A stretch of 64,000 nucleotides of DNA from Cognatundibacterium griseum (GTDB lineage: Bacteria > Pseudomonadota > Gammaproteobacteria > Burkholderiales > Burkholderiaceae_D). The stretch's first letter is position 1, and each line of letters begins with the position of its first letter. The notes under the pieces were generated by a model. The model saw only the letters and a list, made by a program, of their open reading frames with translations, was not told the origin of the DNA and made no database searches. The stretch is taken from positions 62,001-126,000 of the forward strand of contig NZ_JACOGC010000006.1 of assembly GCF_014284195.1 (NCBI RefSeq). Reading direction: 5' to 3'. Shown piece after piece: positions 1 through 64,000 of the stretch. A program made the position numbers and the translations under genes.

Positions 1-3000
1 TCATTTTACCGTTTCTACGGGCTTTTTGACCCGGAACCAGGCAGCATACAATGCCGGCAGGAACAGTAAAGTCAGGGCGGTAGCGATAATCAGCCCCCCC
101 ATGATCGCTACGGCCATCGGGCCCCAGAATACCGACCCGGACAACGGAATCATAGCCAGCACAGCCGCCGCAGCAGTGAGAATGATCGGGCGGAAACGTC
201 TGACCGCAGACTCAACAATCGCGTCCCAGACTTCCACGCCTTCCTCAATGTCGTGCTCAATCTGGTCAATCAGAATCACCGAATTCCGGATGATCATACC
301 GAACAGAGCAATCACGCCCAGTTGCGCCACGAAACCAAACGGTCTTTGCAGTATCAGCAATGCCATCGCAGCACCGGCAACCCCCAGTGGTCCGGTCAGA
401 AACACCAGGATGGCCCTGGAAAAGCTGTGCAATTGCAGCATGAGCAAGGTGAAAATGATGAAAATCACCAGCGGCACATTGGCAGCAATCGATTCCTGTG
501 CTTTTCCGCTGTCCGCCGCCGCACCGGCCAGTTCCACTTTATATCCCGGTGGCAACGCATCGCGGATTTGCTGCAGTTTTGGCGTAATCTGGCTGGAAAC
601 AGTCGGCCCCTGAATACCATCGACCACGTCGGATTGCACCGTCACCGCCCATTCCCGCCCTTCGCGCCAGACCACACCGGGCTCCCAGACCAGCTTCACA
701 CTGGCGAGCTGCGACAGCGGCACCGGTTTGCCACTGGCAGTCGGAATATTGGCATTATTCAACGCATTCACAGTGGAACGCTCATCGACCGGTTGGCGCA
801 CCACGATATCAATCAGTTTGTTACCGTCCCTGAACTGACCAACGGTGCTTCCGGTCAGAATCGTATTGGCTGCGCGCATAATGTTTTGCGATGTGATGCC
901 GGCAGCACGCAACTTATCCTGATCCAGATCGATCCGGACAACTTTCACCGATTCATTCCAGTTGTCGTTGACGCCCACCGTATTTGGATTGGCGCGCATA
1001 ACTTCCTTAACGCGATCGGCAATGGCGCGAACCTGAGCGACCTCCAGCCCCGTCACGCGGAACTGCACCGGATAAGGCACCGGCGGACCATTCGGCAGCA
1101 ACTTCACACGCCCGCGCACTTCAGGAAAATCGGTTTTAAATAAATCGATAATTTTCAGGCGTAACGCTTCCCTCGCCTTCAGATTTTTCGGTAACACAAC
1201 AATTTGCGATACATTCGTCTGAGGGAATATCTGATCAAGCGGCAAATAGAATCGCGGACTACCTGTTCCGACATAACTGGTGATACTTTCCACTCCTTCC
1301 TGTTTCTGCAGAATGCGTTCAAACTTCTTCGCCTGCGCTTCGGTCGCCGCAAACGAAGAGCCTTCCGGCAGCCACAATTCGACCATCAGTTCCGGCCGGC
1401 TGGAATCAGGGAAAAACTGCTGTTCGATAAACTTAAAGCCAAACACACCCAGACCAAACACCATCAAAGTGATCGCAATCGTCGTCTTGCGCCATTCAAC
1501 GCACCAGTTCACCAGCGACCGGAAGCGGCTGTAAAACGGCGTGTCGAATAACTCATGCGGCTGGCCACCGGTATGATGCGGCTTGATTTTTAAAAACAGA
1601 TAGCCAAGATAAGGTGTGAACAGCACCGCTGCCAGCCACGAGATAATCAGCGCCAGCGCATTCACCGAGAACATCGAAAAGGTGTATTCGCCTGCGGCCG
1701 ATTTCGCCAGCCCGATCGGTAAAAAGCCTGCTGCAGTAATCAGCGTTCCGGTCAGCATCGGCATCGCGGTCGAGGTGTAAGCAAAAGTCGCGGCATCGAA
1801 ACGGGAAAATCCTTCTTCCATCTTCCGCACCATCATTTCGACGGCGATAATCGCATCGTCCACCAGCAACCCCAGTGCAATGATCAGCGCGCCGAGCGAG
1901 ATTTTATGCAAATCGATATCCAGGATGCGCATAAACAGGAAGGTAATTGCCAGCACCAGCGGAATAGTCAGCCCCACCACCAGCCCGGGCCAGATATCGA
2001 GCCGGAACGGTTTGGTATGCAGGCCAAGCGACAGGAAACTGACGGCCAGCACGATCACCACAGCCTCAATCAGCGTATGCACAAATTCGCCTACCGATGC
2101 CTTCACCGCATCAGGCTGATTGGTGACCTGCTCCAGCTGGATACCGACCGGCAGCTTGGCTTTGATCGTGGCAACTTCCTGCTGCAAATGCTTGCCGAGC
2201 TCGATAATGTTGCCGCCTTTTTCCATAGAGATGCCGAGGCCGACGACCTCCTTGCCATTGAAGCGCATTTTGTCCTGCGGTGGATTTTTATACTCACGCC
2301 GGACCGTCGCAAAGTCTCCGAGCCGGAAAGTCGTGCCATTGGCGCGCAGCTGCAGGTTTTCCAGGTCCTTGACCGTCATCAGCGCACCGGAAACCCGCAC
2401 CTGCAGATTGTCAGCCGAAGTCGTCAGGACGCCTGTCGCCTCAATGCCATTCTGGGAATTGATCTGGGCAACGATCGTATCGAAGGGAACGCCGAGCTGG
2501 GCAAATTTTTTCTGCGAAAATTCAATATTGATCTTCTCATCCTGCACACCAAACAACTCTACTTTGGACACAGAAGGAATACGCAGGAATTGCTGACGTA
2601 CAAAGTCGGCATATTCCTTGACTTCTTCATACGAAAAGCCGTCACCGGATAACGCAAATATCGATCCGTATGTATCGCCAAATTCATCGTTGAAAAAAGG
2701 GCCGATCACTCCGGATGGCAGAGTGGAACGGATATCGCCGATTTTTTTCCTCACCTGATACCAGGCCTGGGGTGTTTCTTTCGGTGGCGTCGATTCGCGC
2801 AACTGCAGAATGATCAGCGTTTCGCCCGGTTTGGAATAGCTGCGGATTTTATCGATGTAAGGCGTTTCCTGAAGCTTTTTTTCCAGCTTATCGGTCACCT
2901 GATCGGCCATCTGCAGCGCCGTTGCTCCGGGCCACATTGCGCGCACCACCATGGCACGGAAAGTGAACGGCGGATCTTCATCCTGCCCCAGTTTTGCATA

Positions 3001-3102
3001 ACTGAAAATCCCTCCCAGCAGCAGGGCGACGATCAGATAACGGGTTAAGGGAATATGCTCCAGCGCCCAGCGTGAGAGGTTAAAACCGGAAGACTTGCTC
3101 AT
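1..3102 (-). CDS. RND multidrug efflux permease (AcrB/HAE-1 type)
   Basis: This is a complete 1033-residue inner-membrane proton-drug antiporter; the stop codon is the first three bases of the window. Length and layout fit the HAE-1 RND family: an N-terminal membrane segment near residues 15-35, a large periplasmic porter/docking loop, a second membrane block near 340-540 containing the acidic stretch LGLLVDDAIIAVE (the intramembrane proton-relay Asp pair), then a repeat of this plan in the second half. Its start overlaps the stop of the adaptor gene by 4 bp, so the two are translated together from one mRNA. No outer-membrane TolC-type gene is visible before the window edge; it may lie further left. 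The substrate cannot be read from the sequence. Confidence 0.93.
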   Translation of the reverse strand: MSKSSGFNLSRWALEHIPLTRYLIVALLLGGIFSYAKLGQDEDPPFTFRAMVVRAMWPGATALQMADQVTDKLEKKLQETPYIDKIRSYSKPGETLIILQLRESTPPKETPQAWYQVRKKIGDIRSTLPSGVIGPFFNDEFGDTYGSIFALSGDGFSYEEVKEYADFVRQQFLRIPSVSKVELFGVQDEKINIEFSQKKFAQLGVPFDTIVAQINSQNGIEATGVLTTSADNLQVRVSGALMTVKDLENLQLRANGTTFRLGDFATVRREYKNPPQDKMRFNGKEVVGLGISMEKGGNIIELGKHLQQEVATIKAKLPVGIQLEQVTNQPDAVKASVGEFVHTLIEAVVIVLAVSFLSLGLHTKPFRLDIWPGLVVGLTIPLVLAITFLFMRILDIDLHKISLGALIIALGLLVDDAIIAVEMMVRKMEEGFSRFDAATFAYTSTAMPMLTGTLITAAGFLPIGLAKSAAGEYTFSMFSVNALALIISWLAAVLFTPYLGYLFLKIKPHHTGGQPHELFDTPFYSRFRSLVNWCVEWRKTTIAITLMVFGLGVFGFKFIEQQFFPDSSRPELMVELWLPEGSSFAATEAQAKKFERILQKQEGVESITSYVGTGSPRFYLPLDQIFPQTNVSQIVVLPKNLKAREALRLKIIDLFKTDFPEVRGRVKLLPNGPPVPYPVQFRVTGLEVAQVRAIADRVKEVMRANPNTVGVNDNWNESVKVVRIDLDQDKLRAAGITSQNIMRAANTILTGSTVGQFRDGNKLIDIVVRQPVDERSTVNALNNANIPTASGKPVPLSQLASVKLVWEPGVVWREGREWAVTVQSDVVDGIQGPTVSSQITPKLQQIRDALPPGYKVELAGAAADSGKAQESIAANVPLVIFIIFTLLMLQLHSFSRAILVFLTGPLGVAGAAMALLILQRPFGFVAQLGVIALFGMIIRNSVILIDQIEHDIEEGVEVWDAIVESAVRRFRPIILTAAAAVLAMIPLSGSVFWGPMAVAIMGGLIIATALTLLFLPALYAAWFRVKKPVETVK

Positions 3103-4304
3103 TGCGAAGCCCCCGCACGACTGGAAACCACAGCAGCAGAAGCCGTTGCGGAAGAAGTATTTTTTCCGGCCGCAGACTCTGCGCCAAGGAGGGTAACTTT
3201 TTGCCCGGCCTGCAGCTGATTCACACCGGCTGTCACCACAACCTGACCTGCTGCGATGCCGTCGGTTACCAGTAATTGTTCACCGTCGGCACCAGCGAGC
3301 TGCACCGGCACCAGCTTCACTGCGCCATTATTCACCACCCATACGGAAGATACGCCTTTATCCTGGAATAATGCCGTCATCGGCAAACGGAAAACCGGCT
3401 GCTGGCCCGGTGTGGAAAAACGCACGTTGGCAGTCATTCCGAGACGAACATCTCTGGCATCGGCGGGCAGGCTCACCTTCGCCTGATACGTTCTGGTCAC
3501 CGGATCGGCGATAGCAGACAACTCCCTGAGCTTGGCAGGCAGTTGCTGCGCAGGATTTGCCCATAAAGCCACGCGGATATCGCTCATCTGGCGAATCTGG
3601 TTAATTTTATTTTCAGGAATGCCCACCACCACATCCATGTCGCCGCTTTGCGCCACACGGATAACCGGTGTGCCGGCAGCAACCACCTGACCGGCTTCCG
3701 CATCAATTCCTGTCACCACGCCATCCACATCCGCGATCAGACTGGCATAGGCTATCTGGTTGCTCTGATTTTTGTATCCGGCCAAAGCCTGTTCGTAGCT
3801 GGACTGCGCGGCTCTGAATGCCACTTCTTTGGCATCCAGAATGGCTGCCGCGACGAAATTTTTACTGCGCAACTCCTGATAACGCCGTAGTTCAGCCTGC
3901 GCCAGATCGCGGTTACTTTCTGCCGCCATCAGACCGGCTTTCGCCTGCGTCTGCGCCAATGCCAGATCCTGAGGATCGAGCTGCATCAGAATCTGACCAC
4001 GCTTCACGACTGCACCAAGATCCACTCTGCGTTGCACGATTTTTCCCGGCACACGAAAACCCAGCCGCGACTCGATCCGGGGACGAACCTCACCGGACAC
4101 TTCAAATGCAGCACTCGCACTGGCGCTGGCAACGGTGACCGCACGCACGGGGCGAATGTCTTCCGCTTTCCCGACCGGCTTGGAGCAGGCGCTCAGCAAC
4201 GCCAGCACAGACGCCAGCAAAACACCGGAGGAAAGCGCCGGAAGCAGGCGCCGGTCGGCGCCCCGCGCTGGATGCGGGTAAGTAACAGATTTGAGTGTTA
4301 ACAC
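3099..4304 (-). CDS. RND periplasmic adaptor lipoprotein (membrane fusion protein)
   Basis: This 401-residue membrane-fusion protein links the RND permease to an outer-membrane channel. Residues about 20-40 form a signal peptide ending in the lipobox LLSAC (Cys40), so it is probably lipid-anchored. It continues with a lipoyl/barrel-sandwich half (GFRVPGKIVQRRVDLGAVVKRG), an alpha-helical hairpin rich in Ala/Gln (about 110-170), the second lipoyl half (ADVDGVVTGIDAEAGQVV) and a beta-barrel region. The start is GTG, preceded by AAAGGA at good spacing. It is first gene of the operon, upstream of the permease. The C-terminal 25 residues are a low-complexity Ser/Ala tail. Confidence 0.92.
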   Translation of the reverse strand: MLTLKSVTYPHPARGADRRLLPALSSGVLLASVLALLSACSKPVGKAEDIRPVRAVTVASASASAAFEVSGEVRPRIESRLGFRVPGKIVQRRVDLGAVVKRGQILMQLDPQDLALAQTQAKAGLMAAESNRDLAQAELRRYQELRSKNFVAAAILDAKEVAFRAAQSSYEQALAGYKNQSNQIAYASLIADVDGVVTGIDAEAGQVVAAGTPVIRVAQSGDMDVVVGIPENKINQIRQMSDIRVALWANPAQQLPAKLRELSAIADPVTRTYQAKVSLPADARDVRLGMTANVRFSTPGQQPVFRLPMTALFQDKGVSSVWVVNNGAVKLVPVQLAGADGEQLLVTDGIAAGQVVVTAGVNQLQAGQKVTLLGAESAAGKNTSSATASAAVVSSRAGASQ

Positions 4305-4381
4305 AAGATTTTTCCTTTACTATGCAGGCTATGGATATTGGCCAGCCGGTCGGATCAGGGCAAAATTTTCTATCCGTCAAA

Positions 4382-4407
4382 AATAACTGACTCAGTGGTT
4401 AGTTATT
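4382..4407. promoter_or_regulatory. Palindromic operator in the efflux/hpnC intergenic region (TetR-type)
   Basis: A 26-bp dyad has perfect 7-bp outer arms AATAACT and AGTTATT, with inner matched positions (AC ... GT). This is the usual form of a TetR-family repressor site in front of an RND pump operon. It lies 77 bp upstream of the adaptor GTG and 70 bp upstream of the preferred hpnC ATG. No tetR gene is in the window. The palindrome is seen directly; the regulator family is inferred. Confidence 0.6.
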
Positions 4408-4476
4408 ATAGTGAAGCCTTTTATTTTTGCCAATGACTTTTCGGTCATTTATTTTTTCCTGCGTTTTCAATACCTT

Positions 4477-5286
4477 ATGCCGGTCGATCATTACGAGAAT
4501 TTTCCTGTTGCCTCCCTGCTGCTGCCATCCTCGCTGCGTCCTGCGGTAGAGGTAATTTACGCTTTTGCGCGCAGTGCAGACGACATTGCCGATGAAGGCG
4601 ACGCCCTGCCCGGGCAACGGCTGGCGGCGCTTGCCGGATATGAAGCAGAGCTGGATCGCATCGAACGCGGTCAGCGCAGCGATTCGGCCTTGTTTACGCG
4701 ACTGGCGCACATCATCCGCCAGCACAACCTAAATCTGCAATCATTCCGCGATTTGCTGTCGGCATTCCGGCAGGATGTGCAGACCACCCGATACCATAAT
4801 TTCGCACAGCTGCAGGATTATTGCAGCCGTTCCGCCAATCCCGTCGGACGCATCATGCTGGAACTGTATCAGTGCAATACCCCGGACAATATCCGCCGTT
4901 CGGATGCGATCTGCACCGCGCTGCAGCTGATTAATTTCTGGCAGGATGTCGCGATTGACTGGCAAAAACAGCGCGTCTATCTGCCGCAGGAAGATTTACA
5001 GCATTTTGGCGTCAGCGAGCAGCAAATCGACGCGCAACAACTGAACCCGGCATGGCAACAGCTGATGGCATTTCAGACCCGTCGCGCGCACGACCTGATG
5101 CAAAGCGGCGCGGGGCTTGCACTGCATCTGCCGGGACGCATTGGCTGGGAATTGCGGCTCGTGGTTCAGGGTGGTTTGCGGATTATCGAAAAAATCGACC
5201 GTGTTCAGGGCGACGTGTTCCGGCACCGGCCACGGCTCACTGCGGCTGACTGGCTACTGCTCACTGCCCGCGCATTTCGCATGTGA
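4477..5286 (+). CDS. hpnC: Squalene synthase HpnC (hydroxysqualene synthase)
   Basis: This trans-isoprenyl diphosphate synthase-like enzyme acts in the three-step HpnC/HpnD/HpnE route from farnesyl diphosphate to squalene: HpnC converts presqualene diphosphate to hydroxysqualene. I prefer ATG 4477, giving 269 residues (MPVDHYENFPVASLLLP), over an upstream in-frame GTG at 4411. The family starts near this VDHYENFPVA motif, and the longer start would add 22 hydrophobic residues and sit against the operator. The first Asp-rich motif SADDIADEGD is at residues 33-42; the second is around INFWQDVAIDWQKQRVYLP, residues about 155-175. Its partners hpnD and hpnE lie 2.7 kb downstream instead of adjacent. 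Confidence 0.9.
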   Translation: MPVDHYENFPVASLLLPSSLRPAVEVIYAFARSADDIADEGDALPGQRLAALAGYEAELDRIERGQRSDSALFTRLAHIIRQHNLNLQSFRDLLSAFRQDVQTTRYHNFAQLQDYCSRSANPVGRIMLELYQCNTPDNIRRSDAICTALQLINFWQDVAIDWQKQRVYLPQEDLQHFGVSEQQIDAQQLNPAWQQLMAFQTRRAHDLMQSGAGLALHLPGRIGWELRLVVQGGLRIIEKIDRVQGDVFRHRPRLTAADWLLLTARAFRM

Positions 5287-5766
5287 TTCCCCTGCCTTCA
5301 GGCCGGCTGACTTACGGCCCGGGAGAAACCGGCCGGAAAAGACTGCACCTGGATTGCATTGACCAGCCTGCCGTTACCGCAGTTCGTCACGATTCAATCC
5401 CATGAAAACATACTCCCCCTCAGTATATTTTTAAGACCAATAAAATCAAGGAGATCAGAGCATTTTTAAGAAAAACAGGGGGGAGTATACTGATGAATCG
5501 CTGCTATTTTCCTCAATCTCTGGCAGCAAAAAACAGCTCACAGAGAGTCTGTCGGGACAAAGAACAAGCATGCTCTCCTCCCAAAAACCGCTCAAGGCAT
5601 CAGGAACGATGACAAGGCAGAGTCAGAGTATTTGAACTAAATATTTTTTGTCAGCTCTGAGTAAGCATATTCTGTCGTGCGGGACGATTTGAGGGATAAT
5701 ATTGCTTCCTGTAAAGCTGCGCTGATCAGCTTCCGCCAACATTCTCATCCACATCAAGGACTTGTC
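5287..5766. other. Intergenic region, 480 bp, with an inverted C-run motif
   Basis: I see no convincing gene. A GGCCGG/CCGGCC dyad just after hpnC (about 5305-5336) has no T-run. The notable structure is the pair of inverted ATACTCCCCC boxes described separately. The rest is AT-rich non-coding sequence leading to AAGGA at 5756-5760, the ribosome binding site of the small lipoprotein. Confidence 0.5.
5410..5488. repeat. Inverted pair of ATACTCCCCC boxes
   Basis: The box ATACTCCCCC (5410-5419) recurs as its exact reverse complement GGGGGAGTAT (5479-5488). The left copy extends to TACTCCCCCTCAGTA, which has the TACT...AGTA shape around a C/G run. A closely similar 17-bp site occurs at 40748-40764 near lysC. 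The form resembles operators of the CsoR/RcnR/FrmR (DUF156) repressors, but no metal or formaldehyde gene is nearby. It may instead be a small dispersed repeat. Confidence 0.45.
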
Positions 5767-5952
5767 ATGCGAACTTGTATATCCGGCCTGCTTTTCCTAC
5801 TATGCATTTTCTCCCTGAACGGATGTACTGTGCTGGCGGTTGCCGACGCTGCTGTCTCCACGACGGTCAAAGTCGGCAGTGCTGTCGTCGGCACTGCCGT
5901 CGATGTGACCGCAGCAGGCGTCAGGACAGTGACCAGCAGCCCGGATAAGTAA
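5767..5952 (+). CDS. Small outer-membrane-type lipoprotein
   Basis: This 61-residue protein has a signal peptide (MRTCISGLLFLLCIFSLNGC), a lipobox LNGC (Cys20) and a short Ala/Val/Thr-rich mature part. ATG 5767 is chosen because AAGGA lies six bases upstream; an upstream in-frame start at 5677 would put a long hydrophilic stretch before the signal peptide. It resembles the short proteobacterial lipoprotein family with the sequence C-T-V-x-A-V-A-D-A-A-V-S (as I recall it, NF038104). Function unknown. It lies between hpnC and the M24 peptidase gene, 32 bp upstream of the latter and possibly co-transcribed with it. Confidence 0.75.
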   Translation: MRTCISGLLFLLCIFSLNGCTVLAVADAAVSTTVKVGSAVVGTAVDVTAAGVRTVTSSPDK

Positions 5953-5984
5953 GTCATCCACGACCATCAGCGATTGAGTGCATC

Positions 5985-6689
5985 ATGCCCACCGAGCCAG
6001 AAATTACACAACACCGGAAAGTGCAGATTGCAGCCAGAGCCGTTCTGAGCCAGATCACGACCATGATCACGGCCGACGACACGGAAAAAAGTATTGCCGA
6101 TAAAGCCCATCACCTGCTCAAGGCACAGGGTTATCCGGACACCTGGTATTACACCTGCCCGGCGCTGGTGCTGCTGGGTTCACGCAGCTGCGTTTCCATT
6201 TCCGGCAAAGATTACCAGCCCCATGATGAATGCGTCGGCCACTCCAATCTGGTCACGATTGATCTCAGCCCGACGCTGGGACCGTACTGGGGAGACTGTG
6301 CACGTTCATTTCCGATTGAAAATGGCCGGGTGACCAGTAATCCGAAACAATTAGAGTTCCAGAATGGCCTGAATTTTCTTGACCAGATGCATCTGCAAAT
6401 GCAGAAACTGGTGAAACCGCATACCACCTTCGGTCAGCTGTTTGACTGGGCCAATATGCGCATACGGCAAAGCGGCTTCGTCAACCTGGATTACCGCAAC
6501 AATGTCGGTCACAGCATCGCGGCTGATTCTGACCAGCGGCAATTCATTGAGTCAACCAATAGTGCGCCATTAGGAAATGCGCCGTTTTTCAGCTTTGAGC
6601 CATTCGTCCGGCTGAAAGGCGGTAAATGGGGATTCAAACGGGAAGAGATTTTTTATTTCGACGAAACCGGCGTGTTAAGGGAACTCTGA
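5985..6689 (+). CDS. M24-family metallopeptidase (Xaa-Pro aminopeptidase-like)
   Basis: This 234-residue protein has the pita-bread metallopeptidase fold without the N-terminal creatinase-like domain. The five metal ligands are readable: Asp93 (TIDLSP), Asp104 (YWGDCAR), His176 (NVGHSI), Glu205 (FSFEPF) and Glu221 (KREEIF). It is therefore probably an active, soluble dinuclear-metal peptidase; the substrate is unknown. There is no signal peptide. It follows the small lipoprotein gene by 32 bp and ends at a convergent terminator. Confidence 0.85.
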   Translation: MPTEPEITQHRKVQIAARAVLSQITTMITADDTEKSIADKAHHLLKAQGYPDTWYYTCPALVLLGSRSCVSISGKDYQPHDECVGHSNLVTIDLSPTLGPYWGDCARSFPIENGRVTSNPKQLEFQNGLNFLDQMHLQMQKLVKPHTTFGQLFDWANMRIRQSGFVNLDYRNNVGHSIAADSDQRQFIESTNSAPLGNAPFFSFEPFVRLKGGKWGFKREEIFYFDETGVLREL

Positions 6690-6798
6690 ATGCCGAAATA
6701 CGGTGTGTGCAGGCACTGAATACCCTCTCTCAGTCGTCATCCCGCCGCAACCAGCGACAGCATACTGATACATTCATCCCAACACGCTTCCTCAAAAA

Positions 6799-6825
6799 CA
6801 AAAACCGGCTTCAAGCCGGTTTTTG
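6799..6825. terminator. Bidirectional intrinsic terminator
   Basis: The 11-bp perfect stem CAAAAACCGGC / GCCGGTTTTTG with loop TTCAA is T-flanked on both strands. It lies between the convergent M24 peptidase and repeat-lipoprotein genes and can stop transcription from either side. Confidence 0.85.
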
Positions 6826-6866
6826 TTCGCCTGCTCATCCAGGGATGAGCCAGTAAGCTCATGCCA

Positions 6867-7793
6867 TCAGCTGCAATTGACCACGATATTGCTTGCGGCG
6901 GTCGGTTTGGTGATGTCCGCCACACCCGAGCCATTGACAACCGTGCAGGTCTGGCCGGTCGGCTGGGTATCGACCGTAACGGCATATGGCATGCCATTGA
7001 GCAGACTCCAGTTGAATGCATAAATACCGATCGTGCCGGTAGTCAGCTTGTCCACCATCCCGGTTGTGGTATTGGCGAGCGTCACGGCATTGCCCGCTGT
7101 CAGACCATTGATCGTGACCTTGACCGGCACGGCAGGCACGCAGCTGACAGCAATATTGTTGATGGCATTCGGATTATTCCGATCCGCCACCCCGGTCGCA
7201 TTCGCCACAGTGCAGTACTGGGCGGCAGGCGGGTATTTCACCGTCACATTGTAACTGTTGCCACTGACCACATAATTCGTGAATGAAAAGCTGCCATTGG
7301 CGGAAACGGCCGTCGTATAGTCGGTCGCGACCTTGGTAACGGGGTTCACGGTATTGTTATTCAGTGTGATGCTGCCGCCGTCATTCATGCCTGCCAGCGT
7401 GCCGGACACCTGCACATTGGGGACACAGGTCACTAAGATATTGTTCACTGAAGCATCGCCGGTCATTTTTCCGGTGCCATTAGCGACCGAGCAGTTCACC
7501 AGATTCGGCTGAGAGGAAACAGTAATCGCATAATTGGCATTGCTGGCGACGTTAAATGAAAATGTTCCGTCTGCTGTCATCGTGCGGAGGTAATTCAGAT
7601 CGTTCCGCAAAATCAGGGTGTTTGCGCCGCTTGTTCCCAGGCCAGTCACCGTGCCGCCCACTGTGGTGTACACAAAGCCGCCGCATCCGGCAAGCACCAG
7701 TCCCAGGCCGCCCAGCACCACTGCAAGTTTTGATTTATTCAAGATGTTTATCCAAATGTAGAGTTTCGAATCAGGTACCTGCTCTATGTTCAT
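6867..7793 (-). CDS. Lipoprotein with three tandem Cys-paired beta repeats
   Basis: This predicted lipoprotein has the lipobox VLAGC followed by three tandem units of about 80-90 residues. Each unit has a beta-rich G-x-V-T-L start, a central GxFSF or YAFNW strand, and an ending of the form C-x-V-x-N-x-[TS]-G ... NNI-x-V-x-C. Each unit so carries two Cys that could form one disulfide in the periplasm or at the surface. From the ATG the protein has 308 residues, but the signal peptide is better placed from an in-frame TTG at 7742 (MNKSKLAVVLGGLG, 291 residues). Function unknown; similar beta repeats occur in adhesin-like proteins. It ends at the shared terminator. Confidence 0.75.
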   Translation of the reverse strand: MNIEQVPDSKLYIWINILNKSKLAVVLGGLGLVLAGCGGFVYTTVGGTVTGLGTSGANTLILRNDLNYLRTMTADGTFSFNVASNANYAITVSSQPNLVNCSVANGTGKMTGDASVNNILVTCVPNVQVSGTLAGMNDGGSITLNNNTVNPVTKVATDYTTAVSANGSFSFTNYVVSGNSYNVTVKYPPAAQYCTVANATGVADRNNPNAINNIAVSCVPAVPVKVTINGLTAGNAVTLANTTTGMVDKLTTGTIGIYAFNWSLLNGMPYAVTVDTQPTGQTCTVVNGSGVADITKPTAASNIVVNCS

Positions 7794-8032
7794 CCGGCAA
7801 GATGCCCGATAAATATATAATGCGCCGACTATTATACGAGCTGGCGCATTTTGGGTTAAGCATTCTGCCCGGAGAATACATTACGATACCTTACCGCATC
7901 GTCCTGTCTCCGGCAGCATAAAACCGCAGGAAATCACCATAAAGCGCCTCAGAGCCGCGCGAAGTTTGCTAGCATATCAATTTTTTTTGGCATTGCGCCA
8001 ATTTCCTTCTGAATCTATTCCTGAACAACAGC

Positions 8033-8866
8033 ATGTCTCCTGACGAATATTGCCAACAAAAAGCTGCGGAAAGTGGCTCCAGTTTTTATTACAGCTTTCT
8101 GTTTTTGCCGGCAGAACGTCGCCGCGCCATCACTGCACTGTATGCTTTTTGCCGCGAAGTCGATGATGTGGTCGATGAAAGCTCCGATGATATGGTCGCC
8201 CGCAGCAAACTCGGCTGGTGGCGTCAGGAAATTCAGGCGATGCTGGCCAATGCGCCGACGCATCCGGTCAGCAAGGCGTTGCTACCGCACATGAGCACCT
8301 ATCAGCTGGATGGCGCGCATCTGATGGCCATCATTGATGGCATGGAAATGGATCTGAACCAGACCCGCTATCTCGATTTTCAGGCGCTGCAAAAATACTG
8401 CTGGCATGTTGCTGGCGTGGTCGGGATCTTATCCGCCAGCATTTTCGGAATCACCAACCCGCAAACCCGCACCTTTGCCGAAAAACTGGGTCTGGCATTC
8501 CAGATGACGAACATCATCCGTGACGTCGGTGAAGACGCGCGTAAGGGCCGGATTTATCTGCCGGTCAACGAACTGCAGCAATTCAAGGTCACCGCAGCAG
8601 ACATCCTGAACGCGAAACACTCACCCGAATTCGTCGCCCTGATGCAGTTTCAGTATGACCGGGCGCAGGCCTTGTACGACGAGGCGCTGAACATGCTGCC
8701 GCCGGAAGATCGCCGCGCCCAGCGCACCGGCCTGATCATGGCAGCCATTTACCGCACGCTGCTGAAAGAAATTCAGCATGACGGCTTTCATGTGCTGAAT
8801 CAGCGTATCTCGCTCACGCCGATCCGCAAACTCTGGCTGGCCTGGACAACCTACATCCGTGGCTAA
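8033..8866 (+). CDS. hpnD: Presqualene diphosphate synthase HpnD
   Basis: This 277-residue squalene/phytoene synthase-family enzyme condenses two farnesyl diphosphates to presqualene diphosphate, the first step of the HpnDCE pathway. The first Asp-rich motif is REVDDVVDES (residues about 41-50). The second is NIIRDVGEDARKGRIYLP (about 161-178). It overlaps hpnE by 8 bp, showing translational coupling. hpnC is the separate paralogue at 4477. Confidence 0.93.
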   Translation: MSPDEYCQQKAAESGSSFYYSFLFLPAERRRAITALYAFCREVDDVVDESSDDMVARSKLGWWRQEIQAMLANAPTHPVSKALLPHMSTYQLDGAHLMAIIDGMEMDLNQTRYLDFQALQKYCWHVAGVVGILSASIFGITNPQTRTFAEKLGLAFQMTNIIRDVGEDARKGRIYLPVNELQQFKVTAADILNAKHSPEFVALMQFQYDRAQALYDEALNMLPPEDRRAQRTGLIMAAIYRTLLKEIQHDGFHVLNQRISLTPIRKLWLAWTTYIRG

Positions 8867-10202
8867 ACAAAGTCCGCAGCGCGTTGCCATCATCGGTGCC
8901 GGCTGGGCAGGCTGCGCCGCCGCCGTCAGGCTGTGCCAGGCAGGTCACCGGGTCACGCTGTATGAAGCAGCGAAAACACCAGGCGGACGCGCCAGACGGG
9001 TCAGCCTGCACAACCGGAATCTGGACAATGGCCAGCATATCCTGCTCGGAGCCTACCGCCAGAGTCTCGCCATGATGCGGCAGGTCGGTATCCCACTAGA
9101 TCAGGCATTTCTGCGTTTGCCATTACAGATGGTGTATCCCGATCCTCGTGCAGACATGGCACTGATTGCGCCGCGTCTGCCTGCCCCACTGCATCTGCTG
9201 GCCGGCCTGTGGCGAGCCAGCGGTCTGCGCCGGGCGGATAAGCTGGCATTAATCCGTTTTTCATCCACAGCACGCTGGATGGGCTGGCAACTGTATCAGG
9301 ATTGCCCGGTGACAGAACTGCTGCAGCGCTTTGAGCAGACTGAGCGGCTGTGCCAGCTTATGTGGTATCCGTTATGTGTTGCTGCCCTCAATACCAGACC
9401 GGAGCAGGCCTCAGCGCAGGTATTCCTGAATGTGTTGCGCGATAGTCTGGGCGCGCGCCGCAGCGCTTCCGACATGCTGTTGCCACGCATGGATTTATCA
9501 GCCCTGTTTCCGGAACAGGCCATTCGTTTTTTGCTGCAACATGGTGCCAAAGTTCATTGCCAGCAATCGGTACGGCAACTGAAACACGGTAATGAGCGCT
9601 CATGGTCCGTACAGACCGCAGATACGCAAGCCGATGGCTTTGATGCAGTGATCATCGCGACGGAGGCGCGCAATGCCCAGCGCCTGATCGTTCGCAGCCA
9701 GCTGGAGACAGCGCCGTTACCGGCTTTCGCTGACGAAGCAATTACCACCTGTTATCTGCAATATGACACTGCATTTCAGCTGCCGCGTGCAATGTATGCA
9801 TTAAAGGAAGACGCTTCCCGCCAATACTGGGGACAATATGTATTCGACCGCGGGCAACTGCACCCCGATCAGGCAGGCCTGCTGGCAGTCGTCGTCAGTG
9901 CGCCGGACCTCGACATCACGCACGACCATGCAAGACTTGCTGCCGCGATCGCCCATCAGCTTGCCTGCGAATTGCACCTGCCGGCACTGGCGCAGCCACT
10001 CTGGCATCAGGTGATTACGGAGAAAAAAGCCACTTTTCGCTGCACTCCCGGCTTACAGCGACCGGACAATCTGACCGCGCTTTCCGGCCTGCTGCTGGCA
10101 GGAGATTACACACGCGGCGACTACCCCGCCACGCTGGAAGGTGCGGTTCGCAGCGGGCAGCAGGCAGCGCAGCTGATCATCAGCGGCCAGGCCAGCGTCT
10201 GA
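8859..10202 (+). CDS. hpnE: Hydroxysqualene dehydroxylase HpnE
   Basis: This 447-residue FAD-dependent amine-oxidase-fold enzyme reduces hydroxysqualene to squalene, the last step before squalene-hopene cyclase. The N-terminal dinucleotide motif VAIIGAGWAGCAAAVRL is followed by an E-containing ribose-binding strand (VTLYEAAKTPGGRARR). The C-terminal FAD contact GLLLAGDYTRGDYPATLEGAVRSGQQAA is typical of the family. The start is GTG 8859 inside the end of hpnD. No squalene-hopene cyclase gene is in the window. Confidence 0.92.
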   Translation: MAKQSPQRVAIIGAGWAGCAAAVRLCQAGHRVTLYEAAKTPGGRARRVSLHNRNLDNGQHILLGAYRQSLAMMRQVGIPLDQAFLRLPLQMVYPDPRADMALIAPRLPAPLHLLAGLWRASGLRRADKLALIRFSSTARWMGWQLYQDCPVTELLQRFEQTERLCQLMWYPLCVAALNTRPEQASAQVFLNVLRDSLGARRSASDMLLPRMDLSALFPEQAIRFLLQHGAKVHCQQSVRQLKHGNERSWSVQTADTQADGFDAVIIATEARNAQRLIVRSQLETAPLPAFADEAITTCYLQYDTAFQLPRAMYALKEDASRQYWGQYVFDRGQLHPDQAGLLAVVVSAPDLDITHDHARLAAAIAHQLACELHLPALAQPLWHQVITEKKATFRCTPGLQRPDNLTALSGLLLAGDYTRGDYPATLEGAVRSGQQAAQLIISGQASV

Positions 10203-10250
10203 AACATCTGGTAACGCGCATCGCGCGCAATGCAGACATAAAAACCGGAA

Positions 10251-11630
10251 TCAGCCGAGATCATCCACATCACGGATGCGGTTCATCGCTTCATCAATCC
10301 GGTCCACGGCGATAATCGTCAGCCCGTCAATCTTCTGTTTCGGTGCATTAGCTTTGGGAATCATCGCGATCCGGAACCCCAGTTTCGCTGCTTCTTTCAA
10401 ACGCTCCTGACCGCGCGGCGCAGGCCGGATCTCCCCCGCCAGCCCGACTTCACCAAACACGACCAGATGACGCGGCAAGGGTTTATTGCGCATCGATGAA
10501 TTAATCGCCAGCAGCACAGCCAGATCGGCAGCCGGCTCCGCAATTTTCACTCCGCCCACGGCATTGATGAACACGTCCTGATCAAACGCCGCCACTCCGG
10601 CATGCCGGTGCAATACCGCCAGCAGCATGGCAAGCCGGTTCTGTTCCAGACCGACAGAAAGCCGCTTGGCATTCGGTGCAAATGAACTGTCGACCAGGGC
10701 CTGTATCTCGACCAGCAGCGGCCGGGTTCCTTCCTGCGTCACCATCACACAGGAACCGGCAACCTGCGTTTCATGCTGGGATAAAAATAATGCCGAAGGA
10801 TTGGATACCCCCTTGAGGCCGCGCTCTGTCATCGCAAAAACACCGAGTTCATTGACTGCGCCAAAGCGGTTTTTAATCGCACGCACCAGACGGAAACTGG
10901 AATGTGTGTCGCCCTCAAAATACAGCACGGTATCAACGATGTGCTCCAGCACCCGCGGCCCTGCCAACGCACCTTCTTTGGTCACATGACCGACCAGAAT
11001 CATGGTGATATTCATGGTTTTTGCCGCACGGGTGAGTTGTGCTGCGCATTCCCGCACCTGCGCCACCGAGCCAGGCGCAGAACTCAGTGCGTCTGAATAC
11101 AGTGTCTGAATCGAATCAATCACCACCACCTGCGGCCGGTGGTCTGCCAGCGTGTTAAGAATTTTCTCGAGCTGGATTTCTGCCTGCAGCGCCAGCTCCC
11201 GCGTATCCAGCACCAGCCGGTGTGCGCGCAGTGCAATCTGCGCCCCCGACTCCTCGCCGCTGACATACAACACCTTTTTCTCTCCCGCCAGATTCGCCAG
11301 TGTCTGCAGCAACAAAGTGGATTTCCCGATTCCGGGGTCGCCACCGATCAGTACGACCCCCCCCGGCACCATTCCTCCGCCCAGCACACGGTCAAACTCT
11401 TCAATGCCGGTACTGAAACGCGGAATATCGGCGGCTTCAATTTCCGCCAGATTCAAAACCGGCGCGGTCTGGGCCAGACTCTGATGCTTTCCTGAAAAGC
11501 GGTTTGCCGATGCTTCAATCACGGTTTCCACCAGCGTATTCCACTGCCCGCACGCCGGGCACTGTCCCGCCCATTTATTCACAATGCCGCCGCATTCGGT
11601 GCAGGTGTAATTGGTTTTTGCTTTAGCCAT
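10251..11630 (-). CDS. radA: DNA repair protein RadA (Sms)
   Basis: This RecA-like helicase promotes branch migration and processing of recombination intermediates. Its 459 residues fit the family. It has a C4 zinc finger (Cys10, Cys13, Cys24, Cys27), a Walker A GGDPGIGKST (residues 96-105), a Walker B VVVIDSIQT, the RadA-specific KNRFG motif (about residue 260) and a C-terminal Lon-like domain. It is divergent from lplT. No terminator is obvious in the 48 bp between it and the convergent hpnE. Confidence 0.96.
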   Translation of the reverse strand: MAKAKTNYTCTECGGIVNKWAGQCPACGQWNTLVETVIEASANRFSGKHQSLAQTAPVLNLAEIEAADIPRFSTGIEEFDRVLGGGMVPGGVVLIGGDPGIGKSTLLLQTLANLAGEKKVLYVSGEESGAQIALRAHRLVLDTRELALQAEIQLEKILNTLADHRPQVVVIDSIQTLYSDALSSAPGSVAQVRECAAQLTRAAKTMNITMILVGHVTKEGALAGPRVLEHIVDTVLYFEGDTHSSFRLVRAIKNRFGAVNELGVFAMTERGLKGVSNPSALFLSQHETQVAGSCVMVTQEGTRPLLVEIQALVDSSFAPNAKRLSVGLEQNRLAMLLAVLHRHAGVAAFDQDVFINAVGGVKIAEPAADLAVLLAINSSMRNKPLPRHLVVFGEVGLAGEIRPAPRGQERLKEAAKLGFRIAMIPKANAPKQKIDGLTIIAVDRIDEAMNRIRDVDDLG

Positions 11631-11768
11631 TATTTTCAGGAGTAAATGAAATAAACACTGATATTTTAACCAGTATTCAACCGATAACCTGCGCTATTTC
11701 ACAGAGCCGGCGCATTTTTCATGGTATAAAGCTGACCGATAACACTTTGTAACAGGCAAACAATCAGC

Positions 11769-13031
11769 ATGAAACATGGTTTCTATACGATTATGGCGGC
11801 GCAGTTTTTTTCGTCGCTGGCAGATAACGCATTACTCATTGTCTCGATGGCCTTATTGGTATCTATGCAATCACCGATATGGATGCCGCCACTGCTGAAA
11901 TTGTTTTTTGTCCTGTCCTATGTCCTGCTGGCCGCTTTTGTCGGCGCCTTTGCCGACTCACTTCCAAAAGGAAGAGTCATGTTTATCACCAACATGATCA
12001 AAGTCGCCGGCTGCATCCTGATGTTTGTCCATGTTCATCCGCTGCTGGCGTATGCGGTCGTCGGATTCGGCGCTGCGGCGTATTCTCCTGCCAAATACGG
12101 CATTCTGACAGAGCTGCTGCCACCGGAAAAACTGGTTGCTGCAAATGGATGGATCGAGGGGCTGACGGTCACGTCGATCATTCTGGGTACGGTGTTGGGC
12201 GGCGCACTGGTCACGCCGCATATTTCGGCTGCCTTGTTAAATTTTGATTTTCCGGTCATCGACTTTCCGATTTACACACCGACCGAAGCCGCGCTGACGG
12301 TCATTACCGGCTTTTACGGTCTGGCTGCTTTATTCAATCTGCGTATTCCAGACACCGGCGCGCGCTATGAACATCAAAAGCATCATCCGATCCGGCTGAT
12401 CGGCGATTTCTCCCGCTGCTTTACTACCCTGTGGAAAGATAAGCTGGGACAGATTTCTCTCGCCGTCACCACCCTGTTCTGGGGTGCGGGTGCGACATTG
12501 CAGTTCATCGTTCTGAAATGGGCAGAGGAATCACTGCAGATGCCGTTGAATAAAGCCGCCGTGCTGCAGGGTGTGGTTGCCATCGGCATTGCATTGGGAG
12601 CAGTTGCTGCCGCACGGTTTGTTCCCCTGAGAAAGTCGCTGTCCGTGATGCCGCTGGGGATTGCGATGGGGCTGGTGGTCACGACGATGATTCTGGTGCA
12701 TAACGTCTGGGTTGCCTATCCGTTGCTGATCCTGGTGGGCGCCCTTGCCGGTTTCTTTGTGGTGCCGATGAATGCGCTGTTGCAGCACAGAGGGCACGTA
12801 CTCATGAGCGCGGGTCATTCCATCGCAGTGCAGAATTTCAATGAAAACCTGTCTGTTCTGACGATGCTGGCACTCTATGCGCTGATGATTTTCATGAATC
12901 TCAGCATACAGATCGTGATCGTGTTATTCGGTTTGTTTGTTGCCAGCACCATGTTCCTCGTCATGAAGAGGCATGAAGCAAATCAGCGCCTGCATGATTC
13001 GCTGTCCCTGATCGGTGAGCATAAGCACTGA
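11769..13031 (+). CDS. lplT: Lysophospholipid transporter LplT
   Basis: This 420-residue MFS-type transporter has about 12 hydrophobic segments and the LplT signatures AAQFFSSLADNALLIV at the N-terminus and FGAAAYSPAKYGILTELLPPEKLVAANG in the first half. The family flips lyso-phosphatidylethanolamine into the cytoplasm for re-acylation. The acyltransferase partner (Aas) is not here. It lies next to radA, as often seen in Burkholderiales, and ends four bases from the convergent DUF1853 gene. Confidence 0.9.
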   Translation: MKHGFYTIMAAQFFSSLADNALLIVSMALLVSMQSPIWMPPLLKLFFVLSYVLLAAFVGAFADSLPKGRVMFITNMIKVAGCILMFVHVHPLLAYAVVGFGAAAYSPAKYGILTELLPPEKLVAANGWIEGLTVTSIILGTVLGGALVTPHISAALLNFDFPVIDFPIYTPTEAALTVITGFYGLAALFNLRIPDTGARYEHQKHHPIRLIGDFSRCFTTLWKDKLGQISLAVTTLFWGAGATLQFIVLKWAEESLQMPLNKAAVLQGVVAIGIALGAVAAARFVPLRKSLSVMPLGIAMGLVVTTMILVHNVWVAYPLLILVGALAGFFVVPMNALLQHRGHVLMSAGHSIAVQNFNENLSVLTMLALYALMIFMNLSIQIVIVLFGLFVASTMFLVMKRHEANQRLHDSLSLIGEHKH

Positions 13032-13035
13032 TTAA

Positions 13036-14076
13036 TCACACCGGGTCAGAATCAGCAACATTCTTTCGTCCCGGCTTCAGCACAGGTCTGGCCAACGCCG
13101 CACGCGCCCACCAGTCTTCAGGCAGCACCATGCCGCGACATATTTCCCGTGCGCTGTCATTGACAGTCCGGGTCATCGCCAGCATCACCGGCGACGCAAT
13201 ATGCACCATCTGCCTGCCGATCTCATCAATCAATGCTGATTGCGATGACACTTGTTGCGGCAGGCATTGAGCCGGCGCCAGCCATTCCAGTCTTGGCAGT
13301 ATCACACCTTGAAAAACCGGGTGCTTCCTCAGATCATCCAATGTCCAGATATAACCGGCGCAATGATGCGCAGCGATTCCCTCGGGTAAATGATCCGTAC
13401 GGGTCTGCGCAGGATTACGGTAAAACAGCCAGCCTTTAATCCAGGCCTGCGACTGGCGGACAGGCCAATCCAATGCCTGCATGGCCGCCGGGTGATGCGG
13501 CAGACGCAACTGCTGACGGACGATTTTATCCATTTTAGCGCCCAGCGTATCCCCCAGATTGGGCCCCAGATAATCGAACAGATCAGGGCGTGCGTCCGGA
13601 TCGGGCAGGCTTTGATCGCCTTCGCGCGCACTGTCCAGCAGGTAAAACTTGGTTGCCAGTTCCCAGTGCGATAAGGCACCCGATTCCCGCACCAGAAAAT
13701 CAAATTCGCCAACCGTACGCCCGCCCGGATCCTGCACCTGCAAACCATGTGCACACAAGGTGGTGAATTGATCGAGAAAAAATCCGAACAGCGTTTCTGC
13801 ATACAGACCAAGGCGACGCGTCGGAGCCGCCGCCAGCGCATCGTGCAAGGCAGCGGGTTGCTGATCCAGCATGGTCAGGAATGCATACACCGCGTCGCTG
13901 CGGGGCAAAACCGGTGCGACACTGGCACCGTGCCACACTGGCGAGACGGGGTTCAGTAAATGAGGCGAAGTCAGCAGCCATGCCAGCGCACGGACATGAG
14001 GATCGTTCAGGTGCGACCAGCCGGCATGAAACTGACGCTGATAATCCCCGAAATTCAATTCAGCTGGCTGCGGCAT
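13036..14076 (-). CDS. DUF1853 family protein
   Basis: This 346-residue cytoplasmic protein of unknown function is recognised by family features such as RRLGLYAETLFGFFL and VGEFDFLVRESGALSHWELATKFYL. The EFDFL ... WELATKFYL arrangement resembles a nuclease-like D/E-x-K core; that is my inference. ATG 14076 (MPQPAELNF) is preferred to the one at 14094 because it reduces overlap with the upstream udg gene. It is the last gene of tsaB-rimI-udg-DUF1853. Confidence 0.8.
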   Translation of the reverse strand: MPQPAELNFGDYQRQFHAGWSHLNDPHVRALAWLLTSPHLLNPVSPVWHGASVAPVLPRSDAVYAFLTMLDQQPAALHDALAAAPTRRLGLYAETLFGFFLDQFTTLCAHGLQVQDPGGRTVGEFDFLVRESGALSHWELATKFYLLDSAREGDQSLPDPDARPDLFDYLGPNLGDTLGAKMDKIVRQQLRLPHHPAAMQALDWPVRQSQAWIKGWLFYRNPAQTRTDHLPEGIAAHHCAGYIWTLDDLRKHPVFQGVILPRLEWLAPAQCLPQQVSSQSALIDEIGRQMVHIASPVMLAMTRTVNDSAREICRGMVLPEDWWARAALARPVLKPGRKNVADSDPV

Positions 14077-14896
14077 GCAAGGTGCTCTGTGCAAGGCATA
14101 AGTCAGTCCACGCCTTGCTTTTATCGAGAGGTTTGCGCAGCAGATAAGCCGGGTGATACGTCACGATCATCGGCACACTGCCGACGCGGTGTACACGTCC
14201 GCGCAATTGCGCAACCGGCGTTTCCGGATCTGCCTGCAACAAGGCGATTGCCGCCGTTTTTCCGAGCGCAACGATGACCTCGGGCTGTATCAGGGCAATC
14301 TGTCTTTTCAGGTAAGGCAGACAGGCCTGAATTTCCTCTGCGGTCGGTGGCCGGTCTTTCCCGGCAGAATCGGTCGGACGGCATTTGACGACATTGGCGA
14401 TATACGCCCGCTCACCACGTCGCAAGCCCAGTGCGGTCAGCATGTTGTCGAGCAACTGTCCGGCAGCTCCGACAAAAGGCTCACCTTTGATATTTTCGTT
14501 ATACCCCGGTCCCTCGCCCACAAACAGCCATGTTGCGCGCGGATCACCGACACCAAATACCGTCTTGTTACGCCCTTCGCATAAACCGCAGGCGCGACAG
14601 TGCGCAACAGACTTCTGCAAAGCATCCCAATCCATTTCCGCAACCGGAGCGTGCGCAGCCGTATCTGCCGGTTGCGCCTGAGGCATCATGTGGGGAGCGG
14701 TTTCTGCCGGTACCACCATTGCAGCAGATTCCTGTATTCCGGCAACAGCAGCGGGGCTTATAATATCCGTCTCTGCCCCGGTCTCTGCCGGTGTGCTGGT
14801 TGCCACAGCATGGCTTCCTGCCGGTTGCCGCAACAGCCATAGCGGTCCCAGCCCCATTTCATTCAGCATTCTGAATTCATTCCGGTTCATCCGCAT
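14060..14896 (-). CDS. Uracil-DNA glycosylase, family 4/5 type with iron-sulfur cluster
   Basis: This 278-residue enzyme removes uracil from DNA. Cys100 and Cys103 (HCRACGLC), with Cys in NVVKCRP and IQACLPYLK, are the likely 4Fe-4S ligands. The catalytic motif is GEGPGYNENIKGEPFVG (about 127-143) and the second motif is HPAYLLR near residue 257. Residues about 25-88 form an Ala/Pro-rich linker absent from thermophile homologues, a common form in betaproteobacteria. It overlaps rimI by 10 bp. Confidence 0.9.
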   Translation of the reverse strand: MRMNRNEFRMLNEMGLGPLWLLRQPAGSHAVATSTPAETGAETDIISPAAVAGIQESAAMVVPAETAPHMMPQAQPADTAAHAPVAEMDWDALQKSVAHCRACGLCEGRNKTVFGVGDPRATWLFVGEGPGYNENIKGEPFVGAAGQLLDNMLTALGLRRGERAYIANVVKCRPTDSAGKDRPPTAEEIQACLPYLKRQIALIQPEVIVALGKTAAIALLQADPETPVAQLRGRVHRVGSVPMIVTYHPAYLLRKPLDKSKAWTDLCLAQSTLHAAAS

Positions 14897-15372
14897 ACTC
14901 TCCGCATCACAATGGCGTCCTCACGAGTCTGATTCGCTGCCGGATAATATCCTCTACGACGCCCGATTTCCTGAAACCCGTCCGCCAGATAAATCTGGAT
15001 TGCACGGACATTACTCTGGCGCACTTCCAGCAAAACAGAATCCATGTGCTGTGCCCTGGCATAATCCAGCAGATAACGAAGCATAATCCGCCCCAATCCC
15101 TGCCGCTGATTTTCAACCCGGATTGCAAAATTCAGCAAATGCAATTCATCCACAACCGGCATCACCAAAAAATAGCCGACCAGTTCTGAGGCCGCATTCC
15201 GCAATCCCCATGCGGTGTCGCCATTTGAAAACGAATCGCTGAAATTACCGCGCGACCAGGGGTGAGAATAGGCGGCCTCTTCTATCGCCAGAATCTCATC
15301 CAAGTCTGCAAGTTCCAGTTTTTCAAAAGTATACTCACCCATGTCCTGATTGCCTCTTATCCGGTCATCCAT
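14887..15372 (-). CDS. rimI: Ribosomal protein S18 alanine N-acetyltransferase RimI
   Basis: This GNAT acetyltransferase of up to 161 residues has the acetyl-CoA loop NQRQGLGRIMLRYLL and the RimI-like LEVRQSNVRAIQIYLADGF ending. It is coupled to tsaB by a TGATG junction. An alternative ATG at 15342 (MGEYTFEKLEL) gives 151 residues, closer to the usual family size. RimI modifies the S18 N-terminus in E. coli; in other bacteria it may act more broadly. Confidence 0.9.
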   Translation of the reverse strand: MDDRIRGNQDMGEYTFEKLELADLDEILAIEEAAYSHPWSRGNFSDSFSNGDTAWGLRNAASELVGYFLVMPVVDELHLLNFAIRVENQRQGLGRIMLRYLLDYARAQHMDSVLLEVRQSNVRAIQIYLADGFQEIGRRRGYYPAANQTREDAIVMRRVCG

Positions 15373-16058
15373 CAGGCGGATAGTCTGGCCTGCTCACGTT
15401 CAGCAGTCGTCAGGGCGATTTTATTACGCAGATACAGCGGTTGCGCCTGTTCCGGGCCGAATACGGCGCCACTCCGGAATGCCCGCATTCCGGCCTGTGC
15501 AATTTCTCTCGCATGCGGCATACACGGAAAGACCGTGAATGCGGATAATTCCGGCGGCAGGAGCACGCCGTTTCCGACGGCCAGGGTCAGCGGATCAACA
15601 GCCTGCACGGTGACTGAGTTAATGGCCGCAAGTGCTGGCGGGCAGACCACCTGGCAGGCGTCATCCGTCAGATGGTATTGCGCCCAATAAATTTCATTCA
15701 TACGCGCATCCAGTATGCAGGCGATTTGCGCACAGCCAGTTTGCTGATACGCGCCAAGCGCCATGGCTTCCAGGCTGGTCACCGGAATCACCGGCAAATC
15801 TGCACCGACAGCCAGTCCCTGCACGATGCCGCAGGCAGTGCGAATACCGGTAAAAGCACCAGGCCCGCAACCGAATGCAATGGCGTCACATTGTTTCAGA
15901 ACAATACCGGCTTCAGCCAGCAAGGATTGAATAGCGGGCAGGATACCCTGCGAATGCGTCTGCGTTCCAGAAAGCTCACGCACCAGGTAACGGCCATCAG
16001 TCAGCAGCGCCGCGGAGGCAAGTTCTGTAGAAGTTTCTATTGCTAAAATGGTTGTCAT
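15372..16058 (-). CDS. tsaB: tRNA threonylcarbamoyladenosine protein TsaB
   Basis: This 228-residue ASKHA-fold partner of TsaD acts in forming t6A37 on ANN-decoding tRNAs. It begins ILAIETSTELASAALL and contains AFGCGPGAFTGIRTACGIVQGLA, the TsaB signature. It is first gene of the tsaB-rimI-udg-DUF1853 operon and shares one base of its stop with the rimI start. Confidence 0.93.
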   Translation of the reverse strand: MTTILAIETSTELASAALLTDGRYLVRELSGTQTHSQGILPAIQSLLAEAGIVLKQCDAIAFGCGPGAFTGIRTACGIVQGLAVGADLPVIPVTSLEAMALGAYQQTGCAQIACILDARMNEIYWAQYHLTDDACQVVCPPALAAINSVTVQAVDPLTLAVGNGVLLPPELSAFTVFPCMPHAREIAQAGMRAFRSGAVFGPEQAQPLYLRNKIALTTAEREQARLSA

Positions 16059-16129
16059 GGCCGTATTTTACCGTGTTCACTCTGTTCACGAAGGATTTCT
16101 GCCAGGATCAAATCAGTTAAAATTGCTGC

Positions 16130-16540
16130 ATGAGCACTTATCAATATACCGACGACCTGCAACTGCTAAAACAGGACTTATCAGGCAAAGACTGGCTGGT
16201 TGCCTGCCTTTGCGCCGCCTGGTGCGATACCTGCACCGCCTACCGGACGCATTTTCAGGAGCTGGCAGCACGCCACCCCGACAAATGCTTTGCCTGGATT
16301 GACATTGAAGAATCCGCCCATCTGGTAGACGAGATTGAAATTGAAAACTTCCCTACCTTACTGATTCAATATCAGGATCAGGTCGCATTTTTAGGAACCA
16401 TGCTGCCTGATACCGGGCAACTGCACAGGCTGATTGGCTCGCTGCAGGAAAGTCTGGCATCCGCCCCCATCAAGCGCAGCGCACTCAATCAGCAGGCGCC
16501 AGCAGGCTGGAATCTGCGCCAGCTGATCCTGGCCGAATAA
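16130..16540 (+). CDS. Thioredoxin-fold protein with CDTC active site
   Basis: This 136-residue cytoplasmic protein has a WCDTC redox motif (Trp31, Cys32, Cys35) and the cis-Pro loop NFPTLLI, both needed for thiol-disulfide exchange. The C-terminal 40 residues are extra compared with thioredoxin. There is no signal peptide. The target is unknown. It is divergent from tsaB. Confidence 0.83.
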   Translation: MSTYQYTDDLQLLKQDLSGKDWLVACLCAAWCDTCTAYRTHFQELAARHPDKCFAWIDIEESAHLVDEIEIENFPTLLIQYQDQVAFLGTMLPDTGQLHRLIGSLQESLASAPIKRSALNQQAPAGWNLRQLILAE

Positions 16541-16623
16541 TCAAAACCACGCTGCTGCGCCCAGCCCACTTATTGCCAGACGCAGCCAGCGCAGCAACAG
16601 CGCAATGCAGGTCAAAAAGAAAA

Positions 16624-16651
16624 AAGGGACTAGATTTGCATCTAGTCCCTT
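16624..16651 (-). terminator. Intrinsic terminator of tRNA-Arg copy 1
   Basis: The 12-bp perfect stem AAGGGACTAGAT / ATCTAGTCCCTT with loop TTGC, followed on the minus strand by a T-run, lies six bases past the tRNA 3' end. Confidence 0.85.
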
Positions 16652-16656
16652 GTATC

Positions 16657-16733
16657 TGGTGCGGCTGGCAGGAATCGAACCCACGACCCCTTGGTTCGTA
16701 GCCAAGTACTCTATCCAGCTGAGCTACAGCCGC
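16657..16733 (-). tRNA. tRNA-Arg (anticodon ACG), copy 1
   Basis: A 77-nt cloverleaf on the minus strand has acceptor GCGGCTG paired to CAGCCGC, D-arm AGCTCAGCTGGATAGAG, anticodon loop CTACGAA with anticodon ACG, T-arm GTGGGTTCGAATCC, and an encoded CCA end. The A34 would be modified to inosine by TadA. Confidence 0.97.
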
Positions 16734-16963
16734 GAAGAAAAAGATTATAGCACAGGAAAAATAGAAATTTAAAGCCCCTCTGCCACATTATTACGCTTTC
16801 TTTTTTAAATTCCCTAGGCCCGGCAGCCGCATTCGATGCTTCGGGTAGCAGAAAACCTGGTCACAAATACTGGCTGACTTTGCATTTCTGATCCGGCCCG
16901 CAGCCTTACAATGCCATCAGCAACGTCGTCATGCCTGACGAAATCCCTGTTCTGAAAAGAAAA

Positions 16964-16991
16964 AAGGGACTAGATTTGCATCTAGTCCCTT
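16964..16991 (-). terminator. Intrinsic terminator of tRNA-Arg copy 2
   Basis: Identical to the copy-1 terminator: 12-bp stem, TTGC loop and T-run on the minus strand. Confidence 0.85.
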
Positions 16992-16996
16992 GTATC

Positions 16997-17073
16997 TGGT
17001 GCGGCTGGCAGGAATCGAACCCACGACCCCTTGGTTCGTAGCCAAGTACTCTATCCAGCTGAGCTACAGCCGC
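16997..17073 (-). tRNA. tRNA-Arg (anticodon ACG), copy 2
   Basis: Identical in sequence to the first copy at 16657-16733, with encoded CCA and its own terminator. The upstream sequences differ, so the two genes probably have separate promoters. Confidence 0.97.
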
Positions 17074-17243
17074 GAAGACCGAGAGTATAGCACAGGTATT
17101 TGATTTTTATAAGCCCTACGGAGGCCGGATCTGATTTTTTCATCCGTGGCAGACATTCATTACACGTGTACATCCTGCGCCTGAACACCGGACCATAAGT
17201 CACTCCGCACAAATTTCTGCACCTTCATCCGCACAATCGCTGA

Positions 17244-17693
17244 TCACAGGATATGTCTGACATCCTCTTCCCTGACCTGATTAAACTGTTCGAGCGCCAT
17301 AATCAAATTTTCAATGGCACTCAAACCATAGGCTTCCTCAATATGCCGGTATTGCGCATCAATCAGCGGCGCCATCTCTGCCATCAGCGCATCACCATGT
17401 GCTGACAAAGCAATCATGACCCGGCGCTGATCGCCTGTCACCGCGCTGCGCCGGATCAAATCCAGCTCTTCCATCCGCTTCAGCACACCGGCCATACTGG
17501 GACTGGATATCTGACACAACTCACAAAGCTCACGTGGTTCAGCCTGGGCATGCTCATCCAGCACACGCAAAATCCGCCATTGCTGATCGGTCAGTCCGAA
17601 CCTGCTGATGATGGGCCGGAAATGGCACATGAGGTTCGCCCTCGCCTTCAAAAATAACTGCGGCAAATTCCGGTTAGCAATCCGATGCTTCAT
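17244..17693 (-). CDS. MarR-family repressor, HpaR-like
   Basis: This 149-residue winged-helix regulator matches HpaR in its beginning (MKHRIANRNLPQLFLKAR), its length and the segments FGLTDQQWRILRVL and ISSPSMAGVLKRMEE (recognition helix). ATG 17693 is chosen; an upstream in-frame ATG at 17759 lies inside the operator-like repeat. HpaR controls homoprotocatechuate use in enterics, but no such genes are here. The divergent neighbour is a bestrophin, so the target may be different. Confidence 0.85.
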   Translation of the reverse strand: MKHRIANRNLPQLFLKARANLMCHFRPIISRFGLTDQQWRILRVLDEHAQAEPRELCELCQISSPSMAGVLKRMEELDLIRRSAVTGDQRRVMIALSAHGDALMAEMAPLIDAQYRHIEEAYGLSAIENLIMALEQFNQVREEDVRHIL

Positions 17694-17751
17694 CCCGCCT
17701 CCTGCGAAATTTATTTCCAAAAAAGTATCCATCATTGTACAGATTTGACTT

Positions 17752-17789
17752 ACTAACATATTAGTGATTTAATTCACTAACATATTAGC
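17752..17789. promoter_or_regulatory. Tandem operator sites for the MarR-family regulator
   Basis: Two near-identical dyads lie 24 bp apart, centre to centre, in the divergent promoter region: ACTAACATATTAGT (17752-17765) and ACTAACATATTAGC (17776-17789). Short AT-rich palindromes in pairs next to the gene are typical of MarR autoregulation. The repeats are seen directly; the binding is inferred. Confidence 0.7.
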
Positions 17790-17851
17790 GAATTTCGATA
17801 CAAAATGAAAAATTTAATCGCCAAAACATTGATCCATTCCGGGGAAATCGC

Positions 17852-18793
17852 GTGATTATCAGAGATCGCCCTTCCGGTTTTCGTTTGTTTTTAATGCTGC
17901 GCGGTTCCGTTCTGCCCCGGATACTGCCCGCGCTGACGATCAATATCATCATTGCGACGCTGGTCACTTTGTCGCACGGAGATCTGTTTGAGCTGAAAAT
18001 TACGCTGACGACCATCCCCTTCACGCTGATCGGCCTGCCGATATCGATTTTCCTGGGGTTCAGGAACAACGCTGCTTATGACCGCTTCTGGGAAGCACGC
18101 AAACTATGGGGCGAACTGGTACTGAAGAGTCGCAATCTTTCCCGACAATGCCGCAGTCTGATTCAGGATCCCCGTCCGGCGGTCGCCAGTAACGGAACCG
18201 GAGATATCCGCATCCGCATGGTTTACCGGACGATCGCATTTGCCCATGCCCTGAAAAACCTGTTGAGAAATCAGGACAATGGAAAAGAATTCCAGCAATG
18301 GCTGACCGCACAGGAGCTGACGGAGTCCGGCCGTTTCAGAAACAAGCCGGATTTTCTGATGCAGTGCATGGGGGCAGATTTGCAGCGCTGTCTGCAGGAA
18401 AAACGGATTGACAGCTGTCTGGCTGCCAATATCGATAACACCCTGTCAGCGCTGACCTCGGCAGCTGCTGCCTGTGAACGTATCCGCAATACCCCCATTC
18501 CCTTTTCCTACACGCTGCTGCTGCACCGGACGGCTTATATCTACTGCTTCCTGCTGCCTTTTGGCCTGGTGGATTCCATCGGCTTCATGACACCTTTTGT
18601 GGTCGCGGTGGTGGCCTATACCTTTTTCGGGCTGGATGCGCTGGGCGATGAAATCGAGGAACCGTTTGGCACCGAATCCAACGACCTGCCGCTCGATGCC
18701 ATCTGCCGGGCGATTGAAATTGATTTACGTGAATCCATCCACGATACGCATATCCCCCCCGCCATGCTGCCGGTGAATTACTGCCTGACCTGA
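17852..18793 (+). CDS. Bestrophin-family channel protein
   Basis: This 313-residue membrane protein has the bacterial bestrophin (UPF0187) layout: an N-terminal R-x-RPSGFRLFLMLRGSVLP segment, paired membrane helices (about 24-70), then FLGFRNNAAYDRFWEARKLWGELV, which is the family signature. The second helix pair is around 220-255, ending in EIEEPFG. Bacterial members form pentameric ion channels. The start is GTG with GGGGA upstream. It is divergent from the MarR-type repressor, so may be under its control. Confidence 0.88.
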   Translation: MIIRDRPSGFRLFLMLRGSVLPRILPALTINIIIATLVTLSHGDLFELKITLTTIPFTLIGLPISIFLGFRNNAAYDRFWEARKLWGELVLKSRNLSRQCRSLIQDPRPAVASNGTGDIRIRMVYRTIAFAHALKNLLRNQDNGKEFQQWLTAQELTESGRFRNKPDFLMQCMGADLQRCLQEKRIDSCLAANIDNTLSALTSAAAACERIRNTPIPFSYTLLLHRTAYIYCFLLPFGLVDSIGFMTPFVVAVVAYTFFGLDALGDEIEEPFGTESNDLPLDAICRAIEIDLRESIHDTHIPPAMLPVNYCLT

Positions 18794-18881
18794 ATCCGCC
18801 GTCACCAACCCAGCCAGACAACCTGATCGGAGAATCAGGACAGATAACGATCCCGATTACTTTCAGAGACAAAGGAACATC

Positions 18882-20408
18882 ATGCAAGACGCGCAACAAC
18901 AAAGGATACGCCTGCCCGAATTACGCAACCGCATCACCAGTGCCGAACATGCCGCCTCATGGATAGAAGACGGCATGACCATCGGCATGAGCGGTTTTAC
19001 CCGGGCGGGAGATGCCAAAGTCGTCCCGCTGGCGATTGCAGAGCGCGCCCGGGCTGAGCAACTCAAAATCACCCTGATGACGGGCGCTTCGCTCGGCAGC
19101 GACATCGACAAGACCCTCACGGAAGCAGGCGCCATGTCACGCCGGATGCCGTTTCAGGCCGATCCGACATTGCGTGCCGCGATTAACCGCGGCGAAGTGA
19201 TGTATGTGGATCAGCATTTGTCCGAAACGGTCGAGCAGTTGCGCACCCGTCAGATTAATGCGATCGACATTGCGATTATTGAAGCCGTGGCGATTACCGA
19301 AACCGGTGCCATCATTCCCACTACGTCAGTCGGTAACAGCGCCAGCTTCGCGATTCTTGCGGATCAGGTCATTGTCGAAATCAATCTGACGCAGTCAATG
19401 GAGCTGGAAGGCCTGCATGATATTTTCATTCCCAAGCACCGTCCGCAACGCGAGCCGATTCCGCTGATGTCTGCCCATGACCGTATCGGCACGACTGCCA
19501 TCATGATTCCGCCGGAAAAAATCGTCGCGATTGTCATCACGCAAAAAGAAGACAGTGCATCGACCATTCTTCCGCCGGATGCAGAGACTGCCCAGATTGC
19601 CGCGCATCTGGTGGATTTCTTTAAAGAAGAAGTCCGCGACGGTAGGCTGACCAATCATCTGATGCCCATGCAGGCGGGTATCGGCACCATCGCCAATGCG
19701 GTCATGAGCGGTTTTCTGGACAGCCCGTTTGAACACCTGACGATGTATTCCGAAGTCTTGCAGGATTCGACCTTCGATTTGTTTGATGCCGGCAAACTCG
19801 ACTTTGCTTCCGGTTCCTCCATCACCTTGTCTGCCGAGAAAAGCAAAGCGGTGCTGTCTGATATCGGCAGGTATAAAGACCGGCTGGTGTTGCGTCCGCA
19901 GGAAGTCAGCAATCATCCTGAAGTCATCCGGCGGCTCGGCATCATCGCCATCAACACTGCACTGGAAGTCGATATTTACGGCAACGTGAATTCCACCCAT
20001 GTACTCGGCACGCACATGATGAACGGCATCGGCGGCTCGGGAGATTTTGCCCGCAATGCCTACCTGTCCGTCTTTGCAACCAAATCGACAGCCAAGAACG
20101 GCAATATTTCCAGCATTGTGCCGATGGTGACCCATGTTGATCACAGCGAGCATGATGTCGATATTATCGTCACTGAAGTCGGGCTGGCTGACCTGCGCGG
20201 TCTGGCGCCGCGTGAACGTGCCCAGAAGATCATTCATCACTGCGTTCCTGCGCCTTACCGGCAGATGTTGCTGGATTATCTGTCGGAAGCTGAAACCAGG
20301 GGTGGGCAAACGCCGCACGTACTGGAAAAAACATTCAGCTGGCATACGCGCTACCGTGAAACCGGCTCTATGCTGGAAGAAACTGCCGTTCTCAAAGCCG
20401 TCGCCTGA
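18882..20408 (+). CDS. Acetyl-CoA hydrolase/succinate CoA-transferase family
   Basis: This 508-residue class I CoA-transferase has the N-terminal signature SGFTRAGDAKVVP, the likely catalytic Glu in MYSEVLQDSTFDLFDAGK (near residue 290), and the C-terminal GGSGDFARNAYLSVFATKS loop. Family members move CoA between succinyl-CoA/propionyl-CoA and acetate/succinate, or hydrolyse acetyl-CoA. AAAGGA precedes the ATG. A link to the propionate (prp) genes at the right end is possible but not shown. Confidence 0.88.
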   Translation: MQDAQQQRIRLPELRNRITSAEHAASWIEDGMTIGMSGFTRAGDAKVVPLAIAERARAEQLKITLMTGASLGSDIDKTLTEAGAMSRRMPFQADPTLRAAINRGEVMYVDQHLSETVEQLRTRQINAIDIAIIEAVAITETGAIIPTTSVGNSASFAILADQVIVEINLTQSMELEGLHDIFIPKHRPQREPIPLMSAHDRIGTTAIMIPPEKIVAIVITQKEDSASTILPPDAETAQIAAHLVDFFKEEVRDGRLTNHLMPMQAGIGTIANAVMSGFLDSPFEHLTMYSEVLQDSTFDLFDAGKLDFASGSSITLSAEKSKAVLSDIGRYKDRLVLRPQEVSNHPEVIRRLGIIAINTALEVDIYGNVNSTHVLGTHMMNGIGGSGDFARNAYLSVFATKSTAKNGNISSIVPMVTHVDHSEHDVDIIVTEVGLADLRGLAPRERAQKIIHHCVPAPYRQMLLDYLSEAETRGGQTPHVLEKTFSWHTRYRETGSMLEETAVLKAVA

Positions 20409-20495
20409 AAACGCCAGATTCAGAATCCATCTACAATATGATCCGCCTGCCCCGGGATGCCTGCATTCCGGCGGCGATAGCGATCATACTGACCG

Positions 20496-21716
20496 ATGGA
20501 TACCATGACGACGACGCAAACTTCTGACCACCTGCCGGCTCTGGCGATTCCCCTGCTCTCGCTGGCGGCGTTCGGCAGCGGCGTTTCACTCAGGGTGATG
20601 GACCCGATTCTGCCTTTGTTGAGCAATGAATTCCATGTCGGACTGGGGGATGCTTCGCTCGTGATTACGGTATTTTCGGTTGCTTACGGCATCGCTCAGT
20701 TATTCTTCGGCCCGCTGGGAGATCGCTTCGGCAAATATCTGGTCATTGCCGGCGCCTCACTGGCCTGCGCCGTCACCGCCTTGCTGTGCGGGCTGGTCAG
20801 CAATTTTCCCATGCTGCTGAGCGCGCGCCTGCTGGCGGGCGCCACTGCCGCCGCGATCATTCCGCTCTCCATGGCGTGGATCGGCGATGTGATCCCGTAT
20901 GCGCAACGGCAGCCTGTGCTGGCAAAATTCCTGATCGGACAGATTCTCGGTTTATCGGGCGGTGTGCTGCTCGGTGGATTTGCCGCAGACGCGCATCAGT
21001 GGCGCTTACCGTTCCTGCTGATTGCCGCGATTTTCATTTGCACCGCTGCCGGTCTGTTTGCAGTCAACCGCCGTCTTCCGGCGCATGCCCGCCTGACCCG
21101 TGAAACAGAGGGTTCGGCGCTGATGCATATCCTGAACGAATTTAGCGAAATCGGCAGGCTGCCGTGGGCAAGACTGGTGCTGGCAACCGTGTTTCTGGAG
21201 GGTGCATTTCTGTATGGCCCATTTGCGTTCATCGCTTCGCACCTGCATCAGCGGTTCGGTATATCCCTGACATCGGCAGGCTCGGTCATCATGCTGTTCG
21301 GTTTCGGTGGATTTGCCTTCGCCATGAATGCCAGAAGGCTGGTACAGCGGTGGGGAGAAAGCGGGCTTTCACTCCGTGGCGGCATCATTCTCGCCGCTGC
21401 GCTCCTGACTACGGGGCTGGCCGCGCAGTGGTGGTATGCCATCCCTGCCTGTTTCATGGCCGGACTGGGATTTTACATGCTGCATAACACGCTGCAGATC
21501 AATGCCACCCAGATGGCGCCGGAACGCAGAGGCGCTGCTGTCTCCGCTTTTGCTTCCAGTTTTTTTCTGGGCCAGTCCGCCGGTGTCGGTCTGGCAGGCC
21601 GCCTGATTCACTACACAGACACCGGCAATATCATGCTGTCCGGTGCAGCGGGACTGATCGTGGTCAGCCTGTATTTTGCACGCCGCCTGCAGCATAAGCA
21701 TCTTCATCAGGTGTAA
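20496..21716 (+). CDS. MFS transporter (DHA1 drug-proton antiporter type)
   Basis: This 406-residue, 12-helix MFS protein has the loop 2-3 motif GPLGDRFGKYLVI and the YnfM/YdhP-like beginning SGVSLRVMDPILPLLSNEF. The substrate is unknown. It begins 88 bp after the CoA-transferase, so may be co-transcribed. It ends about 140 bp before the nitrate operon promoter. An alternative ATG lies three codons further in. Confidence 0.85.
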   Translation: MDTMTTTQTSDHLPALAIPLLSLAAFGSGVSLRVMDPILPLLSNEFHVGLGDASLVITVFSVAYGIAQLFFGPLGDRFGKYLVIAGASLACAVTALLCGLVSNFPMLLSARLLAGATAAAIIPLSMAWIGDVIPYAQRQPVLAKFLIGQILGLSGGVLLGGFAADAHQWRLPFLLIAAIFICTAAGLFAVNRRLPAHARLTRETEGSALMHILNEFSEIGRLPWARLVLATVFLEGAFLYGPFAFIASHLHQRFGISLTSAGSVIMLFGFGGFAFAMNARRLVQRWGESGLSLRGGIILAAALLTTGLAAQWWYAIPACFMAGLGFYMLHNTLQINATQMAPERRGAAVSAFASSFFLGQSAGVGLAGRLIHYTDTGNIMLSGAAGLIVVSLYFARRLQHKHLHQV

Positions 21717-21734
21717 ATCCCCCGCAGTATCTCC

Positions 21735-21762
21735 GCACCAAAACATCACGCCTGCCGCACCA
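21735..21762. promoter_or_regulatory. Possible NtrC enhancer half-sites
   Basis: GCACCA occurs at 21735-21740 and 21757-21762, about 120 and 100 bp upstream of the sigma-54 element. Each equals the left half of the NtrC consensus GCACC(A)-N-TGGTGC, but the right halves are poor. Location fits an enhancer; the match alone is weak. Confidence 0.3.
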
Positions 21763-21855
21763 ATTAAATGCGCAATTCAGGAGCAGCGCTGATGCCATAC
21801 CGTCCGCAGCTTCCCGACTGGTTTCACTCCCCACTGCCAGCCCTCCGGTCTCAGG

Positions 21856-21872
21856 TTGGCACGGTATATGCT
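21856..21872 (+). promoter_or_regulatory. Sigma-54 promoter of the nitrate assimilation operon
   Basis: TTGGCACGGTATATGCT matches the -24/-12 consensus (YTGGCACG-N-TTGCW), with GG at 21858-21859 and GC at 21870-21871 at the required 12-bp interval. The expected transcript start, near 21883, falls just before the first leader hairpin. This implies NtrC-type nitrogen control. Confidence 0.8.
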
Positions 21873-21884
21873 TAATACCAGATA

Positions 21885-21954
21885 ACTGAATCAACGGCGA
21901 TTCAGTCCAATATCAGCAGATCTAACGGTGGGTTTGCACGGACAACGGCGTCCG
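21885..21954 (+). promoter_or_regulatory. ANTAR dual-hexaloop antiterminator in the nitrate operon leader
   Basis: Two hairpins carry the same six-base loop AACGGC. Hairpin 1 (21885-21906) has an 8-bp stem ACTGAATC/GATTCAGT. Hairpin 2 (21939-21954) has a 5-bp stem CGGAC/GTCCG. ANTAR-domain regulators (NasR, NasT, EutV) bind paired hexaloop hairpins with A at position 1 and G at position 4, both present here. The second hairpin shares bases with the terminator 5' arm, so only one can form. An ANTAR protein, presumably encoded elsewhere, would promote read-through when nitrate or nitrite is present. Confidence 0.85.
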
Positions 21955-22000
21955 CCCGGTCAGAGAGAGTTCCTGGCTGTGCGGACGCCTTTTTATTTTT
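21947..22000 (+). terminator. Conditional leader terminator of the nitrate operon
   Basis: Arms GGCGTCCGC (21947-21955) and GCGGACGCC (21981-21989) form a perfect 9-bp stem followed directly by a T-run interrupted by one A. It ends 11 bases before the transporter ATG. The 5' arm begins inside the loop of the second hexaloop hairpin, which makes the two structures mutually exclusive. Confidence 0.88.
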
Positions 22001-22011
22001 ACGGGATAAAA

Positions 22012-23325
22012 ATGATCATGGCCAGCAAAGCAGACACTATCAGACTCTTCAGTTTCGACACGCCGCCAATGCGTGCTTTCCATTTGACCTGGATGGCTTT
22101 TTTCACCTGTTTTTTTGCCTGGTTTGCCTGCGCACCGCTGATGCCGGTCATCAAGGGGGAATTTGGCTTAAGCATGGCACAGATCGCCAATATCAATATT
22201 GCCGCCGTCTCCGTCACGATCCTGGTGCGGCTGATCATCGGCCCCATGTGTGATCGCTTCGGCCCGCGCAAAACCTATACCGGCCTGCTGCTGACCGGTG
22301 CATTGCCGGTGTTCGGTGTGGCATTCACGCAGAGTTACGAAAGCTTTCTGTTCTTCCGCCTGTGCATCGGTGCGATTGGCGCCAGCTTTGTGATCACGCA
22401 GTATCACACCTCGGTCATGTTCGCGCCGAATGTGGTTGGCACCGCCAATGCCGCAGCCGCGGGCTGGGGCAATACCGGCGGTGGTGCTGCCCAGGCACTG
22501 ATGCCTTTGCTGTTATCGGCTCTGCTGATGCTGGGAGTCAGTGAATCACTGGGCTGGCGGCTGGCGATGATGGTGCCCGGCGTGCTGATGCTGTTGATGG
22601 CTGTCATCTACTGGCGTTTCACACAGGACTGCCCGGAAGGTAATTATGCAGAATTACGCGCCCAGGGTATCGCTGTCGAAGGCGGAAAAAAAGGCGGCTG
22701 GGCCAGCTTCTGTGCGGCCAGTCTCAACTATCGCGTCTGGCTGTTGTTCATCACCTACGGAGCATGTTTTGGGGTGGAAATTTTCATCCATAACATTGCT
22801 GCGGTGTATTACGTCGATCATTTCGGTCTGTCGCTGAAAAGCGCGGGCATGGCAGCAGCCAGCTTTGGTCTGCTGGCGCTGTTTGCACGGGCACTGGGTG
22901 GCTGGCTGTCTGACAAGGCGGCCTTGCACGGCGGCTTAAATACCCGTGCCAGCCTGCTGTTTGTGATGATGCTGGGCGAAGGGCTGGGCCTGCTGTGGTT
23001 TGCCCATGCCAACAGCGTGACGCTGGCGGTCTGCGCAATGCTGACCTTCGGCCTGTTCACCCACATGGCCTGCGGTGCGACTTACGCACTGGTGCCTTTC
23101 ATCGACCGCAAAGCACTCGGCGGTGTGGCAGGCATCATCGGCGCGGGCGGCAATGCCGGTGCGGTGCTGGCCGGATTTCTGATGAAAAGCCTGGGCGATG
23201 TGCAGCAGACACTCGGCCTGTTAGGGATTGCTGTGACGGTTTCAGCACTGTGCGCGATTGCTGTCCGCTTCAGCGCAGCGCATCAGGCCAGCGAACAAAT
23301 CAGCATTCATAACATCACCGCTTAA
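22012..23325 (+). CDS. Nitrate/nitrite MFS transporter (NarK/NasA type)
   Basis: This 437-residue transporter of the nitrate-nitrite porter family has both nitrate signatures: AAAGWGNTGGGAAQ (about 150-163) and GVAGIIGAGGNAGAVLAGF (about 375-393). ATG 22012 follows the leader terminator; a longer in-frame ORF from 21928 would run through the regulatory hairpins and is rejected. It is first gene of the operon transporter-nirB-nirD-flavoprotein-nasA and brings nitrate into the cytoplasm for assimilation. Confidence 0.92.
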   Translation: MIMASKADTIRLFSFDTPPMRAFHLTWMAFFTCFFAWFACAPLMPVIKGEFGLSMAQIANINIAAVSVTILVRLIIGPMCDRFGPRKTYTGLLLTGALPVFGVAFTQSYESFLFFRLCIGAIGASFVITQYHTSVMFAPNVVGTANAAAAGWGNTGGGAAQALMPLLLSALLMLGVSESLGWRLAMMVPGVLMLLMAVIYWRFTQDCPEGNYAELRAQGIAVEGGKKGGWASFCAASLNYRVWLLFITYGACFGVEIFIHNIAAVYYVDHFGLSLKSAGMAAASFGLLALFARALGGWLSDKAALHGGLNTRASLLFVMMLGEGLGLLWFAHANSVTLAVCAMLTFGLFTHMACGATYALVPFIDRKALGGVAGIIGAGGNAGAVLAGFLMKSLGDVQQTLGLLGIAVTVSALCAIAVRFSAAHQASEQISIHNITA

Positions 23326-23338
23326 GGAATCGCAGATC

Positions 23339-25906
23339 ATGAAAATTATCGTTATCGGTCATGGCATGGTCGGCCATAAATTTCTGGAATGCCTGGCGGA
23401 CAGTCCGGCAGACAATCTGGAAGTCACCGTCTTGTGCGAAGAACCGCGTCCGGCTTACGACCGCGTCCATTTGTCGGAATTTTTTTCCGGTAAATCGGCG
23501 CAGGATTTATCGCTGGTAGCGCCCGGCTTTTTTGAGCGCAGCCACTTCCGGCTGAAACTCAATGCCAAGGCGCAGTCTGTTGATACCGCAGCAAAAACCG
23601 TCAGCTATCACCTCGACGGCACGACAGAAACGCTGGCGTACGACAAGCTGGTGATCGCAACCGGCTCTTATCCGTTTGTACCGACACTGGCCGGCAACCA
23701 GCGCAAGGACTGTTTCGTTTACCGGACGATTGAAGACCTGGAAGCCATGCAGGAATGCGGCAAGCGTTCCCGCAGCGGTGTGGTGATCGGCGGCGGCCTG
23801 CTCGGTCTGGAATGCGCCAAAGCACTGCGTGACATGCAGCTGGAAACCCACGTCGTTGAATTTGCGCCGCGCCTGATGGCAGTGCAGGTCGACGAGAGCG
23901 GCGGCCGCATATTGCGCCAGAAAATCGAGGAACTCGGCGTTACCGCGCATACACAGAAAAACACACTCGAAATCGTCGATGGCAAGACCGGCACGCATCG
24001 TATGAATTTTGACGATGGCAGCCATCTTGACGCCGACATGATCGTGTTCTCGGCGGGGATACGGCCACGCGACGAGCTGGCGCGCGACAGCGGGCTCAAA
24101 GTCGGCGAACGCGGCGGCATCGTGATTGATAACCGTTGCCGCAGTTCCGATCCGGATATTTATGCGATCGGTGAATGCGCGCTGTGGAACGGTAAAATCT
24201 ACGGTCTGGTCGCACCGGGCTATGACATGGCACGTACCGCAGCACAGGATATCCTGGCGCAGCGCGATACCGGCAACAGCATCGTGGTTCCTGAATTCAC
24301 GGGCGCCGACATGAGCACCAAGCTCAAGCTGATGGGCGTCGATGTTGCCAGCATCGGCGATCCGCACGGCAAGGTGGCAGGCAGCCGCTCTTATCAGTTC
24401 ACCGATGAGCGCAAACAGATCTATAAAAAAATCGTGGTCTCTGAATGCGGCAAATACCTGCTGGGCGGCGTGATGGTAGGCGATGCCAGTGAATACGGCA
24501 CCCTGCTGCAGATGATGTTAAACCGTATCGAATTACCGGAAGCGCCGGAATTCCTGATTCTGCCGCAGGCGGACGGTAAAGCAAAACCGGGTATCGGCGT
24601 GGATGCCTTGCCGGACACGGCGCAAATCTGCTCCTGCAACAATGTCTCCAAGGCGCACCTGTGCGCTGCCGTCTGCGATGGCGCCACCGATATTGCAGCC
24701 CTGAAAAGCTGCACCAAAGCCGGCACTGCCTGCGGCGGCTGTGTGCCGCTGGTGACGCAGATCATGAAAGCCGAAATGAAAAAGCAAGGCATGGCCGTAA
24801 ATAACCATGTCTGCGAGCATTTTCCCTATTCCCGGCAAGAGCTTTACCATCTGGTGCGGGTCGGTCAGATCAAAACCTTTGATGCCTTGCTGGCGCAACA
24901 CGGTAAAGGTCTGGGCTGCGATGTCTGCAAACCGCTGGCGGCGAGTATTCTGGCATCGTGCTGGAATGAATTTGTGCTCAAGAAAGAACACGCCAGCCTG
25001 CAGGACACCAACGACTATTATCTCGGCAACATTCAGAGAGACGGCACCTATTCGGTGGTGCCGCGCATGCCCGGCGGTGAAGTCAGCGCAGAGGGGCTGA
25101 TCGCCATTGGTCAGGTAGCGAAGAAATATGGCCTGTACACCAAGATCACCGGCGGCCAGCGGGTTGACCTGTTCGGTGCGCGGGTCGAACAATTGCCGCT
25201 GATCTGGGAAGAGCTGATCGCCGCCGGTTTTGAATCCGGTCACGCTTACGGCAAATCGCTGCGCACCGTGAAATCCTGTGTCGGCTCGACCTGGTGCCGC
25301 TACGGCGTGGATGACAGCATGGGGCTCGCCATCGCGCTGGAAAACCGCTACAAAGGGCTGCGTTCTCCGCACAAAATCAAATTTGCGGTCTCTGGCTGCA
25401 CCCGTGAATGCGCAGAAGCACAAAGCAAGGACGTCGGCGTCATCGCGACCGAAAAAGGTTGGAACCTGTATGTCTGCGGCAATGGCGGCATGAAACCGCG
25501 CCACGCCGAATTACTCGCTGCCGATCTCGACCGGACAACACTGATCCGCTATATCGACCGTTTCCTGATGTTCTATGTCCGCACCGCCGACCGCCTGCAG
25601 CGCACCAGCGTCTGGCGCGACAATCTGGAAGGCGGGCTCGATTACCTGAAACAGGTGATCGTTGATGACAAGCTGGTATTGGCGGCAGAACTGGAAACGG
25701 AAATGCAGCACGTGGTTGACACTTACGAGTGCGAGTGGAAAAAAGCCGTGAACGACAGCGAAACACGTCAGCGTTTCCGCCATTTCATCAACAGCGATCA
25801 GGCTGACCAGAATGTCGTGTTCATGGAAGAACGCGGACAGATCCGGCCCGCCACCGTGCAGGAAAGAAAGCGGATTGCGATTGCTGCCGTGGCAGCGGAC
25901 GCCTGA
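23339..25906 (+). CDS. nirB: Assimilatory nitrite reductase large subunit NirB
   Basis: This 855-residue cytoplasmic NADH-dependent enzyme reduces nitrite to ammonium. In order: an FAD/NAD pyridine-nucleotide oxidoreductase domain (IIVIGHGMVGHKF; GVVIGGGLLGLECAKAL near 145), a BFD-like [2Fe-2S] domain (ICSCNNVSKAHLC near 430, then CTKAGTACGGC), ferredoxin-like half domains, and siroheme/4Fe-4S Cys in CVGSTWC (about 646-652) and CTREC (about 685-689). ATG 23339 is used; the longer frame overlaps the transporter gene. Confidence 0.95.
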   Translation: MKIIVIGHGMVGHKFLECLADSPADNLEVTVLCEEPRPAYDRVHLSEFFSGKSAQDLSLVAPGFFERSHFRLKLNAKAQSVDTAAKTVSYHLDGTTETLAYDKLVIATGSYPFVPTLAGNQRKDCFVYRTIEDLEAMQECGKRSRSGVVIGGGLLGLECAKALRDMQLETHVVEFAPRLMAVQVDESGGRILRQKIEELGVTAHTQKNTLEIVDGKTGTHRMNFDDGSHLDADMIVFSAGIRPRDELARDSGLKVGERGGIVIDNRCRSSDPDIYAIGECALWNGKIYGLVAPGYDMARTAAQDILAQRDTGNSIVVPEFTGADMSTKLKLMGVDVASIGDPHGKVAGSRSYQFTDERKQIYKKIVVSECGKYLLGGVMVGDASEYGTLLQMMLNRIELPEAPEFLILPQADGKAKPGIGVDALPDTAQICSCNNVSKAHLCAAVCDGATDIAALKSCTKAGTACGGCVPLVTQIMKAEMKKQGMAVNNHVCEHFPYSRQELYHLVRVGQIKTFDALLAQHGKGLGCDVCKPLAASILASCWNEFVLKKEHASLQDTNDYYLGNIQRDGTYSVVPRMPGGEVSAEGLIAIGQVAKKYGLYTKITGGQRVDLFGARVEQLPLIWEELIAAGFESGHAYGKSLRTVKSCVGSTWCRYGVDDSMGLAIALENRYKGLRSPHKIKFAVSGCTRECAEAQSKDVGVIATEKGWNLYVCGNGGMKPRHAELLAADLDRTTLIRYIDRFLMFYVRTADRLQRTSVWRDNLEGGLDYLKQVIVDDKLVLAAELETEMQHVVDTYECEWKKAVNDSETRQRFRHFINSDQADQNVVFMEERGQIRPATVQERKRIAIAAVAADA

Positions 25907-25968
25907 GCATGGCAGCTCCGGCCCAGGTACTCAATGACCCCATATCTCAATCAAACCGGGAAAAAATC

Positions 25969-26316
25969 ATGCATAGCGATCGTCAACTGAACCAATGGAT
26001 ACCGGTCTGTAATCTGAGCGATATCCTGCCCAATACCGGTGTCTGCGCCCTCATCAACGGCGAACAGATTGCGATCTTTCACATACACGACGGAGAAGAC
26101 CGGGTATTTGCAATTCACAACTACGACCCGAATTCGGAAGCTGCCGTACTCTCACGCGGACTGGTCGGCAGTCTGGGTGAGCGCATCGTGGTCGCCTCGC
26201 CGATTTACAAGCATCATTTTGACTTGCAAACCGGCGAATGCCTGGAAGCGCCGGAACATTCCGTGCATGCCTATCCGGTGCATATCAACAACCATCAGGT
26301 CTGGGTCGGCATATGA
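25969..26316 (+). CDS. nirD: Nitrite reductase small subunit NirD
   Basis: This Rieske-fold small subunit partners NirB. The usual Rieske Cys-x-His pairs are not present (the first position reads IHNYDPNSEA), so no [2Fe-2S] cluster is expected, as in the E. coli protein. ATG 25969 (MHSDRQLNQWIPVCNL) gives 115 residues; an in-frame ATG at 25909 would add 20 residues unlike the family. Its TGA overlaps the next ATG by 4 bp. Confidence 0.9.
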   Translation: MHSDRQLNQWIPVCNLSDILPNTGVCALINGEQIAIFHIHDGEDRVFAIHNYDPNSEAAVLSRGLVGSLGERIVVASPIYKHHFDLQTGECLEAPEHSVHAYPVHINNHQVWVGI

Positions 26317-27551
26317 CAGCCCTACAAACCGGCAAAGCAAAGCCCGCTCTGGTGGTGATCGGCAACGGCATGGCGGGTATGCGCACGGTCGAAGAACTGC
26401 AAAAACTGGCGCCCGACCTGTACGACATCACCGTTTTTGGCGCTGAGCCGCATGGCAATTACAACCGCATCTTATTGTCGCCGCTACTGGCTGGCGATAA
26501 AAAAATGGACGATATCATGCTGCATACGCGCGAGTGGTACCGCCAGCACCGGATCACGCTGCACACCAGCGACCCCGTGGTGGCGATCGACCGCCACCGG
26601 CGCACGGTGCGATCACGGGCAGGTATTGAAGTCGCCTATGATCGCCTGCTGCTGGCGACCGGCTCCACGCCGTTCATCATTCCTGTACCCGGCCATCAGT
26701 TGCCGGGCGTGATTGCCTTTCGTGATATTCAGGACGTCGAAACCATGCTGCAGGCGGCGCGCAGCCACCGTCATGCGGTGGTGATCGGCGGTGGCCTGCT
26801 GGGGCTGGAAGCGGCAAACGGCCTGCTGCGCCAGGGAATGGAGGTCACCGTAGTGCATGTCTGCGGCAGCCTGATGGAAAGACAACTGGATGCCGCCGCG
26901 GCACTGCTGCTGAAAAAAGCACTGGAACAAAAAGGCATGCGTTTCCTGTTGGACGCCAATACCAGCGAGATCGTCGGCAACGAGCGTGTCACGGCGGTGC
27001 GCTTTCAGGACGGCAGTGAAATTCCGGCGGACCTGGTTGTCATGACGGCAGGCGTGCGTCCGAACATCGCACTGGCCAAACAAGCCGGCTTGCATTGCGA
27101 ACGGGCGATCGTGGTGGACGATACGCTGCAAACCTATGATCCGCGCATTTATGCAGTCGGCGAATGCGTGCAGCACCGGATGGCGACCTTTGGCCTGGTC
27201 GCGCCGATCTGGGATCAGGCACGCGTTTGCGGCGCACATCTGGCCGGTGCCGGTCACCGCCGTTACGTGCAGCAGGCGACGGCAACCAAACTCAAGGTCA
27301 CCGGCGTCGATCTCTACTCAGCGGGAAATTTCATCGGCGGCGAAGGCAGCGAAGACCTGGTGATGCGCGACCCGCGGCGCGGCATTTATAAACGGCTGGT
27401 GCTGAAAGATAACCAGATTATCGGCGCCGTGTTGTACGGCGACGTGAAAGATGGTCCGTGGTATTTCGGACTGATCCAGAATCAGACCGATATTTCAGCC
27501 CTGCGCAATCAACTATTGTTTGGACAGGCGCTCTGCGGTGAAGCAGCCTGA
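26313..27551 (+). CDS. FAD/NAD-dependent reductase, electron donor of nitrate reductase
   Basis: This 412-residue flavoprotein has two dinucleotide folds: FAD at ALVVIGNGMAGMRTVEEL (about residue 12) and NAD(P)H at AVVIGGGLLGLEAANGLL (about 148). A third FAD contact is YAVGECVQHR. It resembles the N-terminal third of NirB and the NasC/NasB-type electron-transfer subunits. Placed between nirD and the nitrate reductase, it most likely passes NADH electrons to the latter. It lacks an iron-sulfur domain of its own; the partner supplies one. Confidence 0.85.
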   Translation: MTALQTGKAKPALVVIGNGMAGMRTVEELQKLAPDLYDITVFGAEPHGNYNRILLSPLLAGDKKMDDIMLHTREWYRQHRITLHTSDPVVAIDRHRRTVRSRAGIEVAYDRLLLATGSTPFIIPVPGHQLPGVIAFRDIQDVETMLQAARSHRHAVVIGGGLLGLEAANGLLRQGMEVTVVHVCGSLMERQLDAAAALLLKKALEQKGMRFLLDANTSEIVGNERVTAVRFQDGSEIPADLVVMTAGVRPNIALAKQAGLHCERAIVVDDTLQTYDPRIYAVGECVQHRMATFGLVAPIWDQARVCGAHLAGAGHRRYVQQATATKLKVTGVDLYSAGNFIGGEGSEDLVMRDPRRGIYKRLVLKDNQIIGAVLYGDVKDGPWYFGLIQNQTDISALRNQLLFGQALCGEAA

Positions 27552-27564
27552 TCAGGAACCGAAG

Positions 27565-30306
27565 ATGAACATTCCCATCATCCCAGAAACTGCCAACAGC
27601 GTGCGTACCACTTGCCCTTATTGCGGTGTTGGCTGCGGCGTGCGTGCCACCGTGCATGCCAACGGCACCACAGATATCAGCGGCGACACACAGCATCCGG
27701 CAAACGCCGGACGCCTGTGCGTCAAAGGCTCTGCGCTGGATGAAACCATCGGGCGGGATGGTCGCCTGCTGTATCCGCACATGCGGGATAGCATCACCGG
27801 CAATCTGCGGCGCACCAGCTGGGATCAGGCACTTGATACGGTTGCGCAGGGTTTCAGCGACATCATCAAACGCCACGGCCCGGATGCAGTGGCATTTTAT
27901 GTATCCGGCCAGCTGCTGACGGAAGACTATTACATCGCCAATAAACTGATGAAAGGCTACATCGGCAGCGCGAATATCGATACCAATTCGCGGCTTTGCA
28001 TGTCGTCTGCAGTCGCCGGACATAAACGCGCCTTCGGTGCGGATCTGGTGCCGGTATGCTACGAAGACCTGGAGCTTGCCGATCTGGTGGTGCTGACCGG
28101 CTCCAACACCGCGTGGTGCCATCCTGTGCTGTTCCAGCGCATCGCCAAAATCAGGGAAACCCGGCCTGCCATGAAGCTGGTGGTGATCGACCCGCGCCGC
28201 ACGGCGACCTGCGAGCTGGCTGATCTGCATCTGCCGGTCAGGGCAGGCACTGACGTCTGGCTGTTTAACGGACTGCTGCATTATCTGTCGCAACATGGCA
28301 AAACGGATGCGGCATTTGTCGCCGCGCATACAAACGGGCTGGACGAGGCACTGGCCACTGCCGCCGCCAGCAGTGCCGATCCGCTCACAGTCGCCAAAAT
28401 CTGCAAAGTCGATGTGCGTGACCTGCTGGCATTTTACGAACTGTTCGCCAGCACAGAAAAAGTCGTGAGTGCCTTTTCACAAGGCGTCAATCAATCGTCT
28501 GCCGGTACCGATAAGGTCAACAGCATTATCAATTGCCATCTCCTCAGCGGTCGCATTGGCCGTCCCGGCATGGGACCGTTTTCCATCACCGGCCAGCCGA
28601 ATGCGATGGGTGGCCGGGAAGTCGGCGGCCTCGCCAATATGCTGGCAGCACACATGGATCTCGATAATCCGGCGCATCGCCAGACCGTGCAGACATTCTG
28701 GAATGCACCGCGCATCGCCGACAAGCCAGGTCTCAAAGCAGTTGATCTGTTCCATGCGATCGAGCAAGGCAAAGTCAAAGCGGTCTGGATCATGGCCACC
28801 AATCCGGTAGTCAGCCTGCCGGATGCCGATCAGGTGCAGCGTGCGCTCGCCCAGTGCGAACTGGTGGTGGTCTCCGACATCACCGAAAAAACAGACACCA
28901 ACGCTTGCGCCCATGTGCTGCTGCCCGCGCTCGGCTGGGGTGAGAAAGACGGCACGGTCACCAATTCCGAACGCCGCATTTCACGGCAGCGCCCTTTCCT
29001 TCCTCCTCCCGGAGAAGCGCGTGCCGACTGGCAGATTTTGTGCGATGTCGCGCAACGTATGGGATTTGACGGCTTCCGCTATCAGAGTGTGCACGAGATA
29101 TTCGACGAACATGCCAGACTGACAGCCCGTGACAATACAGCGACAAACTCCGGCAAACAGCCGCGCCTGCTGAATCTGAGCGGGCTGTGCGGCATGGGCA
29201 AAGCCCGGTTCGACGCCATGCAGCCTGTGCAGTGGCCAGTCATGCCCGCTGCGCATGACGAACCCCGGGGCACGCAACGGCTGTTCACCGATCATCATTT
29301 TGCCCATCCCGATGGCAGGGCACGCTTCATCCCGACAGCGCCACGCACACCGAAAAACATGCCGGATCAGGACTATCCGCTGAGTCTCAATACTGGTCGC
29401 GTACGCGATCAGTGGCACACCATGACCCGCAGCGGAAAGTCGCCAAAGCTGAACAACCACATCTCCGAATCGTTCATCGACATGCACCCGCAAGATGCGC
29501 TGCTGTGCGGTGTGCGCGAAGGCGGCCTGGCACGGGTTTCCTCGCCGTGGGGCGCCATGGTGGCACGAGTGCAGCATGGCGGCGGCATTCCGCGCGGCAG
29601 CATCTTTGTGCCGATTCACTGGAACAATCAGTCCGCATCGGACGCCCGTATCGGCGCAGTCGTGAATCCGGTTGTCGATCCGGTTTCCGGCGAACCAGAA
29701 TTCAAACATACCCCGGTGCGGGTGGAAGAATTTCCGGTTTCCTGGCATGGTTTCATCCTGAGCCGCCACGATCTTGCACTTGGTGAAATCGCGCACTGGA
29801 GCCGGATTCAGGGACGTGCACTGACGCGTTACGAACTCGCTGGCCGCAATCAGATCGGCCATCACGGGCAATGGGCGCGCCAGCTGTTCGGCATTCACGA
29901 CCCCGACGCCGACTGGCTCGAATACGAAGACAAAACTGCCGGTATGTATCGTGCCGTCCACATACGCGACGACCGCATCGAGAGCTGCCTGTTTCTCTCT
30001 CCCCGCCCTGACCTGCCCTCGCGCACCTGGCTCGCCAGCCTGTTTGCCAAAGACCTGCTGGAAGAAGCCGACCGCATCGGCCTGCTGATCGGCCAGCCAA
30101 TAGAAAAAGGCATCGACACCGGCCCCACGATCTGCTCCTGCTTCGGCGTCGGCCGCAACACCATCTGCGACATCATCCGCCAGCAAAACATCACCTCCGT
30201 CACCCAGGTCACAAGCTGTCTGAAAGCCGGCGGCAACTGCGGCTCATGCGTCCCTGAAATTAAAAAACTGCTGGAACTTACGATGGCAGAAGCGACAGAG
30301 AGCTGA
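27565..30306 (+). CDS. nasA: Assimilatory nitrate reductase catalytic subunit
   Basis: This 913-residue cytoplasmic molybdopterin enzyme converts nitrate to nitrite. The N-terminal 4Fe-4S motif CPYCGVGCGV (residue about 17) with RLCVKG is followed by molybdenum-bis-MGD domains and a molydopterin-dinucleotide-binding domain (LNTGRVRDQWHTMTRSGK). At the end is a BFD-like [2Fe-2S] domain, ICSCFGVGRNTIC ... CLKAGGNCGSC (about 857-893). There is no Tat signal, consistent with an assimilatory enzyme. It is last gene of the operon; I see no clear terminator after it. Confidence 0.95.
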   Translation: MNIPIIPETANSVRTTCPYCGVGCGVRATVHANGTTDISGDTQHPANAGRLCVKGSALDETIGRDGRLLYPHMRDSITGNLRRTSWDQALDTVAQGFSDIIKRHGPDAVAFYVSGQLLTEDYYIANKLMKGYIGSANIDTNSRLCMSSAVAGHKRAFGADLVPVCYEDLELADLVVLTGSNTAWCHPVLFQRIAKIRETRPAMKLVVIDPRRTATCELADLHLPVRAGTDVWLFNGLLHYLSQHGKTDAAFVAAHTNGLDEALATAAASSADPLTVAKICKVDVRDLLAFYELFASTEKVVSAFSQGVNQSSAGTDKVNSIINCHLLSGRIGRPGMGPFSITGQPNAMGGREVGGLANMLAAHMDLDNPAHRQTVQTFWNAPRIADKPGLKAVDLFHAIEQGKVKAVWIMATNPVVSLPDADQVQRALAQCELVVVSDITEKTDTNACAHVLLPALGWGEKDGTVTNSERRISRQRPFLPPPGEARADWQILCDVAQRMGFDGFRYQSVHEIFDEHARLTARDNTATNSGKQPRLLNLSGLCGMGKARFDAMQPVQWPVMPAAHDEPRGTQRLFTDHHFAHPDGRARFIPTAPRTPKNMPDQDYPLSLNTGRVRDQWHTMTRSGKSPKLNNHISESFIDMHPQDALLCGVREGGLARVSSPWGAMVARVQHGGGIPRGSIFVPIHWNNQSASDARIGAVVNPVVDPVSGEPEFKHTPVRVEEFPVSWHGFILSRHDLALGEIAHWSRIQGRALTRYELAGRNQIGHHGQWARQLFGIHDPDADWLEYEDKTAGMYRAVHIRDDRIESCLFLSPRPDLPSRTWLASLFAKDLLEEADRIGLLIGQPIEKGIDTGPTICSCFGVGRNTICDIIRQQNITSVTQVTSCLKAGGNCGSCVPEIKKLLELTMAEATES

Positions 30307-30421
30307 TTCGGTAATCACTCTTAAGAAAAAACTGAAATAATCAAGGTGCAAAAACAAAGATTTGGCCGGCATTTAAAGAAAAGGTGAAACTAGTTTTGAT
30401 GCTATAACTTACTTATACAGA

Positions 30422-30472
30422 TTAGTTACCCTTGGGTTTTGCGGCTTCGATTTGCTTTGCAGTCAGCGCCAT
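30422..30472 (-). pseudogene. Remnant of an older tyrosine integrase (N-terminal 16 codons)
   Basis: On the minus strand an ATG at 30472 opens MALTAKQIEAAKPKGN and then stops at 30422-30424. MALT-x-x-QI-x-AAKPK is the standard beginning of DUF4102-type tyrosine integrases, which should continue for about 400 residues. It points away from the tRNA-Ser end, the orientation expected for an island integrase at that site. It differs from the beginning of the present element's integrase. Confidence 0.65.
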
Positions 30473-30479
30473 GGCAAAA

Positions 30480-30515
30480 GTAGGTAAATTTTTGAGTTAC
30501 CTACTTTTTACCTAC
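30480..30515. repeat. GTAGGTAA repeats upstream of the integrase remnant
   Basis: One GTAGGTAA (30480-30487) and two copies of its reverse complement TTACCTAC (30497-30504 and 30508-30515). The cluster lies just upstream of the remnant ATG, where island integrases often carry arm-type or regulatory repeats. Confidence 0.55.
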
Positions 30516-30582
30516 TTTCTACCGTTTACATATTCTTACGTCATTTTCCGCAGAATGAGTCTAAGTGTCTGATTTACCAAAG

Positions 30583-30620
30583 AAAAAGGGGTTAAACCTT
30601 ACTTGGTTTAACCCCTTTTT
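30583..30620. terminator. Strong terminator left of attL (probable original tRNA-Ser terminator)
   Basis: The 16-bp perfect stem AAAAAGGGGTTAAACC / GGTTTAACCCCTTTTT with loop TTACTT lies nine bases left of the attachment site. Before insertion it would have stood directly downstream of tRNA-Ser on the minus strand. Confidence 0.82.
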
Positions 30621-30629
30621 ACGTGTTAC

Positions 30630-30643
30630 TGGCGGAGACGGTG
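30630..30643. repeat. attL, left attachment site
   Basis: TGGCGGAGACGGTG equals the CCA-side end of tRNA-Ser(GCT) at 38979-38992. The flanks diverge on both sides, so the core is 14 bp. Confidence 0.85.
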
Positions 30644-30820
30644 TCTATATTTAGGTATTCCAGCCAGTTTCAGCAAGACACAATTCCCCTTTTAAATCAA
30701 GAAGTTGTCCGGTATTTGATTCCAGTGAATTTCAACTAAAATCATAGCTATCCAACGCCTACATGTGGGTAAATGTGTGGGTAGATTTTAGGTGTTTGAG
30801 TTCGACGGAGAACGCATATC

Positions 30821-32086
30821 ATGGCACGTGCCACCAAAAAACTTTCGGCATTAAGCGTTAAAAACGAAATCCGACCCGGATACCACAGCGACGGGGACGG
30901 ACTATATTTACAGGTTTCCGCCAATGGCGCGAAGTCATGGATATTCCGGTTCCGGTATCAGGGCAAAGGGCGGGAAATGGGCATAGGCGGCGTCAGCGCA
31001 GTGACGCTGGCGGAGGCGCGGGATAAAGCGCAACACTACCGCAAACTGCTGAGCGAAGGGATAGACCCGATTGCAGACCGGCAAGCGCAGCGGGGCGCGT
31101 ACAAGGTGAACCTGTCGCACACATTCAGCACCGTATCCGGCCAATACTTTGCTTCTAAAAGTATTGAATTTAAAAATGAGAAACATGCTGCGCAATGGAT
31201 AACCAGCCTGCGAACTTACGCATTCCCGATCATCGGGGACAAGCCAGTCAGCGCAGTGACGCTGGCGGATGTGTGCGACGTGCTGAGGCCGATCTGGACA
31301 GTAAAGAACGAAACCGCCAGCAGACTGCGGGGGCGCATTGAAGCGGTGCTAGGGTATGCCAAAACACTCGGACTGCGTAGCGGCGATAACCCGGCAGTCT
31401 GGGGTGACAATCTGGATAAGGTCTTTGCAGCCCCTGCGAAAGTGCAGAGTTCCAGCAGCCGTAACATGCCAGCCCTGCCCTATTCAGAGGTAGCCGCATT
31501 CCTGCGCGACCTGCGCCAGCAGACAGGGATAGCCGCAGTAGCCCTGCAATTCGCCATCCTTACCGCAGCCCGTAGCGGTGAAATATTCGGTGCGACGTGG
31601 AGAGAGTTTGACCTGGACAATAAATTATGGACGATACCAGCCGGACGGATGAAGGCAGGCAGGGAACACCGCGTACCATTGTCCGACAGCGCCATGCGGA
31701 TATTGAATGACATGCTGGCGCTGCGCACCAGTGACGCGGATTTTGTGTTTCATAACCGCAGGGAACGCGGCGAAACGAAAATGTTAAGCAACATGGCTAT
31801 GACCGCTGTATGCCGCCGTATGGGGGTGCCAGTCGTTCCGCACGGCTTCCGTTCGACATTCAGGGATTGGGTAGAGGAATGCACAGACACACCGCACACA
31901 GTTGCTGAAATGGCGCTGGCGCATACCATCGGCAATAAAGTAGAAGCTGCTTACCGGCGCGGTGACTTGCTGCTGAAGCGGCAGATACTGATGCAGGCGT
32001 GGGCGGATTACTGCGAGAAAGCGCCAGCAGCCGTGGTAGCCATCGCCAGAGCGACAGAGGGACAGGCAGCAGGCGCGGCAGCATGA
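30821..32086 (+). CDS. int: Tyrosine recombinase integrase, P4 family
   Basis: This 421-residue site-specific recombinase has an N-terminal DUF4102 arm-binding domain (residues 1-90, YHSDGDGLYLQVSANGAKSW), a core-binding domain (about 105-190) and a catalytic domain. The readable active-site residues are Arg in TAARSGEI, His-x-x-Arg in PHGFRSTF, His in ALAHTIGN and the Tyr nucleophile in EAAYRRGDLL. It lies 178 bp inside attL. Two TGTGGGTA repeats (30763-30770 and 30775-30782) upstream are likely arm or operator sites. Its stop overlaps the next ATG by 4 bp. Confidence 0.95.
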   Translation: MARATKKLSALSVKNEIRPGYHSDGDGLYLQVSANGAKSWIFRFRYQGKGREMGIGGVSAVTLAEARDKAQHYRKLLSEGIDPIADRQAQRGAYKVNLSHTFSTVSGQYFASKSIEFKNEKHAAQWITSLRTYAFPIIGDKPVSAVTLADVCDVLRPIWTVKNETASRLRGRIEAVLGYAKTLGLRSGDNPAVWGDNLDKVFAAPAKVQSSSSRNMPALPYSEVAAFLRDLRQQTGIAAVALQFAILTAARSGEIFGATWREFDLDNKLWTIPAGRMKAGREHRVPLSDSAMRILNDMLALRTSDADFVFHNRRERGETKMLSNMAMTAVCRRMGVPVVPHGFRSTFRDWVEECTDTPHTVAEMALAHTIGNKVEAAYRRGDLLLKRQILMQAWADYCEKAPAAVVAIARATEGQAAGAAA

Positions 32087-32730
32087 GTGCGACCATGACA
32101 CGACAGGCGCGGATAGATCAGCAGGCGGCGCTGGCGGATACCCTGACCGAGTTACTGTCACGGTTCCCTGAAAAACCACGTGGGGCGATGTGCAGCCGCG
32201 CTGACGCAGCCCGGACAGCGCAGGAAAAAATCAGCAGCGCCAGCGACGCCCTGCAAGGGTTGCAGCAGGCAGTGGCAGCGGTTAAATCACTGGCTGATTC
32301 CCACGCATACGACACCCCCTACACTGCTGGCAGACAGGCAGCGCCACGGCGCACGGCGGTCTTTGTGTACGATGAAGGGGGTATTGAAGAAACCCTGTTA
32401 CGCAAGATCGGGGAACACTTTACAGAAAGCGGCAAAGGCAGCAGGACAGATATTGAAGCGTTGACCCGCATGGTGCGGTGCTTCATTGAGTTCGACAGGG
32501 GCGGACTGGCGCTGCCGGTCAGCACGGTACTGCCTGCGCATCTACAGTATCCGGCATTTATTGCCGCGCTCAACGCTGACGGGGTGCTGCAAACAGTGGG
32601 CAGATCAGAGGAGCGTATTGCCTCAGCCGATAAAGGCACACGGGGGCGAATACAACAGGCTGCGCGGCACAGACTGGAGACTGCCGGAGCGCTTTTTAAT
32701 GCCGTGGTGGACGACATGCAGCGCCGGTAA
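32083..32730 (+). CDS. Element protein of unknown function, coupled to integrase
   Basis: This 215-residue soluble protein starts at ATG 32083 (MSATMTRQARIDQQ), overlapping the integrase stop by 4 bp. The N-terminal half is helical and Ala/Gln-rich. A central segment reads FVYDEGGIEETLLRKIGEHF, and the C-terminal part is again helical. I do not recognise a family. Tight coupling to int suggests a role in integration, excision or early control, but nothing in the sequence proves this. Confidence 0.7.
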   Translation: MSATMTRQARIDQQAALADTLTELLSRFPEKPRGAMCSRADAARTAQEKISSASDALQGLQQAVAAVKSLADSHAYDTPYTAGRQAAPRRTAVFVYDEGGIEETLLRKIGEHFTESGKGSRTDIEALTRMVRCFIEFDRGGLALPVSTVLPAHLQYPAFIAALNADGVLQTVGRSEERIASADKGTRGRIQQAARHRLETAGALFNAVVDDMQRR

Positions 32731-32858
32731 AACAGGTGCGCTATCCAGCAGATTCCATAAAAAGTCAGGGATAGAATGCAACTCGCAAAATGACGGGGGT
32801 ATGACCTTCATAGTGACGCCAACCCAGCAGCGTTTAGCTGGTTTTCATTGGAGTAACT

Positions 32859-33098
32859 ATGGACACTACAGTAGAAGCAGCCGCACCTGAGATTTATGCC
32901 CCGATCAAATGGGAGTCAGCGAAAGACCTCACGCAGCGGTTATCAATCGCGCCTTCTACGTTGCATTATCTTATCCACGCAGAAGGCTTTCCGAAACCCG
33001 CGCAGCTAGGACAGCGCATTGTGCGGTATAACTCAGCGCAGGTTGATGCGTGGGTAGCTGCCCGCAGTAAGGAAGCTGCATCTGATGCGGTGAGGTAA
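32859..33098 (+). CDS. AlpA-like excisionase/transcription regulator
   Basis: This 79-residue MerR-like helix-turn-helix protein has KDLTQRLSIAPSTLHYLIHAEGFPKPAQLGQRIVRYNSAQVDAWVAAR, the standard AlpA pattern including the R-x-V-R-Y-x-x-x-[EQ]-V-[DE]-x-W ending. AlpA proteins activate integrase or act as excision factors in P4-like elements. GGAG precedes the ATG. Two bases separate its stop from the primase-helicase ATG. Confidence 0.82.
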   Translation: MDTTVEAAAPEIYAPIKWESAKDLTQRLSIAPSTLHYLIHAEGFPKPAQLGQRIVRYNSAQVDAWVAARSKEAASDAVR

Positions 33099-33100
33099 TC

Positions 33101-35500
33101 ATGCCCGAACTGACACGCGAAATCAGTCCGGACATAGCGGACTCAGATGCTGTGCTGTGCCACATCACATTATACAAGAATAGTAAAACCACACAGCCCG
33201 TAGTATCGTCGGCGCTTCCTATTGAACAGCTAATACCGCGATTACTGAAGCTCAGCATCCAAATTCAAAAAGATACTTACGCTTGGGGATTCCACAGGCT
33301 GGCAGAAGGCACGACCCGAGCAAGTCGCAACGTTGAGTGCGTGACGGCCTATGTCGTGGACGTGGACGACGGTACACCGCTTGCTGAGATGCAGGAGCGA
33401 TTGGCGGGGTTATCCTGCGTATTTATTTCAACCCATAGCCACACACCGGAAAAGCCGAAATACAGGGTTGTGGTGTTTCTGTCTGTGCCCGTGCCTACAG
33501 CCGACTGGGCTGCCTTTAGAACTGCCGCAGATGCTAAGTATAGCGGCGGGCATAACGACCGTGCGACAGGAGACCCCGCACGGCTGTACTACGTCCATAG
33601 CTGCCCGCCTGAAAGCGTAGCGAATGCCTTCAGCATAGTTAAAAATGGTGCGCTTTTAGACCCCGTGCCGTTGATCGCAGCCGGTAAATCCATGCTTGCA
33701 AGCGTTACAAATAGTAGGTCAGCAGCGGGCGCGGTGAAGCCCACCGGCATCAATGGTGATGTGCTCGACGAGAGAGAACCAGACCCAGTGCGGGCGCTGA
33801 GTGCCTTGCAAGCGATAGACCCCAGCGGTTACGACCGGCGCACATGGCTGGGCGTGGTGTGGGCAGCGAAAGCAGAGGGTGTGGCGTATAGCGATGTGTT
33901 GTCATGGTGCGAATCTCACCAAGGCTATATTGAAGGCTCGCTCGACAATGCATGGAGCAGCGATAAAGGTGCATCCGGTGGGTTTGGTGCAACCGTCAGC
34001 GGGGGAACGTTATACGCAAAAGCGTTTGCAAGTGGCTGGAGGGATTTGCCCGTGGCTGACGCTGGTAACGTACCAACAGTGGGGCAATCGCAGCGTACGG
34101 GAATTTGTACGGGGTCTGGTAGTGATTCTGTCGCATCGCCTTCTGTGAGCGCAGCGCATTCAGTGCGTGAAACTCTCAACGACGCAGGCAACGCAGCCCG
34201 TATATCACGTGCGGCTGACGGCAAATTAATGTACTGCGCTAGTACAAAGGTCTGGTACATCTGGGACGGTGGGCACTGGCAACGCGATACCGACGGGGGT
34301 GTAACCCGCTTTGCTATGTCCGTCATGCACGATATACACAAAGAAGCGCGGCGTGCTGGTGCAGTTGATGAAATGAAGCTGCTTTACACCCATGCAGCCC
34401 GCAGTCTGAACGAGGCGAATATTAGCGCAGCCATATCACTGTATAAATCTTTCATAGGCGTATCGGTAAGCGCGCCAGCGCTCGATGGTGACCTGATGCT
34501 GATAGGCGTAAAAAATGGTGTGATCGACCTAAGCACCGGAAAGCTGCGCGAAGCTAAACGCACAGACCTTGTTACAAAAATTATCGACATTCCATACAAC
34601 GAAACAGCGACGTGTCCAACGTGGGGCGCTTTCATAGACAGCATATTTTGCGGTGATTGTGACCTTGCGGATTACGTGCAACGAGCAATCGGGTACACGC
34701 TGACGGGCATGAATTCGGAGCAGGTGTATTTCTTCCTATACGGAAAAGGTGCAAACGGAAAGTCTGTGCTGCTACGGGTGATGTTCGAGGTGCTGGGGGT
34801 CTATGCCAGTCAGGTGCAGCCAGAAGTATTAATGAGTAAGCCCACAGGTGGAGCAACGCCGGAAATCGCAGGATTAGTCGGCTGCCGTGCAGTATTTGCA
34901 AACGAGATCAGCGAAGGCTCGCGCCTATCTGAATCCCTTGTGAAATCGGTCACTGGTGGTGATGCCATCACAGCCCGCACTTTATATGGTGCGCCGTTCA
35001 CATACACACCTCAGTTCAAGCTCTGGATGGCAGGAAATCACAAACCAATCATCCGGGGTGATGATCATGGCATCTGGCGGCGCACCGTCCTGATACCGTT
35101 CGAGCACACCTTCACAGGCGATGAACGTGACGAGCATCTTCTGGATAAGTTGCGGGCTGAGTACGAGGGGATACTGCGCTGGATGGTGGAAGGCTGTCTG
35201 ATCTGGCAAAAGCATGGACTGAACCCGCCAAAAATCATCACGCAGCAGGTGAACGCCTACCGCAGCGATATGGATACCCTTCAGCATTGGATTGATGAAG
35301 TGTGCGACGTGACCCCTACAGGACTGATGCGTGCGAATGCTGCATACACAAGTTATCAGAATTGGTGCAGGGAAAACGGACACGGGCTTATTAGTGCCAT
35401 GCGCTTTGCACAAAAGCTTTCTGATCGAGGGTACAAAAAAGTAAAAGACCGGGCTGGGACGCTGTATATCGGCTTAACTTTTAAGCAATCAAATCTATAA
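33101..35500 (+). CDS. Primase-helicase (archaeo-eukaryotic primase plus SF3 helicase)
   Basis: This 799-residue replication protein begins with a primase-like domain: acidic pair VVDVDDG near residue 85, then STHSHTPEKPKYRVVV and GDPARLYYVHSCPP. This is followed by a PriCT-2-like linker (DPVRALSALQAIDPSGYDRRTWLGVVWA). The C-terminal half is a D5_N plus SF3 helicase with Walker A GKGANGKSVLL (about residue 550), acidic motif CRAVFANEIS and sensor KLWMAGNHKPI. A single protein giving priming and unwinding means the element can replicate on its own. An inverted-iteron array follows directly. Confidence 0.9.
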   Translation: MPELTREISPDIADSDAVLCHITLYKNSKTTQPVVSSALPIEQLIPRLLKLSIQIQKDTYAWGFHRLAEGTTRASRNVECVTAYVVDVDDGTPLAEMQERLAGLSCVFISTHSHTPEKPKYRVVVFLSVPVPTADWAAFRTAADAKYSGGHNDRATGDPARLYYVHSCPPESVANAFSIVKNGALLDPVPLIAAGKSMLASVTNSRSAAGAVKPTGINGDVLDEREPDPVRALSALQAIDPSGYDRRTWLGVVWAAKAEGVAYSDVLSWCESHQGYIEGSLDNAWSSDKGASGGFGATVSGGTLYAKAFASGWRDLPVADAGNVPTVGQSQRTGICTGSGSDSVASPSVSAAHSVRETLNDAGNAARISRAADGKLMYCASTKVWYIWDGGHWQRDTDGGVTRFAMSVMHDIHKEARRAGAVDEMKLLYTHAARSLNEANISAAISLYKSFIGVSVSAPALDGDLMLIGVKNGVIDLSTGKLREAKRTDLVTKIIDIPYNETATCPTWGAFIDSIFCGDCDLADYVQRAIGYTLTGMNSEQVYFFLYGKGANGKSVLLRVMFEVLGVYASQVQPEVLMSKPTGGATPEIAGLVGCRAVFANEISEGSRLSESLVKSVTGGDAITARTLYGAPFTYTPQFKLWMAGNHKPIIRGDDHGIWRRTVLIPFEHTFTGDERDEHLLDKLRAEYEGILRWMVEGCLIWQKHGLNPPKIITQQVNAYRSDMDTLQHWIDEVCDVTPTGLMRANAAYTSYQNWCRENGHGLISAMRFAQKLSDRGYKKVKDRAGTLYIGLTFKQSNL

Positions 35501-35502
35501 AG

Positions 35503-35690
35503 TGTGGTGACTGTGGTGACTTGAACCCTTTTTTATAAACTTTCCTCCCGAGAAAGACATAGGAAAAAGTTTGGAAATACCCCCTAAGTCACCACAGTCA
35601 CCACAAAACCAGTCTTTTATTGCGTTAAAGATATTTTTTATTTCAAACAATACATATAAAAATATTATTTAAGTAACCTTTTGGCAATAT
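35503..35690. other. Putative origin of replication: inverted tandem iterons plus AT-rich DNA
   Basis: Four copies of the 9-mer GTGGTGACT are present: two direct (35504-35521) and two inverted (35587-35604). They form a perfect 20-bp inverted repeat with arms 35503-35522 and 35586-35605. It is followed by strongly AT-rich DNA to 35690. Iterons in both orientations beside an AT-rich tract, immediately after a primase-helicase, match the layout of P4-type origins, whose iterons are of the GGTGAACA kind. The spacer could also hold the promoter for the next gene. Confidence 0.65.
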
Positions 35691-35710
35691 TTTTTACGGG
35701 GATGAAAAAA

Positions 35711-36115
35711 ATGCTATTTCAAAATCGCACCTCTAACCTCGCGGAACGCCGTATTCTGGCTGACCAAAAAGCAAAGGCCGTACGCATCGCACAGGACGAG
35801 AAAGCAAAGCGTGAGGCGGCGGCATGGCGGGAACGGAATACCCCACTACCCGCCCGTCTGAAAAAATGGCTCGATAGTCTGCCAGAGTCGGTCAGGTACG
35901 CCGGGCTGACGATGGAAATAGCCCGAGAAAATTTGTCCGGCAAATTCCGTGGGAAGGCTGCTGCGCCACAGATCGGTATCGCACTCCGCCAGATGGGATA
36001 TGTACGAGTGAGAATCTGGCGCGGAGAATCCATCGGACATATATCCCTCTGGTTTCCCCCTGACGCGCCGGAATCAGTGCCCCGTAGGCCACGTGGTTAC
36101 GCTAAATCATGGTAG
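35711..36115 (+). CDS. Small basic protein of unknown function
   Basis: This 134-residue protein has a charged, probably coiled-coil N-terminal part (residues 5-50, rich in Ala, Lys, Glu, Arg) and a compact C-terminal part (LPESVRYAGLTMEIARENLSGKFRGKAAAPQIGIALRQMGYVRVRIWR, shown in pieces) that looks like a winged-helix DNA-binding domain. ATG 35711 is chosen for the GGGG sequence 7-10 bases upstream; ATG 35702 and a TTG at 35681 are alternatives. Placed after the origin, it may act in replication or copy control; this is inference. Confidence 0.6.
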   Translation: MLFQNRTSNLAERRILADQKAKAVRIAQDEKAKREAAAWRERNTPLPARLKKWLDSLPESVRYAGLTMEIARENLSGKFRGKAAAPQIGIALRQMGYVRVRIWRGESIGHISLWFPPDAPESVPRRPRGYAKSW

Positions 36116-36181
36116 TCGTACACAAACCAACCACACAGCGCCAGCACCACACCTGACACAACCCAATACAGGAGCAAAACC

Positions 36182-36868
36182 ATGTACACAGACCTGCCCT
36201 ATCAAAATGAACTGTACGACCTCTGCCCCGCAGATGAGTTCGACATTGAACAGGAAATACAAGAAAACCTGCTGCACTTCAATGCCCTCCCGTCGCACAC
36301 AGCGCAGCCAGATACGGAACACATCAAGCGCAGCATCACCGTCTGCGCCATGCTCGAAGCCTGCGCCATCGCTGCACTACGCATCGAACTGGCGCAGCAG
36401 ACCCCACCTCAGATACTAAGCCGCACTGAGATAGCCACCCTGCACCGGCTTGCTGCGCTGCGCCTGAAGACCGCCAAAGAAGAAGCAGACCTGCTGGTGA
36501 CCGTTGACTATGAACGCGGCAGGAATACGGCTGTACGATACCTGCCTGATGGTCGTGTCATCACCTCGCTGCTGGTCAGCACGACCATGCCCAACCCGGC
36601 ACAGCAGCACCCATTCGTGCAGCAGGACGCAGCAGCGAATGAAAGCCGTTCTATGATCGTCGGATTACACCTTCAGCAGATCATCAATTACAACGCACTC
36701 AAAGCGCTGGAGGCCGCAGGCGCACTGGATGGCACCGCAGAGAGTGTCTATCGGGCTGCTGTAGCTGCGGTAACAGCGGACGACAGGATGCAGAGCCTCA
36801 CCCCGGACGCGCTGCCCGGACTGCTGGCAGAACTGCTTGGCACGACTGCTGACGCACTGACCGCGTAA
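36182..36868 (+). CDS. Acidic element protein of unknown function
   Basis: This 228-residue soluble protein has an acidic N-terminus (DLCPADEFDIEQEIQENLL), a helical centre with TVDYERGRNTAVRYLPDGRVI, and an Ala-rich helical end. AGGAG lies eight bases before the ATG. It has no recognised domain. It is placed just before the ejection-like gene, with 46 bp between, so the two may be expressed together. Confidence 0.65.
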   Translation: MYTDLPYQNELYDLCPADEFDIEQEIQENLLHFNALPSHTAQPDTEHIKRSITVCAMLEACAIAALRIELAQQTPPQILSRTEIATLHRLAALRLKTAKEEADLLVTVDYERGRNTAVRYLPDGRVITSLLVSTTMPNPAQQHPFVQQDAAANESRSMIVGLHLQQIINYNALKALEAAGALDGTAESVYRAAVAAVTADDRMQSLTPDALPGLLAELLGTTADALTA

Positions 36869-36914
36869 AGTAAGCAGACACCAGACAATTGACCCGTACA
36901 GAAAGGAACTTTAT

Positions 36915-37757
36915 ATGTGCTGTGACGCCCCTGCCGCCCCCCAGACCGACCCGCGTCAGATCGACGCCCTGCTGAAGCAGACGGACATTGCCGACAAAAT
37001 GGCGAACCACACCATTGATTCCGACAAGTGGAATCAGGAACGGTTAAACCGCCTTGACGAGCAGCAGAAGCCCTTATTCGAGCAGTATCTGCGCAACCAG
37101 CAGAAGATGGAAACCCGTGCGGACGAGAGCTATCAGTTCTACATGGACAACGGTCGTCCGATGATTAACAAGATGCTGTCCGACGCCAACAACTACGACT
37201 CGGAAGACAACCTCAACAAAGTCCGCGCCCAGGCATCTGCCGATGTGGAACAGGCTTTCAGCGATCAGCGTGCCGCTACTGACCGCAACATGACCCGCAT
37301 GGGTATCAACCCGAACAGCGGACGCTTCGCAGCCGCGCAGGGCGACATGGACGCGAATCAGGCGTTATCCCGCGTCTCGGCGGGCAACAACATGGCGGAA
37401 AACCGCCGTATGCAGGGTATCGGCCTGCGTCAGCAGGCATCGAACGTGGTCAACGGAATGCCCGCCACCAGCATGAACCAGTCTGCGTCCGGCATGAACA
37501 TGGGCAACGCAGCGATTGCTGGCGGTAACAGTTCATTCAGTAACGGCCTGAACATGCAGCAGGCGTTTAGCAACGGCATGGGTGCAGCAGGCGGTATGTA
37601 CGGCAACGTCTCAGCCGGGTACGGCAATATCTTTAATCAGCGCATGGCCTCTGCCAACTACGACGCACAAAACAGCTTCGGTGCTGGTCTGGGTTCGCTG
37701 ATGGGGATGGGCTTGCAGGCTTGGGGTATCAGCCGTATGAAGAAGCCGGGGGAGTAA
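36915..37757 (+). CDS. Putative virion/ejection-type protein, podophage-like
   Basis: This 280-residue protein begins MCCDAPAAPQTDPRQ, continues with a long helical stretch (about 20-150) containing RMGINPNSGRFAAAQGDMD, and ends in a Gly/Asn/Met-rich low-complexity tail with a short hydrophobic patch (GLGSLMGMGLQAWGIS). From memory, proteins with an MCCD start, a G-x-x-P-x-SGR motif and Gly/Ala-rich tails occur in tail or DNA-ejection modules of podophages. The match is by pattern only. Finding it without other structural genes is unusual. Confidence 0.5.
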   Translation: MCCDAPAAPQTDPRQIDALLKQTDIADKMANHTIDSDKWNQERLNRLDEQQKPLFEQYLRNQQKMETRADESYQFYMDNGRPMINKMLSDANNYDSEDNLNKVRAQASADVEQAFSDQRAATDRNMTRMGINPNSGRFAAAQGDMDANQALSRVSAGNNMAENRRMQGIGLRQQASNVVNGMPATSMNQSASGMNMGNAAIAGGNSSFSNGLNMQQAFSNGMGAAGGMYGNVSAGYGNIFNQRMASANYDAQNSFGAGLGSLMGMGLQAWGISRMKKPGE

Positions 37758-37774
37758 AGTAGCATACATACATG

Positions 37775-37804
37775 TTGTTACATTTCGATAAACTTTGATA
37801 TGAT
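37775..37804 (+). promoter_or_regulatory. Sigma-70-like promoter for the element lipoprotein
   Basis: TTGTTA (37775-37780) and TATGAT (37799-37804) are 18 bp apart, and AGGAGGG (37818-37824) follows before ATG 37830. The gene therefore probably has its own promoter, separate from the replication block. Confidence 0.5.
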
Positions 37805-37829
37805 GTGTTTTTTACACAGGAGGGTTGAT

Positions 37830-38060
37830 ATGAGAAAAGCAAGCGTCGTTTTTATGTTGGCTTTGGTAGCTGGGCTTGCTGGGTGTGCCAGTGTGGAGCT
37901 GGTTAGCTCCGGCACCAGAAGCATTATCGTAGGCGGGCCGCTGGATAAGATGGATGAAATGCTTCGCGTCGCTGAGACAGAATGCCAGAAGCAGGGGCTT
38001 CATGCAGAGTTCGCTGGTCGTGTCGCCCTCACGTCTTACTCATTTAGCTGCGTCAGATAA
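37830..38060 (+). CDS. Element-borne small lipoprotein
   Basis: This 76-residue protein has the signal peptide MRKASVVFMLALVAGLAGC with lipobox LAGC (Cys19), a short mature part and two further Cys (ETECQKQ and SFSCVR) that could pair. The strong AGGAGGG site fixes the start at 37830 over an upstream ATG at 37800. An own promoter and membrane location fit a moron gene expressed while the element is integrated, such as a superinfection-exclusion lipoprotein; this is a hypothesis. Confidence 0.75.
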   Translation: MRKASVVFMLALVAGLAGCASVELVSSGTRSIIVGGPLDKMDEMLRVAETECQKQGLHAEFAGRVALTSYSFSCVR

Positions 38061-38308
38061 CTCATCTGTTTATACCCTTACACCTCGTTTGAAAAATCGA
38101 GCGGCGATATACTGGGCTACCTAAGCAAGCAGGGTGGCTCAGTTATTTCTGTGTCCGATACCCCCTCCCCCGGCCAAGTCCAATCGGCTAGGTCACACGA
38201 CCAATAATCCGCCATTGCGCGGCAATCCAGACCCCGAAAATACGTCGCAATTCTGCACGACAAAAAAGACGGAAACCCGCATGGATATTAGCTTTGCGGG
38301 TAGTTGTA

Positions 38309-38377
38309 TGGTATAATACACCTGCATTTTTCAATGCAAAAAGCAGCAAGCCCAGAGGTTCGAGTCTCTGGGCTTGC
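38309..38377 (+). promoter_or_regulatory. Extended -10 promoter and two-hairpin leader
   Basis: TGG-TATAAT (38309-38317) is an extended -10 element with a poor -35. Just downstream are a 6-bp hairpin TGCATT/AATGCA (38323-38338) and a perfect 12-bp hairpin GCAAGCCCAGAG / CTCTGGGCTTGC (38346-38377) with loop GTTCGAGT, which resembles a tRNA T-loop. No T-run follows, so it is not a plain terminator. It may be a structured leader of the next gene or a small RNA. Confidence 0.45.
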
Positions 38378-38407
38378 CTATCATTCTCAGCTACTTAGGA
38401 ACATCAA

Positions 38408-38861
38408 ATGAGTAACCTCAATTCTACCGTATCCACATCCCTCTATCCATCGTCCGTAATGACTGCTGGGCTGATCGACATTGTCACCTCGCTCGATGCG
38501 GGGCTGCCCACCCTGAAAATGCTGGAAAACGCCGTTATGTTATCGACCGACAGCATAGTTACATTCTGTATGCTCGATGTGACGCCGGAAAGCCGGACAG
38601 AAGCCCTCGATGACCTTACCCATGCAGAAGCCCTCGACGCTGAAATAAAAGCCGCTATCGGAATGGATAGCCCTCGACGCTGAAATAAAAGCCGCTATCG
38701 GAATGGATAGCCCTCACACAGACGAAATTCGCTTGCACCGGGAAATGTTTGATCTGCGCGACGGGGGGTATGCGTGGGAAGGCACAAATCTGCACATAAA
38801 CACTCATGAAGCAATTGCTGAATGGAAACGCATGTGGGGCAAATGGGCGGTTAAGCGCTGA
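38408..38861 (+). pseudogene. Element gene frameshifted by a 40-bp tandem duplication
   Basis: As it stands the frame from ATG 38408 gives 91 residues ending DSPRR. Removing one copy of the 40-bp repeat (38631-38670 or 38671-38710) restores one open frame of 137 residues ending at TGA 38859-38861. The restored C-terminal half is convincingly protein-like: HTDEIRLHREMFDLRD, then HINTHEAIAEWKRMWGKW. AGGA precedes the ATG. Function unknown. The gene may be recently broken or switched by repeat slippage, or this may be an assembly error. Confidence 0.8.
38631..38710. repeat. Perfect 40-bp tandem duplication
   Basis: Units 38631-38670 and 38671-38710 are identical, starting CCCTCGACGC. The 9-mer AGCCCTCGA also occurs nearby at about 38612, giving microhomology. 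Forty is not a multiple of three, hence the frameshift in the host gene. Confidence 0.95.
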
Positions 38862-38880
38862 TAGCCGGGCAAGCGCAAAG

Positions 38881-38918
38881 AAAAATACCCCAAGGCCGTT
38901 TAGCTGTGGGGTATTTTT
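38881..38918. terminator. Bidirectional terminator at the right end of the element
   Basis: The 12-bp perfect stem AAAAATACCCCA / TGGGGTATTTTT has a 14-base loop. It lies 60 bp past the tRNA-Ser 3' end on the minus strand and after the last element gene on the plus strand. It so replaces the original tRNA terminator now displaced to 30583-30620. Confidence 0.82.
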
Positions 38919-38978
38919 GGGGGTAAATCAAATTGATTTTTTAAAAACCCCTAAAAATCAACGACTTACAGATGTATT

Positions 38979-38992
38979 TGGCGGAGACGGTG
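38979..38992. repeat. attR, right attachment site
   Basis: TGGCGGAGACGGTG forms the 3' end of tRNA-Ser(GCT) and matches attL at 30630-30643 exactly. Confidence 0.85.
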
Positions 38993-39070
38993 AGATTCGA
39001 ACTCACGATCCAGGTTACCCCAGATGCTTCCTTAGCAGGGAAGTGCCTTCGGCCACTCGGCCACGTCTCC
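38979..39070 (-). tRNA. tRNA-Ser (anticodon GCT), integration target
   Basis: A 92-nt minus-strand class II tRNA has acceptor GGAGACG paired to CGTCTCC, discriminator G, encoded CCA, anticodon loop CTGCTAA (GCT), a long variable arm and T-arm GTGAGTTCGAATCTCAC. Its 3' 14 bases form attR of the element. Confidence 0.97.
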
Positions 39071-39196
39071 ACACTATTAAGGCTGGATTTTGCAACCCAG
39101 CCTTAATCGAGACCAAGATCATATCTGCTCAACTGCTTTTGGTCAACTATTGCGGCGGACAAAAGCGGTATTTTTTCAAGCAGTGACCAGCGGCGA

Positions 39197-40447
39197 TCAG
39201 GCTGATTCGAGGCCGAATGCTTTGTGCAGAGCGCGTACGGCCAGTTCCATGTATTTTTCGTCGATCAGGACAGAAATCTTGATTTCCGAGGTGGAGATCA
39301 TCTGGATGTTGATGCCCTCTTCCGACAGGGTGCGAAACATCTGGGATGCGATGCCAACGTGGCTGCGCATGCCGACGCCTACAACGGAAACTTTGGAGAC
39401 TTTGGAGTCGCCCAGGATGCTGGTGGCGCCGATGTGGGCTTTGACGCTGCCTTCGAGCACTTCCATGGCTTTCTGGTATTCCACGCGCGGTACGGTGAAG
39501 GTGAAGTCAGTCTTGCCTTCGACGGACTGATTCTGGATGATCATGTCGACTTCGATATTGGCGTCAGCGACCGGACCGAGAATCTGATAGGCCACGCCTG
39601 GCTTGTCCGGCACGCCCAGGACGGTGATTTTTGCTTCATCACGGTTAAACGCGATGCCTGTGATGGTAGCTTGTTCCATATTGGTATCTTCCTCAAACGA
39701 AATCAGGGTGCCGGAGTTGGCTTCTTCTTCCAGCGGCATTAACGGGTCGGTCAGGGATGACAGAACGCGGGTTGGCATACGGTAGTTGCCGGCAAATTCG
39801 ACGGAGCGGATTTGCAGCACTTTGGAGCCGAGCGATGCCATTTCCAGCATTTCTTCAAATGTCACCGTATTCAGGCGGCGGGCATCGGATACCACGCGCG
39901 GATCGGTGGTGTAGACGCCGTCAACGTCAGTGTAGATCAGGCATTCCTGCGCTTTCAGCGCTGCGGCAACTGCCACGGCGGAGGTATCGGAACCGCCGCG
40001 TCCCAGTGTGGTGATGTCGCCCTTTTCATCCACGCCCTGAAAACCGGTGATGATGACGATTTTACCGGCGTCGAGGTCGGCTTTGACCTTGGCATCATCA
40101 ATCGATGCAATACGGGCCTTGGTATGGGCGGAGTCAGTTTTGATCGCCACCTGCCAGCCGGCATAGGAAACAGCCTGCTTGCCGATCGCCTGCAATGCCA
40201 TGGACAGCAAGCCGACCGACACCTGTTCGCCGGTGGAGGCAATCATGTCGAGTTCACGCGGATCGGGCTGCGCCATAATTTCTTTGGCGAGGCCGATAAG
40301 ACGATTTGTTTCGCCAGACATGGCCGATGGCACCACGACTATCTGGTGACCGGCATCATGCCATTTGGCGACGCGCTTGGCGACATTCTTGATACGCTCG
40401 GTCGAGCCCATCGAAGTTCCGCCGTATTTGTGGACGATTAAAGCCAT
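39197..40447 (-). CDS. lysC: Aspartate kinase LysC
   Basis: This 416-residue enzyme catalyses the first step of the aspartate family pathway (Lys, Thr, Met, diaminopimelate). It starts MALIVHKYGGTSMGS with the kinase motif, has the aspartate-binding region ITGFQGVDEKGDITTLGRGGSDTSA (in two parts around residues 135-160) and two C-terminal ACT domains (ITVLGVPDKPGVAYQILG and VSVVGVGMRSHVGIASQMF) for feedback by lysine/threonine. It is transcribed alone toward tRNA-Ser. Confidence 0.96.
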   Translation of the reverse strand: MALIVHKYGGTSMGSTERIKNVAKRVAKWHDAGHQIVVVPSAMSGETNRLIGLAKEIMAQPDPRELDMIASTGEQVSVGLLSMALQAIGKQAVSYAGWQVAIKTDSAHTKARIASIDDAKVKADLDAGKIVIITGFQGVDEKGDITTLGRGGSDTSAVAVAAALKAQECLIYTDVDGVYTTDPRVVSDARRLNTVTFEEMLEMASLGSKVLQIRSVEFAGNYRMPTRVLSSLTDPLMPLEEEANSGTLISFEEDTNMEQATITGIAFNRDEAKITVLGVPDKPGVAYQILGPVADANIEVDMIIQNQSVEGKTDFTFTVPRVEYQKAMEVLEGSVKAHIGATSILGDSKVSKVSVVGVGMRSHVGIASQMFRTLSEEGINIQMISTSEIKISVLIDEKYMELAVRALHKAFGLESA

Positions 40448-40919
40448 AGATATTAAGAAGCTAAGGGTGAAAAATGAAGTAAATCAACCTCTTACTGTAC
40501 ATGCTGCTCCGCAAAATAACAAGGCGCACATCCCCCGCCGGTCAGAAGAATTCGTGGAAAACGGAAGATTTCAGGCAAATTTTCTACAGTTTCAGAGAAA
40601 AAATCATCAAAAAACTGATGAATCTTCTGTTTTCCTGACAGGCCGGTGGTGGTGACTATGTGGTGCCGGATGCCGGCATATTGCCTGATAAGAGGGAGTA
40701 TGTGCGAATATGCGCCGGTTCCCGGCAAAGAATAAGGGGAGCTACAGATACTCCCCCCTAGTATGTTTGCAGAAATGTCTCCTGAAAACATTTCATGGCT
40801 TTATCGCGCAGCAACAAAGCTTCATTACTTTTTCAACTATTGATATAAATAATTAATGTTAAATGTTGCATTTATTCTTGTCAGCCCGGACAAAATTCGC
40901 GGGCAAGCGTTCACCGGGA
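40448..40919. other. Intergenic region upstream of lysC, 472 bp
   Basis: No supported gene. It contains ATACTCCCCCCTAGTAT at 40748-40764, the third occurrence of the C-run box seen near 5410-5488, and a weak TCATCA/TGATGA hairpin with a T-run on the minus strand near 40600. I looked for a lysine riboswitch in the lysC leader and saw no such conserved core. Confidence 0.5.
40748..40764. promoter_or_regulatory. TACT-C6-T-AGTA box, CsoR/RcnR-operator-like
   Basis: ATACTCCCCCCTAGTAT has matched ATACT/AGTAT arms round a run of six C. This resembles RcnR/CsoR/FrmR operators (TACT-G6-N-AGTA). It lies 300 bp upstream of lysC, with no metal-resistance gene nearby; function unassigned. Confidence 0.4.
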
Positions 40920-41486
40920 TCATTTCGAGCGGTCGGGAAACAGGCGATGCCAGCCCTCGACACCCAGTTGCTCCATCGTCTCGATGTTTTTTTCGAAAAT
41001 AGCCTCCGCTTCGGGATACGCTTCTACCGCCCGGCTGATGCTATCTTCGCGCAATAAATGCAGCGTCGGAAACGGAGAGCGGTTGGTGTAATTGCTCATG
41101 TCGTCCGGACTGGTCTCTGCAAACTGATAGTCGGGATGAAAATTGGCGATCTGCAAAATACCGTCCAGATCCAGTTCTTCCAGCAGGCCATCAGCGACGT
41201 CGAGGAAATCATTGAAATCCAGAAAGTCATTCAGGACAAACGGGTGTATCAGCAGCGTGGTGTCGATTTTTTCAGGACTGGCTTCCGCCAGGGTTTCCAG
41301 TTCCTGTTGCAGATCGTGCAGCAGCGCCTGCGGCGTTTCGGCGCTGGAAACAACGTAGCGGATCTGCTTTTTGACCTGCACCGCTTTGGCAAACGGGCAG
41401 AGATTTAACCCGATCACGGCCTTTTCCAGCCAGTTTTCGGTCTGCGCAATGATTTCCTGCTGGGACAAGGTGTGGGCTTGCGGCAT
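40920..41486 (-). CDS. DUF1415 family protein
   Basis: This 188-residue cytoplasmic protein of unknown role has the family markers NWLEKAVIGLNLCPFAKAV at the N-terminus, HPFVLNDFLDFNDFLD in the middle and IANFHPDYQFAET ... RSPFPTLHLLRE near the end. The single conserved Cys in NLCPFA and the His in FHP suggest a catalytic or metal role, not established. It has its own transcription unit after the aceB terminator. Confidence 0.85.
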   Translation of the reverse strand: MPQAHTLSQQEIIAQTENWLEKAVIGLNLCPFAKAVQVKKQIRYVVSSAETPQALLHDLQQELETLAEASPEKIDTTLLIHPFVLNDFLDFNDFLDVADGLLEELDLDGILQIANFHPDYQFAETSPDDMSNYTNRSPFPTLHLLREDSISRAVEAYPEAEAIFEKNIETMEQLGVEGWHRLFPDRSK

Positions 41487-41566
41487 GCTGAGAACTCCTT
41501 AAATAAGCCTCAAGAATACCATGCCGCCCGCACGGCAGCCGGCATACATACGGTCAAACGACAAAA

Positions 41567-41591
41567 AAACAGCCCGCTGAACGGGCTGTTT
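41567..41591 (-). terminator. Terminator of the dehalogenase-aceB unit
   Basis: The 10-bp stem AAACAGCCCG / CGGGCTGTTT has a five-base loop and a run of T on the minus strand, 49 bp past the aceB stop. Confidence 0.85.
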
Positions 41592-41639
41592 CGGACGGCT
41601 GAAACTGGCGGTCAATGACGGTCAGACCACCCGCGTCAA

Positions 41640-43226
41640 TCAGATCTCTTCATACAAAGGCAGGGTCAGGAATTCTGCAAAATTTTCAGAAGTCGACATC
41701 TCTTCAAAAATCTGCGCTGCACGGTCGTAAGTCGCGCCGTTGCCAGCCACTTCCTTCACCTTGACCAATTCTTCAGGAATCATTGCGCGCACCATATCGG
41801 CAGTGACTTTGCGGCCATCTTCCAGATTGCCTTTGGAAGAACGGATCCACTGCCAGACTTGCGAGCGGCTGATTTCTGCGGTGGCCGCATCTTCCATCAG
41901 GTTATGGATAGGAACGCAGCCATTGCCTGCCAGCCACGCGCCGAGGTAATGGATACCGACGTTGATGTTGTAACGCAGACCGGCTTCTGTAATCGGTGTT
42001 TCTGGCTGGAAGTTCAGCAAATCCTTGGCGGAAACTTCCACATCAGGACGCTGCTTGCTGATCTGGTTCGGCGCATCGCCCAGCACTTTCTTGAATTCAG
42101 TCATGGCCAGATCAACCAGGCCCGGATGCGCTACCCAGCCGCCATCGTAACCGTCGGTGGCATCGCGCGCCTTGTCGTTGCGAACGCCGCCCATGGCGAT
42201 TTCATTTTTCTCAGGATCGTTCTTGATCGGGATCAGCGCCGCCATACCGCCAATCGCCGGTGCATTGCGCTTGTGGCAGGTCTTCAGCAGCAGCAAAGCG
42301 TAGGAACGCATGAATGGTGCGGTCATGGTGACTTTGGCGCGGTCTGCGAGGCAGAAATTTTTGTCATTCTTAAATTTCTTGATGCAGGAGAAAATGTAAT
42401 CCCAACGACCGGCATTCAGGCCGGAGCTGTGCTCGCGCAGTTCATACAGGATCTCATCCATTTCAAATGCAGCAACGATGGTTTCAATCAGCACTGTCGC
42501 CTTGATCGTGCCTTGCGGGATGCCGATTTCATTTTGTGCCATGACAAAAATGTCGTTCCACAAACGCGCTTCCAGATGCGATTCCATCTTTGGCAGGTAG
42601 AAATAAGGGCCGGCGCCGCGAGCCAGCTGCTCTTTGGCGTTGTGGAATAGGAACAGTGCGAAATCAAAAATACCGCCGGAAATACGCTTGCCATCGACCA
42701 GCACATGCTTTTCATCCAGATGCCAGCCGCGTGGACGAACGACCAGGGTCGCCACTTTGTCGTTCAGTTTGTAAGACTTGCCGTTCTGTTCCAGGCTGAT
42801 CGTGCGGCGAACAGCGTCGCGCATGTTGATCTGGCCAGTGATCTGATTATCCCAGTTCGGGGTATTGGAATCTTCAAAGTCGGTCATGTAGCTGTCGGCA
42901 CCGGAATTGAGCGCATTGATCACCATCTTGCGCTCGACAGGGCCAGTGATTTCGACGCGGCGGCATTCCAGCGCCTGAGGAATCGGGGCAATTTTCCAGT
43001 CGCCTTCGCGGATATGGCGGGTTTCCGGCAGGAAGTCTGGCAATTCGCCTGCATCCAGACGGGCTGCGCGCGCAACGCGGGCTGCCAGCAATTCCTGACG
43101 GCGCGGCTCAAATGCGCGGCTCAGTTTCGCGACCAGCGCCAGTGCTTCCGGCGTCAGGATTTGTTCAAAACCCGGTTTGATTTCACCCGTAATCTGCATA
43201 CCTGCAGGTAAGCTCAGTTGTGTCAT
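41640..43226 (-). CDS. aceB: Malate synthase A
   Basis: This 528-residue enzyme condenses glyoxylate with acetyl-CoA to malate. It carries the family signature [17 protein letters not shown] (about residues 266-282) and the acid-rich active-site region [29 protein letters not shown], read in parts. Length fits isoform A. It follows the haloacid dehalogenase gene by 36 bp on the same strand, so the two are probably co-transcribed. No isocitrate lyase gene is in the window. Confidence 0.96.
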
Positions 43227-43262
43227 GCTGCTCTCCTCAATAAATAAAATGGAATACCAGTT

Positions 43263-43943
43263 TCAATAGCGGTTCTTTTCAACAAAATCGATCACGTCCT
43301 GCAGGCTGCGGCCGGTTCCATGCGGCGCGACACCCAGCTCTTCCAGCGGCGCCTGCTGACGGTTAACCCAGAAGGTGGTGTAACCAAACCAGGTCGCACA
43401 GCAAACATCCCACGCATTGCTGGAAACGAACAAAATCTGCTTGGCCGGTACGCCGAAGGTATCCGGGCCGAGCTGGTAAGCTTCCGGTGCGGTTTTATAT
43501 TTGCGGACACTGTCTACCGATAATAGGTGACTGAATAATCCCTGCATACCTGCCGCCTCGACTGCCGACTGCAGCATGTGGCTGGTTCCGTTCGATAAGA
43601 TGGACAGCTTCAGCCCTTGCGCATGCAGATCGCGTAACACAGCCAGATTTTCCGGAAATGCCTTCAAGCGCGCATATTCCCCCATCAGTGCATTCTGCGC
43701 TTCAAGGCTCAGCTCCAGCCCCAGTTTTTTGCAGCTGAAAACCAGCGCATCCTGAGTCACTTCCCAGAAGGGCTTGTACATACTGCACAGAGTACGTAAC
43801 TGGGTATATTCGATCTGCTTGCTGCGCCACAACTGCGCCAGCGCTTCACCCCGGCCGGGAAATAATTTATCACCCAGCACATTGACCGAATAAACGTCAA
43901 ACAACGTGCCATACGCATCGAATGCAATTGCCTGAATAGACAT
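43263..43943 (-). CDS. Haloacid dehalogenase, type II (HAD superfamily)
   Basis: This 226-residue HAD hydrolase has the nucleophile Asp9 in IAFDAYGTLFD, motif II SNGTSHML, the Lys in SVRKYKTAPEAY and motif SSNAWDVCCATWFGYTTFWVNR, which is the type II L-2-haloacid dehalogenase pattern. These enzymes hydrolyse 2-haloacids such as chloroacetate to glycolate. Co-location with malate synthase, which uses glyoxylate, makes C2 metabolism a reasonable setting, but the true substrate is unknown. Confidence 0.9.
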   Translation of the reverse strand: MSIQAIAFDAYGTLFDVYSVNVLGDKLFPGRGEALAQLWRSKQIEYTQLRTLCSMYKPFWEVTQDALVFSCKKLGLELSLEAQNALMGEYARLKAFPENLAVLRDLHAQGLKLSILSNGTSHMLQSAVEAAGMQGLFSHLLSVDSVRKYKTAPEAYQLGPDTFGVPAKQILFVSSNAWDVCCATWFGYTTFWVNRQQAPLEELGVAPHGTGRSLQDVIDFVEKNRY

Positions 43944-44119
43944 CGTGCCAACTCCTTTACCATGCCAGAGTGATGCTCACTCACATGCAGCACAGTATAT
44001 GCAATAAAAATCAACATAAACATACAGATAAATCACTTTATCTTTTACTTTAAGTTAAAAATAAAGGCACAATGCCAAATGTACACTGTCGCCAATATTC
44101 TGATAACAGGACATGCAAT

Positions 44120-45025
44120 ATGGATCAGTTCAAACAGATCAGCACCTTTACCGAAGTCGCCACACGGGGCAGCCTGTCAGCAGCAGCGCGTGCTGAAGGC
44201 GTGGCTCCCGCCATGATCAGCCGGCGGCTGGACGCACTGGAAGAACGGCTGGGAGTGAAGCTGGTGCAGCGCACGACCCGCAAGATTGCGCTGACCAACG
44301 AAGGCGCCTCTTTTTTGGAGGATTGTCAGCGTATCCTGGCTGATCTGGAGGAAGCAGAGTCTTCGGTGTCGGAGCGCAGCGCACATGCCAGCGGCGCGCT
44401 GACGATTTCGGCGCCGGCCGGTTTTGGCAGGCAGCACGTGGCTCCGCTGATTCCCTCATTTCTGACGGATCACCAGGATCTGAAGCTGACCCTGAGCCTG
44501 AATGACCGTGTGGTCGACCTGATTGGCGAAGGGATTGACGTTGCCATCCGTATTGCCTCGCTGACTGACTCCAACCTGATCGGTGTGAAGCTCGCCGATA
44601 ACAAGCGCGTGGTCGTGGCCTCACCCGCCTATCTGAAACGTCACGGCACACCGCGCACCATTGATGAGCTCAGTCACCATAATTGCCTCGCCTTCAGTTC
44701 CGATGGCAGCCAGCGCGGCTGGACATTCCGGCAGCATGGGAAAAATGTCACTATCAAGGCTGAAGGCAATATGGTCTGTAACGACGGCGAAGTGCTGCAC
44801 GACTGGGCGCTGGCAGGAAAAGGGCTGGCATGGCGATCGATATGGGAGGTCGGCGCAGAAATTGAATCCGGAAAACTGGTCACGGTACTGGACGAGTACA
44901 CCGCTCCGGGAAATGACATTTATGCGATTTTTGCGCAGCGCCGGCACTTACCGCTGCGGATACGCGCCTTTGTCGATTTTTTGCGGCAAGCCTACAATAA
45001 ACCGGATTACTGGAAAAAATCCTGA
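44120..45025 (+). CDS. LysR-family transcription regulator
   Basis: This 301-residue regulator has an N-terminal winged helix (FTEVATRGSLSAAARAEGVAPAMISRRLDALE, residues about 9-40, in one helix-turn-helix) and a C-terminal effector domain typical of the CrgA/AaeR-like subgroup. ATG 44120 with AGGA upstream is chosen; the ORF opens 48 bp earlier. It is divergent from the dehalogenase-aceB unit and probably controls it. An AT-rich near-dyad TTTACTTTAAGTTAAA (44045-44060) lies between them. Confidence 0.9.
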   Translation: MDQFKQISTFTEVATRGSLSAAARAEGVAPAMISRRLDALEERLGVKLVQRTTRKIALTNEGASFLEDCQRILADLEEAESSVSERSAHASGALTISAPAGFGRQHVAPLIPSFLTDHQDLKLTLSLNDRVVDLIGEGIDVAIRIASLTDSNLIGVKLADNKRVVVASPAYLKRHGTPRTIDELSHHNCLAFSSDGSQRGWTFRQHGKNVTIKAEGNMVCNDGEVLHDWALAGKGLAWRSIWEVGAEIESGKLVTVLDEYTAPGNDIYAIFAQRRHLPLRIRAFVDFLRQAYNKPDYWKKS

Positions 45026-45073
45026 GCATCATGCTCAGGTGATTGTTCGGGAATGGCGACATTTTCCGCTCAA

Positions 45074-45104
45074 AAAAAACGGGTGAATCAATCACCCGTT
45101 TTTT
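45074..45104. terminator. Bidirectional terminator between lysR and the chemoreceptor gene
   Basis: The 13-bp perfect stem AAAAAACGGGTGA / TCACCCGTTTTTT with loop ATCAA serves both convergent genes. Confidence 0.88.
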
Positions 45105-45144
45105 GATACGAATACGTACTGCACCAAGCATAATCACCGGTAAA

Positions 45145-46863
45145 TCAAAACTCTTCCCAATCGCCTTCTGCTGAAGGTTTGGCCGCTTTCGCCGATGCCT
45201 TGCCTGCCGTAATCAGAGGTTTCACCGCCGCCTTTGTCACTGGCTGGCTGGCTTTTGCCACAGGCCGCACTGCCGGGGCAGGACTGGCGGCAACAGACGG
45301 ACGCTGATAAGCGGAAGCCTCTGTCTGCAATTTGAAAATACCAACCGCCTGATTCAGATTTTCAGCCTGTTCCCGCATGCTGCCAGCCGCTGCTGCCGCT
45401 TCTTCCACCAGTGCCGCATTTTGCTGCGTTGCTTCATCCATTTTGGTAATCGCCTGATTCACCTGATTGATGCCATCACTTTGCTCAGCGCTGGCAGCGG
45501 TGATTTCTGCCATGATGTCAGCCACGCTCTTGATCGACACCACGATTTCATCCATGGTTTTACCTGCGTTATCCACCAGTTGCGAACCTTCTTCGATCTT
45601 GTCGACCGAATTACTGATCAATTCTTTGATTTCTTTTGCTGCATTGGCAGAACGCTGCGCCAGATTCCGCACCTCGCTGGCGACCACCGCAAAACCACGT
45701 CCCTGCTCGCCTGCCCTGGCCGCCTCAACGGCCGCATTCAGCGCCAGAATATTGGTCTGAAACGCGATACCATCAATCACGCCGATAATGTCAAAAATTT
45801 TCTTCGAGCTGTCTTTGATTGACGACATGGTATGCACCACATCCCCCACCACCTTGCCACCTTTGGTTGCCACTTCCGAAGCAGTCAGTGCCAGCGTATT
45901 GGCCTGACGCGCGTTGTCGGCATTCTGCTGCACGGTGGAAGTCAGTTCTTCCATCGAGGACGCTGTTTCCTCCAGGCTGGCTGCCTGTTGTTCGGTACGC
46001 GAAGACAGATCCATATTGCCAGTGGCTATTTCCTCAGCAGAGATCGCAATGGAACTGCTTCCCTGCCGCACCATCGTCACGGTCTGCACCAGACTTTGGC
46101 GCATGTTCTCCAATCCGGTAACCAGCTCGCCCATTTCATCTTTCGATGCCGGTTTCAATTGCTGCGTCAGATCACCATTGCCGATTGCACCGAACTGACG
46201 TAACGCCTGGTGTAAAGGCTGAGAAATTGCACGCAGCAGAAAATAGGCTGAGACAAAAACGGCCACCAGACCACCGCAAACACCGAGCATATCCACCCAG
46301 ATGAAGGTGGTGAACTCCGCCTCGCTCTTTTTCAATGCTTCAGCGGAAGACTGGAACTGGTACTCGCTGAGTTTGCTGATCTGGTCGGCGTAGGCACTGA
46401 ACAATTTGGGAGCAACCGTCATATTGATGCGGTCTGCTTCATCTTTGTTGCCGCTTTTAATCGCAGCCGTCATCTGGATGAATGCTTCTTTCACGAATTT
46501 TTCCCGGATCACTGCTGTATCTGCAGAAATTTTCTTTTCATTCTCACTCTGCGGCAACGTTAAATAACGCTTCCATTTTTCTTCTGATTTATCGAGGAAA
46601 CTTTCCGCACGCTTGATCGTTTCAGCGGTATCGGGATACTCAGGATGCGCGATCACTCTGTCGAGAGCGGTCCTTGCACGCAACAGATAGATTTGCGACT
46701 GCCCCAGTGCTTCAACGGATGGCATCTCATTGGATGCAATTTCCTGGATCACATTATTACTGTCATGGACCCCATAAACCCCCATCAATCCACCAATGAC
46801 AAGCATCACCGCCATAAAACCCATGGTGCCAATCAACCGCAATCTGATCGTTAAATTAAACAT
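45145..46863 (-). CDS. Methyl-accepting chemotaxis protein
   Basis: This 572-residue inner-membrane chemoreceptor has TM1 at about 8-30, a periplasmic four-helix-bundle sensor (about 31-190), TM2 at about 190-212 ([21 protein letters not shown]), a HAMP domain, and a cytoplasmic signalling hairpin with the invariant tip [21 protein letters not shown]. It ends GDWEEF, a CheR/CheB-docking pentapeptide, so it should be a high-abundance, self-adapting type receptor. The ligand is unknown. No other che gene is in the window. Confidence 0.94.
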
Positions 46864-47037
46864 TGCTTTATCTCCGATGGCTGTACGTATTTATCTCAGC
46901 AAGGATACAAAAATTTGATTAAAAAATGTTGATTACCAACAAGAAAATTGTCTTTAAGCCGATGAGCAGTATAGAGATTTTTTGTCTCCAATAATCACAT
47001 GCATTAAATTTAACAGGTAAAAAATGAACAGGCAAAA

Positions 47038-47067
47038 AAAAAATCCCCGACAAGTCGGGGATTTTTT
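47038..47067 (-). terminator. Terminator of the cold-shock gene
   Basis: The 13-bp stem AAAAAATCCCCGA / TCGGGGATTTTTT with loop CAAG is followed by T on the minus strand, 37 bp past the csp stop. Confidence 0.88.
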
Positions 47068-47103
47068 AACGGGCTGAAAAAACAGCCAGATCATCTGTAA
47101 AAA

Positions 47104-47307
47104 TTACAGAGGCTGGATGTTCGAAGCCTGTTTGCCTTTAGGGCCTGTCGTTACTTCGAAAGAAACGCGTTGGTTTTCTTTCAAAGATTTAAAGCCGGAA
47201 GACACGATAGCGGAAAAATGTGCGAACAAATCTTCGCCGCCTTCATCAGGTGTAATGAAACCAAAACCTTTAGAATCATTGAACCATTTAACAATACCAG
47301 TTGCCAT
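47104..47307 (-). CDS. cspA: Cold-shock protein, CspA family
   Basis: This 67-residue single-domain nucleic-acid chaperone has RNP1 KGFGFI and RNP2 DLFAHF and the standard beginning [20 protein letters not shown] precedes the ATG. A likely -10 about 112 bp upstream implies a 5' leader of about 105 nt, the usual design for csp genes whose leaders fold differently at low temperature. It is not known whether this copy is cold-induced. Confidence 0.95.
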
Positions 47308-47418
47308 TACTATTTCCTATTTCAGTTAATGTGGGTGTTTACCCGATAAATCGTTTCAACCAAGTAAGAAATGACAGACTGATACTGCACTACCACTTTG
47401 AATCTCAACGACCACCTG

Positions 47419-47424
47419 ATTATA
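47419..47424 (-). promoter_or_regulatory. Likely -10 element of the csp promoter
   Basis: TATAAT on the minus strand, predicted start near 47412, giving a leader of about 105 nt. The rest of 47425-47608 contains AT-rich DNA with no gene seen. Confidence 0.5.
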
Positions 47425-47608
47425 CGCACAATTTTTAAGGGAAAGTAAAATAAAAATGCAGTTCACGTCAATTAAGCTTGTTTTTACTTATTTTTTCACT
47501 ATATCTGGCACGATGCCTGCCGGTTTCAGCTGAAGTACAGGAGGAAAAATGCATTCACGACAAACTGTTTTTCCTTCAATACGCTGATATTTCTGATGTA
47601 TTGGTCAA

Positions 47609-48088
47609 TTAATTGCGTCCATGCAACATAAAAGCGGCAGCGCCGGTTGCCACTAATTCATTTTGTTCATTCCGCAGCGTCATCAACACGTTGGCTACCC
47701 GCTTTCCCAGACGGGTCACTTCTGCATTGGCAGTAAACAACTGTCCTTTTCCCGGCTTCAGATAATCAATCCGCAAATCGATCGTGCTCATAAGACCAAA
47801 CTCCCTGAGCTGGGAAAACACATCATCCTTCGGCTGCTGTTGCGCCAGCTTGAGCAAAATCGCTACACCAGCCACGCTGTCCAGTACCGAGGCAATCACA
47901 CCGCCATGCAACATCCCCTGCGCAAAATTACCCAGCAACTCAGGTTTCATCGTCAGTGTCAGCGCCGGAGAATCAGGCGCGAGGCTATGTGCTTTCATAC
48001 CAAGCAAACGGCAAAAAGGAATCTGTTCTTCAATAATCTGCGCCAGCAGTTTCTGAAACTCCGGATCATCTACTATTCTGTTTTTCAT
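47609..48088 (-). CDS. PaaI-type hotdog thioesterase
   Basis: This 159-residue hotdog-fold protein has the motif GMLHGGVIASVLDSVAGVAILL (HGG plus the catalytic Asp region) and STIDLRIDYLKPGKGQLFTANAEV, as in PaaI/YigI-like acyl-CoA thioesterases. It is cytoplasmic; the acyl substrate is unknown. It is a stand-alone gene. Confidence 0.85.
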   Translation of the reverse strand: MKNRIVDDPEFQKLLAQIIEEQIPFCRLLGMKAHSLAPDSPALTLTMKPELLGNFAQGMLHGGVIASVLDSVAGVAILLKLAQQQPKDDVFSQLREFGLMSTIDLRIDYLKPGKGQLFTANAEVTRLGKRVANVLMTLRNEQNELVATGAAAFMLHGRN

Positions 48089-48243
48089 GTATCAACCTGT
48101 CGTCTGTGATTCTGTTGGCTTTATTGATTTCTGTCAGCAAGCCTTTGATTGTATAAGGATCGATGCACTGGACTAATCCACCTCAGGAATTTCTATTTTT
48201 TATCATCGTGCAATCACAGGTATGCCGCAATACAGAACCTGGT

Positions 48244-48537
48244 TTAACTTTCAGGCCAGACCATGACTGCTGCAGGCGCGCTGATCACAACATCGCCATC
48301 AGCTTCTGCAACGCAAGGCAATATCCAGCCCTCTGTTTTTTCTTCCGCACTGAGCCCGGGCCACTCGATGCAGTAATGTACCTGACCGGCCTGTAAGCGG
48401 CATAAACATGTCCTGCAAGTACCGTTGCGGCAGGAATTCGGCAGGCGGAATCCTGCCAGCAAAGCCGCTTCCAGCAAGCTATCATCATCTTGTATTTCGC
48501 ATTGCCAGTCCTGCGGAAGAATCGTCAGCATTCCCAT
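48244..48537 (-). CDS. Plant-type [2Fe-2S] ferredoxin
   Basis: This 97-residue protein has the four ligands Cys36, Cys41, Cys44 and Cys75, spaced C-x4-C-x2-C-x30-C (SCRNGTCRTCLC ... LPCVAEA), within the usual beta-grasp frame. It probably shuttles electrons to an unknown partner. It is encoded near but separate from the thioesterase. Confidence 0.88.
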   Translation of the reverse strand: MGMLTILPQDWQCEIQDDDSLLEAALLAGFRLPNSCRNGTCRTCLCRLQAGQVHYCIEWPGLSAEEKTEGWILPCVAEADGDVVISAPAAVMVWPES

Positions 48538-48671
48538 CTTTTGATTTGCTCCTTCCTGCTGCCATCTGTATCAGCGATCGCAAGAAAAAAGCTGCGGCAC
48601 AAAAAATGCGCTGCAGCTTTTTACGATACCGAAAACACCTCAATGACGGTGTGCCGGCCAGTGAACTAGGC

Positions 48672-48968
48672 TCAGACCACGGTCTGCAGGCGCATTGCCA
48701 CGCCCATGTCGCCAGCCACTTTCAGTTTACCCATCATGAAACCATTCATCGGATTTAACTGACCGGTCAGCAGCGCGCCCAGATTTTCCAGAGAAATCGT
48801 GATGGTGCATGCCGCATCCTTATTGTCATTCGAGACGGAATTCGGTGCAGTCAATGCATCCACAAAAACCACGCCATCGCTGCCGCAATCGAATTTCAAT
48901 GTGGAATTCAATCCGCTGTCATTCCCAACCTTGGTACGAATTGCTTCTGTGCATGCCTGCAAATCCAT
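48672..48968 (-). CDS. SCP2 sterol-carrier-like domain protein
   Basis: This 98-residue single-domain protein has the SCP2 pattern STLKFDCGSDGVVFVDA ... CTITISLENLGALLTGQLNPMNGFMMGKLKVAGDMGVAMRL. The start is ATG 48968, with AAAGGAG before it; an upstream ATG at 49019 lacks such a site. Single SCP2 domains bind lipids or acyl-CoA; the role in bacteria is not defined. Two Cys are present. Confidence 0.88.
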   Translation of the reverse strand: MDLQACTEAIRTKVGNDSGLNSTLKFDCGSDGVVFVDALTAPNSVSNDNKDAACTITISLENLGALLTGQLNPMNGFMMGKLKVAGDMGVAMRLQTVV

Positions 48969-49054
48969 GTCTGCTCCTTTGAGTGAACTTTGAGTGAAAA
49001 ATGAACTGCAATGTAGCACGCCTCAGAATCGAGGAACAATACTAGAGCGCTGAC

Positions 49055-49708
49055 TCATTTCAGTACGCAACTCAGCAGCCAGTAATATTGATTTCTGAAA
49101 ATACGGATATCCCTGACCAACCCTCCGAGCTTTTTACGCAAGGCACTGTCGCTCGGAAAATTTTTGACGATCTCGACGCGGCTGCCATCTTCCTGCGTCC
49201 TCAGCTGGTAGGTATTGCCTTCGGCGTCGGTCCGCGCCACTGGCAGGCTGCTGCCTTCAACATCGTTATTATCGATCATTACCAGCAGGCTTCCTGCGCC
49301 TGCGGCACGACTGACCCCCTGCAACAGCTCGGTCTGCTGCTCACGCTTCGTATGGGACCAGAGAAACCCGGCAAAACATGCGGAATACTGACCTGATTGC
49401 GCTGCCGGCAGGTGATGAATATCCGCGATCGAAAAGCTGACTTTTCCTGGCGGGTATGGCTTTTTTTGCGCCAGATCGAGCATGTTCTGATTGATATCCG
49501 TGGCATGAACGCTGGCTGCTTGCGCCGCATATTTTTCGGTCCAGAAGCCGGTTCCGCAGGCCAGTTCAAGCACCTGCTGATTTCTGAGCAGGGCGTTGAC
49601 CCGTGCGGCGATTTCCTGCAAGTCCTGTTGCCGTTCGGGTAGAGTGTAAATCTGCTCAAGTTTTTCAGCGCGCTGAGCATAATAGTCGCGCATGGTCTGT
49701 TCATTCAT
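49055..49708 (-). CDS. Class I SAM-dependent methyltransferase
   Basis: This 217-residue Rossmann methyltransferase has motif I VLELACGTGFWTEKYA and motif II-like VSFSIADIHHLP. The acceptor substrate cannot be told. ATG 49708 (MNEQTMRDYYAQRAEKLEQIY) is preferred over an earlier GTG at 49744. It lies 86 bp left of the convergent-free 3' end of its own unit, next to a CysB-like gene on the same strand. Confidence 0.85.
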   Translation of the reverse strand: MNEQTMRDYYAQRAEKLEQIYTLPERQQDLQEIAARVNALLRNQQVLELACGTGFWTEKYAAQAASVHATDINQNMLDLAQKKPYPPGKVSFSIADIHHLPAAQSGQYSACFAGFLWSHTKREQQTELLQGVSRAAGAGSLLVMIDNNDVEGSSLPVARTDAEGNTYQLRTQEDGSRVEIVKNFPSDSALRKKLGGLVRDIRIFRNQYYWLLSCVLK

Positions 49709-49803
49709 AACGGAATCTGTTTCTGTGTTCTGTGATCTGCACACGCTTTTGCCGCAGAGTGGCGCGGCTGACTGCGTGCCCTGTTTCGGCTGGTGGCGAT
49801 TTT

Positions 49804-50745
49804 TTACAAATCGTAATTATCTTTATTTCCCTGTAACACGTTGTCCACCATTTTTCTTGTCAGGGTTGGATTCAGCAGTTCAATGAAAGTGTAAATATAA
49901 CTGCGCAGATACGCTCCCTGCTTGATGGCGACACGTGAGACATTCATGCCGAACAAATGCCCGACTGGTATCGCACGCAGACTTTTGTCGCGTTCCGGAT
50001 CGAATGCCATGCCGGCGATGATACCGATGCCCATCCCCAGTTCGACATAGGTTTTAATCACGTCGGCATCAATCGCTTCGAGCAGAATGTCCGGCTTCAG
50101 ATCCCGTAATTGAAAAGCATGATCAATCTTGCTGCGTCCGGCGAAGGCGGAATCATACGTCACCAGCGGATAATGCGCGATCTCTTCCAGCGTGACATTT
50201 TTCAGCTTCAGTAAAGGATGTTCCGGCGGCACGACCAGTACATGCTCCCACTGGTAGCAAGGCAAGGAGATCAGGCCATCAAAACCGGAGATCGACTCTG
50301 TCGCAATCACCAGATCTGCCTGATCACGCATGACCATCTCAGCAATCTGCTTTGGGCTGCCCTGCAGCAGGGAAAGACGGACTTTCGGATATTTCTGCAT
50401 AAAGGCCTGCACCACCTTCGGCAAGGCATAGCGCGCCTGCGTATGCGTGGTGGCGATCGTAAAGCTGCCACTGTCCTGCGCGGCATATTCTTTACCGATC
50501 CGTTTTAAACCGTCAATTTCCTGCATAATCAGCTCGACCGACTTCAGCACCGCCCGCCCCGGCTCCGTCAGCCCGCGGATACGTTTGCCGTGGCGGGTGA
50601 AAATATCCACGCCCAGCTCTTCTTCCAGCTCGATAATGGCCTTGGATACACCTGGTTGCGAAGTAAACAACGCCTTTGCAGCCTCAGTCAGATTAAAATT
50701 CTGCCTGACTGCTTCGCGTACAAAACGTAATTGATGTAGGTTCAT
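49804..50745 (-). CDS. cysB: CysB-type LysR regulator
   Basis: This 313-residue LysR regulator closely follows CysB: MNLHQLRFVREAVRQNFNLTEAAKALFTSQPGVSKAIIELE for the winged helix (read in parts), and TTHTQARYALP and QGSPKQIAEMV in the effector domain that binds sulfate or O/N-acetylserine. In betaproteobacteria such proteins activate sulfate assimilation. Cbl or SsuR-like paralogues cannot be excluded. It is divergent from the patatin autotransporter gene. Confidence 0.87.
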   Translation of the reverse strand: MNLHQLRFVREAVRQNFNLTEAAKALFTSQPGVSKAIIELEEELGVDIFTRHGKRIRGLTEPGRAVLKSVELIMQEIDGLKRIGKEYAAQDSGSFTIATTHTQARYALPKVVQAFMQKYPKVRLSLLQGSPKQIAEMVMRDQADLVIATESISGFDGLISLPCYQWEHVLVVPPEHPLLKLKNVTLEEIAHYPLVTYDSAFAGRSKIDHAFQLRDLKPDILLEAIDADVIKTYVELGMGIGIIAGMAFDPERDKSLRAIPVGHLFGMNVSRVAIKQGAYLRSYIYTFIELLNPTLTRKMVDNVLQGNKDNYDL

Positions 50746-50839
50746 AGAAAGTCACGAATCGTTAGCTTATGCTTTTTATCCTGAATAAAGCATGATTAAT
50801 ATACTTCCGGCAGTATATAGAGACCCAGACAAGAATTCC

Positions 50840-53122
50840 ATGCTCAATCGATTTTTCCTATCCCGCACACTGCTGCTCCAGACTCTGCTGGCGGTGATCC
50901 TGCCGTGTTTTTTCCTGACTGACGCCTTTGCGGAGAGCATGACCGTGCAGCACCTGCAGACCCGTCCCCAGAAAATATGTCTGGTTTTATCCGGAGGCGG
51001 AGCACGAGGGTTCGCCCATATCGGGGTACTGAAACAGCTGGAGTCCATGCATATCCCGATCGACTGTATTGCCGGCACCAGCATGGGGGCCGTCGTCGGC
51101 GGCTTATACGCTGCAGGACTGCCTGCGTCAGAAATCGAAAAGCGCCTGGAAAAACTCAAGCTCAACGATATCGCACTCGATCGCGTAGACCGGCGCATGC
51201 TACCGCAATCGATACGCGAAGAAGATGAATCCTATCCACTCGGGGCAACACTGGGTCTGAGCGCCAATGGCGTCAAACTGCCTGCGGGAGTCACCCAGGC
51301 CAGCCAGTTTCAGGAGCTGATTCAGAACTGGACTTCGCATCTGCCGCCGGAAATTGACTTTGACCGACTGCCGATTCCTTTCCGCGCTGTCGCAACTGAC
51401 CTGGAAACCGGCAAGATGGTGGTGTTCAATAAAGGTTCGCTGCACAAAGCGATCAGAGCCAGCATGGCCGCACCCGGCGTCTTTGCGCCGATAGAAATTG
51501 ACGGCCATCTGTTATCCGATGGCGGCCTGGTCAGAAATTTACCGGTCGATATTGCCCGCGATATGGGGGCTGATGTCATCATCGCTGTCAATATCGGAAC
51601 TCCGCTGCTGCCCCGAAATCAGTTACAGACGCTGTTCAGTGTCAGTCAGCAAATGGTGAATATCCTGACCGAGCAAAACGTGCAGGCGCAAAAAGGCTTG
51701 CTGCGGAAACAGGATATCCTGATTGAGCCACTACTGGGCGATATCGGTTTCATGGATTTTGACCGCGCCAAAGAAGCAACTCAAATCGGAGAAAAATCAA
51801 CGCAAGGCCTGGCGGATCAACTGGCAGCACTGAGCCTGTCGGAACACCTGCACATGGCGACACAGCAAATGCGTCTGAACCCTCAGCTCCCGCCATTGCG
51901 TATCGCGTTTGTTGACATTGATACCGACGGTGCTATCCCGGCACACGATATACGCCGCCAGCTATCGATCAAAATCGGCTCCATGTATGACGCGGAAGAA
52001 ATCAACCGCAAACTGGCAATCCTGAACAATGCCAGGGAATTTGACAGCATCAGCCACGAACTGGTGCAGCGGGATGATGAATACGGCGTACGCATCAAAG
52101 CAACCGGAAGAAACTGGGGGCCGCATTTCCTGCGTTTCGGCCTGAGTCTGTCGAGCGGTTTTGACGGTGCCGGTGGCTACCGCCTGCAGGTCGGCCATCG
52201 CCGCCCCTGGCTGACCGAAGGCGGGCTGGAATGGCGGAACGATGTCGAGTTTGGCAACATCATCAAACTGCATACCGAATTGCGCCAGCCCTTATTTGAG
52301 CGGGAAGGCACCTATGTCTCCCCCTACCTCGAATTCAATGAAAATAACCTGAATTATTACAAGGACGATATCCGGCTGGCAGAATATACGCTTCGTTCAG
52401 AAAAAGCCGGTGTCGATGTCGCCTATAAAATCGGTGAACAGAGTGTACTGGGAGAAGCGCGGGTCGGCTTGCATTTCAATCACTACAGCGTGCGTCCGAA
52501 ACTGGGCGGGCTGCTGATCAGCAATCCGGACGGCAGCTTATCGAACGGCACGCTTCCCAGCGCCGACTTGCAACAGTTCGGTATTAAAACCGGGCTGGTG
52601 ATCGATCAGCTGAGCGACCCCAGCTTTCCGCGGGAGGGCTATAAATTCGACAGCAGCCTGTTCCTCGGCCTTGATAAATCACGCAACAGCTATCAGGAAT
52701 TCAGCGTCAACAGCATCTGGGCAAAAAGCATCGGGAATCACAGCGTGAATCTGAAATTCAGTGGTGCCGGACTGTTCCAGAAAGACACGGAAATCCGTGG
52801 GCTGGGCTCTACGCTTGGTGGTTTCCAGAAGCTCTCGGCTTACCAGCCGGATCAGTTCAGCGGCAACTATATGCTGTATGGCAGCGCAACCTATCTGCTG
52901 CGGGCGGTGAATTTTGAGATGGCGGGGCAAAGCCTGTTTCTGGGTTCCTCGCTGGAAGCGGGGAATACCTGGAACAGCGGCAAGGATATTTCTGCCACCT
53001 CCTTACGCAAAAGCATGAGCCTGTTCGCCGGATTTAACAGCTTCATCGGGCCGATCTATCTGGGCTTTGCATTTGGGCAGCACGGCGCCAGAAATATTTT
53101 CTTCCAGCTTGGCAGGCAATAA
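50840..53122 (+). CDS. Type Vd autotransporter: patatin phospholipase, POTRA and outer-membrane barrel
   Basis: This 760-residue PlpD-like protein has a signal peptide (about 1-32, ending DAFAES) and a patatin domain with oxyanion loop SGGGARG (about 51-57), nucleophile elbow GTSMG (about 79-83) and catalytic Asp in SDGGLVRN (about 226). A POTRA-like segment (about 345-415) and a C-terminal 16-strand-type barrel (about 420-760) follow. The lipase would be exported to the cell surface or released. ATG 50840 is chosen because it starts the signal peptide; an upstream ATG at 50792 is possible. Confidence 0.9.
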   Translation: MLNRFFLSRTLLLQTLLAVILPCFFLTDAFAESMTVQHLQTRPQKICLVLSGGGARGFAHIGVLKQLESMHIPIDCIAGTSMGAVVGGLYAAGLPASEIEKRLEKLKLNDIALDRVDRRMLPQSIREEDESYPLGATLGLSANGVKLPAGVTQASQFQELIQNWTSHLPPEIDFDRLPIPFRAVATDLETGKMVVFNKGSLHKAIRASMAAPGVFAPIEIDGHLLSDGGLVRNLPVDIARDMGADVIIAVNIGTPLLPRNQLQTLFSVSQQMVNILTEQNVQAQKGLLRKQDILIEPLLGDIGFMDFDRAKEATQIGEKSTQGLADQLAALSLSEHLHMATQQMRLNPQLPPLRIAFVDIDTDGAIPAHDIRRQLSIKIGSMYDAEEINRKLAILNNAREFDSISHELVQRDDEYGVRIKATGRNWGPHFLRFGLSLSSGFDGAGGYRLQVGHRRPWLTEGGLEWRNDVEFGNIIKLHTELRQPLFEREGTYVSPYLEFNENNLNYYKDDIRLAEYTLRSEKAGVDVAYKIGEQSVLGEARVGLHFNHYSVRPKLGGLLISNPDGSLSNGTLPSADLQQFGIKTGLVIDQLSDPSFPREGYKFDSSLFLGLDKSRNSYQEFSVNSIWAKSIGNHSVNLKFSGAGLFQKDTEIRGLGSTLGGFQKLSAYQPDQFSGNYMLYGSATYLLRAVNFEMAGQSLFLGSSLEAGNTWNSGKDISATSLRKSMSLFAGFNSFIGPIYLGFAFGQHGARNIFFQLGRQ

Positions 53123-53124
53123 AA

Positions 53125-53149
53125 AACCCGCCTGTTGAAGAGGCGGGTT
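53125..53149. terminator. Terminator between patatin and FAH genes
   Basis: The 9-bp stem AACCCGCCT / AGGCGGGTT has a seven-base loop, with a T-run on the minus strand for the FAH gene and weaker T on the plus strand. Confidence 0.8.
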
Positions 53150-53215
53150 GCAGCAGCTTTTTCTCTTTAGCAAAACGCTGCGGATATATTGTTCGCAGCG
53201 CTCATGCATCTTGCT

Positions 53216-54205
53216 TCAGGATTCTCCGGATTCCACGACGCTCTGATCAATCGCGCCGAAAATGGATTTGCCATTTTTATCGAGCATTTCAATTCTGATG
53301 CTGTCGCCGAATTGCATGAAATCTGTGACTGGCGTGCCAGTCGCAATCATTTCAAGCGCGCGTTTTTCCGCAATACAGCTATATCCCTTCCCTGCATCTT
53401 TATTCGATACGGTGCCGGAGCCAATAATGGTGCCGGCTCTGGCGCATCTGGTCTTGCACAGGTGGGTAATCAGCTGCGGGAATGAAAATACCATATCCAC
53501 TCCGGCATTCGGCTGGCCGACCAGATTGCCGTTCCAGACCGAGCGCAATGACAGATGCACTTTACCATCCTGCCAGGCATCGCCTAATTCATCGGGAGTA
53601 ACCGCCACCGGCGAAAAGCTGGAGGCCGGTTTTGACTGAAAAAAACCAAAGCCTTTCGCCAATTCAGCCGGAATCAGATGGCGCAATGAAACATCGTTGA
53701 CCAGCATCAGAAGCCGGATGTATTCCCCGGCATGATTCACCCTGACGCCCATGGGAACATCGCCGGTAATGACCGCGACTTCACTCTCAAAATCAATCCC
53801 CCATTCCGCCGATGCCAGCACGATGTCGTCGCAAGGGCCGATAAAATCATCGCTCCCTCCCTGATACATCAGAGGATCATGCCAGAAGCTGTCCGGCATC
53901 TCGGCATTCCTGGCTTTACGCACCAGCTCAACATGATTCACATACGACGAACCGTCTGCCCACTGAAAAGCACGCGGCAGCGGCGCCATGCAACGGGCCG
54001 GATCAAATTCAAAGCTGTTGGCAGCCTTTCCTGCATTGAGCTGGACAGATAAAGCCTCAAGCTGCGGAGCGATGAAGCCCCAGTCATCCAGCGCCCGCTG
54101 CAAGGTCGGTGCAATACCGTCAGCGATGCAGGCTGTCTTTAAATCCCTGGCAACCACGATCAGCTGACCATCACGGGAACCATCTTTCAGGGTGGCGAGT
54201 TTCAT
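53216..54205 (-). CDS. Fumarylacetoacetate hydrolase-family protein
   Basis: This 329-residue protein belongs to the FAH fold, with metal-binding acids in DFESEVAVITGDVPMG and the loop GTIIGSGTVSNKDAGKGYSCIAEKRA, read in parts. ATG 54205 (MKLATLKDGSRDGQLIVV) has AGGA six bases upstream; the ORF opens 27 bp earlier. The family includes fumarylacetoacetase and several acylpyruvate hydrolases. No homogentisate gene is adjacent, so the substrate is open. The 298 bp upstream contain only a doubled TTCATGAGG. Confidence 0.85.
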   Translation of the reverse strand: MKLATLKDGSRDGQLIVVARDLKTACIADGIAPTLQRALDDWGFIAPQLEALSVQLNAGKAANSFEFDPARCMAPLPRAFQWADGSSYVNHVELVRKARNAEMPDSFWHDPLMYQGGSDDFIGPCDDIVLASAEWGIDFESEVAVITGDVPMGVRVNHAGEYIRLLMLVNDVSLRHLIPAELAKGFGFFQSKPASSFSPVAVTPDELGDAWQDGKVHLSLRSVWNGNLVGQPNAGVDMVFSFPQLITHLCKTRCARAGTIIGSGTVSNKDAGKGYSCIAEKRALEMIATGTPVTDFMQFGDSIRIEMLDKNGKSIFGAIDQSVVESGES

Positions 54206-54503
54206 AAAAATCCTGTAACCAAGCAATGGCAAAGGATTTTACATGAAGTCCAGACATCACAAACCGGACTGATCCAGGTATCGTATCCGGTGACAGACAC
54301 TTCGCCGTTTGATCGGTTTCCCGGGATATGCCGGCTTTATATCAACTGAATAGTGAAGCTGATTCATGAGGATGGTTCATGAGGCTGTTTAGCGAAACTA
54401 TTTTCTGAATCCTGCTACAGAACTGATTTTTTCTGCACTCTCTGCACAGATTCTGAGAACAGGTACCGTAAAATACCGCCGTTTCCCTTGTTCACAGCCT
54501 GCC

Positions 54504-56351
54504 ATGAAAAAAAGATGCTATTACCTGTCACTGAGTTTATTCTTTGTCGCCCTGTCCGGCAGCCATCAGCTCAGTGCTGCACCGCTGGATAGTCAGACAA
54601 CACTCAATGCTGCGCCACAGCCACTCAACAGCAACGCTTCCCAAACCGGAGCAAAAAAACTGGCGGCACTGGCCGAGCGGTATTACGAACAGCAGGCACG
54701 TTTTGAACCCGTCGCTGCGACTTACAACGGCGACAACCGTTATGATGACCAGTTACCGCAAACTCTGGATATGAAGGTCAAGGCAAAACAGATTGCCATG
54801 TGGCGCCAGCTCGCCGGTGAATTACGCCGGATCAGCCGCACGCAACTGTCGGCCGCAGATCAGGTCACTTATGATTGCCTGCAATACGAACTGGATGCTG
54901 CAATCAAAATGTCGGCCTTTGATGACCGCCTGATGCCAGTCAACCAGATGGACAGCATTCCTCTGACCATGGCGCATTTTGCCAGCGGTCAGAGCGCACA
55001 ATTGCTGAAAACCGCCCCCCAGTACGACGCCTACCTGAACCGTCTGAAGCAATTGCCGGCATGGTTGCAACAGGCAACGGCCAATATGCGTGAAGGTATG
55101 CGCCGCCAGATCGTTCTGCCCAGGGCGCTGGTGCTTTCCATGTTGCCGCAATATACGCAACTGATCGGCGACAAGGTGGAAAACCATCCTTACTATCTGC
55201 CGGTCAGCCATTTTCCGGCAGGCTTCAGTGAGGCTGACAAGCTGCGCCTGAGCAAAGATTACCGCAGCGTCATCCAGGATCAGGTTTTACCAGCACTGCA
55301 ACAATTTACCCAGTTCCTGAATCAGGAATATCTGCCAGCCAGCCGCACGAGCACCGGCTGGAGCGCCCTGCCCGACGGAGAACGCTGGTATCGCGCCTGG
55401 GTCGAGGATCAGACCACCACCCGTTTGAGCCCGGAACAAATTCATGCCATCGGCTTGCGAGAAGTGGCGCGGATTCAGAACGAATACGTGCGGCTCGGAC
55501 CGCAGCTGGGTTATCAGGGTGATCCCAAAGCCTTGCCAGCCTGGATGGAAGCGCAGACAACTTACCGGCCATTCAAGTCGGAAAAAGAAGTGCTGGACGC
55601 CTATCGCGCAATTGATGCTGCTGTGCGGGAAAAACTACCATTATTTTTTGGAAAGACACCCAGGGCGGCGCTGGATATCCGCGCCGAGCCGGAAATCAGC
55701 CGGAAAACCGCCTCTGACCATTACTCTGCGCCAGCCATTGACGGCTCCCGTCCCGGGGTATTCTGGGCGGTCATCAATAACCCGGCAGACTATGCAACGA
55801 CCGGAATGAAAACACTGTTCCTGCATGAGGGGCAGCCTGGCCACCATTTTCATCTGGCAACGCTGCAGGAGCTGGATGTTCCCCGGTTCCGCAAAGTCGG
55901 CGGCAATAATGCCTATACCGAAGGCTGGGCCTTATATGCAGAAACCCTGGGGCGCGACATGGGGCTGTTTGAAAACGATCCGGCCGCCTACTATGGACAC
56001 CTGAGCGATGAAATGCTCCGTGCAACCCGGCTGGTCGTGGACACCGGCATGCATGCCAAAGGCTGGACCCGCGAACAGGGCATCCGGTATCTGCAGGAAA
56101 CCCTGGGTTACAGCGAAGCTGTCTCCCTCCAGTGCATAGAGCGATATATGGCATGGCCGGGGCAGGCACTCGGTTACAAGATCGGCGCATTAAAAATCAT
56201 GGAATTACGGCAAAAAGCACAGGCCAGCCTTGGCGCACGCTTTGATTTACGTCAGTTTCACGATGCAATCCTGAGTGACGGCACCCTGCCGCTTTCACTG
56301 CTGGAAACGAAGATGCTGAAATGGATCGCCACCCGGCAGAACAACAAATAG
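54504..56351 (+). CDS. DUF885 family secreted peptidase-like protein
   Basis: This 615-residue protein has a signal peptide (MKKRCYYLSLSLFFVALSGS, cleaved near SAA-PL) and the DUF885 zinc motif HEGQPGHHFH near residue 440, followed by YTEGWALYAETL, whose Glu would be the third ligand. It is therefore probably a periplasmic metallo-carboxypeptidase-like enzyme of the M3-related fold. It stands alone, with no operon partner. Confidence 0.87.
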   Translation: MKKRCYYLSLSLFFVALSGSHQLSAAPLDSQTTLNAAPQPLNSNASQTGAKKLAALAERYYEQQARFEPVAATYNGDNRYDDQLPQTLDMKVKAKQIAMWRQLAGELRRISRTQLSAADQVTYDCLQYELDAAIKMSAFDDRLMPVNQMDSIPLTMAHFASGQSAQLLKTAPQYDAYLNRLKQLPAWLQQATANMREGMRRQIVLPRALVLSMLPQYTQLIGDKVENHPYYLPVSHFPAGFSEADKLRLSKDYRSVIQDQVLPALQQFTQFLNQEYLPASRTSTGWSALPDGERWYRAWVEDQTTTRLSPEQIHAIGLREVARIQNEYVRLGPQLGYQGDPKALPAWMEAQTTYRPFKSEKEVLDAYRAIDAAVREKLPLFFGKTPRAALDIRAEPEISRKTASDHYSAPAIDGSRPGVFWAVINNPADYATTGMKTLFLHEGQPGHHFHLATLQELDVPRFRKVGGNNAYTEGWALYAETLGRDMGLFENDPAAYYGHLSDEMLRATRLVVDTGMHAKGWTREQGIRYLQETLGYSEAVSLQCIERYMAWPGQALGYKIGALKIMELRQKAQASLGARFDLRQFHDAILSDGTLPLSLLETKMLKWIATRQNNK

Positions 56352-56546
56352 ACATTTGTTTGCTTTTTTCAGATTGCTTGATTGACCTTCGCAGGTAAGT
56401 CGAGCAAAATGAAGTACGGAAACTGATTGCCGGAAAATCATACTGTGGTTTGAAGGCAATCAGCGCAATTGTGATAACCTGAGCAACTATTTCTGCCATT
56501 GTTCCCTCAGACAGAAAAGCACAGGTGCAGTCAGCAAACATCTGCG

Positions 56547-57452
56547 ATGTTTAACTCCAATACACAGACCTCTGCGATGAACAGATCGAAAGCGCTCAAA
56601 TGCATCGTTGAACAAGCGAACAACGACGACCTGGTATTCCCGACCAATGTCGCTGCCTCGTTGAAAATTCAGCAAGTTCTGGATGATCCCGATTGTTCAG
56701 CAGATACCGTCACCAAACTGATCCTGAATGAACCGCTGCTGGCCGCGCGCGTCGTGGCGATTGCCAATTCGGCAGCATACAGCCGTGGAACCGACATCAC
56801 CAATGTCAAAGCCGCGGTTAACCGGCTCGGTTTCCGCACATTACGTGCTGTGGTGGTTTCCATCGTAGTGCGCCAGCTTGCCGGAACCAGTAAAAATAAA
56901 GACATTCAGCGCATGGCCAACGAACTCTGGGAACATACGGCGCAGGTTGCCGCATTGTCGCAAGTCATTGCCCGTCGCATCACACGCCTTGATCCGGACA
57001 CGGCCATGTTTGCCGGTATCGTGCATGAAGTCGGCAACTTCTATCTGCTGTCGCGCGCTGAAGAATTCCCCTCGCTGCTGGAGCCGGAAGCGCCGCCAGC
57101 TGTGACCAGCGAGCTGCCCGAATTTGAAGACACCGTCGTCGATCTGGATACTACCGAGGCCATCATTGGCAGAGCGGTCATCAAAAACCTGCACCTGCCG
57201 GCAGCCGTAGTGGAAGCGGTGGAAGCCATGTGGTTCGGGTTGCGCGCCATGCCGCCAGAGACGCTGGGCGACACGATCCTGCTGGCCAATGAGCTTGCGC
57301 ACCGGCATTCCCCATTCGATTTCACCTCCGAAATTGATGCAGAACTATATGCTTCAGAAATTGATTTTGTTGTCGGCGATGGCACGCTCAACAGCATCCT
57401 GGAGGAATCCGAGGAAGAAGTCGCCTCGCTGACATCGGCGCTGCTGGTCTGA
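56547..57452 (+). CDS. HDOD-domain signalling protein
   Basis: This 301-residue cytoplasmic protein has an HDOD domain (about residues 25-235): LNEPLLAARVVAIANSAAY, then VNRLGFRTLRAVVVSIVVRQL and FAGIVHEVGNFYLLSRAEEF. The catalytic HD pair of true phosphohydrolases is not kept, as usual in this family, which acts as a scaffold in signalling and motility. ATG 56547 is used; the ORF begins at 56499. The end is a variable acidic tail. Confidence 0.87.
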   Translation: MFNSNTQTSAMNRSKALKCIVEQANNDDLVFPTNVAASLKIQQVLDDPDCSADTVTKLILNEPLLAARVVAIANSAAYSRGTDITNVKAAVNRLGFRTLRAVVVSIVVRQLAGTSKNKDIQRMANELWEHTAQVAALSQVIARRITRLDPDTAMFAGIVHEVGNFYLLSRAEEFPSLLEPEAPPAVTSELPEFEDTVVDLDTTEAIIGRAVIKNLHLPAAVVEAVEAMWFGLRAMPPETLGDTILLANELAHRHSPFDFTSEIDAELYASEIDFVVGDGTLNSILEESEEEVASLTSALLV

Positions 57453-57510
57453 AATATTGCGGCAACTCATGCTGCCGGCTTCATCCTTGCTGTGATTTGC
57501 TTCAGGTACA

Positions 57511-57537
57511 AAAAAGCGCGAACAATTCGCGCTTTTT
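57511..57537. terminator. Bidirectional terminator between HDOD and prpE genes
   Basis: The 12-bp stem AAAAAGCGCGAA / TTCGCGCTTTTT with loop CAA serves both convergent genes. Confidence 0.88.
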
Positions 57538-57557
57538 TATTTCCCGTATCTTTGAAC

Positions 57558-59447
57558 TCAGGCCGAGACGGCCGCCTTGATCTGAGTCAGGGATGACGGA
57601 TCTTCTATCGTCGTCAGATCACCGGCATCCCGTCCTTCACAAATAGCCTGAATCGAACGCCGCAATAATTTTCCGGAGCGGGTTTTCGGCAACATGGTCA
57701 CAAAATGCACACGAGATGGCCGCGCCACCGCACCCAGCTGCCGGTCCACCACGGCCATGACTTCGCCTTCCAGCGCCAGTTTTTGCTCTGGCGTTGCGGC
57801 CAGTTCAGGATGTTTCAGAATCGCAAACGCGACGGCAACCTGCCCTTTGAGCTTATCTTCCACGCCAACCACCGCGACCTCGGAAACCTGCGCATGGCTG
57901 GAAATGCTCTCTTCAATTTCACGGGTGCCAAGACGATGCCCTGCCACATTGATCACGTCATCGGTACGACCAAGAATAAAATAATACCCATCAGCATCCC
58001 GGATGCCCCAGTCAAAGGTCGAATACAGCTGCTCCTGCGCAAAATTGCTCCAGTAAGTATTCACAAAGCGCTGGTCGTCGCCGTACACGGTCTGCATGCA
58101 GCCCGGTGGCAGAGGACCGCGGATCGCCACGACACCTTTCTCTCCGGCACCGCATTCCGCACCGGTGCTTTCATTGATGATGCATACGTTATAGCCATAC
58201 ATCGCCACACCGGGGCTGCCGAGCCGGGTGTCTTTATGCTCGACCCCGCGGGCCACCGACAGAATCGGCCAGCCGGTTTCTGTCTGCCAGTAATTATCAA
58301 TGATCGGCACTCCCAGTTCTCCGGCGATCCAGTCGGAAGTGGTTTCGTCCAGCGGTTCGCCTGCCAGGTACAGGGCTTTCAAAGAAGACAGATCGTATTT
58401 TTTCATCAGCTCAGGCGGATGTTTTTTCAGCACCCGGATGGCCGTCGGTGCAGAAAACATGCGGGTGACTTTGTATTTTTCGACGATGCTCCACCAGATA
58501 CCGGCGTCCGGACGGATCGGTGTGCCTTCGTACATGATGGTCGCCATGCCGGCAATCAGCGGGCCGTAAACGATGTAAGAGTGACCGACCACCCAGCCGA
58601 TATCGGAAGTCGCGAAATAGGTTTCCCCCGGATTGCCGCAATAAATATGCTTCATCGACGCCGCCAGCGCGACTGCGTAACCGCCGACGTCACGCTGCAC
58701 GCCCTTCGGTTTGCCGGTGGTGCCCGAGGTGTACAGCACGTAGGACATCGCGTTCGATTCCAGCCAGGTGACCGGCACCTGCGCATCCATGTGCTGTGCC
58801 CGTAACGTGGTGTAATCCACATCCCGGCCACTGACCAGATTCATGGTATCAAGCCTGCGATTAACCAGCAGCACATGCTGTGGCGGGTGATCTGCAGCGG
58901 CGATCGCATCATCCAGCAAAGGCTTGTAAGGAACCGCCTTACCGCCGCGCATACCAGCGTCGGCAGAGACGATCAGCACGGGCTGTGCATCATCGATGCG
59001 CGTTGCCAGACTCTTGGACGCAAAGCCGCCAAACACCACGGAGTGCACTGCACCGATGCGGGCGCAGGCCAGCATCGCAAATGCCGCCTCGGCAATCATC
59101 GGCATGTAAATCAGTACTCGGTCACCCTGCTTCACACCAAGGCTTTGCATGATAGCTGCCATGCGCTGCACTTCAGCATGGAGTTCAGCGAATGAATACG
59201 TTTTTTCGGTATTGGTTTCTGTCGAAATGGCGATCAGTGCGGGCTGATCCGGCTGGGTACGCAGCCAGCGGTCTACCGCGTTGTGGCACAGATTGGTCTC
59301 GCCGCCGACGAACCAGCGCGCAAATGGCGGGCGGCTGGTATCGAGCACCTGCTGATACGGCCGGTGCCAGTCGATCAGCTGTGCTTCGCGGTCCCAGAAT
59401 TTTTCCGGCTGCCGGATTGATTCCTGATAAAAATCTGCGTATGTCAT
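57558..59447 (-). CDS. prpE: Propionyl-CoA synthetase PrpE
   Basis: This 629-residue AMP-forming acyl-CoA ligase has the P-loop YTSGTTGKPKGV, the A5-type motif DNYWQTETGWP and the C-terminal hinge TRSGKLLRR, with its catalytic Lys. The start MTYADFYQESIRQPEKFW is the PrpE signature and has AGGAGGG five bases upstream. It activates propionate to feed the methylcitrate cycle encoded next to it, but a strong terminator separates it from prpF. Confidence 0.95.
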   Translation of the reverse strand: MTYADFYQESIRQPEKFWDREAQLIDWHRPYQQVLDTSRPPFARWFVGGETNLCHNAVDRWLRTQPDQPALIAISTETNTEKTYSFAELHAEVQRMAAIMQSLGVKQGDRVLIYMPMIAEAAFAMLACARIGAVHSVVFGGFASKSLATRIDDAQPVLIVSADAGMRGGKAVPYKPLLDDAIAAADHPPQHVLLVNRRLDTMNLVSGRDVDYTTLRAQHMDAQVPVTWLESNAMSYVLYTSGTTGKPKGVQRDVGGYAVALAASMKHIYCGNPGETYFATSDIGWVVGHSYIVYGPLIAGMATIMYEGTPIRPDAGIWWSIVEKYKVTRMFSAPTAIRVLKKHPPELMKKYDLSSLKALYLAGEPLDETTSDWIAGELGVPIIDNYWQTETGWPILSVARGVEHKDTRLGSPGVAMYGYNVCIINESTGAECGAGEKGVVAIRGPLPPGCMQTVYGDDQRFVNTYWSNFAQEQLYSTFDWGIRDADGYYFILGRTDDVINVAGHRLGTREIEESISSHAQVSEVAVVGVEDKLKGQVAVAFAILKHPELAATPEQKLALEGEVMAVVDRQLGAVARPSRVHFVTMLPKTRSGKLLRRSIQAICEGRDAGDLTTIEDPSSLTQIKAAVSA

Positions 59448-59528
59448 AGTCCCTCCTGATTGGAATTTCATGAGCATTGCCGCGGGCCAGCCGGGCAGTG
59501 TCGCGTAAGTTTTATGTAAGCCACCAAC

Positions 59529-59562
59529 AAAAAACGCGGCCTTTCAAGGGGCCGCGTTTTTT
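59529..59562 (-). terminator. Terminator after prpF
   Basis: The 13-bp stem AAAAAACGCGGCC / GGCCGCGTTTTTT has an eight-base loop, in the 149 bp between prpF and prpE. It should end most prpC-acnD-prpF transcription before prpE. Confidence 0.88.
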
Positions 59563-59596
59563 GTGAATGATTCATCGTATCTGGTCGTCTGCTATT

Positions 59597-60790
59597 TTAG
59601 AAACTGTCGCCGGGAATCCTGACCCAGCCTTCCATCAATACCCGGGCGCTGCGGCTCATGATCGCTTTTCTGACGCACCATTCGCCGTTTTCCTGCGTCG
59701 CTTCGGCGCCTACCCGCAAGGTGCCGGACGGATGCCCGAAACGCACTGCCTGACGCTGACCGCCGCCCGCCGCCAGATTCACCAGCGTGCCGGGTATCGC
59801 GGCCGCTGTGCCAATGGCAACGGCTGCCGTGCCCATCATCGCATGGTGCAGTTTTCCCATCGACAACGCACGGACCAACAGATCAATGTCGGCTGCCCTG
59901 ACCTGTTTGCCGCTGGACGCGGTGTAATCTGCCGGCGGCGCAACGAATGCCACCTTCGGCGTATGCTGACGCTGAGCCGCGTCCTCAACTTTGCTGATGA
60001 GCCCCATACGAACGGCGCCGTGAGCACGGATAGTCTCGAACATGGCCAACGCCCTGGAGTCGCCATTAATGGCATCCTGCAGCTCTGTGCCGGTATAGCC
60101 AAGCGCTGCCGCATTCACAAAAATCGTCGGAATCCCGGCATTGATCATCGTGACCGTCAGCGCACCGATCCCCGGCACTTCCAGCGTATCGACCAGATTC
60201 CCGGTGGGGAACATCGCTCCCCCGCCATCCCCCTCGCCTTCATCAGCCGGATCTAAAAATTCCAGTTGTACCTCGGCAGCCGGGAAAGTCACGCCATCCA
60301 GCTCAAAATCACCGGTTTCCTGCACTTCACCATTGGTGACCGGCACATGCGCAATAATCGTTTTACCGATGTTGGCCTGCCAGATACGCACCGTGCAGAC
60401 ACCGTTGTGTGGCACCCGGGCTGCATCCACCAGCCCGCCGCTGATTGCAAAAGAACCGACCGCAGCAGACAGATTGCCGCAGTTGCCGCTCCAGTCAACG
60501 AATGCCTTGTCGATCGAGACTTGTCCGAACAGGTAATCGACATCGTGATCTGGTCGCGCCGATTTCGCCAGGATCACCGTTTTACTGGTGCTGGAAGTGG
60601 CGCCGCCCATGCCGTCAATCTGTTTGCCATAAGGATCGGGACTGCCGATCACGCGCAGCAGTAAGGCATCGCGTGCGGCACCGGGCGTCTGTGCCGCCGC
60701 CGGTAAATCCTGCAGACGGAAAAACACGCCTTTACTGGTGCCGCCACGGATGTAGGTGGCGGGAATTTTAATTTGTGCTGCATGAACCAT
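59597..60790 (-). CDS. prpF: 2-Methylaconitate cis-trans isomerase PrpF
   Basis: This 397-residue diaminopimelate-epimerase-fold enzyme isomerises the trans-2-methylaconitate made by AcnD to the cis form. Markers are IPATYIRGGTSKGVFFRLQDLP at the N-terminus, SGNCGNLSAAVG in the first lobe and a second-lobe GTAAAIPGTLVN. It is required where AcnD replaces PrpD. It lies directly downstream of acnD. Confidence 0.95.
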   Translation of the reverse strand: MVHAAQIKIPATYIRGGTSKGVFFRLQDLPAAAQTPGAARDALLLRVIGSPDPYGKQIDGMGGATSSTSKTVILAKSARPDHDVDYLFGQVSIDKAFVDWSGNCGNLSAAVGSFAISGGLVDAARVPHNGVCTVRIWQANIGKTIIAHVPVTNGEVQETGDFELDGVTFPAAEVQLEFLDPADEGEGDGGGAMFPTGNLVDTLEVPGIGALTVTMINAGIPTIFVNAAALGYTGTELQDAINGDSRALAMFETIRAHGAVRMGLISKVEDAAQRQHTPKVAFVAPPADYTASSGKQVRAADIDLLVRALSMGKLHHAMMGTAAVAIGTAAAIPGTLVNLAAGGGQRQAVRFGHPSGTLRVGAEATQENGEWCVRKAIMSRSARVLMEGWVRIPGDSF

Positions 60791-60868
60791 GAATATCTGC
60801 TCCTGAATGCACCGGCGGGAAATGTGTCAGGGACACTGAATCATTTCCGCGCCGGCTTCCGGTAAGGA

Positions 60869-63463
60869 TTAAGCCGCTTTCGACGATTCCAGGAAATCCT
60901 GGGCAAAGCGCTGCAACACGCCGCCGGCTTCATAAATCGATACCTCTTCTGCGGTATCGAGACGGCAGGTCATTGGCACTTCCACCCGTTCGCCGTTGGC
61001 ACGGTGTATCACCAGCAGCAAGTCGGCACGCGGTTTGCGCTCACCGACCACGTCATAGGTTTCCGTACCGTCGATTCCGAGTGTCAGGCGATTGACGCCG
61101 GGTTTAAATTCCAGCGGCAGCACGCCCATTCCGATCAGATTGGTGCGGTGAATACGCTCAAAACCTTCTGCAGCAATCGCTTCCACACCCGCCAGACGCA
61201 CGCCTTTTGCCGCCCAGTCACGCGAAGAACCTTGTCCATAATCAGCGCCGGCGACGATGATCAACGGCTGTTTGCGGTTCATGTAAGTCTCGATGGTTTC
61301 CCACATGCGCATGACCTTGCCCTCAGGCTCCACGCGCGCCAGCGAACCGGCTTTCACCTTGCCCTCGGCATCGCGCACCATTTCGTTTTTGAGCGTCGGG
61401 TTAGCAAAGGTCGCACGCTGCGCAGTCAGGTGATCGCCGCGATGGGTTGCGTAAGAGTTGAAGTCCTCTTCCGGCAGGCCCATCTTGTGCAGATATTCGC
61501 CGGCAGCGCTGTCCATCATGATCGCATTCGATGGTGACAGGTGATCGGTCGTGATATTGTCCGGCAACACTGCCAGCGGACGCATGCCTGTGAGCGTGCG
61601 CGCTCCGGCCAGTGCGCCTTCCCAGTACGGCGGGCGACGGATATAGGTTGACATCGGACGCCAGTCGTACAACGGGCTGACTGCCGGCCCCTGATCTGCG
61701 CGGATGGTAAACATCGGCTCATATACCTGGCGGAACATTTCCGGCTTGACGCTGGATTTCACGATCGCATCAATTTCCTCGTCGGTCGGCCAGATATCCT
61801 TCAGGCGGATTTCTTTACCGTCAACCACGGTCAGCACATCCTTTTCAATGTCAAAGCGGACCGTACCGGCAATCGCGTAAGCGACAACCAGCGGTGGCGA
61901 AGCCAGGAAAGCCTGTTTGGCATAAGGATGAATACGGCCATCGAAATTACGGTTGCCTGACAGCACAGCCGTGGCATACAGATCACGGTCCACGATTTCT
62001 TTCTGGATCACCGGATCGAGCGCTCCGGACATGCCGTTGCAGGAGGTGCAGGCATACGCGACCACGCCAAAGCCGAGCTGTTCCAGTTCATTCATCAGTC
62101 CGGCTTCCTGCAGATACAGCGTCACTGCTTTGGAGCCCGGCGCCAGTGAAGATTTGACCCAAGGTTTGCGCACCAGTCCCAGCCGGTTGGCGTTGCGGGC
62201 CAAGAGGCCGGCGGCAATCACATTACGCGGGTTACTGGTGTTCGTGCAGCTGGTGATGGCGGCAATGATGACAGCGCCATCCGGCATCTTGCCGTCTTCC
62301 CGCTGCCACGGCGCGGCAATGCCTTTGGCTGCCAGATCAGATGTCGCCAGCCGTGCGTGCGGATTGGACGGACCGGCCATGTTGCGCACGACGGTAGACA
62401 GATCGAATGTCAGCACCCGTTCGTATTCTGCCGTTTTCAGCGCGTCGGACCACAAACCCGCCTGTTTCGCATACGTTTCCACCAGTCGGATCTGCTCGTC
62501 GGTACGGCCTGTCAGGCGCAGATAATCGATGGTCTGCTGATCGATGCTGAACATCGCTGCCGTAGCACCGTATTCCGGCGCCATATTGGAAATGGTGGCG
62601 CGGTCACCCAGCGTCAGCGCGGCAGCACCTGGACCATAAAATTCCAGATAGGCGCCAACGACTTTGGACTTACGCAAAAATTCGGTCAGCGCCAGCACGA
62701 TGTCGGTCGCGGTAATGCCCGGCTGCGGCTTGCCGCTGAGTTCGACACCGATGATGTCCGGCAGGCGCATCCATGATGCGCGACCTAGCATGACGTTTTC
62801 AGCCTCCAGCCCGCCGACGCCGATGGCAATCACGCCGAGCGCATCCACGTGCGGGGTGTGGCTGTCAGTACCGACGCAGGTATCGGGATAGGCCACGCCC
62901 TGATCGGCGTGAATCACCGGCGACATGCGTTCCAGATTGATCTGGTGCATGATGCCGTTGCCTGGCGGGATCACATCCACATTTTTGAAAGCACGCTTGG
63001 TCCAGTCGATGAAATGGAAGCGGTCTTCGTTGCGACGGTCTTCAATCGCACGGTTTTTTTCAAATGCCTGCGGATCGAAACCGCCGCATTCCACCGCCAG
63101 CGAATGATCAACGATCAGCTGTACCGGCACCACCGGATTGACCTTGGCAGGATCACCGCCCTGATCGGCAATCGCATCGCGCAAGCCAGCCAGATCCACC
63201 AGCGCGGTCTGGCCGAGAATGTCATGACAGACCACGCGTGCCGGAAACCACGGAAAGTCGAGTTCGCGTTTGCGTTCGATCAGCTGTTTCAGCGAAGCTG
63301 TCAGCGTCTCCGGGTCACAACGGCGGACCAGGTTCTCGGCCAGCACGCGCGAGGTGTAAGGCAGGCGGTCGTAAGCACCGGGAGCAATGGCATCCACCGC
63401 AGCACGGGCATCAAAAAAATCCAGCTCGGTACCGGGCAGGGGTTTGCGATATTGAGTATTCAT
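60869..63463 (-). CDS. acnD: Fe/S 2-methylisocitrate dehydratase AcnD
   Basis: This 864-residue aconitase-superfamily enzyme dehydrates 2-methylcitrate. The 4Fe-4S Cys are in AITSCTNTSNP (near 411) and ACTSCNGMSG (near 474 and 477). The early DSHTPHVDALGVIAIGVGG and the C-terminal swivel GADYGQGSSRDWAAKG are family motifs. It is followed by prpF and preceded by prpC, giving the acnD/prpF variant of the methylcitrate cycle in place of prpD. Confidence 0.96.
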   Translation of the reverse strand: MNTQYRKPLPGTELDFFDARAAVDAIAPGAYDRLPYTSRVLAENLVRRCDPETLTASLKQLIERKRELDFPWFPARVVCHDILGQTALVDLAGLRDAIADQGGDPAKVNPVVPVQLIVDHSLAVECGGFDPQAFEKNRAIEDRRNEDRFHFIDWTKRAFKNVDVIPPGNGIMHQINLERMSPVIHADQGVAYPDTCVGTDSHTPHVDALGVIAIGVGGLEAENVMLGRASWMRLPDIIGVELSGKPQPGITATDIVLALTEFLRKSKVVGAYLEFYGPGAAALTLGDRATISNMAPEYGATAAMFSIDQQTIDYLRLTGRTDEQIRLVETYAKQAGLWSDALKTAEYERVLTFDLSTVVRNMAGPSNPHARLATSDLAAKGIAAPWQREDGKMPDGAVIIAAITSCTNTSNPRNVIAAGLLARNANRLGLVRKPWVKSSLAPGSKAVTLYLQEAGLMNELEQLGFGVVAYACTSCNGMSGALDPVIQKEIVDRDLYATAVLSGNRNFDGRIHPYAKQAFLASPPLVVAYAIAGTVRFDIEKDVLTVVDGKEIRLKDIWPTDEEIDAIVKSSVKPEMFRQVYEPMFTIRADQGPAVSPLYDWRPMSTYIRRPPYWEGALAGARTLTGMRPLAVLPDNITTDHLSPSNAIMMDSAAGEYLHKMGLPEEDFNSYATHRGDHLTAQRATFANPTLKNEMVRDAEGKVKAGSLARVEPEGKVMRMWETIETYMNRKQPLIIVAGADYGQGSSRDWAAKGVRLAGVEAIAAEGFERIHRTNLIGMGVLPLEFKPGVNRLTLGIDGTETYDVVGERKPRADLLLVIHRANGERVEVPMTCRLDTAEEVSIYEAGGVLQRFAQDFLESSKAA

Positions 63464-63590
63464 GATAAGTCAGGAAAGAGGTTCAGATTCCGGGGAAACG
63501 GCCTGCCGGAACGCAACAGATTCAGGCACATCAGACAGGCTGACTGCAGGACAGCCGCGATGCCGATGGCAACACGGCTGGCTTCCTGTT

Positions 63591-64000
63591 TTACTGACGG
63601 TTCTTGATCGGTACAAATTTCAGATCTTCCGGGCCGACATAATTTGCACTCGGACGGATGATCTTGTTGTCGATGCGCTGTTCAATGATGTGTGCTGCCC
63701 AGCCTGAAGTACGGGCAATCACGAACAGCGGTGTGAACATCGCTGTCGGCACACCCATCATGTGATAAGACACCGCGGAGAACCAGTCCAGATTCGGGAA
63801 CATCTTTTTGATATCCCACATCACGGTTTCCAGACGTTCGGCAATGTCAAACATCTTCATGGAGCCAGCGTCTTTGGACAGATTGCGCGCAACTTCCTTG
63901 ATGACTTTGTTGCGCGGATCGGAGATGGTATAGACCGGATGACCGAAACCGATCACGACTTCCTTGTTTTCAACGCGCTTCTTGATGTCTGCTTCCGCTT
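63591..64000 (-). CDS. prpC: 2-Methylcitrate synthase PrpC (C-terminal part; runs off the window)
   Basis: The last 136 residues of a citrate-synthase-fold enzyme are visible, ending in KFVPIKNRQ. The catalytic His in VIGFGHPVY and Asp in [20 protein letters not shown] are present. The frame stays open to the window edge, so the apparent start at 63956 (a GTG coding for Val) is not real. It condenses propionyl-CoA with oxaloacetate. The gene's 5' end and the operon promoter lie beyond 64000. Confidence 0.95.

Follow-up and report, generated by a model that had tools for sequence, protein, structure and literature searches.

A probable NasT-type antitermination leader with three ANTAR-type hexaloops precedes the narK-nirBD-nasA operon of Cognatundibacterium griseum

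The eut, ami and Klebsiella nasF leaders, which are the targets of the ANTAR proteins EutV, AmiR and NasR, share a common architecture. Their hairpins carry hexaloops with A at position 1 and G at position 4 (A1 and G4), and the last hairpin overlaps a terminator. The distance between the hairpins has been defined for EutV. In the eutP reference, the linker is 5–12 nt long and the loops lie around 24 nt apart (A29/A53). Shortening the linker to 3 nt or lengthening it to 14 nt spoils the antitermination, with the 14-nt linker drastically reducing the induction, and 20 additional nucleotides abolish it. The loop is contacted by Tyr164 and Met172 of EutV, and NasR selects C:G as the loop-closing pair. 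In Paracoccus denitrificans, NasT is released by nitrate/nitrite and binds the nasA leader, the hairpins of which are needed for growth on nitrate. The two-layer control by NtrC/sigma-54 and NasT has already been described for the Pseudomonas nirBD leader NalA (PMC12830290; for this control, Romeo 2012 as cited therein). The first-pass annotation of the locus considered here referred to Klebsiella nas, the regulator of which is NasR, as the known case, but the NasT-controlled NalA leader is closer.

The analyzed window is a stretch of 64,000 nucleotides of the C. griseum genome, and the features described below lie on its + strand unless otherwise noted. The leader was scanned for hairpins with A1/G4 hexaloops, and three were found, where an ANTAR leader needs at least two. 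The distal hairpin, P1 (21885..21906), has 8 bp and the loop AACGGC at 21893-98. The middle, proximal hairpin, P2 (21916..21937), also has 8 bp, some of them GU pairs; its arms (21916-23/21930-37) and its loop at 21924-29 read GCAGAUCU-AACGGU-GGGUUUGC. The antiterminator hairpin, P3 (21939..21954), consists of 5 bp and the loop AACGGC at 21944-49. The first-pass annotation described a two-hairpin leader. Its P1 and P3, both with AACGGC loops, exist at 21885-21906 and 21939-21954, but P2 was overlooked between them and the total is three. When the stretch from the -12 element to P3 was shuffled with its dinucleotides preserved, 0/20,000 shuffles gave two such hairpins upstream of P3, and 0.6% gave one or more. 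The whole leader RNA folds better than 200/200 dinucleotide shuffles (z -4.8).

The spacing of the hairpins bears on which of them would work together. The loops of P2 and P3 are 20 nt apart, those of P1 and P2 31 nt, and those of P1 and P3 51 nt; the linker between the full stems is 1 nt for P2 and P3 and 9 nt for P1 and P2. P1 and P3, the two hairpins of the earlier annotation, are thus further apart than the textbook pair, and it is P2 and P3 that come near the textbook distance between loops.

The intrinsic terminator (21947..21989) is built on a 9-bp outer stem, in which 21947-55 pairs with 21981-89, and is followed by the U-run TTTTTATTTTT (21990..22000). Positions 21947-21954 are common to P3 and to the terminator, and the two structures are mutually exclusive, which confirms the claim that a hairpin shares its bases with a 9-bp terminator just before the transporter ATG (22012). 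In the folding of the growing transcript, P1 is formed first, followed by P2 and then P3, and the terminator displaces P3 once the bases up to about 21985-21989 have emerged. The free energy of the full leader is calculated as -51.2 kcal/mol, compared with -37.2 kcal/mol when P3 is forced. Such a difference of 14 kcal/mol in favor of the terminated form suggests that the termination would be the default state and that P3 would need help to persist.

The leader is preceded by the sigma-54 promoter sequence TGGCACGGTATATGC (21857..21871), with GG at 21858-59 (-24), N10, and GC at 21870-71 (-12). These positions place the predicted +1 at about 21883, two bases before P1 at 21885, in agreement with the start proposed in the annotation. 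The NGGCA-N7-TGC motif is present in all 79 readable narK leaders, including that of C. griseum (two more loci began too near the gene), and its distance to P1 is near-constant wherever P1 exists. Besides this conserved GG-N10-GC at -24/-12, both the rpoN and ntrC genes are found in the C. griseum genome. The GG/GC sequence, together with the ntrC, rpoN and ANTAR genes of the genome, supports the reading of an ANTAR antitermination leader transcribed from a sigma-54/NtrC-type promoter. An NtrC-like dyad, GCACCAATTAAATGC (21757..21771, no strand assigned), lies approximately 100 nt upstream of the -24 element. It is a single, imperfect dyad, with one mismatch to GCACY-N5-RGTGC. A dyad with at most one mismatch occurs within 220 nt upstream in 47/79 leaders versus 10% of mononucleotide shuffles, a weak count given the crude shuffle control and the relatedness of the sequences. 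In Massilia (L051 and, in part, L049), a 25-bp perfect inverted repeat, GCACGCTTCATTGCAGTGCGCCATG, is located upstream of the promoter, around 252 nt before narK, and possibly represents enhancer sites.

A matching narK is present in 5/40 genomes of the genus; the distribution of the operon is therefore patchy, and it may be mobile. Among named relatives, Undibacterium oligocarboniphilum is the closest, with a transporter that is 98% identical. In C. griseum, the first gene encodes a narK-type nitrate/nitrite MFS transporter (22012..23325; TIGR00886, 292 bits, just under the curated cut-off of 311.7). It is followed by nirB, the nitrite reductase large subunit (23339..25906; TIGR02374, 1110 bits; start codon assigned by eye), nirD, the small subunit (25969..26316; TIGR02378, 114 bits), and a NirB-like FAD/NAD reductase (26313..27551), which matches the N-terminal half of TIGR02374 with 452 bits. 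The last gene (27565..30306) encodes a molybdopterin oxidoreductase, which was assigned with the help of its operon position as the assimilatory nitrate reductase catalytic subunit (nasA/nasC-like); its product scores 465 bits with NF047855, under the cut-off of that model. A phage-type integrase is located directly after the operon, at 30821-32086 (no strand assigned).

The three hairpins differ in their distribution among the narK leaders. P3 is present in 79/79 readable leaders and P2 in 62/79, counting C. griseum as well as L028 (named only Burkholderiaceae) and L040 (named only Betaproteobacteria). Every readable narK leader named Oxalobacteraceae has P2. The leaders without it belong to Paraburkholderia, Burkholderia, Cupriavidus, Ralstonia and one Burkholderiaceae bin, and none is named Oxalobacteraceae. 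Among 55 distinct leaders, changes on both sides are found in 8/17 pairs, five of which belong to P2, a level of covariation matched by 0/500 shuffles. In the true structure 95% are paired, versus 26-51% when the structure is slid by one to three columns. In P1, compensatory changes occur in 3/5 core pairs, with 99.6% of cells paired, and in P2, in 5/8 pairs, with 89.8% paired. Within the P2 loop of the same leaders, A1, A2 and G4 are invariant while positions 3, 5 and 6 vary. The pattern used for calling P2 itself demanded A1, A2 and G4; as every Oxalobacteraceae leader had P2, this invariance is not only the effect of the filter.

Such conservation weighs on the view that P2 is a mere structural spacer, which brings P1 near P3 while its ANTAR-like loop is left uncontacted. 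A strong hairpin with other loops at the P2 site of Cupriavidus and Ralstonia would suit a spacer, as would the closing pair of P2; half of the leaders have U:G here in place of the C:G that NasR selects, which counts against a contact of P2 with the protein. A spacer, however, needs no A1, A2 and G4, and these are retained while the stem and the other loop positions change. In addition, the AANG loop recurs at the P2 position of leaders with only the proximal hairpin, including the narK leaders of Pseudomonas. The spacer role is thus considered unlikely.

The variation of P3 concerns mainly its outer base, as the inner pairs hardly vary. The combination of bases in the P3 5′ arm, the shared strand and the terminator 3′ arm is G/C/G in 144 leaders, C/G/C in 7 (Pseudomonas-type) and A/U/A in 7, mostly nrt leaders of Undibacterium. 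Another 20 leaders have other combinations, and most of these retain the P3 pair, not the terminator pair, at the outer position. On the shared strand, the outer base thus changes in step with each of the two bases that it can pair with, which is what a switch requires. The covariation in relatives that the annotation had put forward as a check on the leader is present, both in the 8/17 pairs and in this shared strand.

In a survey of 300 Burkholderiales genomes, a strict leader was defined by the promoter, P3 and the terminator, which gave 55 leaders in 51 genomes. The AANG hairpins upstream of P3 are both distal and proximal in 20 of them, only distal in 20, only proximal in 11 and absent in 4; shuffles lead one to expect 0.005 strict leaders with two or more upstream hairpins. 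The triple form is spread over eight sampled families. The survey excluded 63 of the 136 GGACAANGGCGTCC sites in the 300 genomes, for which no terminator arm was recognizable. Some of these resemble genuine leaders whose terminators are unusual (e.g., L113), and the counts are therefore lower bounds. One match of the covariance model, in G269, was rejected; it has neither a promoter nor a terminator and looks like a chance hit in coding sequence.

The leaders with fewer loops show which hairpins can be dispensed with. Cupriavidus and Ralstonia keep the strong middle stem with a loop that is not of the ANTAR type, and Paraburkholderia leaders have no middle stem; the third loop is thus dispensable in leaders of this kind. 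The distal side is lost elsewhere: Duganella CF458 (L078) lacks P1 and keeps P2 and P3, and the Undibacterium nrt leaders L288 and L293-L295 keep P2 and P3 with no distal ANTAR loop. In L293, L294 and L295, a distal stem of the GTACC/GGTAC type is retained and the hexaloop is lost, next to intact P2 and P3. In Pseudomonas-type narK leaders (genus deduced from the Rfam family), the proximal hairpin and P3 are the only ones present, with the loops mostly 20-26 nt apart. As some lineages have naturally lost the distal loop and others the proximal one, each of the two upstream loops may be able to do the work.

The same distribution can be set against a second alternative, in which NasT uses only P1 and P3 and P2 is incidental. 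Paraburkholderia, Cupriavidus and Ralstonia do have P1 and P3 as their only ANTAR loops, and 20/55 strict leaders have the distal hairpin alone. This reading does not explain the compensatory changes and the invariant loop bases of P2 in every Oxalobacteraceae leader, nor the 11/55 strict leaders, and those of Undibacterium and Duganella named above, which have P2 and P3 without a distal ANTAR loop. The 51 nt between P1 and P3 are also at odds with the intolerance of EutV to longer linkers. Together, these observations make the use of P1 and P3 alone improbable. In Burkholderiaceae leaders with P1 and P3 alone, the loops are 55-67 nt apart; if these leaders are functional, NasT would be more tolerant than EutV, or it would load and move instead of bridging the two hairpins.

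The C. griseum genome has exactly one ANTAR gene, which is nasT-like and scores 80 bits over its 54 positions, so the nasT/nasR-type gene sought elsewhere in the genome by the first-pass annotation exists. Its product aligns with EutV, AmiR and NasR and keeps the Tyr and Met that match, as read from the alignment, EutV Tyr164 and Met172. The gene is followed by that of an NMT1_2 protein related to NrtA, in the arrangement of a NasS-NasT pair, and no second homologue of this kind was found in the genome. The sequence of the NrtA/NasS-type partner does not separate a sensor from a transport binding protein. No long nrtB-like reading frame is present downstream of this gene, and its product may be a surviving NasS-type sensor after the loss of the transporter. 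The nasT pair and the nitrate operon lie on different contigs. Apart from the narK leader itself, the covariance model finds no other leader in the C. griseum genome at E below 0.4. Inspection by eye revealed a second, decayed leader at L082:5144-5245 (G000:C12), between nasT (4329-5000) and the NrtA-like gene (5308-6606), the product of which has HH where the Tat signal of relatives has the twin-arginine (RR). The sigma-54 element and P3 (CAGAC-AAAGGU-GUCUG) of this leader are intact; its upstream hairpins are degraded, and it lacks a terminator. In other Undibacterium (L285-L295), the leader at this place precedes nrtA and in most cases has three hairpins as well as a terminator. A decayed copy is also present in G590, the nearest relative. 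Across the Burkholderiales survey, an ANTAR gene is present in 51/51 genomes with a strict leader versus 97/249 of the others, and in 62/64 genomes with a match to the covariance model (Fisher approximately 1e-18 or lower). At 47/58 places, an ANTAR gene is situated no more than 3.5 kb upstream, on the same strand.

An Rfam search at a low threshold gave two meaningful matches for the C. griseum leader, both under the gathering scores: narK RNA (RF03032; 27.7 bits, gathering 43.2) and P11 (RF00625; 27.4 bits, gathering 70). The narK RNA model, as aligned, leaves the third hairpin as an insertion. Both families align with the leader, and the 5′ end of the P11 model aligns with the sigma-54 promoter itself. 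This suggests that narK RNA and P11 are one kind of leader split over two families. Judging by position, NalA and P11 are probably the same RNA, or at least the same type of locus. A P. aeruginosa RNA called P11 also appears in papers on learned avoidance in C. elegans. The filing of P11 as a small RNA gene, together with its weak match to the whole stretch and the short RNA that the terminator would set free, leads to a third alternative: a protein-independent attenuator, or a terminated leader with its main role in trans, as a small RNA, like the catalogued Pseudomonas P11. We give it very little credence, as the co-occurrence and close linkage of ANTAR genes, the conserved loops and the covarying alternative pairing fit antitermination, and the Pseudomonas NalA leader is described as NasT-controlled (PMC12830290).

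The preferred explanation, which is held with high confidence, is that a NasT-type ANTAR antitermination leader controls narK-nirBD-nasA. Within it, P2 and P3 would form the textbook pair, and P1 would serve as an additional site of recruitment. From the features described above, we infer the contacts of NasT, the order of its loading and the response to nitrate as follows. In nitrogen limitation, phosphorylated NtrC and sigma-54 would begin the transcript. Without nitrate/nitrite, the NasS-like partner would hold NasT, the terminator would replace P3, and transcription would yield no more than a leader RNA of about 115 nt. With nitrate/nitrite, the freed NasT would bind the AANG hexaloops on the nascent RNA, hold P3 and block the terminator. 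As EutV needs close hairpins, the 20 nt between P2 and P3, compared with the 51 nt between P1 and P3, point to P2 and P3 as the core pair and to P1 as an additional loading site. P1, the first hairpin to leave the polymerase, would recruit a NasT dimer, which may then move or re-bind towards P3. Several recruitment loops in one leader would suit the published successive-binding model well. A wider proposal, on which we are evenly divided, is that the three-loop ANTAR leader is a widespread, undescribed variant, in which NasT loads onto the two upstream loops, one after the other or on either of them, and then captures P3.

The dual-hairpin motif, the loop rules and the nitrate leaders have already been described, and what would be new is the triple-loop variant together with the natural versions that have lost a single element. 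A literature search of limited coverage found no three-hairpin ANTAR leader, which does not establish priority. These forms bear on how ANTAR dimers use two hairpins. Together with the three-loop leaders, sister leaders without the distal loop, without the proximal loop, or without the loop but not the stem constitute a natural mutant series that separates the binding models, and three-loop leaders, if the proposal is true, allow a ready test of simultaneous versus successive binding of the dimer.

In comparison with the known systems, the C. griseum leader has three loops, not the two of eut, ami and nasF, and its NasT would work with a separate sensor, unlike the one-component NasR or the phosphorylated EutV. 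Two hairpins (HI and HII) were tested in the Paracoccus denitrificans nasA leader, whereas C. griseum has three. The narK RNA family resembles the C. griseum leader in the AACGGC hairpin, the following GACAA-type hairpin which overlaps the terminator, and the sigma-54-like promoter; its gammaproteobacterial members differ in having two hairpins and no distal one. The P11 matches in Pseudomonas are alike in the promoter, the AANG hairpin and the GGACAAAGGCGUCC that overlaps the terminator. They have a distal AACG hairpin and P3, and most also have a middle hairpin with an A1/G4 loop, which differs from P2 in its G:C closing pair and in the absence of A2. NalA shares the sigma-54/NtrC promoter and the probable control by NasT, but it precedes nirBD, while the leader of C. 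griseum precedes narK.
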